Shown piece by piece: positions 1 to 64,000 of a DNA stretch of 64,000 nucleotides. Where the stretch lies: NCBI RefSeq assembly GCF_016862935.1, contig NZ_BONX01000064.1:1-64000 (forward strand), given 5' to 3'. A program made the position numbers and the translations under genes. The notes under the pieces are model-generated. The model did no database searches and had not been told where the DNA came from. It saw nothing but the letters and a program-made list of their open reading frames with translations. This DNA is from Plantactinospora mayteni. GTDB lineage: Bacteria > Actinomycetota > Actinomycetes > Mycobacteriales > Micromonosporaceae. The first letter of the stretch is position 1. The number at the start of each line of letters is the position of its first letter.

Positions 1-1406
1 TGACCGCCGAGGAAATCACCGCCGAGCCGCGGAAGCGGCTGCATCCGTTGAGTCCGCTGCTGCACGGGGCGAAGTCGCTGGTGGTGATCGTCGCCGCGCT
101 CTCCTGGTCGACGCTGTCCCGGGTCGGTCTCGGCGTCTTCACCCTGCTGGTGGTGGTACTGCTGGTCGGTGCGCTCGCGCTCTCGGTGGTCAGTTGGTAC
201 AACACCGGCTACCACATCGTCGGGCGGGAGCTGCGGATCCACGAGGGTCTGCTCTGGCGGCGTACCCGGGCGATCCCGTTGGAGCGGTTGCAGTCCGTGG
301 AGGTGGTCCGGCCGCTGCTGGCCCAGCTCAGCGGGCTCGCCGAACTGCGGCTGGAGGTGGTCGGCGGCGGCAAGACGGAGGCGCCGCTGGCGTACGTCAC
401 GGTGGCCGACGCGGTGGCCCTGCGGGAACGCCTGCTGGTGCTGGCCGGCCGAGCGCCCTCCGGCCCGACCGGGGCGCCCGCCGGGGCGGCCGGTCCCGGG
501 ACCGTGTACCCCGGGCAGCCCGGTGCCCCGTGGCCGGGTCAGCCCGGCGTCACCGGCCTGCCCGGACTGGTCGGCACCGCCGAGCCACCGGCCGGCCGGC
601 GCCTGCACGCGGTCTCCAATCGCGACCTGCTGGTCAGCCAGTTGCTCACCCCGCAGGCGTTCCTGCTGCCGTTCGGCCTCGCCTTCGTGCTGACCCAGTT
701 CTTCACCGAGGGCTCCTGGTCGTTCATCGCGGTCGCCAGCACCCTCACCGCGATGGCTGGGGTGGTGCTCCAGCCGATCCGGCGGGTACTGGACGACTGG
801 AGTTTCCGGCTGGCCCGGGACGACGCCGCGCTGCGGGTACGGCACGGCCTGCTGGAGACCCGGGCCCAGACCGTACCGCTGGACCGGCTCCAGGCGATCG
901 GGGTCACCTGGCCGCTGCTCTGGCGGATGAGGGGGTGGCTGCGGATGCGACTCTCGGTCGCCGGGTTCGCCAGCGGTGAACTGGACGACCGGAGCCACCC
1001 GGACCGGCTGCTGCCGGTCGGCGACCTGGCCACCGCACAGATGATCATGTCGGAGATACTGCCCGGGGTGGCGATCACCGGCACCCTCACGCCGCCGCCG
1101 GCCCGGGCCCGCTGGGTACACCCGCTGGCCCGTACCGCGCTCGGCGCCGGGCTCTCCGCCCGGGTCTTCGCGGTCCGCTCCGGACTGCTGACCCGGGAAC
1201 TCCTCGTCGTGCCGTACGCCCGGATCCAGAGCGTACGGGTGGTGCAGGGTCCGCTCCAGCGGCGGCTGCGGCTGGCCACCGTCTACGCGGACACCGCCGG
1301 TGGGCCCGGCGCGGCAGCCCGGGACCGGGACCTGTACGAGGCGTGGGCGCTGGCGGCCGAACTGACCGCCCGGGCCCGGGCCGCCCGGGTCAGCGACCCG
1401 CGCTGA
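1..1406 (+). CDS. PH domain-containing membrane protein (YdbT-like), 5' end cut by one base or more
   Basis: The reading frame is open from base 3, and bases 1-2 (TG) are probably the end of the start codon, so at most a base or so is missing; a TTG at 48 is an internal alternative. The protein has a hydrophobic pair near residues 25-60, then a bacterial PH (bPH2/DUF304) unit of the type 'GLLWRRTRAIPLERLQSV'. A Gly/Pro-rich linker follows (about 470-570 in DNA), a second hydrophobic pair, and two more PH units ('GLLETRAQTVPLDRLQAI' and 'GLLTRELLVVPYARIQSV'). Three repeats of 'R-x-x-x-[IV]-P-[LY]-x-R-[LI]-Q-[SA]' are visible, as is usual for YdbT-type proteins. The role is unknown; membrane-associated scaffolding or secretion is only a family-level guess. 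An upstream partner PH protein is usual in actinomycetes and would lie left of the window. The 3' end overlaps the convergent PAP2 gene by 17 bases. Confidence 0.85.
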   Translation, partial: TAEEITAEPRKRLHPLSPLLHGAKSLVVIVAALSWSTLSRVGLGVFTLLVVVLLVGALALSVVSWYNTGYHIVGRELRIHEGLLWRRTRAIPLERLQSVEVVRPLLAQLSGLAELRLEVVGGGKTEAPLAYVTVADAVALRERLLVLAGRAPSGPTGAPAGAAGPGTVYPGQPGAPWPGQPGVTGLPGLVGTAEPPAGRRLHAVSNRDLLVSQLLTPQAFLLPFGLAFVLTQFFTEGSWSFIAVASTLTAMAGVVLQPIRRVLDDWSFRLARDDAALRVRHGLLETRAQTVPLDRLQAIGVTWPLLWRMRGWLRMRLSVAGFASGELDDRSHPDRLLPVGDLATAQMIMSEILPGVAITGTLTPPPARARWVHPLARTALGAGLSARVFAVRSGLLTRELLVVPYARIQSVRVVQGPLQRRLRLATVYADTAGGPGAAARDRDLYEAWALAAELTARARAARVSDPR

Positions 1407-2640
1407 CCGTCCGCTCCGGCGCCGGCCCCGACTCCGGCCCGGCGTCGGTCTCGGCCCCCGCCTCGGCACCTGTCGCCCCAGCCTCGGCACCCGTCCTGGC
1501 CTTTGGTGCGCTGTCGACGACCGACCCACCCCGGGTCGGTCCAGTGCCGGCCCCGGAAGTCTCGGGCTCGGAACTCCCGGGCTCGGAACTCCCGGGCTCG
1601 GAACTCCCGGGCTCGGAAGTCTCGGCCCCGACCGCATCGGCCCCGACCGGATCGGACTCGACCGGATCGGGCTCGACCGGCCGGCGGCGGGCCTTGCGCG
1701 CCGCCCACCAGCGCTCGGCGAGCCCGACGACCAGGAACGTCAACCCGACGTACGCCCAGCCGACCAGTACGTCGATCACGTAGTGCTCGCCCGCGTAGAC
1801 CAGGGTGAAGGTCATCGCCAGCGGATAGCAGAGCAGCAGCGGCCACCAGCGTCGCCGGGTCGCGCCGAGGAAGAAGACCACCACGAAGAGCGCCCAGGCG
1901 GTGTGCAGCGACGGCATCGCGGCGACCGGGTTGGAGGCGATCTGCCCGGCGTTCAGCAGGTTGCCGGCGCCGTGCATACCGAACTCCCGCCAGCCCCGGG
2001 TGGAGATCCGGGCGACCTCCTCCAGCATCCCGTACTGGGCGGCCCACCAGGGCGGCGCGGCCGGGTAGAGGAAGTAGGTGACCAGGCCACTGGCGCAGAG
2101 GAAGCCCCAGCGGCGCATGAACGCAGCCCACTGGGCCCGGGAGCGCAGCCAGAGCACCACCGCGGCGGCCAGGGTGACCACGAAGTGCGAGAAGTAGACC
2201 CAGCTCACCCCGATGTCCCACCAGTGGATGCCGTCCGGGTCGTAGAGGTGCTGTTGCAGCCAGACCGTCGGCACCTGGCCGTCCATCGCCCAGCCGAACA
2301 TCCACTGGTCGGCGACGATCAGCTCGATGGCGTGCGGTGTCGCCCCGTTGTCCGCGAACCCCCGGGAGAGGTTGTACAGGGCCAGCAGCACCACCACCGG
2401 CAGCCAGTCCCGGGCGAATCCCAGGTGCGTGCGCCAGGGCCGGTCGCTGCGCCAGGCGATGGTGGCGGCCCAGAGCCAGCCGAAGGCGTAGAGCGGGTCG
2501 GTGGGCAGGCCGATCAGCAGCCAGGCGGCGACGAAGGCCACCGCCCAGATCGACATGGCGACGAACCGGCGGCGCCGGCCGTCCTGGGCCGCCGGACCGG
2601 GCGGCGGCGCGGGCGGGGTGTCGGTGACGGTAACGAGCAT
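1390..2640 (-). CDS. PAP2 superfamily / inositolphosphoceramide synthase-type membrane phosphatase
   Basis: A polytopic membrane protein of 416 residues. The family C2 motif is seen as 'AMPSLHTAWALFV' and C3 as 'YAGEHYVIDVLVGW', with the expected His and Asp residues, so the phosphatase/transferase active site looks intact on the extracytoplasmic face. The WW-rich N-terminal region ('DGIHWWDIGVSWVYFSHF') is typical of the Aur1/IPC-synthase branch rather than classic PAP2 phosphatases. The start at 2640 was chosen because the protein then begins MLVTVTDTPP; upstream in-frame starts add an unlikely leader that would run into the PadR promoter region. The C-terminus is an acidic Ser/Glu/Pro tail made of pentapeptide repeats. 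The natural substrate (an inositol-phosphate lipid, or an isoprenoid or phospholipid phosphate) cannot be fixed from sequence. Confidence 0.85.
   Translation of the reverse strand: MLVTVTDTPPAPPPGPAAQDGRRRRFVAMSIWAVAFVAAWLLIGLPTDPLYAFGWLWAATIAWRSDRPWRTHLGFARDWLPVVVLLALYNLSRGFADNGATPHAIELIVADQWMFGWAMDGQVPTVWLQQHLYDPDGIHWWDIGVSWVYFSHFVVTLAAAVVLWLRSRAQWAAFMRRWGFLCASGLVTYFLYPAAPPWWAAQYGMLEEVARISTRGWREFGMHGAGNLLNAGQIASNPVAAMPSLHTAWALFVVVFFLGATRRRWWPLLLCYPLAMTFTLVYAGEHYVIDVLVGWAYVGLTFLVVGLAERWWAARKARRRPVEPDPVESDPVGADAVGAETSEPGSSEPGSSEPGSSEPETSGAGTGPTRGGSVVDSAPKARTGAEAGATGAEAGAETDAGPESGPAPERTVSAGR
1566..1685. repeat. 15-bp tandem repeats coding the PAP2 C-terminal tail
   Basis: Four adjacent 15-bp units start at 1566 (GCTCGGAACTCCCGG three times exactly, then one variant), followed by about four diverged 15-bp units of the CCCGACCGGATCGG type. 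They encode pentapeptides such as SEPGS and PVESD on the minus strand. The repeat keeps frame, which suggests slippage under coding constraint. Confidence 0.9.
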
Positions 2641-2727
2641 CGCCGTCCAGGTTAACGGCGTCGGTACGACGGACTCCGAGAGGGACGACCCCACGGTACG
2701 GCGCGGCGTGACCTGCCCGGGTCTCGA

Positions 2728-2770
2728 ACTAGCAACTCGCTTGCTAGCTTAGTAACCGAGTTGCTAGTGT
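2728..2770 (+). promoter_or_regulatory. Doubled PadR-type operator over a leaderless promoter
   Basis: Two 21-bp dyads abut each other. Site 1 is ACTAGCAA-5 bp-TTGCTAGC (2728-2748); site 2 is CTTAGTAA-5 bp-TTGCTAGT (2748-2768). The outermost arms (2728-2739 and 2757-2768) also form a perfect 12-bp inverted repeat. A plausible -35 TTGCTA (2741-2746) and -10 TAGTGT (2765-2770) with an 18-bp spacer would place the transcript start at or next to the PadR ATG at 2778, where no ribosome binding site is seen. The dyads cover both promoter boxes, so autorepression by the adjacent PadR protein is the natural reading. Confidence 0.75.
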
Positions 2771-2777
2771 CCCGGCC

Positions 2778-3332
2778 ATGTCGGTCTCCCGAATCCTGCT
2801 CGGCCTCCTCGAACCGCGTTCCCAACACGGCTACGTGCTGCGCCGCCGCTACGACGAGTGGTTCGGCAACAGCCGTCCACTCAAGTCGGCGCAGGTCTAC
2901 GCCACCCTCGGCCGGCTCGACCGGGACGGGCTGATCGACCTCACCGGGGTGGCCAGCGGGGTCGGCCCGGACCGCCGGGTCTACGCCATCACCGAGGCGG
3001 GCGTCGGCGAACTCGACCGCTGGCTCGACGAGCCGGAGGTGCCCGAGGTGACCGCCAGCCGCCGGGTGCTCTTCGCCAAGGTGCTGATCGCGCTCTCCAG
3101 CGGCCGGCCGGCCGAGCCGATGCTCGACCGGCAGCGCCAGGCGCACCTGGCCCGGATGCGCGAGATGCGCGTCCAGCGACAGTCCGGCGACCTGCTCGGG
3201 CAGCTCGACGCCGACTTCGAGATGTACCACCTCGACGCCGACCTGAAGTGGATCGACGGCGCCGTCGCCCGGCTCGCCCGGCTGGCCGCGCTGGTGTCCC
3301 GCGTCGACAACCCGCAGAAGGAGTCCCGATGA
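2778..3332 (+). CDS. PadR family transcriptional regulator
   Basis: 184 residues. The N-terminal winged helix is typical of PadR ('ILLGLLEPRSQHGYVLRRRYDEWFG' and 'AQVYATLGRLDRDGLI', residues about 5-55), with the wing 'GPDRRVYAITEAG'. A C-terminal helical region (about 95-180) resembles the Vir_act_alpha_C dimerisation part. It is the first gene of an operon with an ABC ATPase (ATGA overlap at 3329-3332) and an FtsX permease. In the family, such PadR proteins repress their own transporter operon until a drug or peptide ligand binds. The tandem operators immediately upstream support this. The start at 2778 fits the likely leaderless transcript. Confidence 0.9.
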   Translation: MSVSRILLGLLEPRSQHGYVLRRRYDEWFGNSRPLKSAQVYATLGRLDRDGLIDLTGVASGVGPDRRVYAITEAGVGELDRWLDEPEVPEVTASRRVLFAKVLIALSSGRPAEPMLDRQRQAHLARMREMRVQRQSGDLLGQLDADFEMYHLDADLKWIDGAVARLARLAALVSRVDNPQKESR

Positions 3333-3985
3333 CACTCCAGGGCAGCAACCTGGCCCTCCGGTTCGGCCGGACCGTCGCGCTCGACGGCGCCGACGTGACC
3401 ATCTCGCCCGGCGAGATCGTCGCCGTAATGGGACCGTCCGGGTCCGGCAAGTCGACCCTGCTGCACGTACTCGCCGGCATCCTCCGCCCCGAGCACGGCG
3501 AGGTACGCCTCGACGCCCAGCGCATCGACAACCTCCCCGACAGCCGGCGCAGCAAACTCCGGCTCCGGTCGTTCGGCTTCGTGCTCCAGTTCGGCGACCT
3601 GGTGCCCGAGCTGTCCCTGCGGGAGAACGTCGCACTGCCGTTGCGGCTGCTCGGCACGCCCCGGGCCGAGGCCCGGCGCCGGGCCGCCGAACTGCTCGGG
3701 CACCTGGCCGTGGCCGAGCTGGCCGACCGCCGCCCGGGGCAGGTCTCCGGCGGCGAGGGACAGCGAGCGGCGGTGGCCCGGGCACTGGCGCACCGGCCGT
3801 CGGTGATCTTCGCTGACGAGCCGACCGGGGCGCTGGACAGCGCGGCCGGCGAGGTGGTGCTGGACGCGCTGACCGGACTGGCCCGGCAGGAGGGCAGCGC
3901 GGTCGTGATGGTCACCCACGAGGCCCGGGTGGCGGCGTACGCGGACCGCACGGTCTTCCTCCGCGACGGGCGGGTAGCCGCGTGA
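3329..3985 (+). CDS. ABC transporter ATP-binding protein (MacB/LolD-like)
   Basis: 218 residues, a complete nucleotide-binding domain. Walker A is 'GPSGSGKST' (about residue 35), the Q-loop glutamine sits in 'VLQFGDLVPEL', the signature is 'VSGGEGQR', Walker B is 'VIFADEP', and the switch histidine is in 'VTHEA'. The start ATG overlaps the stop of the PadR gene, which implies translational coupling. The FtsX-like permease follows about 100 bases later. Such pairs work as mechanotransmission machines, exporting lipoproteins or peptides or giving antimicrobial-peptide resistance, rather than as classical importers. Substrate unknown. Confidence 0.92.
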   Translation: MTLQGSNLALRFGRTVALDGADVTISPGEIVAVMGPSGSGKSTLLHVLAGILRPEHGEVRLDAQRIDNLPDSRRSKLRLRSFGFVLQFGDLVPELSLRENVALPLRLLGTPRAEARRRAAELLGHLAVAELADRRPGQVSGGEGQRAAVARALAHRPSVIFADEPTGALDSAAGEVVLDALTGLARQEGSAVVMVTHEARVAAYADRTVFLRDGRVAA

Positions 3986-4011
3986 GCGAGCGAACTCAGC
4001 GCGAAGGTGCC

Positions 4012-4048
4012 TCATGGCGGCACGGAGCGAAGCGGAGTGCCGGCATGA
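4012..4048. repeat. Palindromic intergenic element (TCATGGCGGCAC ... GTGCCGGCATGA)
   Basis: Twelve-base arms at 4012-4023 and 4037-4048 pair at 11 of 12 positions around a 13-base purine-rich loop (GGAGCGAAGCGGA). It lies between the ATPase and permease genes. The look (GAGCGAAGCG core flanked by a near-perfect dyad) suggests a dispersed intergenic repeat; whether it is repeated in this genome cannot be judged from one window. It could also act as an mRNA stability hairpin in the operon. Confidence 0.6.
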
Positions 4049-4088
4049 GCGGGCAGGGCCGGCCGAGCCGGATGGATGGTGTTACGGC

Positions 4089-6377
4089 GTGAGGCGGTGG
4101 ATCTGGCTCGGGCTGCGGCTCTCGATCGGCTCCGGGCGCGCTGGGGTGCTGCGTACCGCGCTGATGTCGTCGGGGGCGGCGCTCGGCGTACTGGTGGTGC
4201 TGGGGTCGCTGGCCACGTTCTCGGCGGCCGGGGCGCAACACGAGCGGGCCGAGGCACGCAGCCCGGTCCGGGAGGAGCAGCCGAGCACCCCGTCGACGCT
4301 GCGGATCTACGACATCGAGGACGCGCTCGGCGGTCGGGTGCTCCGGCGTACCGCCGTGATCGGTGCCACCGCGACCAGCCCGCGCCCGCCCGGCGTGGCC
4401 GTGCTGCCCGCGCCCGGGGAGGTGGTGGTATCGCCGGCCCTGCGCGACCTGCTCGGCACCGACCCGAGGGCGGCGGCACGCTTCCCGCAGCGGGTGATCG
4501 GCACCGTCGGCCCGGCCGGGCTGCTCGCCCCGGACGAACTGCTGGCCTACGTCGGCGCCCCGCCGGCACCGGTGTCGGCGGAGGAGCGGATGCTCGACGA
4601 GCACTGGGCGGTCACCGGCTTCGGCTACCCGCTGGGCTACGCCCTGGGCGAGGGGGCCGCACCGGACGTCTTCACCCCGGCCCGGATCCTGGCCGGCGCC
4701 TTCGGGCTGTTCGTACTGGTCCCGTTCGGCGTCTTCCTGGCCACCTGCGCCCGGCTCTCCGCCTCCACCCGGGATCGCCGGATCGCCGCACTGCGGCTGC
4801 TCGGCGTCTCGGCCCGGCAGGCGACCCTGGTCAACGCGGTGGAGACCGGGGTGGTCACCCTCGGCGGGGCGCTGCTCGGGCTGGCCGGCTTCGCGCTGCT
4901 CGCCCCGCTGTCGGAGGGCTGGCGGATCGGCCGGCTGCAGTGGTACGCCGCCGACCTCGCCGTACCGGTGCCGGTGGTGGTCGGCATGGTCGCGCTGACC
5001 GTGGCGTACGCGGTCACCATCGGCGTACTCGCCACCCGGCCGGCCCGGGTCGACCCGCTGGCCGTACGCCGGGACGCGCCGCACCGCCGGCCCGGCGTCT
5101 GGCGGCTGTTCCCACTGCTGGCCGGGCTCGCCGGGGCGGTACTGGCCGGCTGGTCCGGCCGCCACGAACCCAGCCAGGGCGACGCCCTGCTCTTCGCCGC
5201 CTCGATGCTGCTCACCGGACTCGCCCTGCCGCTCGCCCTGCCCACCCTCGGGTACGCCGTCGCCGCGCTGCTGGCCCGGCTGCCCCGTACCCCGGTCTGG
5301 CTGGAGTTGGCCACGGCCCGGCTGCGGCACGCTCCCGGGGTGGCACCCCGGCTGGTCGCCGCCTTCACCGTGATGATCTACGTGGCCGGGATGGGCTCGC
5401 TCGGCGTCGGCCTGATCGCCGACGACCGGAACCTGAGCCCGATCGACGACCCGGGCGGACGCCGGATGTACCAGGTCCTCGGCCCGGGGCCACTCCCCGC
5501 CGACGAGCTGCGACAGGTCCCCGGCGTGCAGGTCGTCGACCTGGCCAGCGTCCCGGCGACCGTCTCCGGCGAGCAGGGCTACCTGATCGTCGGCGACTGC
5601 GCGGACCTCACCGGCATGTTCACGCTCGACGCCGGGGAGTCCTGCGTGGACGGCCAGACCTACCGGCTGGTGCACCAGTTCTCGTCCGGGGCAGCGCTGC
5701 CGGAACCGGGCGCCGAGGTGGTCGCGCAGGACGGCACCCGGATCCCGGCGCCGGAGCCGATCCTGCACACCCGAACGCGGTTCGCCGTGGGCATGTCGGG
5801 GCAGATCCTGGTCACCCGGCAGGCACCGGTCGCCGCCGCGCTGGACGTACCGCCGTCCTCCTCGGTGGACCTGGTGGCGACCGACCCGGACGCCGCCGAC
5901 CGGGCCGCCCAGGTGCTGGCCGCCCGGGTGCCGACCCGCTACCTCGGCGGCGACCTCGGGACCCGACGCGGGTTCGACGCGGAACTGCTGGTGACGGTGC
6001 TGGTCACCGGGCTGGTGCTGAGCTTCGTACTCGGCATCGGGGCGTTCGCCGCCGCCGCGATCGACCGGACCATGGAGCGGCGCCGGGACAACGCCACACT
6101 GGCCGTGGTCGGTACCAGCCCGCGCACCATCACCGCCGGCGAGGTCGGGTTCGGCACCCTGCCACTGGTGATCGGGCTCGGCCTGGCCAGCGGGGCGACG
6201 GTCGCCATCGCGGCCGTGCTCGCCGGCCTGCTCGACCTCGACCGGGATCGGGTGTTCGACCGGGTCGCCCCGACGCTCTGGCTGGCCGGCGGGGCGCTGG
6301 TGGTCGGGCTGGTGCTGATCGCCGTACCGGCCTGGTCGACCCAGCGGATCACCGCCGAACAGCTCCGCCGGCCCTGA
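4089..6377 (+). CDS. FtsX-like ABC transporter permease
   Basis: 762 residues from a GTG at 4089. An in-frame ATG at 4014 would add 25 residues that lie in the palindromic repeat, so it is less likely. About ten membrane segments are visible. There is an N-terminal anchor ('LMSSGAALGVLVVLGSLATF') followed by a roughly 130-residue extracytoplasmic domain, then a first FtsX block of three to four helices. Two central helices follow, then a second extracytoplasmic domain and a C-terminal FtsX block ('LLVTVLVTGLVLSFVLGIGAF', 'GTLPLVIGLGLASGATVAIAAVL', 'WLAGGALVVGLVLIAVPAW'). It is the partner of the upstream ATPase under PadR control. A strong hairpin follows the stop. Confidence 0.88.
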   Translation: MRRWIWLGLRLSIGSGRAGVLRTALMSSGAALGVLVVLGSLATFSAAGAQHERAEARSPVREEQPSTPSTLRIYDIEDALGGRVLRRTAVIGATATSPRPPGVAVLPAPGEVVVSPALRDLLGTDPRAAARFPQRVIGTVGPAGLLAPDELLAYVGAPPAPVSAEERMLDEHWAVTGFGYPLGYALGEGAAPDVFTPARILAGAFGLFVLVPFGVFLATCARLSASTRDRRIAALRLLGVSARQATLVNAVETGVVTLGGALLGLAGFALLAPLSEGWRIGRLQWYAADLAVPVPVVVGMVALTVAYAVTIGVLATRPARVDPLAVRRDAPHRRPGVWRLFPLLAGLAGAVLAGWSGRHEPSQGDALLFAASMLLTGLALPLALPTLGYAVAALLARLPRTPVWLELATARLRHAPGVAPRLVAAFTVMIYVAGMGSLGVGLIADDRNLSPIDDPGGRRMYQVLGPGPLPADELRQVPGVQVVDLASVPATVSGEQGYLIVGDCADLTGMFTLDAGESCVDGQTYRLVHQFSSGAALPEPGAEVVAQDGTRIPAPEPILHTRTRFAVGMSGQILVTRQAPVAAALDVPPSSSVDLVATDPDAADRAAQVLAARVPTRYLGGDLGTRRGFDAELLVTVLVTGLVLSFVLGIGAFAAAAIDRTMERRRDNATLAVVGTSPRTITAGEVGFGTLPLVIGLGLASGATVAIAAVLAGLLDLDRDRVFDRVAPTLWLAGGALVVGLVLIAVPAWSTQRITAEQLRRP

Positions 6378-6398
6378 CCGGAGCGGGGCGATCGGGGG

Positions 6399-6439
6399 CA
6401 GCCGGTACCCGGGGGCAGTTCGGCCCCGGATACCGGCTG
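6399..6439 (+). terminator. Hairpin terminator after the PadR-ABC operon
   Basis: Sixteen-base arms (6399-6414 and 6424-6439, CAGCCGGTACCCGGGG against CCCCGGATACCGGCTG) pair at 15 of 16 positions with a 9-base loop, beginning 22 bases after the permease stop. There is no U-tract, as is common in actinomycetes. Confidence 0.75.
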
Positions 6440-6798
6440 GATCGCCGCTACGGGCGGGCCGCCGGCACCGCCCCGACGAAGACCCGCCAGGGGTACGGGT
6501 CGGCCTCCTCGGCCTCGGGTCGCTCGCGAGCACGCGGAGCCGAGGGGTGACCCCGATCGGCACCTCGCCCCGCGTTCGGCTACGAGATTCCACGCAGCTC
6601 CCGGACGCCGGCCGGTCCGGCTGTGGACTATCCGGCAGCAGAACCACCCAGCTCAAAACACCGCTCGGGCCTCGCCCCGCACCACGGGGCCTCCACCCCC
6701 CGCCCTGAAGGGCGGAGCACTGGTCCGCAATCCGATAGCGGTACGGCGTGTCGCCGTGTGTCGGCAACGGCAGTCGGCGGAACATCTACGCTTTGCTG
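6440..6798. other. Intergenic region with a CCGCCC-TGAA-GGGCGG hairpin
   Basis: No convincing gene is seen. A perfect 6-bp stem with TGAA loop sits at 6700-6715 just after a C-rich run. Hairpins with the GCCC-TGAA-GGGC shape are familiar at the ends of actinobacterial IS200/IS605 elements, but no transposase or TnpB fragment lies nearby, so this may be a bare relic or simply a terminator. The promoter of the thioesterase gene at 6799 should lie in the last 100 bases. Confidence 0.4.
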
Positions 6799-7278
6799 AT
6801 GGATCAGGAACACCCGGCCGAACAGGTGCCGGAGTCAGCATCGGATGATTCGACGCAACCGCAGGTCAGCGCGTCCGCGCCGGAGCCGCAGAGCGTATTT
6901 CCGCCGGGCCTGACCGCCCGGGTCGAGCTGATCGTCACCGACGTCGACACCGCGCAGGCGGTCGGCTCCGGCGACGTGCCGGTGCTGGGTACGCCCCGGG
7001 TGCTGGCACTGGCCGAGGCGGCCACCGTCGCCGCCACCGCGAGCCGGCTGCCGGCCGGGATGACGACCGTCGGGATGCGGGTCGAACTCGACCACCGGGT
7101 GCCGACCCCGGTCGGCCGGACCGCCGTGGCGCAGGCCCGGCTGGCCAAGGTCGACGGGCGGCGGCTGCTCTTCGAGGTGGCGGTCACCGAGGGCGCGACC
7201 ACGGTGGCCGAGGGCCGGGTCGAACGGGTACTGGTGGACCGGCACCGGTTCGTCGAGCGGGCCCTCGGTACGGCATGA
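6799..7278 (+). CDS. Hotdog-fold thioesterase (FlK-like)
   Basis: 159 residues. After a 30-residue polar leader, the protein has the single hotdog layout of the FlK/thioesterase group. 'GTPRVLALAEAATVAATASRL' is the central helix with its catalytic-region Glu, followed by 'TVGMRVELDHRVPTPVGRTA' and strands through 'LLFEVAVTEGATTVAEG'. The family hydrolyses small acyl-CoA thioesters; the substrate here is not known. The ATG at 6799 was chosen over an earlier in-frame start because the added residues look random. Its stop overlaps the ATG of the metallo-hydrolase (ATGA), so the two are co-expressed. Confidence 0.8.
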   Translation: MDQEHPAEQVPESASDDSTQPQVSASAPEPQSVFPPGLTARVELIVTDVDTAQAVGSGDVPVLGTPRVLALAEAATVAATASRLPAGMTTVGMRVELDHRVPTPVGRTAVAQARLAKVDGRRLLFEVAVTEGATTVAEGRVERVLVDRHRFVERALGTA

Positions 7279-8117
7279 CGACGACCATGGGCATCGCCTT
7301 CAAAGAGATCGCCGATCGGGTATACCTGCTGCGCCAGCCGCTGCTCGACGTCAACGTGACCCTGGTGGTCGGCGACGGCGCGGCACTGGTGGTGGACACG
7401 CTCTCCACCGCCCGCCAGGCCACCGAGCTGCTCTCCGCCGTCCGGGGGCTCACCACCGACCCGCTGGTCGTGGTCAACACGCACCACCACTTCGACCACT
7501 GTTTCGGCAACGCGGCGCTGGCCGCCGACGGCCCGGTGCCGATCTACGCGCACGAGGAGACCGTCCGGCTGCTCCGCGAACAGCCCGCGCTGGTGCGCCG
7601 GCAGGCGTACGACGAGGTACTGCCCGCCGACCCCGGGCTCGCCACCGAACTGGTCCGGACCACGATCCTCGCCCCCACCCACCCGGTACGCCAGGAGGCC
7701 ACCGTCGACGTCGGCGGCCGGACGGTGCTGCTGCGCCACCTCGGCCGGGGCCACACCGAGGGTGACCTGGTGGTGCAGGTGCCGGACGCCGACGTACTGG
7801 TCGCCGGTGACCTGATCGAGCAGAGCGGCCCGCCCGCCTTCGAGGACGCCTTCCCGCTGGAGTGGGTGGAGACGGTAGCCGGGCTGCTCCGCTGCCTCAC
7901 CCCGGGCACGGTGGTCGTCCCGGGGCACGGCACGGTGGTGGACACCGAGTTCGTCCGGGTTCAGCACGACGACCTGGCCACGATGAGCTGGCTGATCCGC
8001 AACGGTGACGCCGACCGGGCTCCCGCCGAACGGGTCGCCCAGCGCACACCGTTCGGCCCGGAGGCCGGCCTCGCCGCCGTCCAGCGCGGCTACGCCGAAC
8101 TGCGCGGCGACGCCTGA
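7275..8117 (+). CDS. MBL-fold metallo-hydrolase
   Basis: 280 residues. The metal-binding signature 'NTHHHFDHCFGN' (H-x-H-x-D-H) is intact near residue 75. The later ligands are also present: the His in 'LGRGHTEGDLVV', the Asp in 'VLVAGDLIEQSG' and the His in 'VVPGHG'. The spacing resembles the glyoxalase II-like or quinoprotein-associated MBL group rather than true beta-lactamases. A second in-frame ATG (7287) is possible. It is coupled by a 4-base overlap to a thioesterase, which suggests an acyl- or lactone-ester hydrolytic role. No signal peptide, so cytoplasmic. Confidence 0.85.
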   Translation: MTTTMGIAFKEIADRVYLLRQPLLDVNVTLVVGDGAALVVDTLSTARQATELLSAVRGLTTDPLVVVNTHHHFDHCFGNAALAADGPVPIYAHEETVRLLREQPALVRRQAYDEVLPADPGLATELVRTTILAPTHPVRQEATVDVGGRTVLLRHLGRGHTEGDLVVQVPDADVLVAGDLIEQSGPPAFEDAFPLEWVETVAGLLRCLTPGTVVVPGHGTVVDTEFVRVQHDDLATMSWLIRNGDADRAPAERVAQRTPFGPEAGLAAVQRGYAELRGDA

Positions 8118-8722
8118 AGCAGCGGCCAGGCGAGCCAGCCTGGGTCGAGGCAGCCTGGGTAACGGCCGTGCACGTACCCGGGGCAGCCTGGGGAGAGCCA
8201 CCCGAGCCGGTGGCACGCCCAGCGCGGTCGGGACGGGGTGGACAGCACGCCTCCGCCGGCCGACCTCGGCGACGGTCAGGAGGTCGGCGGATCCGTCCGG
8301 CCAGTACGCCCGGAAACATTTCATCGAGAGTTTCCTATTGCATCAGGGCCGGGTTCCGTGATGCGATTGCCCGTACCGAGCCAGTGCGGGGGCTGACGCG
8401 CTGTGCCGGGTGCCGGCAAGGGGCCACGCGAAGGGCACACATCCGTGATCGGACTGTGCGCCGTGTCGCCCGTCTGCCGTCCGGCAGATACCAGCCCACC
8501 ACCTCTGGCGGGGCGGACCGGCGAGACCGCAACCAGTGTCGGAAGCGGGCGCCCGCCGTGTCGCGGGTCCCCCGCAGATCGTCCGCAGCGTTGGTTACCA
8601 GCTGCGTCACTGAACCTTTTCCAACCTGAACAGCGCGGCGAGTGCGCCCCGGCTTCCACCGGCGGCCACGACGGACCGCAACGGGAGGTCGAAGAGGTTC
8701 ACCGCCCCTGAAGGAGAACTCG
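8118..8722. other. 605-base intergenic region upstream of the polysaccharide monooxygenase gene
   Basis: No gene is supported. Near the left end the 9-mer CAGCCTGGG recurs three times (about 8137-8195). An interrupted dyad around CGACCTCGG/AGGTCGG at 8260-8287 could end transcription of the MBL gene. A GGAAAC-12 bp-GTTTCC dyad lies at 8312-8335. The region close to the LPMO start holds the ribosome binding site AAGGAG at 8711-8716. The length suggests long regulatory input. Confidence 0.4.
8312..8335. promoter_or_regulatory. GGAAAC-N12-GTTTCC dyad, possible carbohydrate-regulator site
   Basis: Perfect 6-bp arms lie about 390 bases before the LPMO start. The left arm also forms GAAAC-ATTTC. 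GAAA/TTTC-type palindromes occur before glycosidase genes of actinomycetes, so a sugar-responsive repressor is possible. The distance from the gene is a weakness. Confidence 0.3.
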
Positions 8723-9796
8723 GTGAAACGTCTACGCAGGATCGCGGTGCTCGGCGCCGTGGCCGCGCTCGCCGCCGGTGTCATCACGGTGGTCAGTCCC
8801 ACTCCGGCCCTCGCGCACGGTGCCGCCATGGCGCCGGGCAGCCGTACCTTCCTCTGCTGGAAGGACGGGCTCAGCCAGACCGGCCAGATCATTCCGAACA
8901 ACCCGGCCTGTGCGGCGGCGGTCGCGCAGAGCGGGGCCAACTCGCTCTACAACTGGTTCAGCGTGCTGCGCTCGGACGCGGCGGGCCGGACCACCGGCTT
9001 CGTACCGGACGGGCAGCTGTGCAGCGGCGGCAACACCAGCTTCAGCGGCTACAACCTGGCCCGCAACGACTGGCCGCTGACCCACCTGACCGCCGGTGGC
9101 AACTTCAACTTCAAGTACAGCAACTGGGCCCACCACCCCGGCACGTTCTACTTCTACGTGACCCGGGACGGCTTCAGCCCGACCCGGGCGCTGAACTGGA
9201 GTGACCTGGAGGCCACGCCGTTCCTGACGGTGACCAACCCGCCGCAGAACGGCGCGGTCGGCACCAACGAGGGTCACTACTACTTCAGCGGGCAACTGCC
9301 GAGCGGCAAGAGCGGCCGGCACATCATCTACTCCCGCTGGGTCCGTTCGGACAGCGCCGAGAACTTCTTCGGCTGCTCGGACGTGGTCTTCGACGGCGGC
9401 AACGGCCAGGTTACCGGGGTCGGCCCGGGTGGCACCCCGACCAACCCGCCCACCGGCAACCCGACCAACCCGCCGACCGGCAACCCGGGCGGCCCGGCCG
9501 CCTGCACCGCCACGTACCGGTCGACCGGTAGCTGGAGCGGTGGCTTCCAGGCCGAGGTGACCATCCGGAACAGCGGTACCACCGCACTGAGCGGCTGGAC
9601 CACCCAGTGGAGCTGGACGAACGGCGAGACCATCGGCAGCCTGTGGAACGGCACGCACAGCCAGAGCGGCAGTACGGTGACCGTCCGCAACGTCGCTCAC
9701 AACGGCAGTCTCGCCCCCGGGGCGAGCGCCACGTTCGGCTTCGTGGGCAGCGGCACCAGTACCGGCGCCCCGGCGCCGACCTGCACCAGCCCGTAA
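8723..9796 (+). CDS. Secreted AA10 lytic polysaccharide monooxygenase with C-terminal CBM2
   Basis: 357 residues from a GTG at 8723, preceded by AAGGAG with a 6-base gap. A Sec signal peptide ends '...TPALA', and cleavage exposes the N-terminal copper ligand His32 ('HGAAMAPGSRTF'). The second ligand is His137 in 'NWAHHPGTFYFYV'. The AA10 domain spans about 32-226, ending in 'NFFGCSDVVFDGG' with the axial Phe. A Pro/Thr/Asn/Gly linker (about 230-258, repeat 'NPPTGNPT') leads to a CBM2 domain (about 260-357) with conserved Trp residues ('GSWSGGF', 'WTTQWSW', 'LWNGTHS'). The enzyme oxidatively cleaves cellulose or chitin; the CBM2 and overall sequence favour cellulose, but this is inference. It stands alone, with a strong terminator behind it. 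Confidence 0.93.
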   Translation: MKRLRRIAVLGAVAALAAGVITVVSPTPALAHGAAMAPGSRTFLCWKDGLSQTGQIIPNNPACAAAVAQSGANSLYNWFSVLRSDAAGRTTGFVPDGQLCSGGNTSFSGYNLARNDWPLTHLTAGGNFNFKYSNWAHHPGTFYFYVTRDGFSPTRALNWSDLEATPFLTVTNPPQNGAVGTNEGHYYFSGQLPSGKSGRHIIYSRWVRSDSAENFFGCSDVVFDGGNGQVTGVGPGGTPTNPPTGNPTNPPTGNPGGPAACTATYRSTGSWSGGFQAEVTIRNSGTTALSGWTTQWSWTNGETIGSLWNGTHSQSGSTVTVRNVAHNGSLAPGASATFGFVGSGTSTGAPAPTCTSP

Positions 9797-9812
9797 CCAC
9801 CACCGCACCGCG

Positions 9813-9843
9813 ACGGGCCCGGCGTCGGCGGCGCCGGGCCCGT
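9813..9843 (+). terminator. Hairpin terminator after the LPMO gene
   Basis: Perfect 12-bp arms ACGGGCCCGGCG (9813-9824) and CGCCGGGCCCGT (9832-9843) with a 7-base loop, starting 17 bases after the stop codon. Confidence 0.85.
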
Positions 9844-9873
9844 TCGCTGCCCTCCGGACGTTCGTGCCGGAAC

Positions 9874-9954
9874 GGTCAGCCGACCATCGAACTGGTTTAG
9901 CGGACCATCGAGCCGGTCAGCGTGCCGTCGAGCCGGTCAGCGGACCATCGAGCC
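9874..9954. repeat. Four 20-21-bp tandem repeats over the asnB stop codon
   Basis: Units at 9874-9893, 9894-9914, 9915-9934 and 9935-9954 share GGTCAGCGGACCATCGAGCC with a few changes. The last unit contains the asnB stop (reverse of 9937-9939) and its final codons. The other three are therefore extra copies of the gene end, out of coding use. Confidence 0.85.
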
Positions 9955-11895
9955 GACGACCGGCTTGGTCAGCAGCGCCGACTGGTTGCGCTGGATGCCC
10001 GGGTCCAGGGTGCGGGCCACGAAGATGGCGTGCCAGACGCAGAAGATCAGCACTGTCCAGATCTTGCGGGAGTGGTCGGCCTCGCCCCGCTGGTGCTCGT
10101 CGAGCAGCCGCATCGCGTACGACAGGTCGAGCAGTTCACCCGCGCCGGAGATCGAGAAGACGTGCCGGGCCCAGTCGTACATCTCGCCGGCCAGCCAGAC
10201 CCGGGTCGGGGTCGGGAAGCCCAGCTTGCGCCGGTTGACGATGGCCGGCGGTACCACGCCCTGCAACGCCTGCCGCATCGCGTATTTCGTCGCGTCGGAG
10301 CGGGGCGGCAGCTTCAGGTCCACCGGAATGCCGGCGGCGACCTCGAAGACCTCCCGGTCGAGGAACGGCACCCGCACCTCCAGCGAATGCGCCATCGAGA
10401 TCCGGTCCGCCTTGACCAGGATGTCGCCGCGCAGCCAGGTGTAGAGGTCGACGTACTGCATCTTGGTCACGTCGTCCAACTCGGTGCACTCGGCGTAGAT
10501 CGGCGCGGTGACGTCGGTGTAGCGCACCGCCGGGTCGTACCGGCGGAGCAGTTTCTGCTTCTCCTCCTCGGTGAACATCCGGGCGTTGCCGTAGTAGCGC
10601 TGCTCGATCGGGGTGGTGCCGCGCTCCAGGAAGCTCTTGCCCTTGACCCCCTGCGGGATCGCCTTGGAGACCGCGCGCAGGCCCTTCTGCACCCCGCCGG
10701 GCAGGCCGTTGACCGAGCCGAGCGAGAGCGGCTCCCGATAGATCGTGTACCCGCCGAAGAACTCGTCCGCGCCCTCGCCGGAGAGCACCACCGTGACATG
10801 CTCGGCGGCCTTCTTGGCGACGAAGTAGAGCGGCACCAGGGCCGGGTCGGCGACCGGGTCGTCCAGGTGCCAGACGATCTTCGGCAGCGCCTCCATCATG
10901 TCCCGGGGACCGATCTTGGTCGGGATGGTGGTGACCCCGAGATGCCGGGCCGAGTCCTGGGCCACCTCGATCTCGGAGTAGCCGGGCACGTCGTAGCCGA
11001 CGGTGAAGGTGAGGATGTTGGGGTTGAACTCCCGGGCCAGCGCCACCACCGCGGTCGAGTCGATGCCGCTGGAGAGGAAGCAGCCGACCGGCACGTCGGA
11101 CCGCATGTGCATCCGGACGCTCTCCCGCAGCGTCTCCCGGATCCGGTCGTAGAGCTTCTGCGGCTCCTGCACCGGGGCGGGCCGGAACACCGGCCGGTAC
11201 CAGCGGCGCACCTCGATCTGCCGGCCCGGGCTCCAGGTCAGGTATTCCCCCGAGCCGATCCGGCTGATCCCCTGGTGCAGGGTGCCGGGCTCGGGGACGT
11301 ACTGCAGGGTCAGGTAGTGCGACAGGTTGGCGGTGTCCACCCCGGCGTCACCGGCATGCGCCGACGGCGCGAACGGCAGCAGCGCCTTCTTCTCGGAGGC
11401 GAGATAGACCCCGTCCCGGGTCTGGAGGTAGTGCAGCGGCTTGATCCCGAAGTAGTCCCGGGCGCCGAAGGCGCGGCGCTGCTGCCGGTCCCAGATCACG
11501 AACGCGAACATCCCGCGCAGCCGGGTGAGCACCTGCTCACCCCAGTAGTGGAAGCCGGCGACGATCACCTCGCCGTCGCCCTGGGTGGCGAACTGGGCAC
11601 CGTAGTCCCGGGCCAGCTCCTCGCGCAGCTCGATGTAGTTGTAGATCTCGCCGTTGAAGGTCAGCAGGTAGCGCCCGCCCGCGTACGGCAGCGGCTCGTG
11701 GCTGTTCGCCACGTCGATGATCGAGAGCCGCTTGTGCGCGAATACGGCGTCGGTATACCCGTCCGGGGTGGAAATCACCTCTACCCCGGTCTCGTCCGGT
11801 CCCCGGTGGTGCAGGCATTCCAACGCACCGGCCAGGGCATCTCGGTGTGCGCCGGCGTTGCCGTGCGCGCTGAAGAAAGCCAGGAGTCCGCACAT
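9937..11895 (-). CDS. asnB: Asparagine synthase (glutamine-hydrolysing)
   Basis: 652 residues, cytosolic. The chosen ATG gives MCGLLAFF, placing the glutaminase nucleophile Cys at position 2; a GGAAAG sequence lies about 9 bases upstream. An ATG three codons earlier would need extra processing. The class II glutamine amidotransferase domain (about 1-200) shows 'HHRGPDE', 'HKRLSIID' and 'FNGEIYNY'. The synthetase domain follows with the PP-loop 'LSSGIDSTAVVALA' and 'LSGEGADEFFGGY'. It converts aspartate to asparagine with ATP and glutamine. It is a stand-alone gene, divergent from the aminopeptidase at 12109. The long form and single copy suggest a housekeeping enzyme, although close relatives act on cell-wall or antibiotic substrates. 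Confidence 0.92.
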   Translation of the reverse strand: MCGLLAFFSAHGNAGAHRDALAGALECLHHRGPDETGVEVISTPDGYTDAVFAHKRLSIIDVANSHEPLPYAGGRYLLTFNGEIYNYIELREELARDYGAQFATQGDGEVIVAGFHYWGEQVLTRLRGMFAFVIWDRQQRRAFGARDYFGIKPLHYLQTRDGVYLASEKKALLPFAPSAHAGDAGVDTANLSHYLTLQYVPEPGTLHQGISRIGSGEYLTWSPGRQIEVRRWYRPVFRPAPVQEPQKLYDRIRETLRESVRMHMRSDVPVGCFLSSGIDSTAVVALAREFNPNILTFTVGYDVPGYSEIEVAQDSARHLGVTTIPTKIGPRDMMEALPKIVWHLDDPVADPALVPLYFVAKKAAEHVTVVLSGEGADEFFGGYTIYREPLSLGSVNGLPGGVQKGLRAVSKAIPQGVKGKSFLERGTTPIEQRYYGNARMFTEEEKQKLLRRYDPAVRYTDVTAPIYAECTELDDVTKMQYVDLYTWLRGDILVKADRISMAHSLEVRVPFLDREVFEVAAGIPVDLKLPPRSDATKYAMRQALQGVVPPAIVNRRKLGFPTPTRVWLAGEMYDWARHVFSISGAGELLDLSYAMRLLDEHQRGEADHSRKIWTVLIFCVWHAIFVARTLDPGIQRNQSALLTKPVVGSMVR

Positions 11896-12108
11896 GGCGG
11901 TCATCTTTCCACGCGGACCCGCCCGCTGTGCCGGCACCGCCATCGAGACCGACCGGTTCCGGCACGGTACGGTCGGAGCACGCCAGAAGCGCAGATCAGG
12001 TCAGCCGGACGAGGGACCAGGTCGCCAGCGGCGGGGAGTCGGACCGATCCCCCGCCCGCACGCCGATCACGCCTCGCGCGGACCAGGCCGGACGAGGGAG
12101 GAGCGGCG

Positions 12109-13626
12109 ATGTCAGACGAGCGCACCGACATCACGGCAGAGCCGGCCGAGGTGGAGACGGCCCGGACGGAGTCACACGACCCGGACTTTCCGGAGAAGTT
12201 CCTGGAGTTCATGCGGCAGGGCTGGCGGGACAGTAGCCTGCCGGTCGGTCCCCGGCCCGAGGTGCCCAACCACGCCAAGCGGCGGGCCGCGCTCTCCGCC
12301 GCCCTGTCCGGCGAGACCCTGGTGATCCCGACCGGTCCGGAGAAGGTACGCGCCAACGACACCGCCTACCGGTTCCGCCCCGGCAGCGACTTCGTCTACC
12401 TGACCGGCGACCACGATCCGGGCAGCGTACTGGTGATGCGCCCGAACGGCTCCGGCCACGACGTGGTGCTCTACACCCGTCCCCGGTCGTCCCGGGAGAG
12501 CGACGAGTTCTTCCGCAGCCGGGACGGCGAGCTGTGGGTCGGCCGCCGGCACACCCTGGCCGAGAAGTCGATCGAGCTGGGCATCGAGACCGCACCCCTG
12601 TCCGACCTGCCGGCGGCGCTGGCCGACTGCGCTCCCGGGCGTACCCGGGTGCTGCGCGGGCTGGACCCGTCGGTGGACGGCGCGGTGCGGCCGTACGAGC
12701 CGCCGAAGAGTGGGACGGCCGAGGAGTCCGGTCCCCGGCTGAGCCGGGACGGGGAGTTGGCCGCGCTGCTGTCCGAGCAGAAGCTGGTCAAGGACGAGTG
12801 GGAGATCGCCCAGCTCCAGGAGGCGATCGACGCCACCGTACGCGGCTTCGAGGACGTCGCCCGGGTGCTGCCGGCCGACCGCCCGGTCAGCGAACGGCTG
12901 CTGGAGGGGGTCTTCGGGCTGCGCGCCCGACACGACGGCTACGACGTCGGCTACAACTCGATCGTCGGCTCCGGCGAGCACGCCACGATCCTGCACTGGA
13001 TCCACAACACCGGCGTCACCCGCCCGGGTGAGCTGCTGCTGATGGACATGGGCGTGGAGGGGCGGCACCTCTACACCGCCGACGTGACCCGGGTACTGCC
13101 GGTCTCCGGCACCTTCTCCCCGCTGCAACGCCAGGTCTACGACATCGTGTACGCGGCCCAGCAGGCCGGCATCGACGTCATCCGGCCCGGGGTGACCTTC
13201 AAGGACGTGCACCGGACCTGCATGCGGGTACTCGCCGAGGGGCTCGCCGTGTTGGGCCTGCTGCCGGTCAGCGTGGAGGAGGCGATGGACGAGACGTCGA
13301 TGGTCTACCGCCGGTGGACGCTGCACGGCTTCGGCCACATGCTCGGGCTCGACGTGCACGACTGCGCCAACGCGCGCAAGGAGAGCTACCGGGACGGCAC
13401 CCTCGGCGAGGGGTACGTGCTGACCGTCGAGCCGGGGCTCTACTTCCAGCCCGAGGACGACCTGGTGCCCGCGGAGCTGCGCGGGATCGGCATCCGGATC
13501 GAGGACGACGTACTGGTGACGTCGGACGGCGCGGTCAACCTCTCGGCCGGGCTGCCCCGGCAGGCCGACGAGGTGGAGGCGTGGCTGGCGGCCCAGCGCG
13601 AGGCCGGGTTCCGGCTGCCGGGCTGA
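12109..13626 (+). CDS. pepP: Xaa-Pro aminopeptidase (aminopeptidase P family)
   Basis: 505 residues with ATG at 12109 and AGGGAGGAG at 12094-12102. The N-terminal AMP_N creatinase-like domain ('RAALSAALSGETLVIPTG', 'FRPGSDFVYLTGDHDPGSVLVM') is followed by the pita-bread M24 domain. All five metal ligands are visible: Asp in 'LLLMDMGVEG', Asp in 'YTADVTR', His in 'HGFGHMLGLDVHD', Glu in 'TVEPGLYF' and Glu in 'GIRIEDDVLVT'. It removes N-terminal residues in front of proline from peptides in the cytosol. A polar N-terminal extension of about 35 residues is typical of actinobacterial members. It is monocistronic, with a terminator hairpin at 13643. Confidence 0.93.
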   Translation: MSDERTDITAEPAEVETARTESHDPDFPEKFLEFMRQGWRDSSLPVGPRPEVPNHAKRRAALSAALSGETLVIPTGPEKVRANDTAYRFRPGSDFVYLTGDHDPGSVLVMRPNGSGHDVVLYTRPRSSRESDEFFRSRDGELWVGRRHTLAEKSIELGIETAPLSDLPAALADCAPGRTRVLRGLDPSVDGAVRPYEPPKSGTAEESGPRLSRDGELAALLSEQKLVKDEWEIAQLQEAIDATVRGFEDVARVLPADRPVSERLLEGVFGLRARHDGYDVGYNSIVGSGEHATILHWIHNTGVTRPGELLLMDMGVEGRHLYTADVTRVLPVSGTFSPLQRQVYDIVYAAQQAGIDVIRPGVTFKDVHRTCMRVLAEGLAVLGLLPVSVEEAMDETSMVYRRWTLHGFGHMLGLDVHDCANARKESYRDGTLGEGYVLTVEPGLYFQPEDDLVPAELRGIGIRIEDDVLVTSDGAVNLSAGLPRQADEVEAWLAAQREAGFRLPG

Positions 13627-13642
13627 TCCGACCGGGTTCCGT

Positions 13643-13669
13643 CGCCGGCCGGGCACTCCCCGGCCGGCG
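13643..13669 (+). terminator. Hairpin terminator after pepP
   Basis: Perfect 11-bp arms CGCCGGCCGGG (13643-13653) and CCCGGCCGGCG (13659-13669) with a 5-base loop, 16 bases past the stop. Confidence 0.85.
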
Positions 13670-13775
13670 TCGGCGTCCGACCCGAAGAAATCCCTCGATC
13701 GTTTCACGTTCGCTGCCGACAAACCGCGACGGTACGATGGCGCTGCGTCCCGCACCGGACAGCAGGAGAGGTGTG

Positions 13776-15509
13776 GTGCCCGGAAACAGCCTCGGCGAGC
13801 CGCCCCGCGCACCGACCAAGAGTGTGCTCAGACTGGTGTTCGCGCTCGCCGGAGTGGTCGCCTTCGTCTGTGGCTACATCGGGCTCTATCAGCACATCAA
13901 CCGAATCGGTGGCTACGGGGCCGACCCGTTCGACCTGATCTACTACGACCTACAGCTCTTCGTGCTCGGCGCCCCGCCGCTGGACGAGGGCGGGCCGTTC
14001 CCGCCGCTGCTGGACTTCGCCCGGTTCGCGGCACCGGCCGTCACCGCGTACGCCGTGGTGGAAGCCTGCCGGCTGCTCTTCGCCACCGAACTGCGCCGGC
14101 TGCGCGACCGCAACGCCCGGGGGCACGTCATCGTCTGCGGCGACGGCCTGGTGGCGGACACCCTGGCCCGCCGGCTCCAGGCCGCCGGGCACCGGGTGGT
14201 GGCGGTCCGCTCCGACGTCACGCCCCCGTCCGGCTCCGGCAAGGTGGCTCGGGCCGCGCGGGACCCGAGCGTGCTGCGCAGCGCCGGCATCGGCCGGGCC
14301 AGGGCGGTCTACGCGTGTACCGACGACAGCGCGACCAACGCGGCGATCGGGCTGGCGGCGGCCCGGCACGGCCGTTCCCCGCTCGCCGTGTACGCCCAGG
14401 TCGCCGACCCCGAGCTGTGCCTCGCGTTGCAGGCCCGGCACCTGGGGCTGGCCCGGCACCCCGGCGCCCGGCTGGACTTCTTCAACATCGACGACCTGGC
14501 CGCCCGGAAGCTCTTCGCCGAGGACCCGCTGACCGCGGTGGACGGCCGGCCACCCCGGGTGGTGGTGCTCGGCGCCACCGCCTTCGGCCGGGCGGTACTC
14601 GTCGAGCTGGCCCGGCGCTGGCGGGTACGCGACCCGCACGGCGCCCGACTCGTCCCGCTGGTACTCGTCGACGAGGCGGCGACCGAGGCGGCGGCCCAGC
14701 TCACCCACCGCTATCCGTTCCTGTCCCGGGTCTGCCGGATCATCCCGCTCGACGGCGGCCTCGGCGAACTGCTCGGCCAACTCCCCCGGGCCGGCTTCCC
14801 GCTCCCGCCGGACCGGGTGTTCATCTGCTACGACGACGAGGAGCGGGCGCTGAAGACCGCGCTCACCGCCGAGCAGCTCTGGCACGGCGGGCCCGGCTCG
14901 ATGGTGGTCCGGCTGGACCGGCTGGCCAACCTGCGGGAGGCGTTCGGCAGCGGGCACGGCCTCGGCGTCCTCGACGACCTCTCCGGCGCGCTCCGGCTCT
15001 ACGGCGTGGTGCACGCCGCCTGCGATCCCGCGCTGATCGGGGACGACCTGGTGGAACGGCTGGCCCGGGTGATCCACGAGGCTTACGTGGTGGCCCGGCG
15101 CCGGCACGGTGAACGGCCCGGCGGCAATCCCGCGCTGGTGCCCTGGGAGGAGTTGCCGGAGTCGCTGCGCCGGGCCAACCGGGACCAGGCCAAGGACATC
15201 GGCCGGAAGCTGCGCGAGTTGGGCTGTGCCCTCTCGCCCCGGGTCGGGCCGGGCGACGAGCACGCCCTGGAGGAGCCGGAGATCGAACGACTGGCCATCC
15301 TGGAGCACCAGCGCTGGCTGGCGGAGCAGGTGGCGAGCGGTTGGCGGTACGCGCCACACCGCGACGACGAGCGCCGACTGCATCCGGCGTTGAGCCCCTG
15401 GGAGGATCTACGGGAAGATCTCCGGGAGCGTAACCACGAGGCGGTCCGGGAACTCCCGGTCATCCTGGCCGACGCGGGCTTTCGTATCGTCCGCGTCGGG
15501 CACGCGTAA
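13776..15509 (+). CDS. Two-TM, tandem TrkA-N Rossmann protein with C-terminal RyR repeats
   Basis: About 577 residues; GTG codons at 13773 and 13776 both follow AGGAGAGG, and an ATG at 13737 is a longer option. Two membrane helices ('LVFALAGVVAFVCGYIGLY' and 'FAAPAVTAYAVVEACRLLF') flank a segment 'FDLIYYDLQLFVLG' that takes the place of a K+-channel pore loop but has no GYG filter. A TrkA-N/RCK-like Rossmann domain starts at about residue 114 ('HVIVCGDGLVADTLA'). A second nucleotide-binding fold starts at about 260 ('RVVVLGATAFGRAVLVEL'). Two RyR-type repeats follow, 'NPALVPWEELPE...N' at about 447 and 'GWRYAPHRDDERR...HPALSPWEDL' at about 518. Comparative-genomic work groups RyR with nucleotide-signal and conflict systems. 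A SLOG-like gene lies 20 bases downstream in the same direction, which supports ligand-gated membrane signalling. The function is unproven. Confidence 0.78.
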   Translation: MPGNSLGEPPRAPTKSVLRLVFALAGVVAFVCGYIGLYQHINRIGGYGADPFDLIYYDLQLFVLGAPPLDEGGPFPPLLDFARFAAPAVTAYAVVEACRLLFATELRRLRDRNARGHVIVCGDGLVADTLARRLQAAGHRVVAVRSDVTPPSGSGKVARAARDPSVLRSAGIGRARAVYACTDDSATNAAIGLAAARHGRSPLAVYAQVADPELCLALQARHLGLARHPGARLDFFNIDDLAARKLFAEDPLTAVDGRPPRVVVLGATAFGRAVLVELARRWRVRDPHGARLVPLVLVDEAATEAAAQLTHRYPFLSRVCRIIPLDGGLGELLGQLPRAGFPLPPDRVFICYDDEERALKTALTAEQLWHGGPGSMVVRLDRLANLREAFGSGHGLGVLDDLSGALRLYGVVHAACDPALIGDDLVERLARVIHEAYVVARRRHGERPGGNPALVPWEELPESLRRANRDQAKDIGRKLRELGCALSPRVGPGDEHALEEPEIERLAILEHQRWLAEQVASGWRYAPHRDDERRLHPALSPWEDLREDLRERNHEAVRELPVILADAGFRIVRVGHA

Positions 15510-15529
15510 CCACGAACGGACGGTGCTGG

Positions 15530-16012
15530 ATGGCCCGCATCGGTGTCACCGGGCACGTAGTACTCGCCGACGGCACGGCGGAGCTGGTCTACGCCCGGCT
15601 CACCGAGGAGCTTCGCCGGTACGCCGGGCCGGAACTGCGCGGGATCACCTGTCTCGCCGACGGCGCCGACCAGCTCTTCGCCCGGGCGATACTCGCCAGC
15701 GGCGGGAGCTACGAGGCGGTGATCCCGGCCCGGGACTACCGGCAGCGGGCGGTCCAGGCACACAATCTGCCCGACTTCGACGAGTTGCTGTGCCGGGCCA
15801 GCTCGGTGTCGTACATGCCGTTCCCGCGCTCGGGGCGGGATGCATACCTGGCGGCGAGCCTGGAGATGCTGCGCCGGTGCGAGCGGCTCTTCGCGGTCTG
15901 GGACGGCAACCCATCGGCGGACGTCGGCGACACCGCCGACGTGGTCCGGGTGGCGCAGTCCCGGGACCTGCCGGTGACCGTGCTCTGGCCGACCGGCGCC
16001 CGGCGCCGCTGA
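15530..16012 (+). CDS. SLOG-like Rossmannoid nucleotide-binding protein
   Basis: 160 residues. The start gives 'MARIGVTGHVVL', a Rossmannoid beta-strand with the GxTGH loop seen in SLOG/LOG-type proteins. It is followed by 'GITCLADGADQLFARAIL' (the GADQL element), 'EAVIPARDYRQRAV', 'FDELLCRASSVSYM', and a last strand 'RLFAVWDGNPSADVGDTADVVR' with the 'DG' and 'G-T-ADVV' positions. This layout suggests binding or processing of a nucleotide-like ligand. It lies 20 bases after the TrkA/RyR gene with only a weak ribosome binding site, so coupled expression is likely. No membrane segment. The terminal codons are duplicated in a 35-bp tandem repeat. Confidence 0.72.
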   Translation: MARIGVTGHVVLADGTAELVYARLTEELRRYAGPELRGITCLADGADQLFARAILASGGSYEAVIPARDYRQRAVQAHNLPDFDELLCRASSVSYMPFPRSGRDAYLAASLEMLRRCERLFAVWDGNPSADVGDTADVVRVAQSRDLPVTVLWPTGARRR

Positions 16013-16128
16013 CCGTGCTCTGGCCAACCGGCGCCCGCCACCGCTGACCGCTCGCCGCTGACCGGTGGCGCTGACTGACTGGTGCCGTTGCGCCGTGATT
16101 CCGGTCAGTTGCGCCGTGATCCCGGTCA
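15975..16128. repeat. Tandem duplications covering the ends of two convergent genes
   Basis: A 35-bp unit beginning TGACCGTGCTCTGGCC occurs at 15975-16009 and 16010-16044; the first copy encodes the end of the SLOG-like protein, and the second begins at its stop codon. Shorter TGACC-started fragments follow to about 16077. A 21-bp unit (GTTGCGCCGTGAT-Y-CCGGTCA) occurs at 16087-16107 and 16108-16128; the second copy holds the stop codon of the opposite-strand regulator. Confidence 0.85.
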
Positions 16129-17106
16129 GCGGCGGCTGACGGCGTCGTTGCCGGTGAGCAGGGCGCGGGCCAGCGGGGTGAGCGTGTGGTGGGCGGCCTT
16201 CCCATGCCGGGTGGTACGCAGCAGTCCGGCGTCCCGCAGCACGCTGGCATGCTGCGACGCGGACGGGGTACTGATGCCGGCCCGGCGGGCCAGGTCGGTG
16301 GTGTTCGCCCCGACCAGGGCGGCCCGGAGTACCGCCGCCCGGGAGCGCCCGAGCAGCGCGGTCAGCGGATCACCGGTGGCCGCCCCGGCACCGAGCGCGT
16401 ACGCCGGGACCGGCCGGTGCCCCGGCGTACGACCGGCCGGGGTGCGGGGCCGGCGTACCGGATAGGCCAGTACGACCGAGTCCGGTGAGCCGCCGACCCA
16501 GAGCTTCCGGGCGAAGACCGACGGCACCAGCAGCAGGCCGGCGCCGTTCGGCCGCAGGTCCAGGTCGACGCCGGAGGAGACCGAGAGCACCGGGTTACGC
16601 CACGCCGCCCACGGGTCGAACATCGCCAGCAGCGCCTCCACCCCACCGGTGGCCAGGGCACGGCTGCGCTCGTTGACGTCGAGCCGGACGACCGACTCCC
16701 AGGCGGTCAGCTCGGCGGCGATCCGGCGGTCGTGGTAGCTCCGTACCGCCGCCGCCAGGCTCCGGGCCCGGCGTACCGAGGTGGTGAGCAGCCAGGCGAG
16801 TGCGCCCTCCAGGGTCCGGTCCTCGGAGAGCGGGGCGAGCAGGTTGGCCGACCCGTCCCGGCCGACCCGGGCCGACGTCGACCGCCGCCGGGCGCCCGAG
16901 GCGGCACCGGTCGACTCGGCCAGTTCGCGCAGCCAGCCGGCGAGTTCCGGTCCGGCCACCGGATCCGTTTCCGGTCCGGCCACCGGATCCGCCCTGCCGT
17001 CGGCCGCGGACCCGGCGAGGCTGACGACGACCTCGTAGAGCGGGAGGGGCGTGGGTGCGATCCGGGTCCGGGCGATGTCCTCGGGGCCCAGCCAGATCCG
17101 GATCAT
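16126..17106 (-). CDS. Winged-helix (ArsR-type) transcriptional regulator with N-terminal sensor region
   Basis: 326 residues from ATG at 17106, preceded by GGAGG with a 5-base gap. A long N-terminal domain of unknown fold (about 1-240) is followed by an ArsR/HTH_20-type winged helix ('LLGRSRAAVLRAALVGANTTDLARRAGISTPSASQHASVLRDAGLL', about 255-300). The end is 'HGKAAHHTLTPLARALL'. This two-part layout is common in actinomycete DUF5937/ArsR-like regulators. An 8-residue in-frame duplication (DPVAGPET/DPVAGPEL, DNA about 16944-16990) reflects a 24-bp repeat. The gene is divergent from the peptide-binding lipoprotein gene 260 bases away and is its likely regulator, by position only. Confidence 0.8.
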   Translation of the reverse strand: MIRIWLGPEDIARTRIAPTPLPLYEVVVSLAGSAADGRADPVAGPETDPVAGPELAGWLRELAESTGAASGARRRSTSARVGRDGSANLLAPLSEDRTLEGALAWLLTTSVRRARSLAAAVRSYHDRRIAAELTAWESVVRLDVNERSRALATGGVEALLAMFDPWAAWRNPVLSVSSGVDLDLRPNGAGLLLVPSVFARKLWVGGSPDSVVLAYPVRRPRTPAGRTPGHRPVPAYALGAGAATGDPLTALLGRSRAAVLRAALVGANTTDLARRAGISTPSASQHASVLRDAGLLRTTRHGKAAHHTLTPLARALLTGNDAVSRR

Positions 17107-17366
17107 CACCACCTCCACGCCTCGGCCGGGCGGCACCGCACGGCTGTTGTCTGCTCACGAGACGCCGACGCCCCGCCGCCCAGTTGTCGCCTCTCCGGAC
17201 GGTTTGGACCCAGTCAAAAGCATTGCCGGGACGGGCTGGTCGGCTCGTAACTGGGAGGCAGGAGCCGGCCGGTGATGGCCCGGTCCGGCCGGACGGACGA
17301 CCGTCGCGCCCGGCGAGGTCACGCCGCCCGGTGCTCGCCGTGCGGCGCCGATGCGAAGGAGTCTCC

Positions 17367-19001
17367 ATGCCGGTGTCCAGACGGATGACCTGGAGCGCGG
17401 CGGCCCTGGCCGTCGTACTCGCCGCGACGGGGTGCAGTGGCGACGGCGAGGATCCGAGCACCCCGGACGCCGACGCCGTGGTGCGGATCGGAATCGCCGA
17501 GCCGCAGCACATGATCCCGTCGAACGCCACCGAGAGCGCCGGGGCGCAGGTGCTGGCCGCCCTCTACACCCCGCTGGTCGAGTTCGACGCCGACAAGAAG
17601 CCGTTCGAGGTGGCGGCCGAGTCGATCGAGTCGACCGACAACAAACTGTGGACGGTGAAGCTGAAGGGCGGGTACACCTTCCACAACGGCGAGGCGGTCA
17701 CCGCCGACAGCTACATCAACGCCTGGAACCACGCGGCGTACGGGCCGAACGGCAACGGCGGGGCATACTTCTTCGGCCAGATCGAGGGGTACGACGACCT
17801 ACAGTCGACCGACCCGGACGGCGAGGGTCCGCAGAAGGGTCCGGAGCCGAAGGCGAAGAAGCTGACCGGCCTGAAGAAGGTCGACGACCTCACCTTCACC
17901 ATCACCCTCTCCGGGTCGTTCGCGGAGTTCGAGTCGGTACTCGGCTATCACGTCTTCGCACCGCTGCCGAACGCCGCGTGGGCCTCGGACGGGGTGTTGA
18001 AGGAGGGCTTCGAGGAGGCGCCGATCGGCAACGGCCCGTTCAAGATGAAGGGCACCTGGCAGCACGACAGCCGGATCGAGGTCGAGCGGTACGACGCCCA
18101 CCCCGGCCCGAAGCCGAAGATCGGCGGCGTCGTCTTCCAGATCTACCAGGTGCTCAGCGCCGACTACGCCGACCTGATCGCCGGAAACAACGACGTGACC
18201 CGGCAGGTGCCGATCGAGGCGCTGGGCAGCGCACCGGGTGACCTGGGCGACCGGTTCAAGAAGAGCCCGCTGTCGGCGTTCCAGTTCCTCGCCTTCCCCA
18301 CCTTCCAACCAGAGTTCGCCAAGGCGGAGGTACGCAAGGCGATCTCGATGGCGATCGACCGCGACGAACTGGTGAAGACGATCTTCAAGGACTCGCAGAC
18401 CTCGGCCCGGTCCTTCGTCTCCCCGCTGCTCGCCGGTGCCCGGCCGGACACCTGCGGCGAGGCGTGCCAGTTCGATCCGGCGAAGGCGAAGGCCGCGTAC
18501 CAGGCGGCCGGCGGGCCGGCCAAGTTGCAGATCTCCTACAACGGCGACGGCGGCCACAAGGAGTGGGTGGAGGCCACCTGCAACCAGCTCTCCAACAACC
18601 TCGGCGTGGACTGCGTCAGCACTCCCGAGACGAGGTTCGCCGACCTGCTGAACAAGGTGGAGGCGAAGACCCCGGTCGGGATGTTCCGGATGGCCTGGTC
18701 GATGGACTACCCGTCGATGCAGAACTATCTCGGGCCGCTCTACGGCACCAACGGGTCGTCGAACTACTACGGCTTCAGCAACGCCGACTTCGACCGCCTG
18801 GTCGCCGAGGGCGAGCGGGCGCCGAACCAGGAGGAGGCGATCAAGAAGTACCAGGAGGCGGAGCAGATCCTGGCCCGGGAGATGCCGGTGATCCCGCTGC
18901 GGTTCGGCCAGAACAACTTCGGCCACTCGACCCGGGTCGGCAACGTCGAAATGGACCCGTTCGGCCGGGTCGACCTGCTGAAGATCGAGGTGACCGGCTG
19001 A
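17367..19001 (+). CDS. ABC transporter substrate-binding lipoprotein, family 5 (oligopeptide type)
   Basis: 544 residues; ATG at 17367 with AAGGAG 5 bases ahead. A lipoprotein signal ends 'VVLAATGCSG', so Cys23 would be lipidated and the protein held on the outer face of the membrane. The SBP_bac_5 pattern is clear: 'RIGIAEPQHMIPSNATESAGAQVLAALYTPLVEFD', 'WTVKLKGGYTFHNGEAVTADSYINAWN', 'PIGNGPFKMKG', 'RKAISMAIDRDELVKTIF' and a C-terminal 'NYYGFSNADFDRLV'. Relatives bind peptides or similar solutes. No permease or ATPase genes adjoin, so it is an orphan binding protein. It must share a transporter encoded elsewhere or act as a sensor. A hairpin terminator follows. Confidence 0.92.
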   Translation: MPVSRRMTWSAAALAVVLAATGCSGDGEDPSTPDADAVVRIGIAEPQHMIPSNATESAGAQVLAALYTPLVEFDADKKPFEVAAESIESTDNKLWTVKLKGGYTFHNGEAVTADSYINAWNHAAYGPNGNGGAYFFGQIEGYDDLQSTDPDGEGPQKGPEPKAKKLTGLKKVDDLTFTITLSGSFAEFESVLGYHVFAPLPNAAWASDGVLKEGFEEAPIGNGPFKMKGTWQHDSRIEVERYDAHPGPKPKIGGVVFQIYQVLSADYADLIAGNNDVTRQVPIEALGSAPGDLGDRFKKSPLSAFQFLAFPTFQPEFAKAEVRKAISMAIDRDELVKTIFKDSQTSARSFVSPLLAGARPDTCGEACQFDPAKAKAAYQAAGGPAKLQISYNGDGGHKEWVEATCNQLSNNLGVDCVSTPETRFADLLNKVEAKTPVGMFRMAWSMDYPSMQNYLGPLYGTNGSSNYYGFSNADFDRLVAEGERAPNQEEAIKKYQEAEQILAREMPVIPLRFGQNNFGHSTRVGNVEMDPFGRVDLLKIEVTG

Positions 19002-19050
19002 CCGGCGCCGACACGACGGACTGAACGGTCCGTCGCGGGCCGTACCCGAT

Positions 19051-19089
19051 GCCCCGTCCTCCGCCGCCGCCGGCTGGGGAGGACGGGGC
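19051..19089 (+). terminator. Hairpin terminator after the binding-protein gene
   Basis: Perfect 12-bp arms GCCCCGTCCTCC (19051-19062) and GGAGGACGGGGC (19078-19089). It ends 13 bases before the next ATG, so it may also shape translation of that gene. Confidence 0.85.
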
Positions 19090-19102
19090 GTAGCCTGCCG
19101 CC

Positions 19103-19564
19103 ATGAGACCGGTCCGCCTGGCGGTCGCCGCCCTGCTCGCCACCGTCGGCACGGCATGTCACAGTGGCCCCACGGTGACACCGGGGCGGCAGTACTCGTG
19201 CTGCGCCGATCCCGTCCCGCAGGTGCCGTATCGGACCGGCGAGACGGTGATGTTGCACTGGACGGTCCGGACGATCGGCACCCCGAGCGGGCCGTCGCAG
19301 GTGGAACTCAACGCCGGACTGACCGGCCCGCACCCCGACGTGGCGGCGCTCAAGGCCGCCTCGGCAGCGGGCAACGCGGCCGGAGAGATGACGCTGACGG
19401 CAGCGCCGGTCCGGCCGACCGGGGCGGCGGACGAGGTGCCGACCAGCGTCATCCAGATCCCCGCCGCCGCCCGGCCCGGCTACTACAACCTGGTCTGGTC
19501 GGCGGACGAGCCCGGTGGCTCGTTCGGCGCCGCGTCCGTCGTCCAGGTGGTCGCGGGTTCCTGA
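19103..19564 (+). CDS. Small predicted lipoprotein of unknown function
   Basis: 153 residues. A short signal ('MRPVRLAVAALLATVGTAC') ends in a plausible lipobox with Cys19. The mature part starts with 'SCCADPVPQVPYRTGETVMLHWTV', and strands such as 'SVIQIPAAARPGYYNLVWSAD' suggest an immunoglobulin-like beta sandwich. I do not recognise a named family. Two adjacent cysteines close to the N-terminus of the mature protein are notable. It lies downstream of the binding-protein gene, but the strong hairpin between them suggests an independent unit or attenuated read-through. Confidence 0.6.
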   Translation: MRPVRLAVAALLATVGTACHSGPTVTPGRQYSCCADPVPQVPYRTGETVMLHWTVRTIGTPSGPSQVELNAGLTGPHPDVAALKAASAAGNAAGEMTLTAAPVRPTGAADEVPTSVIQIPAAARPGYYNLVWSADEPGGSFGAASVVQVVAGS

Positions 19565-19598
19565 CTTTCGACGGGTACGCCGGCAGGCGGGTTCACGG

Positions 19599-19709
19599 CA
19601 CTGGTCCGCCGCCGACGGCTGGCGGCTGATCGACTGGGACACCGTGCGGGTCGCGCCGCCCGAGCGTGACCTCTGGCTGCTGGAGCCCGGTGACGGGTCG
19701 GTGCTCTGA
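19599..19709 (+). pseudogene. Remnant of an aminoglycoside-phosphotransferase-family gene
   Basis: A 36-codon fragment reads 'HWSAADGWRLIDWDTVRVAPPERDLWLL', which is the conserved catalytic-loop/DFG-equivalent (IDWDT) and following segment of APH-type kinases. It ends in a stop at 19707-19709 and has no upstream catalytic domain in any frame. It is therefore a broken tail of a lost gene. The surrounding 326-base stretch (19565-19890) holds nothing else I can support. Confidence 0.6.
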
Positions 19710-19890
19710 CCCGCGCCTGACCGCCGGACTGGACTCCACACCGTATCGAGCCGGTCCGCCCGGGTGTTGCCGCTGGACGGCGCGGACCGGCCGCGGTCGC
19801 CGCACTGCCTGCTCGATCCTGGTGGCCGGCGCCGCCCGGTACTCCTCCCGTGGCACGATTGATCGAGATATTCCGGCGGAAAGGGTCGAC

Positions 19891-20709
19891 ATGCGCGCCC
19901 GGAGGTGGACGAGCCTGGTCGTGCTGCCGGTGCTGGCCGCCTGTGCCACGCTGCTCGGCTGCGACCGGCAGGACGAGCAGGAGCGGCCGTCGCAGGCGGA
20001 GACCCTGCGCGCCTACCAGCCCCGGTTCGAGGAACTACGGCGCAGGCTCGTCCAGGTCGGGTCGGTGCTGCCGGCCGGCAAGGTGGGCCGGGATGGCTGC
20101 CAGGCCCCGGCCCCGCCGGATCCGGCGTTCACCTACCGGACTGGGGACGAGGAGCAGGACGGGAACACCGCCGAGGTCTTCATGGAGCGGTCCCTGACCG
20201 AACCGGACACCCGGCTGCACTGGGACCGCAGCTTCCAGTACGGTGACACGCTGCTGCTCGACGCCCTGCACTGGACCGGACCGCGCGGCCCGCTGGGCGA
20301 GAACCGCTTCGAACTCGGACCGCCGCCCAACTACTGGGACGAGGGCGACGACCGCGAACTGCGGGCCAAGATGGACCGCGCCCTCGACACGCCCTACCTG
20401 GTGGTGCTGCGGGTACGCGCGTACACCCCGCCGACCTCGCAGGACGGTCCCACCGAGGTCGGCTTCGTCGCAAGCGTCGAACTGGACGGCTTCGTGGTCG
20501 ACCTGCGACAGCCGAAACTGCTCTGCTCGTTCGGCGCCGCCGGCAGATACTCTGCGCTGCACGTCGTCAACATCAGACCGGGCGAGACCTGGGGTAGCCG
20601 GGTCTACGAGGAGTTGCAGGGGTCTGCCGGACGCCGGATAGCCGAGAAGCTGGAATCGCTGACCGGCGGCAGCGCCGACCCGCCACAGACGACGACCGCG
20701 TGGCAGTGA
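19891..20709 (+). CDS. Predicted lipoprotein of unknown function
   Basis: 272 residues from ATG 19891. The signal region 'RWTSLVVLPVLAACATLLGC' contains two possible lipobox cysteines (18 and 24). The mature protein starts with a charged helical stretch ('EQERPSQAETLRAYQPRFEELRRRL') and continues as a mixed alpha/beta domain containing 'LHWTGPRGPLGENRFELGPPPNYWDEG' and 'YLVVLRVRAYTPP'. No family is recognised. It is monocistronic, convergent with the amylase-pullulanase gene 125 bases away. Probably surface-exposed. Confidence 0.65.
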   Translation: MRARRWTSLVVLPVLAACATLLGCDRQDEQERPSQAETLRAYQPRFEELRRRLVQVGSVLPAGKVGRDGCQAPAPPDPAFTYRTGDEEQDGNTAEVFMERSLTEPDTRLHWDRSFQYGDTLLLDALHWTGPRGPLGENRFELGPPPNYWDEGDDRELRAKMDRALDTPYLVVLRVRAYTPPTSQDGPTEVGFVASVELDGFVVDLRQPKLLCSFGAAGRYSALHVVNIRPGETWGSRVYEELQGSAGRRIAEKLESLTGGSADPPQTTTAWQ

Positions 20710-20834
20710 TGGCCGGACAGGTCACACCGGCCCGGTGACCGGCGTGGGCAGGCCCGGACCGGGTCGACCTGCCAGCCTGCTCGTCGGACACCTCGCCATT
20801 ATCGACTCCGAACGACTCAGCAGATGCCTCCGGC

Positions 20835-23800
20835 TCAAACCGGCTCGACGTACACGGCGACGGTGCGGGGCGGGACGGTGAAGGTGCCGGTGGCGGCGTC
20901 GAAGGAGGCCGTGCGGAGGGTCGGATCCGCCGAATTCCGCAGCACTGGATGCAATGAGATCTCCGCACCCCGCAGCCCGGCAACGGTCTGGGTGGCCGTC
21001 TCCGGAGTCGCGTTGAAGACCACCGTCACCGACCGCCAGCGCGGGTCGAGCCCCGTCCCGTCCAGCGTCATCGTCAGCACCCCCGGCGTCTCGTCCACTC
21101 CGGAGAGCGGGAACGACACCCGGCGCTGTACCTGGGCCGCATCCGCCAGCCCGAAGACCGGCGACGACTCCCGTACCCGCAGCAGTTCCCGGTAACGTTC
21201 CTCGGCCAGCTCGATCGCGGCGCAGTCCGGTACGAGCGCCGGGTCGGCGAGCAGCGGCCGGGCGTACGGCCACTTGTCAGCGTTGTCGGCAGCCGGTGGC
21301 AGTCCCGCCCCGAACCCGTTCCCCTCGGCACAGTCCCAGCGGATCTGGTTGAACCAGTCCCCGCTGTTGTAGGAGTTCCGGTCCAGCGACTTCGACCGCA
21401 GCCGCTCACTCCCCGCCGTGACGAACCCGGTCCCCTGACTCAGCACCGCCGTGCCCAAGGCCAGCACCTGCATCCGCGCCCGGTCCACCGCGCTCGTCCC
21501 GACCGGCAGCTTGTACGCCAACGCGTCGTACAGGATCTCGTTGTCGTGCGCGTCGACGTACGTGACCGCCTCGCCCGGCGCGGCGGTGTAGCCGGCCGGC
21601 GCGCCGTTGTAGTCGACCTCCGCCCCGGTCACCGTCTCGCCCGACGACCCGACGAACCGGTAACCCGCCAGGTTGCCGGTCAGCCCGACCTTGATCTGGT
21701 CCTGCTGGTGCAGCAGCCGGGCCCGCTGCTCCGCCAGGGTGCCGTTCACCGGGTCGCCGTTCGGGTCGGTGAAGAGCCCCGACCCGAAGCCCTGCACCCG
21801 GGGGTTGGCGTCGAACGGCCCGCCACCACGCACCGCGTCCCGCAGCCGGTCGTTGAAGGTGCCGATCCCGGTACCGGCCATGTTGGCCTGGGTGGCCTGG
21901 ACGAACCGGGCCTCGCCGGCCACCTCGCCGAATTCCCAGCCCTCGCCGTAGAGCAGGATCGCGCGCCCGTCCACCCCGTCCCGGGCCAGCGTGAGCCGGT
22001 CCAGCGCGGCCCGCACCGCCAGGATGTTGGCCTTCGGGTGGTGCCCCATCAGGTCGAACCGGAACCCGTCGACCTTGTACGCCTTCGCCCAGGTCACCAC
22101 CGAGTCGACCACGAGTTTGCCCATCATGGCGTGCTCCGGCGCGGTGTTGGCGCAGCAGGTGGAGTTGGCCACCGTGCCGTCGTCGAGCAGCCGGTGGTAG
22201 TAGCCGGGGACGATCTGGTCCAGCACCGAGCGCGGGTCGGTACCGGCCGCCGAGGTGTGGTTGTAGACCACGTCCAGCACCACCCGCAGCCCGGCCGCGT
22301 TGACTCCGGCCACCAACTGCCGGAACTCGGCCGTCCGCCGGTCCGGGTCGACCGCGTACCCGCCCTCCGGGACGGTGTAGTGCAGCGGGTCGTACCCCCA
22401 GTTGTAGCCGTCGGTGTCCCGGACCGTGCCGACGCACTCCTGCTGGCGCTCCGAATCGGCCGGCAGCGCCGCCAGGTCGCAGGGCGGCACGGCCTGGTCG
22501 GCCCGGCGCTCCGGGATGGTCGCGAAGTCGAACGCCGGCAGCAGGTGCAGGTGGCTGACCCCGGCGTCGGCCAGCGACCGCAGGTGCCGCATCCCGGTGG
22601 TCGCCGGGTCGGTGAAGGCCAGGTACGTCCCCCGGCGCTCCGCCGGCACCGACGCGTCGGCGATCGAGAAGTCCCGGACCGACACCTCCTGGATCTGGGT
22701 ACGCGTCGACGGCACCGCCGCCGGCTTGCGCAGCCCCGCCCAGCCGGCCGGGGCCGACGCCGGGTCGGTCAGGTCGACGATCCGGCTGTGCGTGGAGTTC
22801 GCGGTCAGCGCCAGCGAGTACGGGTCGGTGACCGAGGCGGTGACGATCCGCTGCGCGGCCGGCTGCCACGCCTCGATCCGGTAGCGGTAGTAGCGGCCGA
22901 GCCAGTCCCGCTCGCCGCGCACCGACCAGACGCCGGTCCGGTCGTCGCGGCGCATCGGCACCATCCGGGGCGTCCCGCCCGGTGTGTCGAAGAGTTCCAG
23001 CGCCACGGTCCGGGCGGTCGGTGCCCAGACCGACAGGCTCGGCCGTCCACTCTCGACGATCGGGCCGAGCCGCGCGTCGGTGGCCGACGCGTAGAGGTCG
23101 TCGAGGACGCCCGGCACCTGCACCCCGGTCGCGCCGAGCAGCGCCCCGGCGGCGTCCCGCTCGGTCAGCACGAGCTGTCCGCGCAGCGCCGCCGGCGCTT
23201 TCGCCAGCTCGCGCGGGTCCAGCTTGAGGGCCTGGAACTGCCACAGGTGCGGGAACTTCGCGCGCTGGGCCTCCGTCGGCCCGCCCGGCACCGCCCGCAA
23301 CGGCAGTTCGGCGTACGTCCCGACAAGCTCGCCGTCCCGCACCGCCAGTCCGCCGGCCGGGGCGCTGACCAGGGCGTACCGCCGGCCGTCGGTGGGCTGC
23401 CCCGGTGGCCGGAGCAGGGTGGACCGGTCGATCCAGTGTGCCCGCTGCTTCGTGATGTCGAGGTCCGGGGCGGCGCTGCCGGTGACCGGCAACAGCCGAC
23501 CGGGGGTGCCGGCGAGCAGCCACGCCTTCCGGCCGGCGCTACCGAAATCGAGTCGCTGGTCGTCCGGCAGGTCCTTGGTGTCTCCCTTGTGGATGATGTA
23601 GCTCAGTCCGGTCGCCCCGGCGGCCAGCGGCACCCGGAAGGTGATCCCGAACTCGTCCCGGCCGGCCGGCGGCAGCGGGCTGGCCCAGTCGGTCGGGTCC
23701 GCCGCGCCGTCCCAGACGTGCAGCCCCCAACCGTCGTAGTTGCCGTCCGCCCGGCGGTAGTGCAGCACCGCCACGCTCTCGTCGACCGGCGGGTCCGGTT

Positions 23801-26387
23801 CGCCGGTGGCCGCCTGCCGGCTCGGATAGACCGTCGGATCGCCCTGTTTGAGCCAGACCTCGCCGGTCCGGGTCACGTCGACGCTCCGGTCCACCGCCAC
23901 GTCCTTGTTGCCGGCGGCGTCCACCACCAGGAAACCGACGTTTGCGGCACCCGGCTTCAGCTTCACCCAGGCGAACCGGCCGTACGAGTCCTCCCCGGCG
24001 AACGGCTGCCCGGTCGGCCACGGCGTCTGGTACCCCGGATCGATGTCGCCCCAGGCGTGCAGTTGCCAGTCGGGGTACCCGCCGGCCGGCCGCTGGTAGT
24101 GCACCACCAGCCAGTCCCGGGCGTCGGCCCGGGGCGGAGTACCCACCCTCGCCGTCGACCGCCCGGTGCCGGTACGCCCCGACGAGTCCCGCACCACCGC
24201 CTTGTACTCGATCCGGGCGCCGCCCGGCAATCCGAGCAGGTCGTGGTGCACCCGGTACGGCACCGGTCCGCCCTGGTTGCGGGCCTGGCCGAGCAGCGTC
24301 CATGCCCCGCCGTCGACCCGGGCCGCCACGGTGACGGTGGCCAGCGGGTCCCCGGTGACCTGGGCAACCACCCCGGCCCGGGTCGGTACGGCCGCGTCCG
24401 GTGCCGGGTCGGTGATCCGGACGCTCGGCGCGGCCGTCGTCCGGGCGATCGGGGCGCCCGCCCGGAGCACGATCGCGCCCAACGGCGGCACGGTGACGGT
24501 CAGCCTGCCATCCGGGCCGGCCTGTGCGGTCACGTCGGATCCGTAGATGCCGGTGAACCGGGTGCCGGCCGACCAGGTGTCGACGGTGACGGTCTGCGCG
24601 GTCGGGGCGTTGTTGACCGCGGCGACGTACTCGACCCGGTCGGCGGGGGCGATCCGGGAGAAGGCGAAGACGCCGGGGCCGTCGGCGGCGTACCGGGTGA
24701 CCTGGATGCCGTCACGCAGCGCCGGGTGTGCCTTGCGCAGTGCGCCGAGCCCGGCGATCGTCCGGTAGAGCGGATGCGTCGGGTCGTACTGGTCGACGGC
24801 GTGGCTCCGGTCGGTGCCGAGCAGGTCGTCGTCGAGGTAGTCGGCGGTACGCGAGGCGAACATGTCCTGCCGGGCGTCCTTGTCCCCGCCCGGCCCGGTG
24901 AAGCCCTGCTCGTCGCCGGAATAGACGATCGGCTGACCCCGGGTGAGGAACATCAGCTCGTGCGCGAGCTGGTCCCGGCGCAGGTGGCTGGCCGGGTCGG
25001 TACCGCCGTTCGCGACGAACGAGCCGATCCGGCCCATGTCGTGGTTGCCGAGGAAGGTCGGCAGCCGGCCCGCGTCGGTGTCCCGGGCGGTGTAGAGGTC
25101 GTCGGCGGCGAACCCGTCGGCGAGAGCCTTGGCCGAGCCGCCGCCGCTCGCCACGTAGCCCCGGGCGGCGTTCTGGAAGGTGAAGTCGAGGGTGGCCGGC
25201 AGCCCGCCCCGACGGACGTACGTCGAGGTGACCTCGGGATTGGCGTCGTAGACCTCGCCGAACATGAAGAAGTCCGGCTTGCCGGCCCGCTGGGCGGCCC
25301 GCTCGACGCCGGCCCGGAACTGCGGCCAGAACTCCAGGTTGACGTGCTTGGCGGTGTCCAGCCGGAAGCCGTCGACACCCAGCTCGGTGACCCAGTCGGC
25401 GAAGATCTTCGTCATGCCCCGGACCACCTCGGGGCGCTCGGTCCACAGGTCGTCCAGGCCGGCGAAGTCGCCGTACTCGCTGTTCTCGCCGACGAAGGTC
25501 GAGTCGCCCCGGTTGTGGTACATGGTCGGGTCGTTCAGCCAGGCCGGCACCTTGACCCGCCGATCCGCCCCGGTCGGGAAGGCCGGGGTGTACGGGAAGG
25601 ACTCCTCGTCCACCGCCGGGAAGGCGCGGCTGCCGTCGGCGTAGTTGCGGTCCTCGAACGGCCGCCCCTGCGCGTCCCGGTAGGGTCGGCTCGCCTTGTC
25701 CTGGTAACCGGTCTGGTTTCCGGGATACCGGATGACGTCGGCGGTGTGGTTGACGATGACGTCCAGATAGATCTTGATGCCCCGTCGGTGTGCCTCCCGG
25801 ACCAGCCTCCGCAGGTCGTCGTTCGTGCCGAAATGCGGGTCGACCTGGGTGAAGTCGGTGATCCAGTAGCCGTGGTAGCCGGCCGAGGCGTCCGCTCCGC
25901 TGCCCTGCACCGGCCGGTTCTTGAAGACCGGGGCCAGCCAGATCGCGGTGGTGCCGAGCCCCTGGACGTAGTCCAGCCGGTCCAGCAGGCCGCGCAGGTC
26001 GCCGCCGTGGTAGAAGCCCTTGTCGGTCGGATCGTGCCCGGTGCGCAGCCGGTCGCCGGTCAGCCCGCCCCGGTCGTTGCGGGGGTCGCCGTTGGCGAAC
26101 CGGTCCGGCAGGACGAAGTAGAACTGCTCGGCCCGGCCCCGGTCGGCGTCGGCCGCGTCGAGCAGCGCCTCGGCCGACGGTTCCGCCGTCCACTGTGCCG
26201 CCAGCGCGGCGCCGCCGGTCGCGTCCGGGTCGCCGGCCCCACCCCGCAGTGCGGTCGGGCTGAACCCCGGCCCGGCGAGCGCTCCGGCGCCGGCCAGCGG
26301 AAGCGTGAGCGCGGCGGCGAGAACCAGCAGGACGGTACGCGGCAAGGCGGTACGCGGCAGAGCGGTACGCGGCGGCAGCGGCTTCAT
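20835..26387 (-). CDS. Secreted bicatalytic alpha-amylase / pullulanase (GH13-GH13)
   Basis: 1850 residues; ATG at 26387 after an AGGAAGG site. The signal peptide contains three PRTAL-type repeats and a long hydrophobic core. Catalytic domain 1 (about 85-620) is an alpha-amylase with 'DVIVNHT', 'GVDGFRLDTAKHVN' (nucleophile Asp), 'FMFGEVYD' (acid Glu) and 'FLGNHD'. A linker domain (about 650-745) leads to two starch-binding PUD/CBM41 domains (about 755-865 and 866-980). The second catalytic part is a type I pullulanase with 'YNWGYDP' (about 1327), 'VVLDVVYNHT' (about 1369), 'GFRFDLMGHHP' (about 1441), 'YGEGWEF' (about 1480) and 'YVDAHDNE' (about 1612), plus a C-terminal beta domain. Both active sites look intact. 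It should cut both alpha-1,4 and alpha-1,6 bonds outside the cell. A TGCAAG/CTTGCA dyad upstream suggests maltose-type control. Confidence 0.93.
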   Translation of the reverse strand: MKPLPPRTALPRTALPRTVLLVLAAALTLPLAGAGALAGPGFSPTALRGGAGDPDATGGAALAAQWTAEPSAEALLDAADADRGRAEQFYFVLPDRFANGDPRNDRGGLTGDRLRTGHDPTDKGFYHGGDLRGLLDRLDYVQGLGTTAIWLAPVFKNRPVQGSGADASAGYHGYWITDFTQVDPHFGTNDDLRRLVREAHRRGIKIYLDVIVNHTADVIRYPGNQTGYQDKASRPYRDAQGRPFEDRNYADGSRAFPAVDEESFPYTPAFPTGADRRVKVPAWLNDPTMYHNRGDSTFVGENSEYGDFAGLDDLWTERPEVVRGMTKIFADWVTELGVDGFRLDTAKHVNLEFWPQFRAGVERAAQRAGKPDFFMFGEVYDANPEVTSTYVRRGGLPATLDFTFQNAARGYVASGGGSAKALADGFAADDLYTARDTDAGRLPTFLGNHDMGRIGSFVANGGTDPASHLRRDQLAHELMFLTRGQPIVYSGDEQGFTGPGGDKDARQDMFASRTADYLDDDLLGTDRSHAVDQYDPTHPLYRTIAGLGALRKAHPALRDGIQVTRYAADGPGVFAFSRIAPADRVEYVAAVNNAPTAQTVTVDTWSAGTRFTGIYGSDVTAQAGPDGRLTVTVPPLGAIVLRAGAPIARTTAAPSVRITDPAPDAAVPTRAGVVAQVTGDPLATVTVAARVDGGAWTLLGQARNQGGPVPYRVHHDLLGLPGGARIEYKAVVRDSSGRTGTGRSTARVGTPPRADARDWLVVHYQRPAGGYPDWQLHAWGDIDPGYQTPWPTGQPFAGEDSYGRFAWVKLKPGAANVGFLVVDAAGNKDVAVDRSVDVTRTGEVWLKQGDPTVYPSRQAATGEPDPPVDESVAVLHYRRADGNYDGWGLHVWDGAADPTDWASPLPPAGRDEFGITFRVPLAAGATGLSYIIHKGDTKDLPDDQRLDFGSAGRKAWLLAGTPGRLLPVTGSAAPDLDITKQRAHWIDRSTLLRPPGQPTDGRRYALVSAPAGGLAVRDGELVGTYAELPLRAVPGGPTEAQRAKFPHLWQFQALKLDPRELAKAPAALRGQLVLTERDAAGALLGATGVQVPGVLDDLYASATDARLGPIVESGRPSLSVWAPTARTVALELFDTPGGTPRMVPMRRDDRTGVWSVRGERDWLGRYYRYRIEAWQPAAQRIVTASVTDPYSLALTANSTHSRIVDLTDPASAPAGWAGLRKPAAVPSTRTQIQEVSVRDFSIADASVPAERRGTYLAFTDPATTGMRHLRSLADAGVSHLHLLPAFDFATIPERRADQAVPPCDLAALPADSERQQECVGTVRDTDGYNWGYDPLHYTVPEGGYAVDPDRRTAEFRQLVAGVNAAGLRVVLDVVYNHTSAAGTDPRSVLDQIVPGYYHRLLDDGTVANSTCCANTAPEHAMMGKLVVDSVVTWAKAYKVDGFRFDLMGHHPKANILAVRAALDRLTLARDGVDGRAILLYGEGWEFGEVAGEARFVQATQANMAGTGIGTFNDRLRDAVRGGGPFDANPRVQGFGSGLFTDPNGDPVNGTLAEQRARLLHQQDQIKVGLTGNLAGYRFVGSSGETVTGAEVDYNGAPAGYTAAPGEAVTYVDAHDNEILYDALAYKLPVGTSAVDRARMQVLALGTAVLSQGTGFVTAGSERLRSKSLDRNSYNSGDWFNQIRWDCAEGNGFGAGLPPAADNADKWPYARPLLADPALVPDCAAIELAEERYRELLRVRESSPVFGLADAAQVQRRVSFPLSGVDETPGVLTMTLDGTGLDPRWRSVTVVFNATPETATQTVAGLRGAEISLHPVLRNSADPTLRTASFDAATGTFTVPPRTVAVYVEPV
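26334..26379. repeat. Three 15-bp repeats in the amylase-pullulanase signal peptide
   Basis: Units GGTACGCGGCAAGGC, GGTACGCGGCAGAGC and a 16-base variant at 26334-26379 encode the PRTAL repeats just after the start codon on the minus strand. Confidence 0.8.
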
Positions 26388-26444
26388 CGACGGCCTTCCT
26401 CTGGTCTCTGAAGTTCGCCCGCACGCTAGTCCTTTGCGGAAAGT

Positions 26445-27341
26445 CTATGCAAGACCTTGCAGCAGAAGCTTCCGCCATACATCATCTTGCGCAAGCCGCA
26501 CCGCCGCCCGTACGGCCTCCGGGCGGGGTGGCACCAGCGGGAGCCGTACCGAGGGGGTCGGGATGCGGCCCTGCGCGTGCAGCACCGCCTTGATCACCGT
26601 CGGGTTCGGCTCGGCGAAGAGCGCGGTGGAGAGCACGGCGAGGCGGTGCCCGAGCGACCGGGCCCGGACGGTCCCGCCGGACCGCCACGCCTCGGCAAGC
26701 TGCACGAACGCGGCCGTGCCGACGTGTGCCGAGGCCAGGATGCCGCCGTGCGCGCCGAGCGCCAGCAGCGGCGAGATCAGCGCGTCGTCGCCGCCCAGCA
26801 CCGCGAAGTCGGGCGGCAGGTCGGCCAGCAACTCGACGGTGCCGCTGTCGATGTTCCCGACCGAGTACTTGATCCCGGCCACCCCGGGCAGCGCGGCCAG
26901 CCGCCGGATCGCGGCCGTGGAGAGGTGCTGACCGGTCCGGTACGGCACGTGGTAGACCACCAGCGGTACCGGACTGGCGGCGGCGAGCGCCGCGAAGTGC
27001 GCGAGTACCCCCGCCTCGCCGGGGCGGAGGAACGGAGGTACCACGCTGAGCGCGGCCACGACCTCGGCCCGGCCGGGCAGCGCCGCCACCGCCTCCACCG
27101 CGTTGGCGCCGACGATCAGCGGGGCGGACCGCTCCCGGCAGACCCGGGCGACGACGTCGACCACGGCCTGCCGCTCCCGCACGTTCAGCGACGCCGGCTC
27201 GGCCGTGGTACCCAGCGCCACCACGCCGGCCGCGCCGGCCTCCAGTACCTGGTGGGCCAGGGCTTCGAGCGCGCCGAGCGCCACCGCGCCGGTGGCGTCG
27301 AACGGGGTGATCAGCGGTACGTAGACACCGGTTAACCTCAT
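26445..27341 (-). CDS. Dihydrodipicolinate synthase / N-acetylneuraminate lyase family protein
   Basis: 298 residues from ATG at 27341 (MRLTGVYVPLITPF). The (beta/alpha)8 class I aldolase features are present: 'ALGTTAEPASLN' for the GTTGE/A phosphate or carboxylate loop, the catalytic Tyr in 'LVVYHVPYRTG' and the Schiff-base Lys in 'VAGIKYSVGN'. The E-to-A change after GTT departs from true DapA ('GTTGE'), so a pyruvate-dependent aldolase or lyase on another substrate is more likely. It is divergent from a LysR gene 71 bases away, its probable regulator. Its last codons overlap the likely operator of the amylase gene. Confidence 0.82.
   Translation of the reverse strand: MRLTGVYVPLITPFDATGAVALGALEALAHQVLEAGAAGVVALGTTAEPASLNVRERQAVVDVVARVCRERSAPLIVGANAVEAVAALPGRAEVVAALSVVPPFLRPGEAGVLAHFAALAAASPVPLVVYHVPYRTGQHLSTAAIRRLAALPGVAGIKYSVGNIDSGTVELLADLPPDFAVLGGDDALISPLLALGAHGGILASAHVGTAAFVQLAEAWRSGGTVRARSLGHRLAVLSTALFAEPNPTVIKAVLHAQGRIPTPSVRLPLVPPRPEAVRAAVRLAQDDVWRKLLLQGLA
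26448..26495. promoter_or_regulatory. MalR-like operators upstream of the amylase-pullulanase gene
   Basis: A perfect TGCAAG-AC-CTTGCA dyad lies at 26448-26461, about 60 bases before the enzyme start, and a second palindrome CTTGCGCAAG at 26486-26495. Repeats of TTGCAAG/CTTGCA are the known operator type for maltose/maltodextrin LacI-family repressors at amylase genes of actinomycetes. The sites overlap the 3' end of the dapA-like gene, since the spacing is so tight. Confidence 0.55.
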
Positions 27342-27385
27342 GATCACAGCGTCCGACAGGCAGACCAGTAAGGTCCAGTGCACCT

Positions 27386-27397
27386 TTCTGAACAGAA
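27386..27397. promoter_or_regulatory. TTCTG-AA-CAGAA dyad in the lysR/dapA-like intergenic region
   Basis: A perfect 12-bp inverted repeat lies midway in the 71-base gap between the divergent genes, the usual place for a LysR binding site. It does not fit the T-N11-A core, so assignment rests on position. Confidence 0.35.
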
Positions 27398-27412
27398 GCG
27401 TAAGCTTTCCTG

Positions 27413-28342
27413 ATGCTCGACGTACGTCGGCTCCGGCTGCTCTGCGACCTCGCCCGGCTCGGCACGATCGCGGCTGTGGCGCAGGCGCACACGTACACCC
27501 CGTCGGCGGTCTCCCAGCAACTGGCCGTACTGGAGCGGGAGGCGGGGGTACCGCTGCTGGAACGTACCGGGCGGCGGGTCACCCTCACCACGGCCGGCCA
27601 GGTGCTGGTCCGGCACGCCGAGACGGTCCTCACCGCCCTGGAGCAGACCACGGCAGCGCTCGCCGCGGTCGCCACCGGCCTGACCGGCCCGCTGCGGATC
27701 GGCGCCTTCCCCAGCGCCGTCCGTACGCTGCTCCCGGCGACCCTGGTCGCACTCGGGCACCAGCATCCCGGGCTCGAACTGCGGGTCACCGAACTGGACC
27801 CGGTCGCGGTACCGGCCGGGCTGCGCGAGCGCCGGCTCGACGTGGGCCTGCTGCACGACTACGACGTCGTACCCGTGGAGCCCGATCCGGGGCTGGACAC
27901 GGTGCCACTGCTGGACGAGACGGTCTTCCTCGCGGTGCCCGACAGCGTCCCCGTTCCCGGTAGCGTCGCCGTGCCGGACAGCGTCCCGGAAGCCGCCGAA
28001 CCGCTGCGGGAGGCCCGGGACGCCGCCTGGATCCTGGCCAGCCCCGGCACCCTGTGCCACACCGCGACCCTGCACGTCTGCCGGACCGCCGGTTTCACGC
28101 CCCGGGCCCGGCACCACGCCGACGACTTCGCCACCGTGCTGGCGCTGGTCGCCGCGGGGCAGGGCGTCTCGGTGATCCCCCAGCTCGCCGCCGCACAGCC
28201 ACCGGTCGGGGTCCGGCTGCTACCGCTGGACACCCGGCGGCGGACCCGGATCGCATACCGGCGCGGTGCCGCCAGCCATCCGGCGACCGCCGCCTTCGTC
28301 TCCGCGATCCACGCCGCCACCAGCAGTTTCCTCGGCCGCTGA
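27413..28342 (+). CDS. LysR family transcriptional regulator
   Basis: 309 residues. The N-terminal winged helix is standard ('LRLLCDLARLGTIAAVAQAHTYTPSAVSQQLAVLEREAGVPLLERTGRRVTLT', residues 6-60). A linker helix follows, then the periplasmic-binding-protein-like effector domain ('GPLRIGAFPSAVRTLLPATL', 'LDVGLLHDYD', 'VLALVAAGQGVSVIPQLAA'). An in-frame degenerate repeat (VPDSVPVPGSVAVPDSVP, DNA about 27938-27990) is inserted in a surface loop. It probably controls the divergent aldolase-family gene and itself. Effector unknown. Confidence 0.9.
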   Translation: MLDVRRLRLLCDLARLGTIAAVAQAHTYTPSAVSQQLAVLEREAGVPLLERTGRRVTLTTAGQVLVRHAETVLTALEQTTAALAAVATGLTGPLRIGAFPSAVRTLLPATLVALGHQHPGLELRVTELDPVAVPAGLRERRLDVGLLHDYDVVPVEPDPGLDTVPLLDETVFLAVPDSVPVPGSVAVPDSVPEAAEPLREARDAAWILASPGTLCHTATLHVCRTAGFTPRARHHADDFATVLALVAAGQGVSVIPQLAAAQPPVGVRLLPLDTRRRTRIAYRRGAASHPATAAFVSAIHAATSSFLGR

Positions 28343-28399
28343 CCCGAGGGCACTCGATATCCGGCGGCGCCGGGCGACCACGGCTCCTACCCTGGCCGA

Positions 28400-28861
28400 G
28401 TGCGAACACGGCGGACGAAGCTCGGGGCGCGGCGACGCAAGAAGCTCGGCAAGCGGCTCGCCGACGCGGTGCTCCGGGAGGACGTGCCGCAGGTCGTCGC
28501 GTTGCTGGCCGCCGGCGCCGATCCGGACGCGGCGACCCCGGACGGCAGCACTCCGCTCTACCGGGCCTCCGTGCAGGGTCTGGCCCCGGTCGTACGGCTG
28601 CTGCTGGCCGCCGGGGCGGCGCCGGACACCGAGAGCGGACACGGCGACGAGGGCACCCCGCTGACCGGTGCGGCGGCCTGGGGACACACCGAGGTGGTAC
28701 GCGCACTGCTGGCGTACGGCGCCGACCCGGACCGTCGGGAGGACGCCGGCACCGGAGCCACCCCCCTGCACTGGGCGGTACGCGGCGGGCACCGGGAAGC
28801 CGTCGAACTGCTCCGGGCGGCTACCGGATCTCGCAGGCCCGACCGTTCACCGTGCAGCTGA
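28400..28861 (+). CDS. Ankyrin repeat protein
   Basis: 153 residues from a GTG at 28400. After a basic N-terminus, three to four ankyrin units are visible ('LLAAGADPDAATPDGSTPLYRASVQG', 'LLLAAGAAPDTESGHGDEGTPLTGAAAWGHTEVVRALLAYGADPD', 'TGATPLHWAVRGGHREAVELL'). Ankyrin proteins mediate protein-protein contacts; the partner is unknown. The last dozen residues (SRRPDRSPCS) are encoded on the strand opposite the end of the convergent CBM2-like gene and do not look like ankyrin, which suggests loss of an earlier stop. The 3' overlap is 41 bases. Confidence 0.8.
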   Translation: MRTRRTKLGARRRKKLGKRLADAVLREDVPQVVALLAAGADPDAATPDGSTPLYRASVQGLAPVVRLLLAAGAAPDTESGHGDEGTPLTGAAAWGHTEVVRALLAYGADPDRREDAGTGATPLHWAVRGGHREAVELLRAATGSRRPDRSPCS

Positions 28862-29516
28862 TCGGCTGCTCGCCGTCGCCCCAGCGGGCGAAGTGGAACC
28901 GCAGCGGATCGGAGCGTCCATTGGAGAGCGGTGTCCCGCTCCGGAAGATCCACCGCCCGTTGTCGCGATCCACCGACGGCCGGGGCGCACTCTCGACCCA
29001 GAACGCCCGCAGGTCGTGCACCTCGTTGCGGAACCGCAGCTCCACGGTCCAGGACTGTGCCGAGCCGGCGTCGTTGCGGACCAGCACCTCGGCGATGAAC
29101 GAGTCCCGGTAGTCGGCGAGTACCCGATAGCGGCCGGTCAGCGGATCGGGCGGCTTCGGCGCGGCGGTGGTCGGCCGGGCCGGCGGTGGGGTGGTGGTGG
29201 TGCGCGGCGGCGCGGCCCGGGACGCCGCCGGCTTGTCGCCGCCGTTCGGCCGGGCCGAGGTCGGCGTCGGGGTACGGGGCCCGGCCGGCGGCGAACCGCC
29301 CGGGCTCGCCGGGTCGGTGTCGGAGGCCACCGGTGACGGGGTCGCGCCCGGGGCGAACGGCCAGGCGGTTTCGGGGGCGCCGGAGGTGCGCCGGTCGCGG
29401 GCGAGGTATCCGGTGGCGAAGACGAAGATCACGGTCATCACCAGGACGCCGGCCAGCACGACGATCCACGGCGCCGCCGCGAGCAACCGCGGCCGGGTCG
29501 GTTCGGGTGTGCTCAC
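28821..29516 (-). CDS. Membrane-anchored protein with CBM2-like C-terminal domain
   Basis: 231 residues from a GTG. A short cytoplasmic start is followed by one membrane helix ('PWIVVLAGVLVMTVIFVFATGYL', about 15-37), then a long Pro/Thr/Ala/Ser-rich outer linker (about 45-125). The C-terminal domain (about 128-231) resembles a cellulose-binding family II fold: 'YRVLADYRDSFIAEVLVRNDAGSAQSWTVELRF' ... 'ISCTVNGRACEIR', with a likely Cys-Cys pair. This places a carbohydrate- or matrix-binding domain on the cell surface. The start overlaps the stop of the upstream permuted-papain gene by 4 bases (GTGA), so the two form an operon. Confidence 0.75.
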   Translation of the reverse strand: MSTPEPTRPRLLAAAPWIVVLAGVLVMTVIFVFATGYLARDRRTSGAPETAWPFAPGATPSPVASDTDPASPGGSPPAGPRTPTPTSARPNGGDKPAASRAAPPRTTTTPPPARPTTAAPKPPDPLTGRYRVLADYRDSFIAEVLVRNDAGSAQSWTVELRFRNEVHDLRAFWVESAPRPSVDRDNGRWIFRSGTPLSNGRSDPLRFHFARWGDGEQPISCTVNGRACEIR

Positions 29517-30250
29517 CGAGCCGGGATCCGCACCGAGATCTCGTTGCCGAGCCGCCGTCCGGCGGAGAGTTCGAGGTCGTCGCCGCTCCAGAACCGCCCC
29601 GGGTCGTACCAGTTCGGCCGTCGCCCGGCCGGGAGCAGCCCCATCGCCTGGTAGGTCGCCGCGACGACCTCGGCGCAGTAGGCCGTCTCCAAGGAACCTT
29701 TTTCGACCTCCCGTTGCGCCGCGTCGGAGCGCACGGTCGGACGCGGCGTGTGAGCGCCACGCGGTTCAGGTGGAGAAGGGTTCAGCGTGCGGTCGTTCGG
29801 TCGGCGCCGCATTGCGGGCGCCCGGCCACGCAGCCACCGCCAGCCGAGCTGGGCGGTGGACGGGAACGGCGTTCCGTCCAGGCGGGCGATGGTACGCAGC
29901 ACCCCGTTCTCCATCTCGTCGTCTGCCGGCGGTTCGAGTTGCCGCAGCCAGGCGCGCTGGCCGTACCGGATTCCCCAGACCCGGACCGCGTCGCGCAGGT
30001 CGTGCAGCTGCACGCCCCGGTGGTGGCTGCCCGACCACATGTCGGGCAACGACCGGCCGAGTTCGGCGTGCCACATTAACGGCGGCAGGTCCTCGATGAC
30101 CACGGACATTCCGACATGGTTCACCGGACTGTTCGTGGTGAACTGGATCGCCCGATCCGGCACGCTGCGCCCCCGGAAGACCCAGACGTCGCCGGTACGG
30201 GTCAACTCGACCGCCTCGTCGAGGCTGAGTTCGCTGCGCTCCTCGGCCAT
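29513..30250 (-). CDS. Permuted papain-fold (YiiX/NlpC-P60-like) protein
   Basis: 245 residues from ATG 30250. The motif order fits circularly permuted NlpC/P60-like enzymes: 'DVWVFRGRSVPDRAIQFTTNSPVNHVGMSVV' carries the catalytic-type His, and the Cys comes later in 'ETAYCAEVVAATYQAMGLLP'. Relatives include YaeF/YiiX and LRAT-like amidases or acyltransferases. No signal peptide is seen. A Pro/Arg-rich insertion (about 150-190) separates the two halves. It is the first gene of a two-gene operon with the surface CBM2-like protein and is divergent from a small membrane protein. The substrate (lipid, peptide or cell wall) is unknown. A start 12 codons upstream (30286) is possible. Confidence 0.72.
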   Translation of the reverse strand: MAEERSELSLDEAVELTRTGDVWVFRGRSVPDRAIQFTTNSPVNHVGMSVVIEDLPPLMWHAELGRSLPDMWSGSHHRGVQLHDLRDAVRVWGIRYGQRAWLRQLEPPADDEMENGVLRTIARLDGTPFPSTAQLGWRWLRGRAPAMRRRPNDRTLNPSPPEPRGAHTPRPTVRSDAAQREVEKGSLETAYCAEVVAATYQAMGLLPAGRRPNWYDPGRFWSGDDLELSAGRRLGNEISVRIPAR

Positions 30251-30304
30251 CGCTCCCACCTCGGTCCACCCGTCCGCCCCGGGCATGCCGACTACCCTAG
30301 GCGG

Positions 30305-30517
30305 ATGCGCTGGTGGAAGGTAATCGGTGTGGCGAGCGTCGTCGGGGTGGCCGCCACCGGAGTGGTGCTGGCCCGGGCCGAGCGACGCCGCCGGGCGTAC
30401 ACCCCGGAACAGATCCGCGGCCGGCTGCGGGAACGGCACGCCGCGGCGGTCGGCGGTGCGACTTCCGACAACGGTCGACCGGCGGATGGGCCGGACGCCA
30501 CCGAGCCTGCGGCTTAG
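30305..30517 (+). CDS. Small membrane protein
   Basis: 70 residues. One N-terminal helix ('VIGVASVVGVAATGVVLARAE') is followed by a basic segment 'RRRRAYTPEQIRGRLRERHAAAV' and a polar tail. The positive-inside rule puts the tail in the cytosol. 'YTPEQIRGRLRERHA' is a recurring motif in small actinobacterial proteins; function unknown. It is divergent from the permuted-papain gene with 54 bases between the starts. Confidence 0.65.
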   Translation: MRWWKVIGVASVVGVAATGVVLARAERRRRAYTPEQIRGRLRERHAAAVGGATSDNGRPADGPDATEPAA

Positions 30518-30606
30518 CCGTACCCCCTGTCCCGGGATCCGGGCGGGCTTGCGTTTATAGCAAGACGGACGTACGGTTTTGTTGAGTCGAACGAACGTCG
30601 GTAAGG

Positions 30607-30633
30607 GTTACCTGAGCCGGGTGCCCAGGTAAC
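30607..30633. promoter_or_regulatory. GTTACCTG/CAGGTAAC dyad upstream of aconitase
   Basis: Perfect 8-bp arms at 30607-30614 and 30626-30633 lie about 120 bases before the acnA start. It could be a regulator site for acnA, or a leader hairpin; there is no T-tract to argue for termination. Confidence 0.4.
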
Positions 30634-30751
30634 AGGTAGGAAAGACTGCTCGGTACTACGCCCGGTCGCCCGCCGGTCGGGAGGCCGGCCGGACCCGCCC
30701 CCGAACACCGACGGCATGGGCCGGGACGAAGACAGCGTGAAGGAGTACGAC

Positions 30752-33541
<2,790 letters not shown>

Positions 33542-33563
33542 GTTATCCGCCAGCTCCACGAGA

Positions 33564-33600
33564 CCGGGCCGGTCACCCCGAGCGGGGGTGACCGGCCCGG
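33564..33600 (+). terminator. Strong hairpin terminator after acnA
   Basis: Perfect 16-bp arms (33564-33579 and 33585-33600, CCGGGCCGGTCACCCC and its complement) around a 5-base loop, 22 bases after the stop. Confidence 0.92.
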
Positions 33601-33629
33601 CCCGTTTCCGCCGGGCTGAGCGCACGGAG

Positions 33630-33660
33630 TTGACCTCAATCGAGGTTGAGGGCACAGACT
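33630..33660 (+). promoter_or_regulatory. SoxR-like box within a long-spacer promoter
   Basis: CCTCAA-TCGAGG-TTGAGG at 33634-33651 matches the 18-bp SoxR dyad form (CCTCAA-N6-TTGAGG). A -35 TTGACC (33630-33635) and -10 CAGACT (33655-33660) are 19 bases apart, the stretched spacing typical of MerR-family activation. It lies 33 bases before the ATG of the quinone-oxidoreductase-like gene. In Streptomyces, SoxR directly activates a similar oxidoreductase in response to redox-active compounds (established knowledge). Confidence 0.72.
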
Positions 33661-33692
33661 CGGCCCCGTCACGACGACGGGGAGGATGTCCG

Positions 33693-34604
33693 ATGCGAGC
33701 TGCGGGTTTCACCGAGTACGGCGGTCCGGAGGTGCTCCGGATACTGGAGCTGCCCACACCGGTGCCCGGCCCCGGCCAGGTACGGATCCGGGTCAAGGCG
33801 GCCGGGGTGCAGCCGTACGACTGCGCGGTCCGGGCCGGTTGGACGCCGCCGGGGGTGACGGGCGGCCTGCCGAGGGTGCCCGGCAACGAGTTCGCCGGCA
33901 TCGTCGACCAGCTCGGGCCGGACGTCACGAGTGTCGCGGTCGGTGCCGAGGTGCTGGGCTTCGGCCAGCTCAACTGCTACGCCGAATACCTGGTGATCCC
34001 GGCCGACCAGATCACCGCTAAGCCACCGACGATGCCCTGGGAGGTGGCCGGTGGCTTCACCGCCGGGGCACAGACCGCGCACATCGCCCTCGGCGAGTTG
34101 GGCATCACCCGTGGCGAGACGCTGCTGGTGCACGCCGCCGCCGGTTCGGTCGGCACGGTGGCGGTACAGCTCGCCGTGGCGGCCGGCGCGACGGTGCTCG
34201 GTACCGCCAGCCCGGCCAACCACGACTACCTGCGGTCGCTCGGCGCCACCCCGATGGCGTACGGGCCGGGCCTGGCCGACCGGGTCCGCGCGCTCGCGCC
34301 GGACGGGGTGGACGCGGCGCTGGACGGGGCCGGCGGGGACGCGCTGCGGGTCAGCCTGGAGCTGGTGCCGGACCGGCGGCGGATCCTCACCCTGGTGGAG
34401 CACGACCGGGCCGAGGAACTCGGCGTCCGGCTCAGCCGCAACCTCCGGTCGGCACCCCGGCTGGCCGGGCTCGTCGACCGCTACGCCCGGGGCGAGCTGC
34501 GGATCCACGTCCGCCGGACGCTGCCACTGGAACGCGCCGCCGAGGCACACCGCGAGGTGGAGACGGGACACGGCCGGGGCAAGCTGGTGCTCACCATCGA
34601 CTGA
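33693..34604 (+). CDS. Zinc-independent quinone oxidoreductase-type MDR protein
   Basis: 303 residues from ATG 33693 after GGGGAGG (33679-33685). The medium-chain reductase layout is clear: a GroES-like N-terminal domain ('PVPGPGQVRIRVKAAGVQPYDCAVRAG', 'PGNEFAGIVDQLG') and a Rossmann NADPH domain ('LLVHAAAGSVGTVAVQLAVAAGATVLGTA', AAxGxVG motif). The catalytic zinc ligands of alcohol dehydrogenases are absent, placing it with quinone/enone reductases. The SoxR-like promoter suggests induction by redox-cycling compounds and a detoxifying role. Monocistronic. Confidence 0.88.
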   Translation: MRAAGFTEYGGPEVLRILELPTPVPGPGQVRIRVKAAGVQPYDCAVRAGWTPPGVTGGLPRVPGNEFAGIVDQLGPDVTSVAVGAEVLGFGQLNCYAEYLVIPADQITAKPPTMPWEVAGGFTAGAQTAHIALGELGITRGETLLVHAAAGSVGTVAVQLAVAAGATVLGTASPANHDYLRSLGATPMAYGPGLADRVRALAPDGVDAALDGAGGDALRVSLELVPDRRRILTLVEHDRAEELGVRLSRNLRSAPRLAGLVDRYARGELRIHVRRTLPLERAAEAHREVETGHGRGKLVLTID

Positions 34605-34719
34605 CCGGGCCGACCGGTAGGGTCGGTACGACGCGGGGGACGGCTCCGGACGGCTCCGGCCCGGAACGACTCCGGCCCCGCTCCGCCGCCGGACGAGCCG
34701 CGAGACGAGGGGCTTCGCC

Positions 34720-35502
34720 ATGCAGCAGAGTTCGACCCGGGTGGGCCGGGTGCCGGCGCTGTTCGCGTCCGCGCTGGCGACGGATCCGGTCCGGCCGCTG
34801 CTCACCTACTACGACGACGCCACCGGGGAACGCACCGAACTCTCCGCCGAGGCGTTGGCCGAGTGGGTGGCCCGGACGGCGAACCTGCTGGTCCACGGAT
34901 GCGGGCTGGGCATCGGCGCCCGGGCCGCGGTGCTGTTGCCGCCGCACTGGCAGACCGCCGCCGTACTGCTCGGCACCTGGTCGGCCGGGGTGTCGGTGAG
35001 CTTCCACGGCACCGCCACCGCCGGGCTGCCCCGGCTCGGCCCGGGCGTCGAGGAGCCGTTCGACGTCACGTACGCCGCGCTGGGCCGGATCGACGACTGG
35101 CTCGACCACGTACCCGAGGCGGAGCACCGGTTCGTGCTCGGGTACGCGCCGGACGCCGCCCCGCTGGCCGAACCGCCGACCGGCTACCGGGACTACCTCA
35201 CCGAGGTACGCCGGCACGACGCCAACCTGCGGCCGTACGTGCCGCTCCGGCCGGACGACGCGGCCAGTGTGGACGGCACCAGCTACGCCGACTGGGGCCG
35301 GCTGGCCCGGGGAATGGCGGACGAGGTCTTCGACCTGCGCCCCGGCGACCGGCTGCTCGTCGACGCCGCCGAGCACGAGCACCCGGTGAAGTGGCTGCTG
35401 GCACCGCTGGCCGCCGGTGCCACGGTGGTGCTCTGCGCCAACCTCGACCCGGCCACCGTCGCGCGGCGTAGCCGGGCCGAACGGGTGACCCGGGTGCTCT
35501 GA
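34720..35502 (+). CDS. TIGR03089 family protein
   Basis: 260 residues. The sequence resembles an incomplete acyl-CoA synthetase N-terminal region ('RPLLTYYDDATGERTELSAEALAEWVARTANLL', 'AAVLLPPHWQTAAVLLGTWSAGVSVSF') and ends with 'WLLAPLAAGATVVLCANLD', but it lacks the P-loop and C-terminal adenylation domain. This short form is the known actinobacterial TIGR03089 group, of undefined function. The gene is preceded by GACGGCTCCG short repeats (34639-34658) and converges on the NDP-kinase-like gene. Confidence 0.85.
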   Translation: MQQSSTRVGRVPALFASALATDPVRPLLTYYDDATGERTELSAEALAEWVARTANLLVHGCGLGIGARAAVLLPPHWQTAAVLLGTWSAGVSVSFHGTATAGLPRLGPGVEEPFDVTYAALGRIDDWLDHVPEAEHRFVLGYAPDAAPLAEPPTGYRDYLTEVRRHDANLRPYVPLRPDDAASVDGTSYADWGRLARGMADEVFDLRPGDRLLVDAAEHEHPVKWLLAPLAAGATVVLCANLDPATVARRSRAERVTRVL

Positions 35503-35526
35503 CCTCACCCGTCCCGCCCGGCAGCG

Positions 35527-36483
35527 TCAAGGGGTGGTGGAGGCGTCCGGCAGCAGGCTGGTGGCGCCGGGCACGTACGGGTCGAGCAGGTGGGTGGCGA
35601 GCACGATCCGCTGCCACCGGTTGACCGGTACCCCGCTCGACTCGGCCAGCCGCACCACCGTCCGCCAGTCCCGGGAGCAGCGGGCCCGGATCCGGTCGAT
35701 CAGCGAGACCAGTTCGCCGGCAGCGGTACCCGGACCGGACCGTCGGCGCGCCTCGGCCGCGTCGGCCAACTCGCCGAGGGTCCGGTCCAGTTCGAGATCC
35801 ACCTTCGGGGTGGCCGCCTCCAGCCGGTCGGCCAGGGCGAACGCCTCCGACCGACCGTCACCGGACGGGTCCGCCGACCCGGCCAGGGTACGCCGGTAGA
35901 GGCCGGCCCGGGTCTCGTGGTTGCAGAGCACGGCCAGCTCCCGGAGCAGGTCGGCCGGCTCGTCGGCGGCGTGCACCAGGTTGAGCTGGTAGTTGAAGCT
36001 GCCGACGTCGTAGCGGAGCTGCCCCGGCCGGCAGCGGACCGGGTCGGCCGGCCCCTTGGCGGTGGAGAGCACCAGCGAGGCCGGCTCGGTACGGCCGGGC
36101 AGGGCGAGCAGCAGGAGCAGGCACTCGGACGCCGTGACGTAGAGGTCGGCGGCGTCCCGCCGGTCCCGGCTGGCGGCGTTCAGCCCGTACTGCCACAGCG
36201 CCCGTACGCCGTGCCGGTCGATGGTCACCGTCGCCGCCCAGACGATGCCGAACCCGTACGCCAGCACCCAGCGCAACACCGAGCCGAGCCGGCGGCTGAC
36301 CACGGCGTCCGGTTTCAGCAGCAGGAGTGCGTGGTCGTGACAGAACTCCTCGATCCGGCCACCACCGACGGCGAGCAGGTCTTCGAAACTCTCCCGGAAG
36401 TACGTGTCGACCGCGTAGAGGGACCGCTTCTGGGGAAGCGTCGACAGGAAGGCGGGGATCTGCTGGGCGCCGGGGGTGGCCAT
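35527..36483 (-). CDS. Nucleoside diphosphate kinase-like domain protein
   Basis: 318 residues. The N-terminal half (about 50-185) follows the NDK fold: 'ALLLLKPDAVVSRRLGSVL' is the KPDA strand-loop, 'KGPADPVRCRPGQLRYD' matches the NDK 'GATNPAEAAPGTIR' segment, and His171 in 'NLVHAADEPAD' sits at the phosphohistidine position of 'NxxHGSD'. The phosphate-accepting His therefore looks conserved, while the surrounding loop has changed. The C-terminal 120 residues are helical and charged, with no known family. Its start lies 6 bases from the stop of the upstream eIF2B-like gene, so the two form an operon. It may phosphorylate a nucleotide or other small molecule. Confidence 0.7.
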   Translation of the reverse strand: MATPGAQQIPAFLSTLPQKRSLYAVDTYFRESFEDLLAVGGGRIEEFCHDHALLLLKPDAVVSRRLGSVLRWVLAYGFGIVWAATVTIDRHGVRALWQYGLNAASRDRRDAADLYVTASECLLLLLALPGRTEPASLVLSTAKGPADPVRCRPGQLRYDVGSFNYQLNLVHAADEPADLLRELAVLCNHETRAGLYRRTLAGSADPSGDGRSEAFALADRLEAATPKVDLELDRTLGELADAAEARRRSGPGTAAGELVSLIDRIRARCSRDWRTVVRLAESSGVPVNRWQRIVLATHLLDPYVPGATSLLPDASTTP

Positions 36484-36489
36484 CTCGGG

Positions 36490-37134
36490 TCACTCACGCA
36501 GTTCCGCGGCTCGCCGTCCGACCTCTCCGGGGGTGAGCAGCTCACCGTCGAGCACCACGCCGACGAAGCCGTCCAGCGGGATGTGCTCGAAGACCGGCGC
36601 ACCGAGGCGGGCGAAGACCGGCTCGGGGACCAGCTTCAGCGCGGTGGTGACGATCAGGGTGGGCAGCCGCTGCGCCAGCTCCCGGGTACCCCGGATGTTG
36701 AGCACGGTGTCCGGCCCGATCGCGTCGGCGCCGGCCAGCGCGACCGCCGGCTCACCGACCCGCAGCGACTCCGGCAACTGGGCCAGGATCTGATTGACGA
36801 TGGAGCTGCTCGGCGCGGAGGTGACCGGGACGCCCTGCTCGCCGACCCAGGTCACCGCCGCCTTCACGGTGTTCTCCACCGCGTGGTCCAGCTCGGCCCG
36901 GATCCGGCGGAGCGCCTCGGCCGGCTCGGCGGAGCGTACCGCGTTGGCGATGTGCCACATCGGTGCGTAGCCGGGCAGCCGGGCGGTCAGGAACTCCGTC
37001 GCGTCGGCCGCCGCGGCGGGATCGTCGATCAGGTCGAGCAGACCCTGGATCACCAGCCTGGCCACTCCGGTGGCCCCGGCCGTGGTGACCGTGACAGCCT
37101 CGCGAAGCGGTGTCGGCAACGTAGCTTGGTCCAT
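36490..37134 (-). CDS. eIF2B alpha/ribose-1,5-bisphosphate isomerase-like protein
   Basis: 214 residues from ATG 37134 (MDQATLPTPLREAVTV). The C-terminal part carries the IF-2B family core: 'PSSSIVNQILAQLPESL', 'VALAGADAIGPDTVLNIRGTRELAQRLPTLIVTTALKLVP', with the Asp of 'GADA' and the 'N-x-x-GT' positions used for phosphosugar binding in MtnA and R15P isomerase. It is much shorter than MtnA (about 350) and R15P isomerase (about 320) because the N-terminal helical domain is reduced. It is followed closely by the NDK-like gene. Together they suggest a small phosphosugar or nucleotide pathway of unknown product. Confidence 0.68.
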   Translation of the reverse strand: MDQATLPTPLREAVTVTTAGATGVARLVIQGLLDLIDDPAAAADATEFLTARLPGYAPMWHIANAVRSAEPAEALRRIRAELDHAVENTVKAAVTWVGEQGVPVTSAPSSSIVNQILAQLPESLRVGEPAVALAGADAIGPDTVLNIRGTRELAQRLPTLIVTTALKLVPEPVFARLGAPVFEHIPLDGFVGVVLDGELLTPGEVGRRAAELRE

Positions 37135-37394
37135 GATGTTCGGGCTCTTTCCGTTCCGGGTCTGGTCCCCTGAGGACAGGACTACCTTCCCGGCATCGAG
37201 AATGCCCGATCTGCGGGCTTCCCGGCACCGAGTTTGGTAGTTCATATCAAACAGACACCCCGGTTGGAGCCGATTGACCAAATAGCAGCGGCCGTCACCG
37301 ACCGGCGACAGGCAGTGCCCCTGCCTTGATGCACCGGCGGCAGCGGACGGTCGGGACCCACCTCCCGACCGTCCGCCCCGGCTGGCCACGGACT

Positions 37395-37442
37395 GACCGG
37401 TCAGCCAACGGACCGGTCAGCCTGGGGATCGGGTCAGCCGGT
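37395..37442. repeat. Three 16-bp repeats over the pectate lyase stop
   Basis: GACCGGTCAGCCAACG, GACCGGTCAGCCTGGG and GATCGGGTCAGCCGGT lie in tandem; the last contains the stop codon of the pectate lyase gene (minus strand). The adjoining 37135-37433 stretch has no supported gene. Confidence 0.7.
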
Positions 37443-38555
37443 GATCCTGCCGGTGCCGGCTCCGGACCGGACCGAGGCCGGCACCCCGGCCGCCGGGTCG
37501 AGCTGGTACGCGTAGTACGTCCGCGGCTCCACCACCGAACCCGCCGTCTCCGGTACGCCGGAGTTCACGAAGATGTTGTTCCGCTGTACCGCCCGGCCGG
37601 GTCCACTGTCGGCATAGCCGCTGGCCGAGTAGAGCGGGTACGGCACGTTCTCGAAGTAGTTCCCCTCGACCAGTACCCCGGCGTTCTCGGTGGAGGCGAC
37701 GGCGTACAGCTCGTTGCCGAGGAAGTAGTTGTTGTAGACGTGCACCGGCTCGCCGAACCGGACCCGGGGGTGCCGCTGCCGGCTGTTGTCGAAGAAGTTG
37801 TGGTGGATGCTGACCTTGAGGTGCCCGACGTCGGTCGAGGCGGCCCCGTCTGAGTGGCTGATCAGCATGCTCTTGTCGGCGTGGTCGAAGTGGTTCCAGG
37901 AGACCGTCACGTAGTCGGCGCCCCGGACGATGTCGACCGAGCCGTCCACCGCGCCGGTGAACCGGTTGTGGTCGATCCAGATGTGGTGCGACTGCTGCCC
38001 CACGTTGACCGCGTCGTCCTCGGCGTTGGTGAAGTTGAGGTTCTGGACGATCACGTTGTACGACCGGTAGAAGTCCAGCCCGCCGCCGTCGATCGTGGCG
38101 TTGGACCCCACGCCGATGATCGTCTTGTTCGGCCGTACCCCCTGCTTGCTGGTGATCCGGATGGTCCCCTGTACCCGGATCACCAGCGGCCCGACCGTGT
38201 CGATGTACTCCAGGAAGTCGTCCGAGGTGGTGGCGGTGACCACCGGTCCGCCGACCCCGCCGGTGGTGCCGTTCTGGCCGAGCGCGTTCAGGCTGGCGAA
38301 GCCGTCCGCTTGGCCGGCCGGCACCAGCACGGTGGGGCCGGCGATGCCGGGCGTCGCGGAGGTCGGGGGCGGACCGGGCGGTGCGGCCTCGACCGTGACC
38401 TCGTGAGCGGTGTCGGTGGAGAGGGCGGCCTGCGCGGCGCCGCCGCCGTGGTTGAGGGCGGCAGCCAGCGCGACGGCGAGCCCGAGGGCGGCGCGGCGTC
38501 GCCAACGGCGGTCGCCCGGGACGGGTACCCCGGCTCTGGTGCGTGGTGGAGTCAC
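37434..38555 (-). CDS. Secreted pectate lyase (polysaccharide lyase family 1)
   Basis: 373 residues from a GTG. The signal peptide has an arginine cluster ('RRWRRRAALGLAVALAAAL') and could use Sec or Tat. The right-handed beta-helix follows, with the PL1 hallmarks 'HHIWIDHNRFT', the calcium-site Asp residues in 'GAVDGSVDIVRGADYVTVSWNHF' and the catalytic Arg in 'RQRHPRVRFGEPVHVYNNYF'. It cleaves polygalacturonate by beta-elimination outside the cell. A perfect GGAAAGCGCTTTCC palindrome about 200 bases upstream suggests LacI-family sugar control. Monocistronic. Confidence 0.93.
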   Translation of the reverse strand: MTPPRTRAGVPVPGDRRWRRRAALGLAVALAAALNHGGGAAQAALSTDTAHEVTVEAAPPGPPPTSATPGIAGPTVLVPAGQADGFASLNALGQNGTTGGVGGPVVTATTSDDFLEYIDTVGPLVIRVQGTIRITSKQGVRPNKTIIGVGSNATIDGGGLDFYRSYNVIVQNLNFTNAEDDAVNVGQQSHHIWIDHNRFTGAVDGSVDIVRGADYVTVSWNHFDHADKSMLISHSDGAASTDVGHLKVSIHHNFFDNSRQRHPRVRFGEPVHVYNNYFLGNELYAVASTENAGVLVEGNYFENVPYPLYSASGYADSGPGRAVQRNNIFVNSGVPETAGSVVEPRTYYAYQLDPAAGVPASVRSGAGTGRITG

Positions 38556-38910
38556 GGGTCTTCTGCCTTTCCGGTGGTGGCGGGGATGCGCGGGCGTGGT
38601 GTGCCGGCTTGTGCGGAGCGGGCTCGGCCGGCGCAGCGGGAGGCGCGCGGGGCAGCGGGCAGCGCCACCGGGCGGCCTTGGGACGGGTATGCCGGCCGGA
38701 CGGGAGTCTCTGCACTTCGGGGAAGCGGGAAGGGTCGGGACGGTGTTTCGAGAAGACTGGAAAGCGCTTTCCTAACGTCACGATAGGAACCGGAGGGAAC
38801 TATGTCAATGAATGTGTCCCGCCCCGGCAAGGCGACGCCCCGACGCGGGCCGCCCACCACCCGCTGCGGATGGTGGGCGGCACGTTCGACGCTGTGCCAG
38901 GATCTTGGGC
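38556..38910. other. Divergent intergenic region between pectate lyase and DUF2630 genes
   Basis: No gene is supported. It carries the palindromes at 38759-38789 and must contain both promoters. The first 100 bases upstream of the lyase are G/C-rich without a recognisable -10 box. Confidence 0.4.
38759..38789. promoter_or_regulatory. LacI-type palindrome and adjacent dyad upstream of pectate lyase
   Basis: GGAAAGCGCTTTCC (38759-38772) is a perfect 14-bp palindrome with the central CG and AAGCGCTT core of LacI/GalR-family operators. An overlapping TTCCTA-9 bp-TAGGAA dyad spans 38769-38789. The regulator gene is not in this window. Confidence 0.65.
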
Positions 38911-39156
38911 ATGGACGACAGGACGATTCTGAGCCGGATCTCCGACCTGGTCGACGAGGAACACCGGCTCCGCAACCACGCCCAGCAGGTCGAGAACTCG
39001 ACCGACGAGGACCGGACCCGGCTGCGCGAGCTGGAGGAGTCGCTCGACCAGTGCTGGGACCTGCTCCGCCGGCGCCGGGCCGCCCGGCAGGCCGGCACCG
39101 ACCCGGACAGCACCGGAGCGCGCAGCGTGAACGAGGTCGAGAAGTACCTCCAGTGA
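38911..39156 (+). CDS. DUF2630 family protein
   Basis: 81 residues. The sequence 'ILSRISDLVDEEHRLRNHAQQ' followed by 'RLRELEESLDQCWDLLRRRRAARQAG' is the DUF2630 signature: two amphipathic helices that probably form a hairpin or coiled coil. Function unknown. An earlier in-frame start would read into unlikely sequence. It converges on the RIO kinase gene with 4 bases between the stops. Confidence 0.88.
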   Translation: MDDRTILSRISDLVDEEHRLRNHAQQVENSTDEDRTRLRELEESLDQCWDLLRRRRAARQAGTDPDSTGARSVNEVEKYLQ

Positions 39157-39160
39157 ACCG

Positions 39161-40111
39161 CTAGCCCAGACCTGCCTCCCGGAGCAGCCGCTCGGTCAGT
39201 ACGCCCGGGTCGACCAGTTCGCCGGGGAGTCCCCGCGCCGCGAACCAGGCGGCCACCACCCGTACGTCCCGGGCCAGGAACTCCCGTCCGCTCGGGTTGG
39301 CGATCACGTCCACCACCTGCGGCAGGTCGATCAGCACCAGCCGGTCCCCGTCGACCAGCAGGTTGTACGGCGACAGGTCACCGTGCGCCAACCCGGCCCG
39401 GGCCAGTACGACCAGCGCGTCGACGAGCTGGTCCCAGAGCCGGCGCAACAGCACCGGGTCGGGCCGGAGTTGGGCCAGTCGGGGCGCCGCCTGCCCCTGC
39501 ACCGGATCGCCGACGAATTCGAGCATCAGCTCCGTCCCGATCAACTGCACCGGGTACGGCACGGCGATGCTGCCCAGTTCCCGCCCCACCTGCCAGAGCC
39601 GGGTCAGCGCGGCGAACTCGGCGGCGGCCCACTGACCGGCGATCATCTGCCGGCCGAACGCGGTACGCCCCTCCATCGCCCGGTTCTCCCGGGACCGGCG
39701 TACCCGCCGCCCCTCCAGATAGCCGGCGTCCCGGTGGAAGAGCCGATGCTCCGGCTCGCGGTAGCGCTTGGCGGCGAGCAGGCAGCTCCGGTCGCTGGCC
39801 GGCATTGCCCGGCGGACCAGGTGTACGTCCGCCTCCTTGCCGGTCTTCAGCACACCCAGCTCGGTGTCGACGGCGGCCAATTCGGTGACGAGCCAGTCGG
39901 GGTGCGGCTCCGGCCCGTGCACCGCCTGGTCCCAGGTCGACCAGCGGTCACCGACGTCCGGGACGTCAGTGTCGGCGTTGGTGTCGAACGCGGCCGTGGT
40001 GGCGTGCCGGTTCCGTTTCAGAAAGCGCGGCTCGTCGTCGTCGAACCGGCGGGTGGTACGACCGCCACGGGAGCGGGCCGAACCGGAATAGTCGTCATAA
40101 TCGCGTGGCAC
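39161..40111 (-). CDS. RIO1-family serine protein kinase
   Basis: 316 residues from a GTG. A disordered N-terminus precedes the RIO kinase fold (about 75-310). Key parts are 'LKTGKEADVHLV' in place of the P-loop, Lys in 'LLAAKRYRE', the hinge 'ELMLEFVGDP', the catalytic loop 'AHGDLSPYNLLVDG' and the metal loop 'LVLIDLPQVVDV' (DLPQ instead of DFG). All catalytic residues appear intact. RIO kinases in archaea and eukaryotes aid ribosome maturation; the bacterial role is undefined. The 18-bp repeats upstream may sit in its regulatory region. Confidence 0.9.
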   Translation of the reverse strand: MPRDYDDYSGSARSRGGRTTRRFDDDEPRFLKRNRHATTAAFDTNADTDVPDVGDRWSTWDQAVHGPEPHPDWLVTELAAVDTELGVLKTGKEADVHLVRRAMPASDRSCLLAAKRYREPEHRLFHRDAGYLEGRRVRRSRENRAMEGRTAFGRQMIAGQWAAAEFAALTRLWQVGRELGSIAVPYPVQLIGTELMLEFVGDPVQGQAAPRLAQLRPDPVLLRRLWDQLVDALVVLARAGLAHGDLSPYNLLVDGDRLVLIDLPQVVDVIANPSGREFLARDVRVVAAWFAARGLPGELVDPGVLTERLLREAGLG

Positions 40112-40471
40112 TGGAGGAATCCTCTGGTCGAGTCGGAAGAAGACAGGCGAGAGCGCAGCACAACGACAGCCACGGTTACCCCTCCTTCCACTCGGCCGGG
40201 CGGTGCCCGGGATGCGATACGACCCGGAGAGACCAGGCAGGGTCCTCCGACGCGCAATGCTCGCCGGTCTGGAAAGCGACCGTCAACCGAATTACCGCCG
40301 AACCGGAAAGGCGCCGGGGCGGGGCAGGACCAAACACCGGGACCGGACCAAACGCCGGGACAGGGCCAAACGCCGGGACAGGGCCAAACAACCGGGGCGG
40401 GACAGGATCAGCCGCTGGGGCGGGGCAGGGATCAGGGGCCGGAGCGGGAGTGCGGGGCGGGGCGGTCGGGT
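40112..40471. other. Intergenic region between RIO kinase and HAD genes, holding 18-bp repeats
   Basis: No gene is supported. It must hold the RIO kinase promoter. From 40321 to 40471 it is a G-rich run of repeats built on CCAAACGCCGGGACA and GGGGCGGGGCAGG. Confidence 0.5.
40327..40400. repeat. 18-bp tandem repeats
   Basis: Units at 40327-40344, 40345-40362 and 40363-40380 share GGRCCAAACRCCGGGACM; a fourth, longer unit runs to 40400. They lie just beyond the HAD gene end. Confidence 0.85.
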
Positions 40472-41116
40472 TCAGGCGGCCAGCACCGTGGCGACGGCGG
40501 CGATCAGCCCGTCCACGGTCTTCGTCGGGGCGTACCGGCGCTCCATCCAGCGGCGGCCCCGGTGCAGCCAGACGCTGGGCAGCCCGACTGCGGCGGCCCC
40601 GCCGATGTCGGCCTCCGGGCTGTCCCCGACCATCCAGGCACCACGCAGCCGCATCCGGACCCGTTCGGCGGCGAGCGCGAAGATCCGGGGGTTCGGCTTG
40701 CTGACCCCGACCTCCTCGGAGATCACCCAGTCCGCCAGATAGCGGTCCAGGCCGGTACGCCTGATCTTCATCTCCTGTAGCCGCTCGGTGCCGTTGGTGA
40801 CCGCCACCGGTACCCAGCCGGCGTCGTCGGCGATCCGCAACGCGCAGGCGATCAACGGATCGAGCCGGGTGTATTCCACGACTCCCTCGTGCAACGCCTC
40901 GACCAGGTCGATGGAGGGAATCCGGAGGCGGTAGCGGTCGCGAATCGCGTCGGCCACGTCCCAGCGGTTGGTCAGGCCGTCGGCATCCACCGAGAGCAGC
41001 CAGTCGACGTCGCTCTCGGGTGCTCCGATCTCGTCCAGGAACCCCTGCGCCCAGGTCCGGAACGGGCCCGCCCGGTCGAGCAGAGTGTTGTCCAGATCGA
41101 GGAGCAACAGCGGCAC
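40472..41116 (-). CDS. HAD family hydrolase (phosphatase)
   Basis: 214 residues from a GTG at 41116, giving 'VPLLLLDLDNTLLDR' with the nucleophile Asp at motif I. A longer in-frame start would add a Cys-rich leader with no family match. Motif II is 'VTNGT', motif III Lys lies in 'VGVSKPNPRIF', motif IV is 'MVGDSPEADIGGA'. A helical cap lies between motifs I and II (about 20-90), as in subfamily IA. Small-molecule phosphatase, substrate unknown. A 12-bp palindrome (41168-41179) lies upstream. Confidence 0.87.
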   Translation of the reverse strand: MPLLLLDLDNTLLDRAGPFRTWAQGFLDEIGAPESDVDWLLSVDADGLTNRWDVADAIRDRYRLRIPSIDLVEALHEGVVEYTRLDPLIACALRIADDAGWVPVAVTNGTERLQEMKIRRTGLDRYLADWVISEEVGVSKPNPRIFALAAERVRMRLRGAWMVGDSPEADIGGAAAVGLPSVWLHRGRRWMERRYAPTKTVDGLIAAVATVLAA

Positions 41117-41167
41117 TTGCGCACAGTACGGGACGCAGCCGGTCGGACAACAGTCCCAGCATGTAAA

Positions 41168-41179
41168 CAACCCGGGTTG
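41168..41179. promoter_or_regulatory. CAACCCGGGTTG palindrome upstream of the HAD gene
   Basis: A perfect 12-bp palindrome lies 52 bases before the HAD start and 20 bases from the amidohydrolase stop. It may be an operator; no cognate regulator is evident. Confidence 0.3.
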
Positions 41180-41199
41180 GCCAGACTGACAACAGGCGC

Positions 41200-42066
41200 T
41201 CAACCGGTCAACAGCGTCCGTACCCCGCCCTGTCCCGGAAGCCGGTCGGCGAGCATCCGGTGCGCGTCGCGTACCCGATGCAGTTCGGTCGGGTCGAACC
41301 GGGCGACGACGACGGCCTCGCCGGAGTCCACGGCCCGGCGCATGACCCGGCCCTCGGGATCGTAGATCGCCGCGCCGCCGTTGAACCGCCAGGGCGGCGC
41401 GCCACCGACCGCGTTGGCGAAGACCACGTACATGGTGTTGTCCAGCGCGCGAGCCCGGTAGTAGAGGTCACGCCGGTGCTCGGAGCCGACCAGGTAACCG
41501 CTCGGGCAGAGGTAGCCGTGCGCCCCGTCGGCCGCCGCCGCCCGGCCGTGCTCGGGGAAACAGCCGTCGTAGCAGACACCGAGACCGAGCCGCCAACCGT
41601 CGACCAGCAGGGTCGCGCCGCGCCGCCCAGGTGTGAACAGCGCGTTCTCGTCCGGGCCCCAGAGGTGCTGTTTGGCGTATCCGGCGCCGACCCGGCCCGC
41701 GCCGTCCACCACCAGCGCCGAGCAGGTCCGCCGGCCGTCCGGGTGCCGGACCGCCGCGCCGACCACTACCACCACCCGGTGGTCCCGGGCGACCGCCCGC
41801 AGCGGGTCGAGCCGGGAGTCCGCCACCTCGCCGTCGTCGTCGGCGGCGACGTCGGTAGCGGCCGGATCGCCGGCCAGGCTCGGCGGGTGGTAGGCCGGCA
41901 GGAACAGCTCCGGAAGCACGACGACCCGGGCGTCGTCGGCGGCGGCCCGCGCCACCAGCCGGGCGGCCGAGCCGGCGTTCCCGGCCACGTTCCCGGGTTC
42001 CGGTTCGGCCTGGACCGCGGCGACCGGCAGTGCGGCGGCCGGCGGGGCGATGGTGGTCTGCGTCAC
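41200..42066 (-). CDS. Carbon-nitrogen hydrolase (nitrilase superfamily)
   Basis: 288 residues from a GTG at 42066; the frame runs further upstream but only into the promoter of the divergent gene. The catalytic triad is visible: Glu in 'VVLPELFLPAY', Lys in 'YAKQHLW' and Cys in 'LGLGVCYDGCFPEH'. The family hydrolyses amides or N-carbamoyl compounds in the cytosol. The 'GCFPEH' form resembles the beta-ureidopropionase/omega-amidase-like branch. Substrate not determined. Divergent from a thioesterase gene with a 72-base gap. Confidence 0.87.
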   Translation of the reverse strand: MTQTTIAPPAAALPVAAVQAEPEPGNVAGNAGSAARLVARAAADDARVVVLPELFLPAYHPPSLAGDPAATDVAADDDGEVADSRLDPLRAVARDHRVVVVVGAAVRHPDGRRTCSALVVDGAGRVGAGYAKQHLWGPDENALFTPGRRGATLLVDGWRLGLGVCYDGCFPEHGRAAAADGAHGYLCPSGYLVGSEHRRDLYYRARALDNTMYVVFANAVGGAPPWRFNGGAAIYDPEGRVMRRAVDSGEAVVVARFDPTELHRVRDAHRMLADRLPGQGGVRTLLTG

Positions 42067-42138
42067 GGCCGCGATGATAACCGGCCGGCGATCCGGCGCC
42101 GATCTTGCGAACCCGCCGTCGGAGAGGAAAATCGGCCC

Positions 42139-42936
42139 GTGCCCGACGCCTTCTACCTGCCCACCGACGACCCCGAGCGGTACGTCGCCACCCCGGCCAC
42201 CGAGGGACCGTGGAGCAGCGGCCTGCAACACGGCGGACCGCCGAGCGCGCTGCTGACCCGAGCCGTGGAACGGTTACCCAGCTCGCTGGACGGGCCGGCC
42301 CAGGTCACCCGGCTGACGGTGGAGTTCCTCGGCGGGGTACCGGTGGCCGAGGTCGCCGTCCGGGCCACCGTGGCCCGGCCCGGACGCTCCGTCGAACTGG
42401 TCGAGGCCGAACTGCACGCCGCCGGGCGGGTGGTGCTGCGGGCCCGGGTATGGCGGATCCGGCGTACCCCGGTCGAGCTGCCCGCCGAGGTGGTCACCGC
42501 CCCGGCACCACCACCGTCCCGGCCGGCGGAGCCCTCCCGGTTCACCGAGCCGCGCTGGCAGACCGGCTACCTGCGGGCGGTCGACTGGCGGTTCGTCGAC
42601 GGCCACTTCGAGCGCCCCGGCCCGGCCTCGGTCTGGGCCCGGCAACGGATTCCGCTGGTCGCCGGTGAGGAGCCGAGCCCGCTGCAACGGGTCACCCTGC
42701 TCGCCGACTCCGGCAACGGACTGAGCCGGCTGCTGGACATCGCGCACTGGTGGTTCATCAACACCGAACTGACCGTGCACCTGCACCGGCAGCCGGTCGA
42801 CGAGTGGCTGCACGTACGGGCCGGCACGACGCTGGACGAACACGGGTCCGGGCTGGCCAGCACCGTGCTCTCCGACGCCACCGGTCCGCTGGGCCGGGGC
42901 GCCCAGGCTCTGATGGTCGGCCGCCGGGCCGGCTGA
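42139..42936 (+). CDS. Acyl-CoA thioesterase family protein (double hotdog)
   Basis: 265 residues from a GTG with GGAGAGGA about 10 bases before. The opening 'WSSGLQHGGPPSALLTRAVERL' is the family loop with the HGG element. It is followed by 'VTRLTVEFLGGVP' and a second hotdog half ending 'LTVHLHRQPVDEWLHVRAGTTLDEHGSGLASTVLSDATGPLGRGAQALMV', with the conserved Asp-Gly region near the end. It hydrolyses acyl-CoA or uses related thioesters; chain length unknown. A TetR gene with its own operator follows in the same direction. Confidence 0.85.
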   Translation: MPDAFYLPTDDPERYVATPATEGPWSSGLQHGGPPSALLTRAVERLPSSLDGPAQVTRLTVEFLGGVPVAEVAVRATVARPGRSVELVEAELHAAGRVVLRARVWRIRRTPVELPAEVVTAPAPPPSRPAEPSRFTEPRWQTGYLRAVDWRFVDGHFERPGPASVWARQRIPLVAGEEPSPLQRVTLLADSGNGLSRLLDIAHWWFINTELTVHLHRQPVDEWLHVRAGTTLDEHGSGLASTVLSDATGPLGRGAQALMVGRRAG

Positions 42937-42956
42937 CCCGCGCGCCGGACCGGCAC

Positions 42957-43007
42957 CAATCCAAGACGTACGTACGGATTGCATACCGGGTCCCCGCCTG
43001 GCACGAT
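42957..43007 (+). promoter_or_regulatory. TetR operator and leaderless promoter
   Basis: CAATCC (42957-42962) and GGATTG (42976-42981) flank 13 bases, with the perfect palindrome CGTACGTACG at 42967-42976 inside. A -35 TTGCAT (42979-42984) and -10 CACGAT (43002-43007), 17 bases apart, would start transcription at or beside the GTG at 43014. The operator overlaps the -35 box, consistent with self-repression. Confidence 0.6.
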
Positions 43008-43013
43008 CGGGTG

Positions 43014-43592
43014 GTGCCCAGGGTAAGTCAGGACCAGCTCGACGCCCGCCGTCAGGAGATCCTCGGCGCGGCACGGGCCTGCTTCGCCCGACACGGCTAC
43101 GAGGGCGCCACCGTGCGCCGGCTCGAAGAGGCGACCGGGCTCTCCCGGGGAGCGATCTTCCACCACTTCCGGGACAAGGACTCGCTCTTCCTCGCGGTCG
43201 CCGAGGACGACGCCGCCGCCATGGTCGCCACGGTCGCCCGCAACGGTCTGGTGCAGGTCATGCGGGACCTGCTGGCCGGTGCCACCTCGCCGGACACCAC
43301 CGGCTGGCTGGGCAGCCAACTCGAGGTGTCCCGGCGACTGCGCACCGACCCGGAGTTCGCGAAGCGCTGGGCGGAACGCTCGGCGAGTCTCGCCGAGGCC
43401 ACCCGGGAGCGGCTGGCCCGGCAGCGGGACGCCGGGGTACTCCGCGACGACGTACCCATCGAGACGCTGGCCCGGTTCCTGGAGCTGGCCTACGACGGCC
43501 TGGTGCTGCAACTGGCGATGGCCCGGCCGGCGGGCGACCTCGGTCCGGTACTGGACCTGGTCGAGGAGGCGGTCCGCCGACCGGGCCGCTGA
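43014..43592 (+). CDS. TetR family transcriptional regulator
   Basis: 192 residues from a GTG. The TetR_N helix-turn-helix is clear ('ILGAARACFARHGYEGATVRRLEEATGLSRGAIFHHFRDKDSLF', about 15-60). The ligand domain contains 'WLGSQLEVSRRLRTDPEFAKRWAERSASLAEATRERLARQRDAGVLRDDVP', close to the AcnR-like group of actinobacterial TetR regulators. No ribosome binding site is seen, which agrees with leaderless expression. AcnR in corynebacteria controls aconitase; here acnA is 10 kb away, so the target is open. Confidence 0.87.
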   Translation: MPRVSQDQLDARRQEILGAARACFARHGYEGATVRRLEEATGLSRGAIFHHFRDKDSLFLAVAEDDAAAMVATVARNGLVQVMRDLLAGATSPDTTGWLGSQLEVSRRLRTDPEFAKRWAERSASLAEATRERLARQRDAGVLRDDVPIETLARFLELAYDGLVLQLAMARPAGDLGPVLDLVEEAVRRPGR

Positions 43593-43611
43593 GCACGCCC
43601 ACTCCGGCCAA

Positions 43612-43743
43612 CACTGCTCGCCCCTTGTAGCTCTGCTCGCTCCTTCTGGCACTGATCGCGTCTCCGGCGGCGCTGCTGCCCCGGACAGCACTGCTCGCCC
43701 CTTGCGGCCCTGCTCGCCCCTTGCGGCGCCGCTCGGCACGCGG
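43612..43743. repeat. Seven degenerate ~19-bp tandem repeats
   Basis: Units begin at 43612, 43631, 43650, 43671, 43689, 43708 and 43727 and follow CACTGCTCGCCCCTTGCGG; the first, fifth and sixth are nearly identical. The array fills most of the gap between the TetR gene and the TIGR04222 gene. There are no spacers, so it is not a CRISPR array. Confidence 0.85.
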
Positions 43744-43830
43744 CAGGTTTGCCGAACCGCGATCGGGCGGGCTGGCGTAGCCGATCCACAATGGTGGCAG
43801 TCCCGACCCACGTACGCCTGGAGTGACCCG

Positions 43831-44757
43831 ATGGACGTGCTGCCGGTGCAAGCCGAGACCTGGGGCGTACCCGGGCCGGTCTTCCTGACCATCTACCTCA
43901 CGATCGCCGGACTGGTCCTGCTCGGCACCCTGGTCCACCGGCTGGTCGGGTTCGCCGGGCACCGCCCGCCCGGGGCCGAGCGGCTGCACCCGATCCAGCT
44001 CGCCTGGCTGTCCGGCGGTGACCGGCTGTCCGTGTACGCCACGCTCGGCGGGCTGCGCGCCGCCGGGGCGGTCGGCACCACACCGCAGCGCCGGCTGGTG
44101 CAGGCCGGGCCGTTGCCGGTCCAGGCCACGCCGCTCGACGCCGCCGTCCACCAGGCGGCCGGCCAGGGCGTACGCGGGCGAAAGCTCGGCGACGATCCAC
44201 GGGTCCGCACCGCGCTCGCCGACCTGCGGGCCGAGCTGGTCCGGAACGGACTGGCGCTGCCCCGGTCGGCCCGGCCGGTCGCCCGGATCGGGCCGGTACT
44301 GCTGCTCGGGCTGCTGGCGGTCGGCCTGGCCCGGCTGATCGCCGGTCTGGTCGGCGGTCAGCCGGTCGGCTACCTCGGGCTGAGCCTGCTGGTGCTGGCG
44401 CCCACCAGCGTGGTGCTGCTCTGCGTGGTCCCCCACCGGACCCGGGCGGCGAACGCACTCCTGCGCGACCTGCGCCGGCAGCACCAGCACCTCGCGCCCC
44501 GGCACTCGCCCGCCTACGCCACCTACGGGGCGGCCGGTGCGGCGCTGGGGATCGCCCTCTTCGGCACGGCCGCGCTGGTCCAGTTCGACCCGGCGTTCGC
44601 GGTCGAGGCGGAGGTGCAGCGCGCGGTGAGCACACCGGCAGTGGGCGGCAGCGGCGGATCCGGCGGCGGGGACAGCTCCGGTGGCGGCGACGGTTCGGGC
44701 GGCAGTGGCTGCGGTGGTGGTGGCGGGTGCGGTGGGTGCGGCGGGTGCGGCGGATGA
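43831..44757 (+). CDS. TIGR04222 membrane protein with Gly/Cys-rich C-terminal tail
   Basis: 308 residues. Membrane helices lie at about 16-38, 153-175, 179-201 and 232-251. A cytoplasmic loop of about 110 residues between the first two contains 'LAWLSGGDRLSVYATLGGLRAAGAV', the TIGR04222 hallmark. After the last helix the chain becomes almost pure Gly/Ser/Asp and then Gly/Cys, with Cys at 294, 300, 303 and 306 (pattern C-G5-C-GG-C-GG-C-GG). Its stop overlaps the ATG of a DUF692 (MNIO) gene. MNIO enzymes modify cysteines of peptide substrates, so I infer that this tail may be the substrate. The membrane body would then hold a modified metal-binding tail at the cell surface or inside. Confidence 0.85.
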   Translation: MDVLPVQAETWGVPGPVFLTIYLTIAGLVLLGTLVHRLVGFAGHRPPGAERLHPIQLAWLSGGDRLSVYATLGGLRAAGAVGTTPQRRLVQAGPLPVQATPLDAAVHQAAGQGVRGRKLGDDPRVRTALADLRAELVRNGLALPRSARPVARIGPVLLLGLLAVGLARLIAGLVGGQPVGYLGLSLLVLAPTSVVLLCVVPHRTRAANALLRDLRRQHQHLAPRHSPAYATYGAAGAALGIALFGTAALVQFDPAFAVEAEVQRAVSTPAVGGSGGSGGGDSSGGGDGSGGSGCGGGGGCGGCGGCGG

Positions 44758-45662
44758 CGACCGGGGATGGTGTGCGGGCGCCGGAGGTTGGAGACGGTGT
44801 GCCGGTGCCGGCCTCCGGTGTGCCGGTGCCGGCCGGTGTGCGGACACCGGAGGCCGGATACGGCGTGGGGATCGGCTGGCGGCCCGAGATCGCCGGCTTC
44901 GTCGCGGACCTGCCCGGCCTGCGCTTCGTCGAGGTGATCGCCGAGTCGATACCCGCTGCCGGGCCACCGCCGGGCCTCGCCGAACTGCGTGAACGCGGCG
45001 TGACCGTGATACCGCACGGGGTGCGGCTCTCCCTCGGCGGCGCCGACCCGGTCGAGCCTGCTCGGGTACGCCAGTTCGCCCGGGCCGCCGAACTGCTGGA
45101 CGCGCCGCTGGCCAGTGAGCACATCGCCTTCGTCCGGGCCGGCGGGATCGAGGCGGGGCACCTGCTGCCGTTGCCGCGTACCCGGGAGGCGGTCGACGCG
45201 GTGGTCGGGAACGTCGCCCGGGTACGGGCCGAACTCTCCGTCCCACTCGCCCTGGAGCCGATCGCCGCCATCTTCGACTGGCCGGACGACGAACTGGACG
45301 AGGCGGACTTCCTCACCGAGATCCTCGACCGTACCGGCGCGCTGCTGCTGCTGGACATCGCCAACGTCTACGCCAACGCCCGCAACCGGGGTGCCGATCC
45401 GCTCGACCTGCTCGACCGGCTGCCGCTGGAGCGGGTCGGCTACGTACACGTCGCGGGCGGTGCGGCCAGCGACGGGATCTACCACGACACGCACACCGAC
45501 CCGGTCCCGCCGGAGGTACTCGACCTGGTCGCCGAACTCTCCGCCCGGCACCGGCCGCCAGCGCTGCTGCTGGAGCGCGACGGACACTATCCACCGGCCG
45601 CCACCCTGCGCGCCGAACTCGACGCCATCGCCGCCGCCTCCGGCTATCCGAGGGTGACCTGA
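44754..45662 (+). CDS. DUF692 family (MNIO) multinuclear non-haem iron enzyme
   Basis: 302 residues; ATG overlaps the TIGR04222 stop (ATGA). The first 35 residues are low-complexity (VPVPASG-type repeats) and the TIM-barrel starts at 'GVGIGWRPE'. Likely metal ligands of the family are seen: His88 in 'IPHGVRLSLGG', His123 in 'SEHIAF', Glu168 in 'LALEPI', Asp201 in 'LLLDIANVYANA', His232 in 'VHVAGG', Asp245/His247 in 'HDTHTDPVP' and Glu274 in 'LLLERDGHYP'. Three positions differ from the common pattern: EP for EN, D-x-A-N for D-x-N-N and AGG for AGH. Characterised relatives (MbnB, TglH) oxidatively remodel peptide cysteines. The context supports action on the neighbouring Cys-rich tail. Confidence 0.88.
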   Translation: MTTGDGVRAPEVGDGVPVPASGVPVPAGVRTPEAGYGVGIGWRPEIAGFVADLPGLRFVEVIAESIPAAGPPPGLAELRERGVTVIPHGVRLSLGGADPVEPARVRQFARAAELLDAPLASEHIAFVRAGGIEAGHLLPLPRTREAVDAVVGNVARVRAELSVPLALEPIAAIFDWPDDELDEADFLTEILDRTGALLLLDIANVYANARNRGADPLDLLDRLPLERVGYVHVAGGAASDGIYHDTHTDPVPPEVLDLVAELSARHRPPALLLERDGHYPPAATLRAELDAIAAASGYPRVT

Positions 45663-45810
45663 GATGTCGAACACGATCGCCGCCGCCTCCGGTCATCCGG
45701 AGATGAGCGACACGATCGCCTTCCGCCTCCGGCTATCCGCAGGTGACCGGAGATGACTGACCCGATCACCGCCCGCCTCCGGTTGCCCGGCGGTGACCGC
45801 AGATGACCGA
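45621..45810. repeat. Four ~50-bp repeats at the MNIO / next-gene junction
   Basis: Units at 45621-45671, 45672-45710, 45711-45760 and 45761-45810 each hold a copy of the last MNIO codons (GCCTCCGGCTATCCG-like) and an AGATG start signal. The second unit lacks about 11 bases. The real MNIO stop is in the first unit and the ATG of the next gene in the last. Confidence 0.9.
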
Positions 45811-46351
45811 CGAGACCCGGCCTGCGGACCGACCACGATCACGGAACGACCGGAGCAGTCGGGCCGGAGCGGCCGGGACGCTGGCCGACCGGCAGGCCGC
45901 GCTGGTAGCCGCCCTGGTGGCCGGGGCGCCGCTGCCACCGGGCTTCGACGCCCGGCTGGTCGGGGTGGCCCGGTCGGCGCTGCTGCACAAGCGGGCCGGC
46001 GAGGTCGCCCGGCACTGGCCGCTGCTCGCCGCAGGGCACGGCCGGAGCTGGCGGGCCGTCTTCGCGGCCTGGGCGGCCGAGCGCCCGACCTCGGGCTCGG
46101 TCCGGGACGGCTGGGACCTGGCCCGGCACCTGGCCGCCGAGGAGGCGCTGCCGGCGCCCGCCGCCGAGGAACTCGCCGTCCGGGAGGCCGGCTGGCGGTA
46201 CGACGGCCACACGCCCCCGCGCCGACGCCGGCTGCCGGCACTGCGCCGGGCCGGAAACGTGCTGGTGGTGCAGTTCGCCGGCCGGGTACGCATCTGGACC
46301 GCGCCCGGCTCCACCAACCCGAAGATCGACTCGGCGTCGCCCGGGTCATAG
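45803..46351 (+). CDS. SCO6045-like protein, putative MNIO partner
   Basis: 182 residues. The N-terminal part 'DRQAALVAALVAGAPLPPGFDARLVGVARSALLHKRAGEVARHWPLL' followed by 'WRAVFAAWAAERP-T-SGSVRDGWDLARHL' is an all-helical domain similar in layout to DUF2063, the usual partner of DUF692 enzymes (MbnC-like substrate recruitment). The C-terminal part has basic residues and strands ('VLVVQFAGRVRIWTAP'). It follows the MNIO gene in the same direction, separated by tandem copies of the junction. I therefore read it as the recognition subunit. The assignment rests on similarity by eye and on position. Confidence 0.65.
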   Translation: MTDETRPADRPRSRNDRSSRAGAAGTLADRQAALVAALVAGAPLPPGFDARLVGVARSALLHKRAGEVARHWPLLAAGHGRSWRAVFAAWAAERPTSGSVRDGWDLARHLAAEEALPAPAAEELAVREAGWRYDGHTPPRRRRLPALRRAGNVLVVQFAGRVRIWTAPGSTNPKIDSASPGS

Positions 46352-46360
46352 GATCCCGCT

Positions 46361-47122
46361 ATGGATCTCGGACTCGCGGACCGGGTGTACGTGCTGACCG
46401 GCGCATCGAAGGGACTCGGCTTCGCCACCGCACGCGCCCTGGTGGCCGACGGCGCCCGGGTGGTGATCTCGGCCCGGGATCCCGACCAGGTGGCCACGGC
46501 GGCAGAACGACTCGGCCCGGACGACCGGGTGGTCGGGGTCACCGCCGACCTGGCCAGCCCGGACACCGCGACCCGGTTGGTCGACACCGCCCTGGAGCGG
46601 TTCGGCGGGCTCGACGGTGGGCTGGTCTCGGTCGGCGGACCGCCGCCGGGCAGCGCCGCCCAGGCCACCGACGCGCAGTGGCGGGACTCCTTCGAGACCA
46701 TCTTCCTCGGCACGGTCCGGGCCGCCCGGACGATCGCGGCGGCACTGCCGGTCGGCGGCGCGCTCGGCCTGGTGCTCTCCAACTCGGTCCGGGCACCGAT
46801 TCCGGGGCTCGGCATCTCGAACGGGCTGCGGCCGGGGCTGGCCGGGGTGGCCAAGGACATGGCCGACGAGTACGGTCCGCGCGGCGTACGCGTACTCAGC
46901 CTGTTGCCGGGCCGGATTCTCACCGACCGTAACCGGGAACTCTTCGCCGCCAGCGGGGACCCGGAGCGAGCCCGGGCCGACGCGGAGGCGGCGATACCGC
47001 TGCGCCGGATCGGCGACCCGGACGAGTTCGGCCGGGTGGCCGCGTTCGTGCTCTCCCCCGCCGCCAGCTACCTGACCGGGGTCACCATCCCGGTCGACGG
47101 CGGCGCACTGCGGAGCCTCTGA
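46361..47122 (+). CDS. Short-chain dehydrogenase/reductase lacking the usual catalytic Tyr
   Basis: 253 residues. The NAD(P) loop 'LTGASKGLGFATARALVADGARVVISAR' and 'VTADLASPDT' are standard, as is the C-terminal 'GDPDEFGRVAAFVLSPAASYLTGVTIPVDGG'. The expected Y-x-x-x-K is replaced by 'LSNSVRAPIPGLGISNGLRPGLAGVAKDMADEYG', with no Tyr four residues before a Lys. A family of SDRs with this SNS...SN-LR pattern exists, with uncertain catalysis. It starts 9 bases after the SCO6045-like gene, so it is probably in the same transcript as the MNIO cassette. Confidence 0.83.
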   Translation: MDLGLADRVYVLTGASKGLGFATARALVADGARVVISARDPDQVATAAERLGPDDRVVGVTADLASPDTATRLVDTALERFGGLDGGLVSVGGPPPGSAAQATDAQWRDSFETIFLGTVRAARTIAAALPVGGALGLVLSNSVRAPIPGLGISNGLRPGLAGVAKDMADEYGPRGVRVLSLLPGRILTDRNRELFAASGDPERARADAEAAIPLRRIGDPDEFGRVAAFVLSPAASYLTGVTIPVDGGALRSL

Positions 47123-47370
47123 GCTGCCTCCGGCCGGCCACCGGCTCCCGCCAGCCGCCGAACCGACCTTCGCCCGCCACCGGCTGACTCCGGTCGCCCT
47201 CCAGATGGAGGGCCGGGTGACGGGTCCGGGTCGCGGCGCGTCACCGATCCGCTCCCGGTACGGCCAGTTCCGGAAGACCATGCGACTCGGCCGCCGAGCC
47301 GGTCTCGGCCTGCCGCCGGCCCGGCCCCGGGCCGGGATAGAGTTGCCACCCGTCGAGCCTGGAGGTTTCC

Positions 47371-47487
47371 ATCATCGAACTGCTGAGCCTGGTGGTGCTC
47401 GCCGTCGGCGCGCTCTGCTGTCTGGCGGTGGTGACGGCTGTGGTGCTGGTGGTGGTATGGGCGGTCAGGCGAAACAACAAGAGTTGA
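47371..47487 (+). CDS. Possible 38-residue membrane peptide with non-standard start, overlapping the glycosylase gene
   Basis: The frame from ATC 47371 reads 'IIELLSLVVLAVGALCCLAVV' and ends 'WAVRRNNKS' at a TGA (47485-47487). It is one strongly hydrophobic helix with a basic end. A perfect GGAGG (47361-47365) lies 5 bases before the ATC, but no ATG/GTG/TTG is in the right place; GTG 47392 is the next option. It overlaps the first 31 bases of the DNA glycosylase gene in another frame. It may be a coupled leader peptide or membrane microprotein. Tentative. Confidence 0.35.
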   Translation: MIELLSLVVLAVGALCCLAVVTAVVLVVVWAVRRNNKS

Positions 47488-48110
47488 CGACGGCCCGACG
47501 GGTCCGGCCCCGTCCGACCCCGGCCGAGGTGGCGGCGGCGGCCGACCGGCTGCTCCCCGACCTGATCGCCCCGGACCTGGACGTACTCTTCTGCGGGATC
47601 AACCCGGGTCTCTACTCGGCGGCGACCGGCTGGCACTTCGCCCGGCCCGGCAACCGGTTCTGGCCGGCCCTGCACCGGGGTGGGTTCACACCGCACCTGG
47701 TCGACCCGGCCGACCAGGCCGAACTGCTCGGTCACGGGCTGGGCATCACCAACCTGGCGGCCCGGGCCAGCGCCCGGGCCGACGAACTGACCCGGGACGA
47801 ACTCGTCGAGGGCGGTCGGCTGCTGGTCCGCAAGGTCCGGCGGTACCGGCCGCGCTGGGTGGCGGTGCTCGGGGTCACGGCGTACCGGACGGCGTTCGAG
47901 CGGCGTACGGCGAGGATCGGCCGGCAACCGGAGACGATCGGCGGGGCACACCTGTGGGTACTGCCGAACCCGAGCGGGCTGAACGCACACTTCACCGGGC
48001 CGGGGCTGGCCGCCGAGTTCGCGGCGCTGCGGGCGGCGACCCTGGCGGAGACGCGGGGCCAGGGGCCGGGCGACCGCCTGAAGAGTGGACTCGGTCAGAC
48101 CGGGTCGTAG
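47457..48110 (+). CDS. mug: Mismatch-specific G:T/U DNA glycosylase (Mug/TDG family)
   Basis: 217 residues. The family signature 'VLFCGINPGLYSAATGWHFARPGNRFWPAL' carries the active-site Asn of GINPG, and the second motif 'LPNPSGLNAHF' forms the intercalating loop. A polar N-terminal extension of 25 residues is present. The enzyme excises uracil or thymine (or ethenocytosine) opposite guanine in duplex DNA. It fits well in a very GC-rich genome exposed to cytosine deamination. Its last 16 bases overlap the convergent ABC exporter gene. Confidence 0.9.
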   Translation: MGGQAKQQELTTARRVRPRPTPAEVAAAADRLLPDLIAPDLDVLFCGINPGLYSAATGWHFARPGNRFWPALHRGGFTPHLVDPADQAELLGHGLGITNLAARASARADELTRDELVEGGRLLVRKVRRYRPRWVAVLGVTAYRTAFERRTARIGRQPETIGGAHLWVLPNPSGLNAHFTGPGLAAEFAALRAATLAETRGQGPGDRLKSGLGQTGS

Positions 48111-50062
48111 TCGGGGCGTGGCATCGTGATCACCGGCTCCGGGCCGACCGCGTCGGAGTATGGGGCCGGGGAGCCGGCGACGGCGAACTGCGTCCGGTAC
48201 AGCTCGGCGTAGAGGCCGCCGACGGCGACCAGTTCCTCGTGCCGGCCCCGCTCGACGATCCGCCCGCCGTCCAGTACCAGGATCTGGTCGGCCTCCCGTA
48301 CGGTCGACAGCCGGTGCGCGATCACCAGCGCCGTACGCCCGCTCAGCGCCACCGACAGCGCCCGCTGTACCGCCGCCTCCGACTCGGAGTCGAGGTGCGC
48401 GGTCGCCTCGTCGAGGATCACGATCGACGGGGCCTTGAGCAGCAGCCGGGCGATGGCGATCCGCTGTTTCTCGCCGCCGGAGAAGCGGTAGCCCCGCTCG
48501 CCGACCATGGTGTCGAGCCCGTCCGGCAGCGAGTGGACCAGCTCCGCCACCTGGGCGCCGCGCAGCGCCGCCCAGAGTTCGTCGTCGGTCGCGTCGGGCT
48601 TGGCGTAGCGCAGGTTTTCCGCGATCGTCTCGTGGAACAGGTGCGAGTCCTGGGTCACCACCCCGATGGTGTCGCGCAGCGAGTCGAGGGTGGCGTCCCG
48701 GACGTCGACGTCACCGACCCGGACCGCCCCGTCGGTCACGTCGTAGATCCGGGAGACCAGCATCGAGGTGGTGGACTTGCCGGCACCGGAGGGCCCGACC
48801 AGGGCCACCATCTGGCCCGGCTCGACGGTGAACGAGACGCCGCGCAGCACCGGCTCGTTGACCGTACGGTCGAGTGTGGCGACCTCCTCCAGCGAGGCGA
48901 GCGACACCTCGGCGGCGGTCGGATAGCGGAACCGTACGTCGGAGAACTCCAGCCGCCCGGCACCGCGCGGGATCTCGACCGCGGCCGGCTTCTCGGCGAT
49001 CGACGGGGTCAGGTCGAGCACCTCGAAGACCCGGTCGAAGGAGACCAGCGCGCTCATCACGTCCACCCGGACGTTCGACAGCGCGGTCAGCGGGCCGTAG
49101 AGGCGGGTGAGCAGCAGGGCAAGCGTCACCACCGTGCCGGCGCTGACGTTGCCCTGCACCGCGAGCCAGCCGCCGAGCCCGTAGGTCAGCGCCTGGGCCA
49201 GCGAGGCGACCAGCAGCATCGCCACGAAGAAGGTGCGGGAGTACATCGCGGACTGGATGCCGATGTCCCGGACCCGCTCGGCCCGGTCGCCGAACCGCCG
49301 CGCCTCGACGTCGGGCCGGGCGAAGAGCTTGACCAGCAGCGCCCCGGACACCCCGAACCGCTCGGTCATGGTGGCGTTCATCTTGGCGTCGAGGTCGTAC
49401 GACTCCCGGGTGATCTCCGCCAGCCGCCGGCCGACCCGGCGGGCCGGGATGATGAAGATCGGCAGCAGGATCAGGGAGAGCGCGGTGATCTGCCAGGAGA
49501 GCGTGAACATGACGGCGGCGGTCAGCACGAGCTGGATGATGTTGCTGACCACCCCGGAGAGGGTGCTGGTGAAGGCCCGCTGCGCGCCGGTCACGTCGTT
49601 GTTGAGCCGGCTGACCAGCGCCCCGGTCTGGGTACGGGTGAAGAACGGCAGCGGCATCCGCTGGACGTGGTCGTAGACCCGGGTCCGCAGGTTGAGGATG
49701 ATCCCCTCGCCGATCCGCGCCGAATACCAGCGCTGGGCCAGCGAGAGCAGTGCGTCCAGCACCGCGAGGCCGGCGATCACCAAGGCCAGCCGGATCACCA
49801 GCCCGCCCGCGTCGGAGCCGCCCCGGGAAATCGCGTTGATCACGTCACCGGCGAGGACCGGGGTCGCCACCCCGATGATCGCGGCGAAGACCACCGTGAC
49901 CAGGAACACCACGATGTCGCGCCGGTAGGGTCGGGCGAATTCGACGACCCGGCGTACGCTGCGCCGGCTCACCCGGTGTGCGGTCACCTCGTCGCGGTTA
50001 CGCAACGAGCGCAGCATGTTCCAACCGCCCATGCTGGCACCGGCACCCATCGGGTTCACCAC
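48095..50062 (-). CDS. ABC transporter ATP-binding/permease (exporter type, MsbA/MDR-like)
   Basis: 655 residues from a GTG at 50062, with GGGAGG 9 bases ahead; ATG 50050 is a near alternative. Six membrane helices (about 50-340) are followed by a nucleotide-binding domain: Walker A 'GPSGAGKST', Q-loop 'VTQDSHLF', signature 'RFSGGEKQR', Walker B 'IVILDEATAHLD', His in 'VIAHRLSTV'. The half-transporter must dimerise, most simply with itself, as no partner adjoins. Substrate (lipid or drug) unknown. A 16-base 3' overlap with the mug gene is present. Confidence 0.93.
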   Translation of the reverse strand: MVNPMGAGASMGGWNMLRSLRNRDEVTAHRVSRRSVRRVVEFARPYRRDIVVFLVTVVFAAIIGVATPVLAGDVINAISRGGSDAGGLVIRLALVIAGLAVLDALLSLAQRWYSARIGEGIILNLRTRVYDHVQRMPLPFFTRTQTGALVSRLNNDVTGAQRAFTSTLSGVVSNIIQLVLTAAVMFTLSWQITALSLILLPIFIIPARRVGRRLAEITRESYDLDAKMNATMTERFGVSGALLVKLFARPDVEARRFGDRAERVRDIGIQSAMYSRTFFVAMLLVASLAQALTYGLGGWLAVQGNVSAGTVVTLALLLTRLYGPLTALSNVRVDVMSALVSFDRVFEVLDLTPSIAEKPAAVEIPRGAGRLEFSDVRFRYPTAAEVSLASLEEVATLDRTVNEPVLRGVSFTVEPGQMVALVGPSGAGKSTTSMLVSRIYDVTDGAVRVGDVDVRDATLDSLRDTIGVVTQDSHLFHETIAENLRYAKPDATDDELWAALRGAQVAELVHSLPDGLDTMVGERGYRFSGGEKQRIAIARLLLKAPSIVILDEATAHLDSESEAAVQRALSVALSGRTALVIAHRLSTVREADQILVLDGGRIVERGRHEELVAVGGLYAELYRTQFAVAGSPAPYSDAVGPEPVITMPRPDYDPV

Positions 50063-50181
50063 GCGCGACCTCCCAGTCGTCCTCGACGACTACGACAACC
50101 GGAGTGGCGGCCCGATTCTTCCCGAATGATCCCCTGGTCACACACGCCGCCGGCTGATCATGCACGCCGTCGGCGTACAGC

Positions 50182-50946
50182 CTATTCGCCGGCTCCGACA
50201 AGATCGCGCATGCGGCGGGTCTGCGCCTCGCGCTCGGCCCGCTGCTGCTCCGCCGGGGAGCGCCCGGAGGCACCGGCCAGCAGCGCCTTGATCTCCACCA
50301 CCGCGTCCCGGTTGCCGCTCAGGATCGCCGCGGTCAGGTCCTGGACCGCCGCGTCGAGGTCGTCCGGCGGCACGACCACGGTGGCCAGGCCGAGCCGCTC
50401 GGCCTCGGCCGCGTCGATCCGCCGGCCGGTCACGCAGATCTCCAGCGCCCGGGCGTAGCCGACCAACTCCACCAGCCGCTTCGTGCCGGCGAGATCGGGG
50501 ACCAGGCCGAGGGTGACCTCGGCCATCACGAAGGTGGCGTCCGAGGCCAGCACCCGGAGGTCACAGGCGAGCGCGAGCTGGAAGCCGGCCCCGATCGCGT
50601 GCCCCTGCACCGCCGCGACCGAGATCAGGTCGGGGCGGTGCAGCCAGGTGAAGCCGGCCTGGAAGCCGGCGATCCGCTCGGCACACTCCTCGGGCGGCAA
50701 CCCGGCCAGCTCGACCAGGGAGTTCTCCGCCCCGGCGCCCCCGGTCGGCACCGAGAGGTCGAGCCCGGCGGAAAAGGCCCGACCCTCGCCCCGTACCACC
50801 ACGACGCGGACGTCACCCGGGAGGTCCCGGGAGAAGTCGTGCATCGCCCGCCACATCTGCGGCGTCTGTGCGTTGAGTACGTCGGGCCGGCACAACGTCA
50901 GTGTCGCGACCGGCCCGTCGCAATTGAGTCGTACGCCGACGGTCAC
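50182..50946 (-). CDS. Enoyl-CoA hydratase/isomerase family protein
   Basis: 254 residues from a GTG at 50946 (MTVGVRLNCDGPVATLTL), with CGGAG 6 bases ahead. A longer frame would run into the Gbn gene. The crotonase fold is clear: 'GRAFSAGLDLS' forms the first oxyanion loop, 'AVQGHAIGAGFQLALACDLRV' the second, followed by 'TLGLVPDLAGTKRLVELVG'. The catalytic Glu pair of true hydratases is not both evident (Leu-Gly-Leu-Val-Pro-Asp at the second site), so the reaction is uncertain. Gene order hydratase/Gbn/ABC-F resembles the Streptomyces arrangement. Confidence 0.87.
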   Translation of the reverse strand: MTVGVRLNCDGPVATLTLCRPDVLNAQTPQMWRAMHDFSRDLPGDVRVVVVRGEGRAFSAGLDLSVPTGGAGAENSLVELAGLPPEECAERIAGFQAGFTWLHRPDLISVAAVQGHAIGAGFQLALACDLRVLASDATFVMAEVTLGLVPDLAGTKRLVELVGYARALEICVTGRRIDAAEAERLGLATVVVPPDDLDAAVQDLTAAILSGNRDAVVEIKALLAGASGRSPAEQQRAEREAQTRRMRDLVGAGE

Positions 50947-50992
50947 GAAGAACTCCGCAGGCGTACGGGTCCGGACCAGGCTGCTGAGCGGG

Positions 50993-51220
50993 TCACGCCT
51001 TCTTCCGACGGCGCGCGCCGCCACGCTGACGAAGCTGTACACCAGACTCGGTGAGCACCCGGTGGATGAACCCGTAGGAACGGCCGGTCGAGGCCGCCAG
51101 GGCGCGGATGCTTTCGCCGGAGGTATACCGCTTGACCAGGTCCTTGGCGAGCGTCTGACGCTCGGCTCCGACGATCCGGCGACCCTTCTCAGTGCTGGTG
51201 GCTGTGCCAGTGGCTGCCAT
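50993..51220 (-). CDS. gbn: Gbn-like small HTH nucleoid-associated protein
   Basis: 75 residues; ATG 51220 with GAGGAA 5 bases ahead. The whole protein is one helix-turn-helix: 'EKGRRIVGAERQTLAKDLVKRYTSGESIRALAASTGRSYGFIHRVLTESGV', with a basic tail 'RQRGGARRRKKA'. It closely resembles the Streptomyces Gbn protein, which coats GATC-containing sites, bends DNA slightly and affects the timing of development (recalled knowledge). Abundant expression is expected. A long upstream region (51221-51776) with a phased repeat array precedes it. Confidence 0.82.
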   Translation of the reverse strand: MAATGTATSTEKGRRIVGAERQTLAKDLVKRYTSGESIRALAASTGRSYGFIHRVLTESGVQLRQRGGARRRKKA

Positions 51221-51776
51221 GTTGATTCCTCACGTCCCAGACTGTGCGGTTCGATACGGTCCCACCTATTAGACCGCCTCGAACGATCATGCGCTAGATA
51301 TCAACTCTTCGCCAACCGACACGCACAGCAGTGTCAGTTTCCCGATTGAGTGATTGCGCCGCCGACGTCGTCCACACCCACCATCCGGGCTTCCGCCGCA
51401 CGTCAGCGGGGATGTCGGGCCGCGACCGTCCGGTCACGACCGCGGCCGACGCGGTTTTCCCGCCCCTCGGTCGAGTTTCCTTCCACGCCACGGGAGTTTC
51501 GCCTCATCATCCGGCGAGTTTCGTTCCGCCGACGTCAAGTTTCGGCTCAGGTCGCGGAGAGTTTCGTTCCCGGCGCGGATTCCGTCGGGGCGGATTCCGC
51601 AGAATGGCGTTCCGGTCCCCGCAGTGTCGTCTGTGCTCGCCGGCGGCAACCCCGAGACATTGTCGTACTGACCGTCCTCTTCGTCACCTCGGCACGGGCG
51701 GGACCTTGCCGATCCTGGCAGATCGTCGTCGGTCAGTACCCGAAAATCCCGCCGCCGGGCGGCGGCGGGACCGCCG
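51221..51776. other. 556-base region upstream of gbn
   Basis: No gene is supported on either strand. It holds the gbn promoter near its left end and the phased GAGTTTC array at 51473-51565. Two GCGGATTCC copies follow (about 51585-51600). Confidence 0.45.
51473..51565. repeat. Five GAGTTTC boxes at exact two-helical-turn spacing
   Basis: The 7-mer GAGTTTC (AAGTTTC once) starts at 51473, 51494, 51516, 51537 and 51559, spacing 21, 22, 21 and 22 bases. Outside the boxes the units are poorly conserved, which suggests either selection on the boxes or an old tandem repeat. Confidence 0.8.
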
Positions 51777-53384
51777 TCAGGCCAGCTCGACCAGTTCGAG
51801 CAGGTCGTCGCTCCAGGCGTCCTCGTCGCCGTCGGGCAGCAGGATCGCCCGGTCGGGCTTGAGCGCCAGCACCGCGCCCGGGTCGTGGGTGACCAGCACG
51901 ATGGCGCCGGGATAGCGGGCGATGGCGTCGAGCACCTGCTCCCGGCTCACCGGGTCGAGGTTGTTGGTCGGCTCGTCCAGCAGCAGCACGTTCGCGCCCG
52001 AGCAGACCAGGGTGGCCAGCGCCAGCCGGGTCTTCTCACCGCCGGAGAGCACCCCCGCCGGCTTGTCCACGTCGTCGCCGGAGAAGAGGAACGCGCCGAG
52101 GATCTTTCGCAGATCGGTGTCGGACTGCTCGCTGGCGGCACTGCGCATGTGGTCCAGCACGCTGCGGTCCACGTCGAGCGTCTCGTGCTCCTGCGCGTAG
52201 TAGCCCAGCCGCAGCCCGTGGCCCGGCCGCACCTCGCCGGTGTCCGACTCCAGCAGCCCGCCGAGGATCCGCAGCAGGGTGGTCTTGCCGGCACCGTTGA
52301 GCCCGAGGATCGCCACCCGGGAGCCCCGGTCGACGGCGACGTCGACGTCGGTGAAGATCTCCAACGAGCCGTACGACTTGGAGAGCCCGCTGGCGGTCAG
52401 CGGCGTCTTGCCGCACGGCGCCGGGCTGGGGAACCGGACCTTGGCCACCTTGTCGGCGACCCGGGCCTCCTCCAGTCCGGAGAGCAGCTTCTCGGCCCGC
52501 CGGGCCATGTTCTGCGCGGCCACCGTCTTGGTCGCCTTGGCCCGCATCTTGTCGGCCTGGGCCATCAGCGCGCCGGCCTTCTTCTCGGCGTTGGCCCGCT
52601 CCCGGCGGCGGCGCCGCTCGTCGGTCTCCCGCTGCTCCAGGTATTTCTGCCAGCCGACGTTGTAGACGTCCACCACCGAGCGGGTGGCGTCCAGGAACCA
52701 GACCTTGTTGACCACGGCCTCCAGCAGCGAGGCGTCGTGGCTGATCACGATCAGCCCGCCCTTGTGCCCGTGGAGGAAACCGCGCAGCCAGGTGATCGAG
52801 TCGGCGTCCAGGTGGTTGGTCGGCTCGTCGAGCAGCAGGATCCCGCCGCCGTTCTCGGCCGCGTCCCGGAACAGGATCCGGGCCAGCTCGACCCGGCGGC
52901 GCTGGCCGCCGGAGAGGGTGCCGATGGTCTGCGCGAGTACCCGGTCCGGCAGGCCGAGGTTGGCGCAGATCCGTGCCGCCTCCGCCTCGGCGGCGTACCC
53001 GCCGAGGGAGGCGAACTGGTCCTCCAGCGCGCCGTACCGGCGGACCAGCCGGTCGTCGCCGGCCTCGTCGGCGAGCCGCTGCTCGATCTCCTTCATCTGG
53101 GCCATCAGCACGTCCAGGCCCCGGGCGGAGAGCACCCGGTCCCGGGCGGTGACGCCGAGGTCGCCGGTGCGCGGGTCCTGCGGCAGGTAGCCGACCTGGC
53201 TACGCCGGTCGAGCTGGCCGGAGTAGGGCTGACCCTCGCCGGCCAGCACCTTGAGGGTGGTGGTCTTGCCGGCGCCGTTGCGGCCGACCAGGCCGATCCG
53301 GTCGCCGGGCTGGACCCGCAGCGTGGTGTCGGACAGCAGGATCCGGGCGCCGGCACGGAGTTCCAGGCCGTTCGCAGTGATCAT
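51777..53384 (-). CDS. ABC-F family ATPase
   Basis: 535 residues from ATG 53384 (MITANGLELR). Two nucleotide-binding domains lie in one chain with no membrane segment. The first has 'GRNGAGKTT', 'LSGGQRRRVELARI', 'LLLDEPTNHLD'; the second has 'GLNGAGKTT', 'LSGGEKTRLALATL', 'LLLDEPTNNLD'. A charged linker ('RRRRRERANAEKKAGALMAQADKMRAKATK', about 270-300) joins them, the P-site tRNA interaction motif region of ABC-F proteins. These proteins act on the ribosome: translation factors or antibiotic-protection proteins. The gene order beside gbn suggests a conserved housekeeping factor. The structured leader upstream is typical of regulated ABC-F genes. Confidence 0.92.
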   Translation of the reverse strand: MITANGLELRAGARILLSDTTLRVQPGDRIGLVGRNGAGKTTTLKVLAGEGQPYSGQLDRRSQVGYLPQDPRTGDLGVTARDRVLSARGLDVLMAQMKEIEQRLADEAGDDRLVRRYGALEDQFASLGGYAAEAEAARICANLGLPDRVLAQTIGTLSGGQRRRVELARILFRDAAENGGGILLLDEPTNHLDADSITWLRGFLHGHKGGLIVISHDASLLEAVVNKVWFLDATRSVVDVYNVGWQKYLEQRETDERRRRRERANAEKKAGALMAQADKMRAKATKTVAAQNMARRAEKLLSGLEEARVADKVAKVRFPSPAPCGKTPLTASGLSKSYGSLEIFTDVDVAVDRGSRVAILGLNGAGKTTLLRILGGLLESDTGEVRPGHGLRLGYYAQEHETLDVDRSVLDHMRSAASEQSDTDLRKILGAFLFSGDDVDKPAGVLSGGEKTRLALATLVCSGANVLLLDEPTNNLDPVSREQVLDAIARYPGAIVLVTHDPGAVLALKPDRAILLPDGDEDAWSDDLLELVELA

Positions 53385-53692
53385 GTCGGAGGACTCGCTC
53401 TCGGGGTCGAAGGCTGACTCAGGGCACACGAACAAGCCGGCGGACCACGGATCCGTCGGCTCGGGGCGTTCAGCCTTCGCAGAGCAGCACGGTCCGATTG
53501 TACCGGGCGCCCGAACCGGACCGGTGCCGGATTACCGATCAAGATCACCGGATATCGACCATTCGCGACGTACGGCCGGGCACACGACATCCGGCAAGAC
53601 ATCGGCGACCAGGGCGATCAGGGTACGTGAGGGAACTCAGGAGGACGTCCGGATCGATTACGGCACCGAACCCTGACCGGCTCGGCGGCCCG
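53385..53692. other. Leader and promoter region of the ABC-F gene
   Basis: No gene is supported. The half next to the ABC-F start carries the nested stem-loops at 53408-53479; the rest must hold the promoter and the end region of the acVLRF1 gene. Confidence 0.4.
53408..53479 (-). promoter_or_regulatory. Nested stem-loops in the ABC-F mRNA leader
   Basis: CGAAGGCTGA (53408-53417) pairs perfectly with TCAGCCTTCG (53470-53479). Inside, GCCGGCGGA (53436-53444) pairs with TCCGTCGGC (53452-53460) at 8 of 9. The outer stem ends 24 bases before the ATG. This could be an attenuator or a translational switch of the kind known at some ABC-F genes. Confidence 0.5.
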
Positions 53693-54340
53693 TCAGGGGT
53701 CGCGGACCAGCACGCGTACCGCCCGGGCGGCGGAGATCGCGTCGACCAGTACGGTGTGCCGGGGTTCGGGTACGTCGAGCAGCCGCTCGGCCCGCAGCGC
53801 CGCCACCGGGGCCAGCCGCCGGTCGGCCAGGATGGTCTCCACCGCCCGCCGGTCGCCGCCGGCCACCACCGCGGCGAGCCGGCCGGCCTCGGGCAGCAGC
53901 AGCCGGACGGCCAACTCCGCCCCGTCCGCGGCGGCTGCCTTCGCCTGGTTGTCCCGCCGCCGGGCGAACCGCTGCTGTGACCAGCCGCCGGCCGCGGTAC
54001 GGCCCTGCACGTAGCGGCTGTCCACCTTGGAGACGACGAGTTGGTCGCCGTCGGCGACGCCGACCGCCACCGCCCCCTTGCGAGCCAGCAGCAGGCCCAG
54101 CCGGCGGGGCGCCTCGGCACCGGTCAGAAAGCCGGGCAGGTCCTCCGCGCCGGGCGCGCCCGGCGGCGGGTGCAGCACCGCGAGCGTGCCGTCCGGGGCG
54201 GTCAGCCGCAGCCCGTCCGGCTCGGCGGCGACCTCGGGCGGCCCGCCGTGCCGCTCGGCGAAGCCGTCGAGCCAGCGGGCGAGCCGGGCCGGGGGCACGT
54301 CCACCCACCGGCCGCCACCGGCAGCGGGTCGGCTGTTCAC
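53693..54340 (-). CDS. acVLRF1 family peptidyl-tRNA hydrolase/release factor
   Basis: 215 residues from a GTG at 54340, giving 'GGGRWVDVPPARLARWLDGFAERHG' near the start as in the family. The VLRF1 domain motif 'GRTAAGGWSQQRFARRRDNQAKAA' (about 114-136) contains the conserved Gln at the catalytic position of Vms1-like release factors. Relatives free stalled nascent chains from ribosomes by cutting peptidyl-tRNA. It completes a local group of translation and chromatin genes (ABC-F, Gbn). Its 5' end abuts duplicated DNA at 54391-54542. Confidence 0.88.
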   Translation of the reverse strand: MNSRPAAGGGRWVDVPPARLARWLDGFAERHGGPPEVAAEPDGLRLTAPDGTLAVLHPPPGAPGAEDLPGFLTGAEAPRRLGLLLARKGAVAVGVADGDQLVVSKVDSRYVQGRTAAGGWSQQRFARRRDNQAKAAAADGAELAVRLLLPEAGRLAAVVAGGDRRAVETILADRRLAPVAALRAERLLDVPEPRHTVLVDAISAARAVRVLVRDP

Positions 54341-54390
54341 CCCCGAACGGTACGACGCCCACCACCGCCACCCCGTCACCGGGTCCGAAC

Positions 54391-54542
54391 AGCGGCAGGA
54401 CAGCAAGATTCAGCGCAGTCACCCGGTCGAGTTCCGGCTCCACCGGGATCAGCGGCAGGACAGCGAGATTCAGCGCAGTGCTGGACGGCGAGCGCGCCGA
54501 TCAGCGGAGCAGCAGTTGGACGGCGAGCGCGGCGATCAGTGT
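54391..54542. repeat. Two kinds of duplicated segment at the LysE gene end
   Basis: A 30-base segment (CAGCGGCAGGACAGC...GCGCAGT) occurs at 54391-54420 and 54451-54480 with one difference. A 27-base segment (GTTGGACGGCGAGCG...) occurs at 54481-54507 and 54516-54542. The second copy of the latter is the coding end of the LysE-type gene, and the first spans its stop at 54501. Confidence 0.85.
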
Positions 54543-55127
54543 GCTGGAGACGAGGGCGGTGCCCAACCGGCCCCGGGGCCCGGAGAGTACCCGGCCGATC
54601 AGCGAACCGCCGGAGGCGACCAGCAACTGCCAACTCGCCGAGGCGACGAAGGCGGCGAACGCGAAGACCAGTTCCGCGCCGGCCGACCAGTCGGTACCGG
54701 CCCGCCGGCCGAGCACCAGGGCGGCGAAGTAGAGGATCGTCATCGGGTTCAGCAGGGTCAGCGCCAGCAGCCCGCCGTACGCCCGGAACGGCGTACCCAG
54801 GCTCCGGTCGGTCCTGGCAGCCCGGCCGGGATCGGCCCGGTGCCGGATGGCGCCCCAGGCTCCCGTACCGGCCAGCAGCAGCAGTACGCCGACCGCGACC
54901 CAGCGCAGCGGCTCGGCGATCGGCTCGATCAGGCCGGCCAGCGCGGCACCGCCGAGCACGGCGACAGCCGCGTACAGCCCGTCGGCGGTGGCGACCCCGA
55001 GCGCGGCGGCGACGCCGACCCGGATCGAGGTACGCGCGGTCAGTCCGATCACGAGGATGGCGATGGCGCCGACCGGCACGGCTACGCCGTATCCGGCGAG
55101 CATGCCGGCGACGAGCGCGTCGGTCAC
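54501..55127 (-). CDS. LysE family amino-acid exporter
   Basis: 208 residues from a GTG at 55127 (VTDALVAGMLAGYG). About six membrane helices are seen: 'LVAGMLAGYGVAVPVGAIAILVIGL', 'GVAAALGVATADGLYAAVAVLGG', 'LRWVAVGVLLLLAGTGAW', 'YGGLLALTLLNPMTILYFAALVL', 'LVFAFAAFVASASWQLLVASGG' and 'LVSSTLIAALAVQLLL'. 'LLNPMTILYFAAL' with its Asn-Pro is the LysE/RhtB hallmark, as is 'PVGAIAILVI'. It should export an amino acid or derivative. The solute is unknown, and no regulator is next to it. Confidence 0.87.
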   Translation of the reverse strand: MTDALVAGMLAGYGVAVPVGAIAILVIGLTARTSIRVGVAAALGVATADGLYAAVAVLGGAALAGLIEPIAEPLRWVAVGVLLLLAGTGAWGAIRHRADPGRAARTDRSLGTPFRAYGGLLALTLLNPMTILYFAALVLGRRAGTDWSAGAELVFAFAAFVASASWQLLVASGGSLIGRVLSGPRGRLGTALVSSTLIAALAVQLLLR

Positions 55128-55465
55128 GACGATGCCGGGGTGATCGGGGCCGGCCGGGTGCGCTTCCGCTGTCGCCGGGCGGCCCGGACGGGCGCGGCGG
55201 CGGGAGCGGAGGTGCACGAGGTAGGCGCGATCACGGGACGATTCTGGCCCGTCCCGCACCGGCCCGCGACGGATTATCCGCCGGTGGCGGTTATCCGCCG
55301 GCACAGGTTCTCCGCCGGCACGGGCGAGGTCCGCCATGTTCGCCCGAGGAGAGATCGCCAGCACGGTGGCGCCGATCCAGGACTATCTATCGGCCCGGTG
55401 AACTCGTTACCATCCGGTAGCCGAATGTTGCTCACATTCGCCCGTACCGGCGGAAGGATCTTCCG
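55128..55465. other. Divergent intergenic region with three 17-bp repeats
   Basis: No gene is supported. TTATCCGCCGG-started units lie in tandem at 55274-55290, 55291-55307 and 55308-55324. Promoters for the LysE gene and for the penicillin-acylase gene must lie here. Confidence 0.55.
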
Positions 55466-58400
55466 ATGGCCCACCGTCCCCGCCGCCACGTCGCCGCCGG
55501 GATCGCGCTGCTCGGCGCGGCCGTGCTCGCGTTCACCGCCGCCCCGGCCCCGGCCGCCGCACCCGCCGCCCCGCCCGCCGCGCCGGCTGGCCTGGGCGCC
55601 GCGCTGGCCGCCGCTCCCGCCGCCACCCGGGCCAGCACCGCCTTCACGGCCGACGACTACTGCCTGGGCGAGTGCGCCGACATCCTGCCGCCGGGCCAGA
55701 ACGGCAACGCGACCCTGGTCGAGGTACTGGCCAACCAGGCGCTCGGGGTACTGCCCCGGCACGCCGGCGACCAGCTCGACCGGTACGCCAGCCTGGTCTA
55801 CGGGTACGCCGGGCTGCGCGAGGAGCAACTCGGGGCGTTCTTCAACGACGCCTCCTTCGGGGTACCGCCCGGCCAGGTGGAACGCAGCTACTCGCCGCGC
55901 GCCGACGTCACGGTGGTGCGGGACCGGGCGACCGGCGTCCCGCACGTCACCGGCAGCACCCGGGGCGGCACGATGTTTGGCGCCGGGTATGTCGGCGCGG
56001 AGGATCGACTCTTCACCATGGACCTGCTCCGGCACGTCGGCCGGGGCACCCTCACCCCGTTCGCCGGCGGGGCACCCGGCAACCGGGCACTCGAACAGAG
56101 CGTCTGGCGGAACTCGCCGTACACCGAGGCGGACCTGGCGGCCCAGGTCGCCGCGCTGCGCCAGCGCGGTCCCCGGGGTGAACAGCTCCACGCCGACGTG
56201 CAGGAGTACATCGCCGGGATCAACGCGTACATCCGGCACTGCATGGCCAACCGCAACTGCCCCGGGGAGTACGTCCTCACCGGGCACCTGGACGCGATCA
56301 CCAACGCGGGCGGGCCGGAGCCGTTCCAGATGACCGACCTGATCGCGATCTCCGGTGTGGTCGGCGGGCTCTTCGGCGGCGGTGGCGGGCACGAGATGCA
56401 GTCGGCACTGGTCCGGATCGCCGCCCGGGCGAAGTACGGGCCGGTCGAGGGTGACCGGGTGTGGACGGCGTTCCGGATGCAGAACAACCCGGAGACCGTG
56501 CTGACCCTGCACGACGGGCAGCGCTTCCCGTACGGCGCCGCCGACCCGGACGCGCCCAGCGTGGTACTGCCGGACCCGGGTTCGGCCCGGCCGGAGGCGG
56601 TCACCGCCAACCCGACCGGCTCGGCCCGGCAGGCCACCGGCGGGCCGTCCGAGCTGGCCGCCGCGCTGTCGGGGCTGACCATCACACCGCGGGGGATGTC
56701 GAACGCGGCCGTGATCTCCGGCGCGCACTCCGTCACCGGACATCCGATCGCGGTCTTCGGGCCGCAGACCGGCTACTTCGCGCCGCAACTGCTGATGATG
56801 CAGGAGTTGCAGGGGCCGGGGATCAGCGCCCGGGGCGCCGCGTTCGCCGGGGTGAACCTCTACGTGCTGCTCGGCCGGGGCCAGGACTACGCCTGGAGCG
56901 CCACCTCGGCCACCCAGGACATCACCGACACCTACGCGGTGCCGCTCTGCACCACCGACGGCAGTGCGCCGACGCTCAACAGCACCTTCTACCGCTATCG
57001 CGGCCAGTGCCTGGCGATGGAGGAGATCTCGCACGTCAACTCGTGGCGGCCGACGGTCGCGGACGGCACGGCGGCCGGCTCGTACACGATGGTCGCCCGA
57101 CGGACCAGGCTGGGGCTGGTGGCCTGGCGGGGCACGGTCGGCGGGGTGCCGCACGCGTTCACCCAGCTCCGGTCGACGTACCGGCACGAGGCCGACTCGG
57201 CGATCGGGTTCCAGATGTTCAACGACCCCGCCGCGATGGGTTCCGCCGCCCAGTTCACCGCCGCGGCGTCCGAGATCGGGTACGCCTTCAACTGGTTCTA
57301 CGTCAACTCCCGCCAGGCGGCATACGTCAACTCGGGGCTGAACCCGGTCCGGGCCGCCGGCAGCAACCCGAACCTGCCGATCCGGGCCGAGCCGGCGTAC
57401 GAGTGGCAGGGCTTCGACCCGGCCACCAACACCGCGACCTACCACCCCGCGTCGGCGCACCCGAACTCGGTCGACCAGGACTACTACGTGAGTTGGAACA
57501 ACAAGCAGGCCGCCGACTACGGCGCCTCGGACGGCAACTTCAGCTTCGCCCCGGTGCACCGGGGCGACCTGCTGGACAAGCCGATCCGGGCGGCGATCGA
57601 GGCCGGGCAGAAGTTCGACCGCGCCTCGCTGACCGCGCTGGTACAGCGGGCCGGCCTCACCGACCTGCGCGGGGTCGAGGTGCTGGACGAGCTGATCCGG
57701 GTGCTGGAGAGCCAACCGGTCGGCGACGCCGGGCTGGCCGGGGTGGTCGGCCGGCTGAAGGCGTGGCGGCAGGCCGGGGCGCTGCGGGTGGAGACCTCCG
57801 CCGGCGCGAAGACCTACCAGCACGCCGAGGCGATCCGGGTCTTCGACGCCTGGTGGCCGCTGCTGGTCCGGGGCCAGTTCGCCGGGCCGCTCGGCGGCGA
57901 CCTCTACCAGGCGCTGGTCAACGCGATGCAGCTCAACGAGTCACCCTCGGGGCACCAGCAGGGGGACACCTCGGACCTGCCCGGGTCGGCCGCCGACGCG
58001 CAGACGCACAAGGGCTCGTCCTTCCAGTACGGCTGGTGGGGCTATGTCGACGCCGACCTGCGGGCGGTACTCGGCGAGCCGGTGTCCGGCGGGCTCGGCC
58101 GGACGTACTGCGGGGACGGTGGGCTGACCGCCTGCCGGCAGATCCTGCTGGACACGCTGCGGACCGCCGCCGCCCAGCCGGCCGCCGAGGTCTATCCCGG
58201 CGACGAGCACTGCGCCGCCGGGGACCAGTGGTGCGCCGACGCCATCGTGCAGTCCCCGCTGGGCGGGATCCGGCACGGCACGATCGCCTGGCAGAACCGG
58301 CCGACGTACCAGCAGGTGGTGTCGTTCCCGGCCGGGCGCGGCGACGACCTGACCAACCTCGCCGCCGGGCGACCGGTCTCCGCGTCCAGCAGCCAACTCG

Positions 58401-58735
58401 GCAACGGCGCCGCCCGCGCGGTGGACGGCGATCCGGGTACCCGCTGGGCCAGCTCCTGGTCCGACAACCAGTCCATCACCGTCGACCTCGGGTCGACCCG
58501 GACCGTGGGTCGGGTGGTGCTGCACTGGGAGGCGGCGTACGCGAAGTCGTACCGGATCGAGGTCTCCGCCGACGGTACGAACTGGAGCCCGGTCTGGTCG
58601 ACCACGGCCGGCGACGGCGGCACCGACACCCTCGACTTCCCCGACACCACCACCCGCTACCTGCGGATGCAGGGCCTCACCCGCGCCACCACCTACGGCT
58701 TCTCCCTCTGGGAGTTCGAGGCGTACGCACACTGA
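55466..58735 (+). CDS. Penicillin acylase family Ntn-hydrolase with C-terminal F5/8-type (discoidin) domain
   Basis: 1089 residues. A Sec signal peptide with an Ala/Pro-rich end (about 1-60) points to secretion. The alpha-chain region contains 'VTVVRDRATGVPHVTGSTRGGTMFGAGYVGAEDRLFTMDLLRHVGRG'. The spacer ends at 'GLTITPRGMSNAAVISG', where Ser412 would become the N-terminal nucleophile of the beta-chain after self-cleavage. 'PQTGYFAPQLLMMQELQGPG' follows as in quinoprotein and aculeacin-type acylases. From about residue 960 an F5/8 type C domain ('LAAGRPVSASSSQLGNGAARAVDGDPGTRWASSWSDNQSITVDLGS') adds a carbohydrate- or surface-binding module. It likely deacylates N-acyl compounds (homoserine lactones, lipopeptides or penicillins). 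Confidence 0.9.
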   Translation: MAHRPRRHVAAGIALLGAAVLAFTAAPAPAAAPAAPPAAPAGLGAALAAAPAATRASTAFTADDYCLGECADILPPGQNGNATLVEVLANQALGVLPRHAGDQLDRYASLVYGYAGLREEQLGAFFNDASFGVPPGQVERSYSPRADVTVVRDRATGVPHVTGSTRGGTMFGAGYVGAEDRLFTMDLLRHVGRGTLTPFAGGAPGNRALEQSVWRNSPYTEADLAAQVAALRQRGPRGEQLHADVQEYIAGINAYIRHCMANRNCPGEYVLTGHLDAITNAGGPEPFQMTDLIAISGVVGGLFGGGGGHEMQSALVRIAARAKYGPVEGDRVWTAFRMQNNPETVLTLHDGQRFPYGAADPDAPSVVLPDPGSARPEAVTANPTGSARQATGGPSELAAALSGLTITPRGMSNAAVISGAHSVTGHPIAVFGPQTGYFAPQLLMMQELQGPGISARGAAFAGVNLYVLLGRGQDYAWSATSATQDITDTYAVPLCTTDGSAPTLNSTFYRYRGQCLAMEEISHVNSWRPTVADGTAAGSYTMVARRTRLGLVAWRGTVGGVPHAFTQLRSTYRHEADSAIGFQMFNDPAAMGSAAQFTAAASEIGYAFNWFYVNSRQAAYVNSGLNPVRAAGSNPNLPIRAEPAYEWQGFDPATNTATYHPASAHPNSVDQDYYVSWNNKQAADYGASDGNFSFAPVHRGDLLDKPIRAAIEAGQKFDRASLTALVQRAGLTDLRGVEVLDELIRVLESQPVGDAGLAGVVGRLKAWRQAGALRVETSAGAKTYQHAEAIRVFDAWWPLLVRGQFAGPLGGDLYQALVNAMQLNESPSGHQQGDTSDLPGSAADAQTHKGSSFQYGWWGYVDADLRAVLGEPVSGGLGRTYCGDGGLTACRQILLDTLRTAAAQPAAEVYPGDEHCAAGDQWCADAIVQSPLGGIRHGTIAWQNRPTYQQVVSFPAGRGDDLTNLAAGRPVSASSSQLGNGAARAVDGDPGTRWASSWSDNQSITVDLGSTRTVGRVVLHWEAAYAKSYRIEVSADGTNWSPVWSTTAGDGGTDTLDFPDTTTRYLRMQGLTRATTYGFSLWEFEAYAH

Positions 58736-58747
58736 GATCGGCAGACC

Positions 58748-58802
58748 TTGACGACGTGTTGTCGTTCCGGCGACTGTCGTTCCGGCGACAACAAGTCGTC
58801 AA
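58748..58802. terminator. Bidirectional hairpin between the acylase and the SUF operon
   Basis: TTGACGACGTGTTGTCG (58748-58764) pairs with CGACAACAAGTCGTCAA (58786-58802) at 16 of 17 positions, with a nested GTCG/CGAC loop. It lies between two converging transcription units, so it can end both. Confidence 0.9.
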
Positions 58803-58827
58803 CATCTACCACACCCGGACGAGCCGC

Positions 58828-59205
58828 TCAGACGTTGAAGCCGAGGGCGCGGAGCTGGTCGCGGCCCTCGTCGGTGATCTTGTCTGGGCCCCACGGGGGG
58901 AGCCAGACCCAGTTGATCCGGATGTCGTTGACCAGGCCGCCGCCGGGGCCGGTGGTCAGCGCCGAGCGGGCCTGGTCCTCGATCACGTCGGTCAGCGGGC
59001 AGGCCGCCGAGGTGAGCGTCATGTCCAGGGTCGCGACGTTCTCGTCGTCGACGTGTACCCCGTAGACCAGACCCAGGTCGACCACGTTGATGCCCAGCTC
59101 GGGGTCGACGACGTCCTTCATCGCCTCTTCGATGTCGGCGACCGCCGCCTTGCCGGTCGACCCCGTCGACTCGGCCGACGCGGTCGTCGTGTCCTGATCA
59201 GTCAT
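58828..59205 (-). CDS. sufT: SufT-like metal-sulfur cluster assembly factor (MIP18/DUF59)
   Basis: 125 residues. A flexible N-terminal 20 residues precede the DUF59 fold: 'AVADIEEAMKDVVDPELGINVVDLGLVYGV', then 'MTLTSAACPLTDVIEDQARSAL' with the conserved cluster-related Cys. It aids maturation of Fe-S proteins. Last gene of the SUF operon; its ATG overlaps the sufU stop by 4 bases. Confidence 0.93.
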   Translation of the reverse strand: MTDQDTTTASAESTGSTGKAAVADIEEAMKDVVDPELGINVVDLGLVYGVHVDDENVATLDMTLTSAACPLTDVIEDQARSALTTGPGGGLVNDIRINWVWLPPWGPDKITDEGRDQLRALGFNV

Positions 59206-59690
59206 GCCGTCTTCACCTCGCTCCGCTCGTTACTGTCCTCGTTGCCGGCCTCGACGTCCACGCCGGCCCGGGCCGCGGCGTCCTTGAACGCCATCCAGGG
59301 CAGCAGCGCGCACTTCACCCGGGCCGGATAGCGGGCCACCCCGGCGAACGCCACCGCGTCGCCGAGCAGCTCCTCCTCCGGGGTCACCTGCCCGCGCCCG
59401 GACATCAGCTCGACGAAGGCGGCGTGCACCGCGAACGCCTGCCCGGTGTCCCGGCCGGTGAGCAGCTCGTGCAGCACACTTGCCGACGCCTGGCTGATCG
59501 AGCAACCCATTCCGTCGTACGAGACGTCACTGAGCGTGTCGTCGTCCAGGGCCACCCGGATGGTCACCTCGTCCCCGCAGGTCGGGTTCACGTGGTGCGC
59601 CTCGGCGGCGTACGGCTCGCGCAGCCCGCGCCCGTGCGGGTGCTTGTAGTGGTCCAGGATGATCTCCTGGTAGAGCTGGTCGACCTGCAT
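59202..59690 (-). CDS. sufU: SUF scaffold / sulfur-transfer protein SufU
   Basis: 162 residues from ATG 59690 (MQVDQLYQEIILDHYKHPHG). The zinc- and sulfur-binding residues are all visible: Cys and Asp in 'NPTCGDEV', Cys in 'GMGCSISQASASV' and Cys in 'VKCALLPW'. In Gram-positive bacteria SufU receives persulfide from SufS. The start overlaps the sufS stop by 1 base (TAATG). The C-terminal acidic tail is longer than in Bacillus. Confidence 0.94.
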   Translation of the reverse strand: MQVDQLYQEIILDHYKHPHGRGLREPYAAEAHHVNPTCGDEVTIRVALDDDTLSDVSYDGMGCSISQASASVLHELLTGRDTGQAFAVHAAFVELMSGRGQVTPEEELLGDAVAFAGVARYPARVKCALLPWMAFKDAAARAGVDVEAGNEDSNERSEVKTA

Positions 59691-60994
59691 TACCCGAACA
59701 CCTTCCGTACCTGTTCCAGCCCGCGCACCAGAGCGTCGACCTCGCCGGTCGTGGTGTACAGGTAGAACGAGGCGCGGGTGGTCGCCGGTACGCCGAACCG
59801 GACGCAGACCGGTCGCGCACAGTGATGGCCGACCCGCACCTCGACGCCCTCGGCGTCCAGCACCTGACCCACGTCGTGCGGGTGGATGCCCTCCAGCCCG
59901 AACGAGATCGTCCCGCCCCGGCCGACGGGTACGGTCGGACCGAAGATCCGCAGCCCGGGAACGGTCTCCAGGGCGTCCAGCGCGTACGCGGTCAGCTCCT
60001 TCTCGTGCCACTGGATCGCCCGCATGCCGATCCCGGTCAGGTAGTCCACCGCCGCGCCCAGCGCCACCGCCTCGGCGATCGGCGGGGTACCCGCCTCGAA
60101 CCGGGCCGGCGGCGGCGCGTAGGTCGAGCCGGTCATCGCGACCGTCTCGATCATCGAACCACCGCCGAAGACCGGCGGCATCGCGGCCAGCAGCTCGCCC
60201 CGGCCCCAGAGCACCCCGATCCCGCTCGGCGCGCACATCTTGTGCCCGGTGAACGCGATGAAGTCGGCGTCCAGGTCGACCACGTCGACCGGCAGGTGCG
60301 GCACCGACTGCGAGCAGTCGAGCAGCAGCAGCGCGCCGACCTGGCGGACCCGCTCGGTGATCCGGGCGGTGGCGTTGATCGTGCCGAGGATGTTGGACAT
60401 GTGCACGAACGAGACCAGCTTGGTCCGCTCGTTGACCAGCTCCTCCAGCCCCGACTCGTCGAGCCGGCCGCCGTCGGTGACCGGGAACCAGCGCAGCGTC
60501 GCGCCGGTCCGCTCGCAGAGGAGCTGCCACGGCACGATGTTGGAGTGGTGCTCCATCTCGGAGATCACGATCTCGTCGCCGGGGCCGAGCCGGAACCTCG
60601 GGTCACCTCCCGCGCCGACCGAGGCGTTGGAGAAGGCGTACGCGACCAGGTTGATCGCCTCGGTGGAGTTCTTGACGAACACCACCTCGTCCGGGCTCGG
60701 CGCGTTGATGAAGGTCGCGACCTTCGCCCGGGCCCCCTCGTACGCCTCGGTCGCCTCGGTGCCGACCGTGTGCACCGAGCGGGAGACGTTGCCGTTGTGC
60801 CGCTCGTAGTGCTGGCGCAGCGCGTCCAGCACCTGCCGGGGCTTCTGCGAGGTGTTCGCGCTGTCGAGGTAGACCATCGGGTGGCCGTTGACCTCGCGCC
60901 CCAGGATCGGGAAGTCGGCGCGTACCGCCTCGACGTCGTAGCGCGGCACGTCGTCGTACTGTGGCATCCCCGGTGGGATCGCGATGCTGGTCAT
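59690..60994 (-). CDS. sufS: Cysteine desulfurase SufS
   Basis: 434 residues, class V PLP aminotransferase fold. PLP-linked Lys lies in 'AFTGHKMCAPSG', the catalytic Cys in 'VRVGHHCARPVC' and the phosphate and His positions in 'SEMEHHSNIVPW'. It releases sulfur from cysteine as a persulfide for SufU and the SufBCD scaffold. The sufC stop lies 22 bases upstream of its start. Start MTSIAIPPGMPQYDD fits actinobacterial homologues. Confidence 0.96.
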   Translation of the reverse strand: MTSIAIPPGMPQYDDVPRYDVEAVRADFPILGREVNGHPMVYLDSANTSQKPRQVLDALRQHYERHNGNVSRSVHTVGTEATEAYEGARAKVATFINAPSPDEVVFVKNSTEAINLVAYAFSNASVGAGGDPRFRLGPGDEIVISEMEHHSNIVPWQLLCERTGATLRWFPVTDGGRLDESGLEELVNERTKLVSFVHMSNILGTINATARITERVRQVGALLLLDCSQSVPHLPVDVVDLDADFIAFTGHKMCAPSGIGVLWGRGELLAAMPPVFGGGSMIETVAMTGSTYAPPPARFEAGTPPIAEAVALGAAVDYLTGIGMRAIQWHEKELTAYALDALETVPGLRIFGPTVPVGRGGTISFGLEGIHPHDVGQVLDAEGVEVRVGHHCARPVCVRFGVPATTRASFYLYTTTGEVDALVRGLEQVRKVFG

Positions 60995-61016
60995 CTCGAT
61001 GGTGCCCTTCCGGCTC

Positions 61017-61790
61017 TCAGGCCCGGGCCGTGCCGGCGCCGGCGACGTACCGCTCGTAGCCCTCGGCCTCGAGCTTCTCGGCCAGCTCCGGGCCGCCCTC
61101 CTCGACGATCCGGCCGGCGACGAAGACGTGCACGAAGTCCGGCGTGATGTAGCGGAGGATCCGGGTGTAGTGGGTGATCAGCAGCAGCCCGGTCTCGCCG
61201 GTCTCGCGGACCCGGTTGACGCCCTCGCTGACCACCCGCAGGGCGTCGATGTCGAGGCCGGAGTCGGTCTCGTCGAGGATCGCCACCTTCGGCTTGAGCA
61301 GTTCGAGCTGGACGATCTCGTGCCGCTTCTTCTCACCGCCGGAGAAGCCCTCGTTCACGTTCCGCTGGGCGAACGCCGGGTCCATCTGGAGCCGCTCCAT
61401 CGCGCCGCGCAGCTCGCCGGCCCAGGTGCGCAGCTTCGGCGCCTCGCCGTCCACCGCCGTCTTCGCGGTGCGGAGGAAGTTCGCCACCGACACCCCGGGC
61501 ACCTCGACCGGGTACTGCATGGCCAGGAAGAGGCCGGCGCGGGCCCGCTCGTCGACGGCCATCGACAGCACGTCGACGCCGTCCAGGGTCACCGAACCGC
61601 CGGTGATCTCGTATTTCGGGTGCCCGGCGATCGAGTACGCCAGCGTCGACTTGCCGGACCCGTTCGGGCCCATGATGGCGTGGGTCTCCCCCGCCCGCAC
61701 GGTGAGGTCGACCCCGGCCAGGATCGGCTTCAGCTCGCCCTCGGGCAGCCGGACCGACACCTGTAGGTCACGGATCTCCAGAACGCTCAT
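61017..61790 (-). CDS. sufC: Fe-S assembly ATPase SufC
   Basis: 257 residues. ABC ATPase with Walker A 'GPNGSGKST', signature 'GFSGGEKKRHEIVQL', Walker B 'VAILDETDSGLD' and switch His in 'LLITHYTRILRYI'. The 'GxxKYEITGG' and 'LAMQYPVEVPGV' segments are SufC-specific. It drives the conformational change of SufBD for cluster building. Its ATG overlaps the ferredoxin stop (ATGA). Confidence 0.96.
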   Translation of the reverse strand: MSVLEIRDLQVSVRLPEGELKPILAGVDLTVRAGETHAIMGPNGSGKSTLAYSIAGHPKYEITGGSVTLDGVDVLSMAVDERARAGLFLAMQYPVEVPGVSVANFLRTAKTAVDGEAPKLRTWAGELRGAMERLQMDPAFAQRNVNEGFSGGEKKRHEIVQLELLKPKVAILDETDSGLDIDALRVVSEGVNRVRETGETGLLLITHYTRILRYITPDFVHVFVAGRIVEEGGPELAEKLEAEGYERYVAGAGTARA

Positions 61791-62116
61791 GGTGCGGTAA
61801 CTCCATTGCTCGGTGTGAGACTCAGGTAGATGTCGCCGTCGCGGATCTCGACGGGATAGACGGGTACGGGTTCGGTGGCGGGCAGCCCGGTCGGCTCACC
61901 GGTACGCAGGTCGAAGCGGGAGCCGTGCAGCCAGCACTCCAGGGTGCAGCCGTCGACCTCGCCCTCGGAGAGCGCGACGGCGGCGTGCGAGCACTCGTCG
62001 CGTACGGCATAGAAGTTGCCGTCCTCGGCGTGCACGACGGCGATCTCCGTGCCGTCCACGTCGGCGGAGATGGCGGTGCCCTTCGGTACGTCCTCGGTCG
62101 AACAGATCCGGATCAT
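61787..62116 (-). CDS. Rieske-type non-haem ferredoxin
   Basis: 109 residues. The Rieske cluster ligands appear as 'RDECSHAAVALSEG' (C-x-H) and 'ECWLHGSRFD' (C-x-x-H). It carries a 2Fe-2S cluster and is a constant member of actinobacterial SUF operons, where it probably supplies electrons. It overlaps sufC by 4 bases and sufD by 1 base (TGATG). Confidence 0.94.
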   Translation of the reverse strand: MIRICSTEDVPKGTAISADVDGTEIAVVHAEDGNFYAVRDECSHAAVALSEGEVDGCTLECWLHGSRFDLRTGEPTGLPATEPVPVYPVEIRDGDIYLSLTPSNGVTAP

Positions 62117-63273
62117 CAGGCCGCAGCCTTCGCGAGTCGGGTCTCGATCTGCTCGCCCAGCCGGTCCCGCAGTCCCTCGGCCGGGATCTTGTTCAGCAGT
62201 TCGGCGAAGAAGCCCCGGACCACCAGCTTGCGCGCCTCGTCCTCCGGGATGCCCCGAGCCATCAGGTAGAAGAGCTGCTCGTCGTCGAAGCGCCCGGTCG
62301 CGCTGGCGTGCCCGGCGCCGGCCACCTCGCCGGTCTCGATCTCCAGGTTGGGTACGGAATCGGCCCGGGCGCCGTCGGTCAGCACCAGGTTGCGGTTGAT
62401 CTCGTACGTGTCGGTACCGGTGGCGGCGGCCCGGATCAGCACGTCGCCGACCCAGACGGTGTGCGCGCTGGCGCCCTGGAGCGCGCCCCGGTAGCCGACG
62501 TAGCTGCGGCAGTCCGGCACGCTGTGGTCGACGAGTTGGCGGTGCTCCAGGTGCTGGCCGGCGTCGGCGAAGTAGAGGCCGTAGAGTTCGGCCTCGCCGC
62601 CCCGGCCGGTGTATTCCACGCTGGTGTACTGCCGGACCAGCTCCCCGCCCAGGCTCACCTGGACGTGCGTCACCTTGGCGTCCCGGCCGAGCCGGACCTT
62701 CAGGTGCTGGGCCTGCACCGCGTCCGATGCCCAGTCGGCGACGGTCACCAGGGTCAGCCTGGCACCCTCGTCGACCGCGACCTCGACGTTGTCGGCCAGG
62801 GTCACCGAACCGGTCTGCTCCAGCACCAGCGTCACCTCGGCGAACCGGCCGACGTCGACGAAGGTGTGCCCGAAGGAGGCACCGTCGGCGCCCTGCCCGA
62901 CCAGCCGGACGGTCACCGGCTCGGCCGGCCGGGTCTCCGGGGCCACCGCGACGACCACCGCCTCGCCGGCCCGGCCGTGCGCCAGCGCGCTGATCCGGTC
63001 GAACGGGGTCAGCACGCTGCCGATCCGGGCGTCACCCTCGTGTACGCCGCCGAAGGTCACCCCGTCGGGCAGCGCGGCGACCTCGTAGCGCAGCCGGCCG
63101 TCGACCGGGGTGAACGTGTCGTCGGCCAGGCCGTGCAGCCGCTTCAGCGGGGTGAACCGCCACTCCTCCTCCAGGCCGGTCAGGGCCGGGAAGTCGCGGA
63201 CGTCGTACGAGCGGAGCGTCTGCGCCTTGGTCTGCGCGACCGGCGCGGCGGGCGCGAATGCTTCGGTAGTCAT
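62116..63273 (-). CDS. sufD: Fe-S assembly scaffold SufD
   Basis: 385 residues. The C-terminal half has the SufBD beta-helix core ('ELYGLYFADAGQHLEHRQLVDHSVPDCRSYVGYRGALQGASAHTVWVG') with the conserved His of 'HLEH...VDH'. It ends 'GRFDDEQLFYLMARGIPEDEARKLVVRGFFAELLNKIP'. It forms the SufBC2D complex with SufB and SufC. It begins 55 bases after the sufB stop, a gap with a possible extra ribosome binding site (AAGGAAGAG). Confidence 0.95.
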   Translation of the reverse strand: MTTEAFAPAAPVAQTKAQTLRSYDVRDFPALTGLEEEWRFTPLKRLHGLADDTFTPVDGRLRYEVAALPDGVTFGGVHEGDARIGSVLTPFDRISALAHGRAGEAVVVAVAPETRPAEPVTVRLVGQGADGASFGHTFVDVGRFAEVTLVLEQTGSVTLADNVEVAVDEGARLTLVTVADWASDAVQAQHLKVRLGRDAKVTHVQVSLGGELVRQYTSVEYTGRGGEAELYGLYFADAGQHLEHRQLVDHSVPDCRSYVGYRGALQGASAHTVWVGDVLIRAAATGTDTYEINRNLVLTDGARADSVPNLEIETGEVAGAGHASATGRFDDEQLFYLMARGIPEDEARKLVVRGFFAELLNKIPAEGLRDRLGEQIETRLAKAAA

Positions 63274-63328
63274 CTCTTCCTTGGTCTTGTCTCGCGAGGT
63301 CCGAGGCGGATCGGCGGGGCGACCGGCG

Positions 63329-64000
63329 TCAGCCGACCGCGCCCTCCATCTGGAGCTCGATCAGCCGGTTCAGCTCCAGCGCGTACTCCATCGGGAGTTC
63401 CTTGGCGATCGGCTCGATGAAGCCGCGCACGATCATCGCCATCGCCTCGTCCTCGGTCAGCCCCCGGCTCATCAGGTAGAAGAGCTGGTCCTCGCTGACC
63501 TTCGAGACGGTCGCCTCGTGCCCCATCGCCACGTCGTCCTCGCGGATGTCGACGTACGGGTAGGTGTCCGACCGGGAGATGGTGTCCACCAGCAGCGCGT
63601 CGCACTTGACGGTGCTCTTGCTGTGGTGCGAGCCCTCCAGCACCTGCACCAGGCCCCGGTAGGACGTCCGCCCACCGGCCCGGGCGATCGACTTGGAGAC
63701 GATCGTGCTGGAGGTGTGCGGGGCGGCGTGCACCATCTTGGCGCCGGCGTCCTGGTGCTGGCCCTCGCCGGCCATCGCCACCGAGAGCACCTCGCCCTTG
63801 GCGTGCTCGCCGGTCATCCAGACCGCCGGGTATTTCATCGTCACCTTGGAGCCGATGTTGCCGTCGATCCACTCCATGGTCGCGCCCTCGTGGCAGACCG
63901 CCCGCTTGGTGACCAGGTTGTAGACGTTGTTCGACCAGTTCTGGATGGTCGTGTAGCGGCAGCGCGCGTTCTTCTTCACCACGATCTCGACGACCGCGCT
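63329..64000 (-). CDS. sufB: Fe-S assembly scaffold SufB, C-terminal part (runs off the window)
   Basis: About 224 C-terminal residues; the frame stays open at base 64000 (preceding residues AVVEIV). Visible parts include '[49 protein letters not shown]' and '[51 protein letters not shown]'. These contain the Cys (STVKCDALL) and Glu/His residues used in cluster assembly. It is upstream of sufD; the usual SufR-type repressor gene would lie beyond the right edge. Confidence 0.95.

Follow-up and report, generated by a model that had tools for sequence, protein, structure and literature searches.

Proteins of the TIGR04222 family that carry a cysteine tail have been put forward as putative substrates of MNIO (DUF692) enzymes, with PME-type 2 proteins as partners of the enzyme (Antoine et al. 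2025, PMC12452194). According to that paper, the tails are predicted to face the periplasm, more than a quarter of the TIGR04222 proteins have no C-proximal cysteine, and a third of the genomes with TIGR04222 have no MNIO. PME-type 2 genes are reported in at least 10% of the TIGR04222 clusters, with many clusters apparently having no partner at all. A full-text search for TIGR04222 in the openly licensed literature returned no experimental test of such a protein as an MNIO substrate.

Other known systems share parts of this arrangement. The bufferins (Buf1/Buf2, with BufB and BufC) also depend on an MNIO acting on cysteines together with a DUF2063-type partner, but they are peptides exported by the Sec route, and their partners are of PME-type 1 (PMC12452194), whereas the candidate substrate described below has several membrane segments and comes with a PME-type 2-like partner. 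In the methanobactin system (MbnABC), the pair of enzyme and partner, MbnB-MbnC, makes the copper-chelating groups on the precursor MbnA (PMC12452194). In the 3-thiaglutamate system, the target of TglHI is a C-terminal cysteine. There, one cysteine is appended to a scaffold peptide to give TglA-Cys (PMC10880893), whereas the tail described here holds several ribosomally encoded cysteines and then GG.

The locus in Plantactinospora mayteni

The window, a stretch of 64,000 nucleotides of P. mayteni DNA, holds three genes at positions 43831-46351, which encode a TIGR04222 membrane protein, an MNIO (DUF692) and a helical protein. The parts of the locus and their basis are as follows.

43831..44757, + strand: TIGR04222 membrane protein, 308 aa, probable substrate (NCBIfam TIGR04222, AF2 model)
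44638..44754, + strand: disordered Gly/Ser/Cys tail, residues 270-308 (pLDDT < 50, C-G-G column trio)
44710..44754, + strand: four-Cys end CGGGGGCGGCGGCGG, candidate modification sites (CGG end in 60/71 close relatives)
44754..44757, + strand: ATGA overlap of MNIO start and TIGR04222 stop (read from the sequence)
44754..45662, + strand: MNIO (DUF692/PF05114) enzyme, 302 aa (PF05114 score, nine TglH ligands)
45620..45782, + strand: repeat of about 49 bp, 3.5 copies, between the enzyme and partner genes, a bystander
45803..46351, + strand: MNIO partner protein, divergent DUF2063/MbnC-like, 182 aa (homology to MNIO-fused domain, structural match)
46361..47122, + strand: SDR-family oxidoreductase, judged a non-core neighbour (locus counts)

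The ATG of the MNIO gene (44754-44756) overlaps the TGA of the TIGR04222 gene (44755-44757), as the original prediction had it, and the two genes are probably coupled in translation. By eye, the units of the repeat at 45620-45782 consist of the 3' end of the enzyme gene, its stop and the start that follows; the repeat lengthens the gap between the enzyme and partner genes. Together the three genes make up a single coupled cassette, which is real, widespread and uncharacterised.

The loci of Antoine et al. are alike in having the same membrane and enzyme families, a C-proximal Cys tail and a partner without a DUF2063 signature, so the cassette has already been proposed in print and is not new. 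The original prediction had said that no characterised system of this form was known; this held within the openly licensed literature, but the arrangement itself had been anticipated in PMC12452194. Among the proteins modelled there are a TIGR04222 protein from Micromonospora purpureochromogenes and a PME-type 2 protein from M. matsumotoense, a species that is also in the named set used here (L167). What is new is that the partner was found with every linked enzyme examined (39/39, compared with at least 10% of clusters in the published account) and that it is frequently fused to the enzyme (in 23). The fusion, which the parts of PMC12452194 drawn on here do not mention, is the main addition. 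Further additions are the relation of the partner to DUF2063/MbnC, the fixed CGG end of the tail, the overlap of start and stop codons, the removal of the SDR gene from the core and a set of exceptions in one genus, g23.

In the reading preferred here, to which a probability of about 0.7 is given, the TIGR04222 protein would be a substrate anchored in the membrane. The MNIO, in association with its partner (the two are fused in many relatives), would oxidise cysteines of this protein's Gly/Ser/Cys tail, probably within the C-G-G repeats that run to the C-terminus. This would yield a cysteine-derived tail, tethered to the membrane, that binds metal or is redox active; metal buffering and defence by thiol or redox chemistry are both compatible with such a tail.

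The enzyme and its partner

The P. mayteni MNIO matches PF05114 with 262.8 bits against a gathering cut-off of 25. Among the NCBIfam MNIO models, the best is BufB, at 178.1 below its cut-off of 310, and the MbnB model matches weakly (27.6 bits vs 325). The iron ligands of TglH are H71, H107, E151, D184, N187, H216, D229, H231 and E258 (PMC10880893). In the alignment, all nine are identical in the P. mayteni enzyme (HHEDNHDHE), from which its iron site is judged intact; this agrees with what the original prediction expected of the catalytic ligands, although by sequence alignment and not by a structural model. The nine ligands are likewise kept in 39/39 TIGR04222-linked MNIOs and in 53 of the 58 MNIO matches examined, the five others being altered or partly matched and all unlinked to TIGR04222. 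P. mayteni has a second MNIO (G000:C87:12804-13595, also L012 12807-13616) with intact ligands, which falls outside the TIGR04222-linked group and has no partner domain. It is preceded by an ABC transporter gene (Pfam) and followed by a 257-aa protein at the contig end.

Neither Pfam nor NCBIfam yields a match at E<=0.1 for the 182-aa product of the third gene, so "SCO6045-like" is here a label of the original prediction and not a library result. The protein is homologous to a domain that is fused to the MNIO in other Actinomycetes. Members of this family accompany 39/39 of the TIGR04222-linked MNIOs examined, in 23 of them fused to the C-terminus of the enzyme; the fusions are found in genus g23 (probably Streptomyces) and in several genera of family f18. 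In the best 80 of 565 loci, the partner lies downstream of the MNIO in 80/80. Its relation to DUF2063 is distant: only one of 46 aligned partner-family members touched DUF2063, at E 0.033, and the partner profile matched eight DUF2063 proteins above all nulls, but the HHalign probability was just 15.8%, and a profile of narrower scope did no better than the controls. The best structural matches of the partner model are chain C of the MbnABC complexes 7dz9 and 7fc0. NGO1945 (3dee) and TglI (8hi7) are not among the structural matches listed, an absence that excludes nothing. The partner gene follows the MNIO gene and has no Pfam DUF2063 signature, as defines PME-type 2 in the published scheme. 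In line with the earlier suggestion of a DUF692 partner, the MNIO-fused homologues, the DUF2063 profile matches and the resemblance to MbnABC chain C support the third gene as an MNIO partner of this type, divergent and DUF2063/MbnC-like. The locus differs from a bufferin locus, with no DUF2063 match at E<=0.001 in the P. mayteni genome and the TIGR04222 protein as the precursor candidate.

The membrane protein and its tail

The first gene product scores 130.5 bits with the NCBIfam model TIGR04222 (cut-off 43), over 229/229 model positions. It has four hydrophobic segments (residues 17-35, 156-174, 182-200 and 234-252), with which the helices of the AlphaFold model (15-40, 153-175, 180-198 and 229-244) coincide. 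The overall pLDDT of the model is 85.9, and residues 270-308 are below 50, so the last 39 residues form a tail that is disordered in the model and terminates in the four-Cys end given above. From the N-terminus, the order is a membrane segment, a mixed helix/strand domain, a membrane hairpin, a marginal fourth segment and the Gly/Ser/Cys tail. The four-segment membrane protein ending in a Gly/Ser run and a Cys tail, as first described, is thus borne out by hydrophobicity, the AlphaFold model and the TIGR04222 score. The DNA of the tail is itself repetitive.

Four segments were counted in 46 of 72 TIGR04222 proteins, three in 16 and five in 10. The mean loop charges over the 46 four-segment proteins fit a topology with both the N-terminus and the tail outside, with the fourth segment being marginal. 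In the P. mayteni protein, the best 19-mer of this segment scores 1.73 and the helix in the model has 16 residues; the score is about 0.7-2.5 in most other tailed TIGR04222 proteins and 0.06-0.95 in six tailed g23 proteins, where the segment is missing. These six (L094, L092, L077, L090, L095 and L123) carry W-C-A or W-C-G before or at the start of the tail. The predicted topology presents a mechanistic problem, since a cytoplasmic enzyme could not reach an outside tail after membrane insertion. If the tail does end up outside, modification must precede its crossing of the membrane.

Conservation of the tail and the overlap

The named set consists of the best 80 of 565 confirmed loci and is for that reason biased to close relatives. 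Its genera are Micromonospora (most loci), Actinoplanes, Actinomadura, Catellatospora, Pseudonocardia and others. Upstream DNA is present in 70 of the 80, and a TIGR04222 match was found in 70/70. In 63 of these 70 loci, an in-frame ATG or GTG between -10 and +15 nt relative to the TIGR04222 stop could serve as the MNIO start, and 48 have the exact four-base ATGA overlap.

Tail statistics were taken from 71 proteins of 68 of the 70 loci, with L243 and L173 left out. Among these close relatives, CGG is the exact C-terminal end in 60/71, whereas 1000 shuffles of the final 25 residues gave this end 4.6 times on average and 12 times at most. Cysteines are confined to the last 75 residues in 59/71, and 114 of the 249 steps from one cysteine to the next are six residues long. 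A trio of columns, C-G-G, shows no variation across an alignment of 42 close relatives. Loci lacking the ATGA form of overlap, L185, L188 and L191 for example, retain the CGG end, and so do TIGR04222 proteins unlinked to an MNIO (G100, G111 and G198). As for the two loci left out, the tail frame of L173 (6138-9111, Verrucosispora sioxanthis) is broken in the Gly/Ser run and open into the downstream genes, and about 6.5 kb separate the MNIO of L243 (Rhodococcus qingshengii) from the tailed TIGR04222 frame upstream (5-494), so the two are not adjacent.

The gene 9 bases past the end of the partner gene encodes an SDR, which the original prediction thought could belong to the pathway. Among the best 80 of 565 loci, 32 have an SDR gene immediately after the partner gene. 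When frames of at least 60 aa were clustered over 62 long named loci, 18 of them classed by name outside Micromonosporaceae, the SDR family occurred in 40/62 and in just one of the 18. This one locus is L238 of Catelliglobosispora, which we take to be a member of Micromonosporaceae too. Among the 25 commonest clusters, only the MNIO, TIGR04222 and partner are frequent within Micromonosporaceae and beyond it. The SDR is treated here as lineage synteny and not as a core part.

Linkage of the tail to the enzyme across genomes

The class search covered 246 genomes. TIGR04222 was found at E<=0.001 in 84 of them (above the cut-off in 64) and an MNIO in 51; some TIGR04222 proteins may have been missed, because in most genomes scoring was limited to 11 candidates. 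After 27 rows were dropped, 79 TIGR04222 matches outside the P. mayteni genome were retained, of which 43 have an MNIO within 5 kb, on the same strand in 43/43.

Tails were scored in 83 TIGR04222 proteins, namely these 79 and four of the P. mayteni genome. Of the 44 near an MNIO, 29 have a Cys tail, vs 6 of the 39 others (p 5e-6). By genome, 31 have both the tail and an MNIO, 13 an MNIO only, 1 a tail only and 19 neither (p 1e-6); shared descent is allowed for in the Fisher tests only at the genus level, where the counts are 16, 1, 1 and 8. The Cys tail is tied to the presence of an MNIO: 34 of the 35 tailed proteins come from genomes that have one. The sole exception is G079, whose contig ends about 510 bases downstream of the domain match, so that an MNIO neighbour may have been lost. 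It had been proposed that a tail absent as a rule beside the enzyme would count against the reading; this is not the case in the survey as a whole, but it is what is seen in 10 of the 16 linked g23 loci.

Two further TIGR04222 paralogues of P. mayteni, on contigs C73 and C84, have Cys tails and no MNIO nearby. These orphans (L008 6487-7470 and L009 6815-7756, the latter on the minus strand) have tails that do not end in CGG. They could be substrates in trans, or they could be unmodified.

Exceptions in genus g23 and a lead to oxidative stress

Genus g23 is probably Streptomyces, because a stretch of locus L093 has its best match in a named Streptomyces record (Streptomyces sp. BHT-5-2, with 76% identity over 55%; 7 of 11 records are Streptomyces) and a chlorite-dismutase-type neighbour is shared. 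The BHT-5-2 record contains the enzyme, partner, TIGR04222 and chlorite-dismutase-type genes, with the partner in another frame. A tailed TIGR04222 protein is encoded in 6 of the 16 linked g23 loci; the other 10 offer only a paralogue with a Cys-free tail. At these 10, the MNIO ligands are intact and the partner is fused to the MNIO, which implies that some of these enzymes need another or a distant substrate.

In 18 of 19 g23 loci, a gene with a chlorite-dismutase-type (HemQ) motif, chosen by the authors, is found 2-4 genes away from the MNIO; a single one was run against Pfam and proved to be Chlor_dismutase. In S. coelicolor, SCO6041 is a protoporphyrinogen oxidase and SCO6042 a chlorite dismutase (PMC5069765). 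With this gene so close to the MNIO in g23, SCO6045 is plausibly the MNIO or its direct neighbour, a putative assignment by gene position. SCO6045 rose 3.01-fold with H2O2 in the wild type and is one of 28 genes, cysteine-biosynthesis genes among them, that lose their H2O2 response in the hsr deletion mutant of the HbpS-SenS-SenR system (PMC4991794). This is one lead that points to a role in oxidative stress.

Weighing the explanations

The 10 g23 loci with intact fusions beside only Cys-less tails, together with the many TIGR04222 proteins reported without an MNIO or cysteines (PMC12452194), are what would be expected if the MNIO and its partner modified a different peptide or protein, and the TIGR04222 protein served as a membrane scaffold, exporter or receptor with an unmodified tail. 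This is unlikely, as none of the 25 commonest clusters around the 62 long loci, other than those of the cassette, is common on both sides of the Micromonosporaceae boundary (frames of at least 60 aa), and conservation of the tail and its CGG end is strong beside an adjacent MNIO. Gly/Cys tails could also bind soft metals by themselves. An unmodified, thiol-rich tail that binds metal or forms disulfides, linked to the MNIO only by shared regulation under metal or redox stress, would account for the two tailed P. mayteni paralogues that have no adjacent MNIO. It would account less well for start codons close to the stop in 63/70 loci, exactly overlapping in 48, or for tailed proteins being almost confined to MNIO genomes (G079, near its contig end, apart), and it is judged quite unlikely.

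That the genes are chance neighbours in a GC-rich genome, and the Cys codons a by-product of GGC/TGC repeats, is highly improbable. The tail DNA is indeed repetitive, but every linked TIGR04222 gene lies on the strand of its MNIO (43/43), every linked MNIO has its partner (39/39), the CGG end reaches at most 12 in shuffles, and this end is kept with no ATGA overlap and with no linked enzyme. The reading of the TIGR04222 protein as an anchored substrate is preferred to these, and the interpretation first offered for the locus is on the whole partly supported. A narrower form of it can be offered tentatively, at somewhat less than even odds: a cytoplasmic MNIO-partner pair would oxidise a tail that is never released and would serve the orphan paralogues as well, so that the system would provide thiol/redox or metal defence at the membrane and not a secreted metallophore.

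Implications

The hidden partner domain would explain why many clusters of TIGR04222 and MNIO seemed to have no partner. Where the two are fused, enzyme and partner make a reagent of a single polypeptide, so that the action of an MNIO on TIGR04222 proteins becomes directly testable. If the tail is modified, MNIO chemistry would extend from exported peptides to integral membrane proteins in many Actinomycetes.
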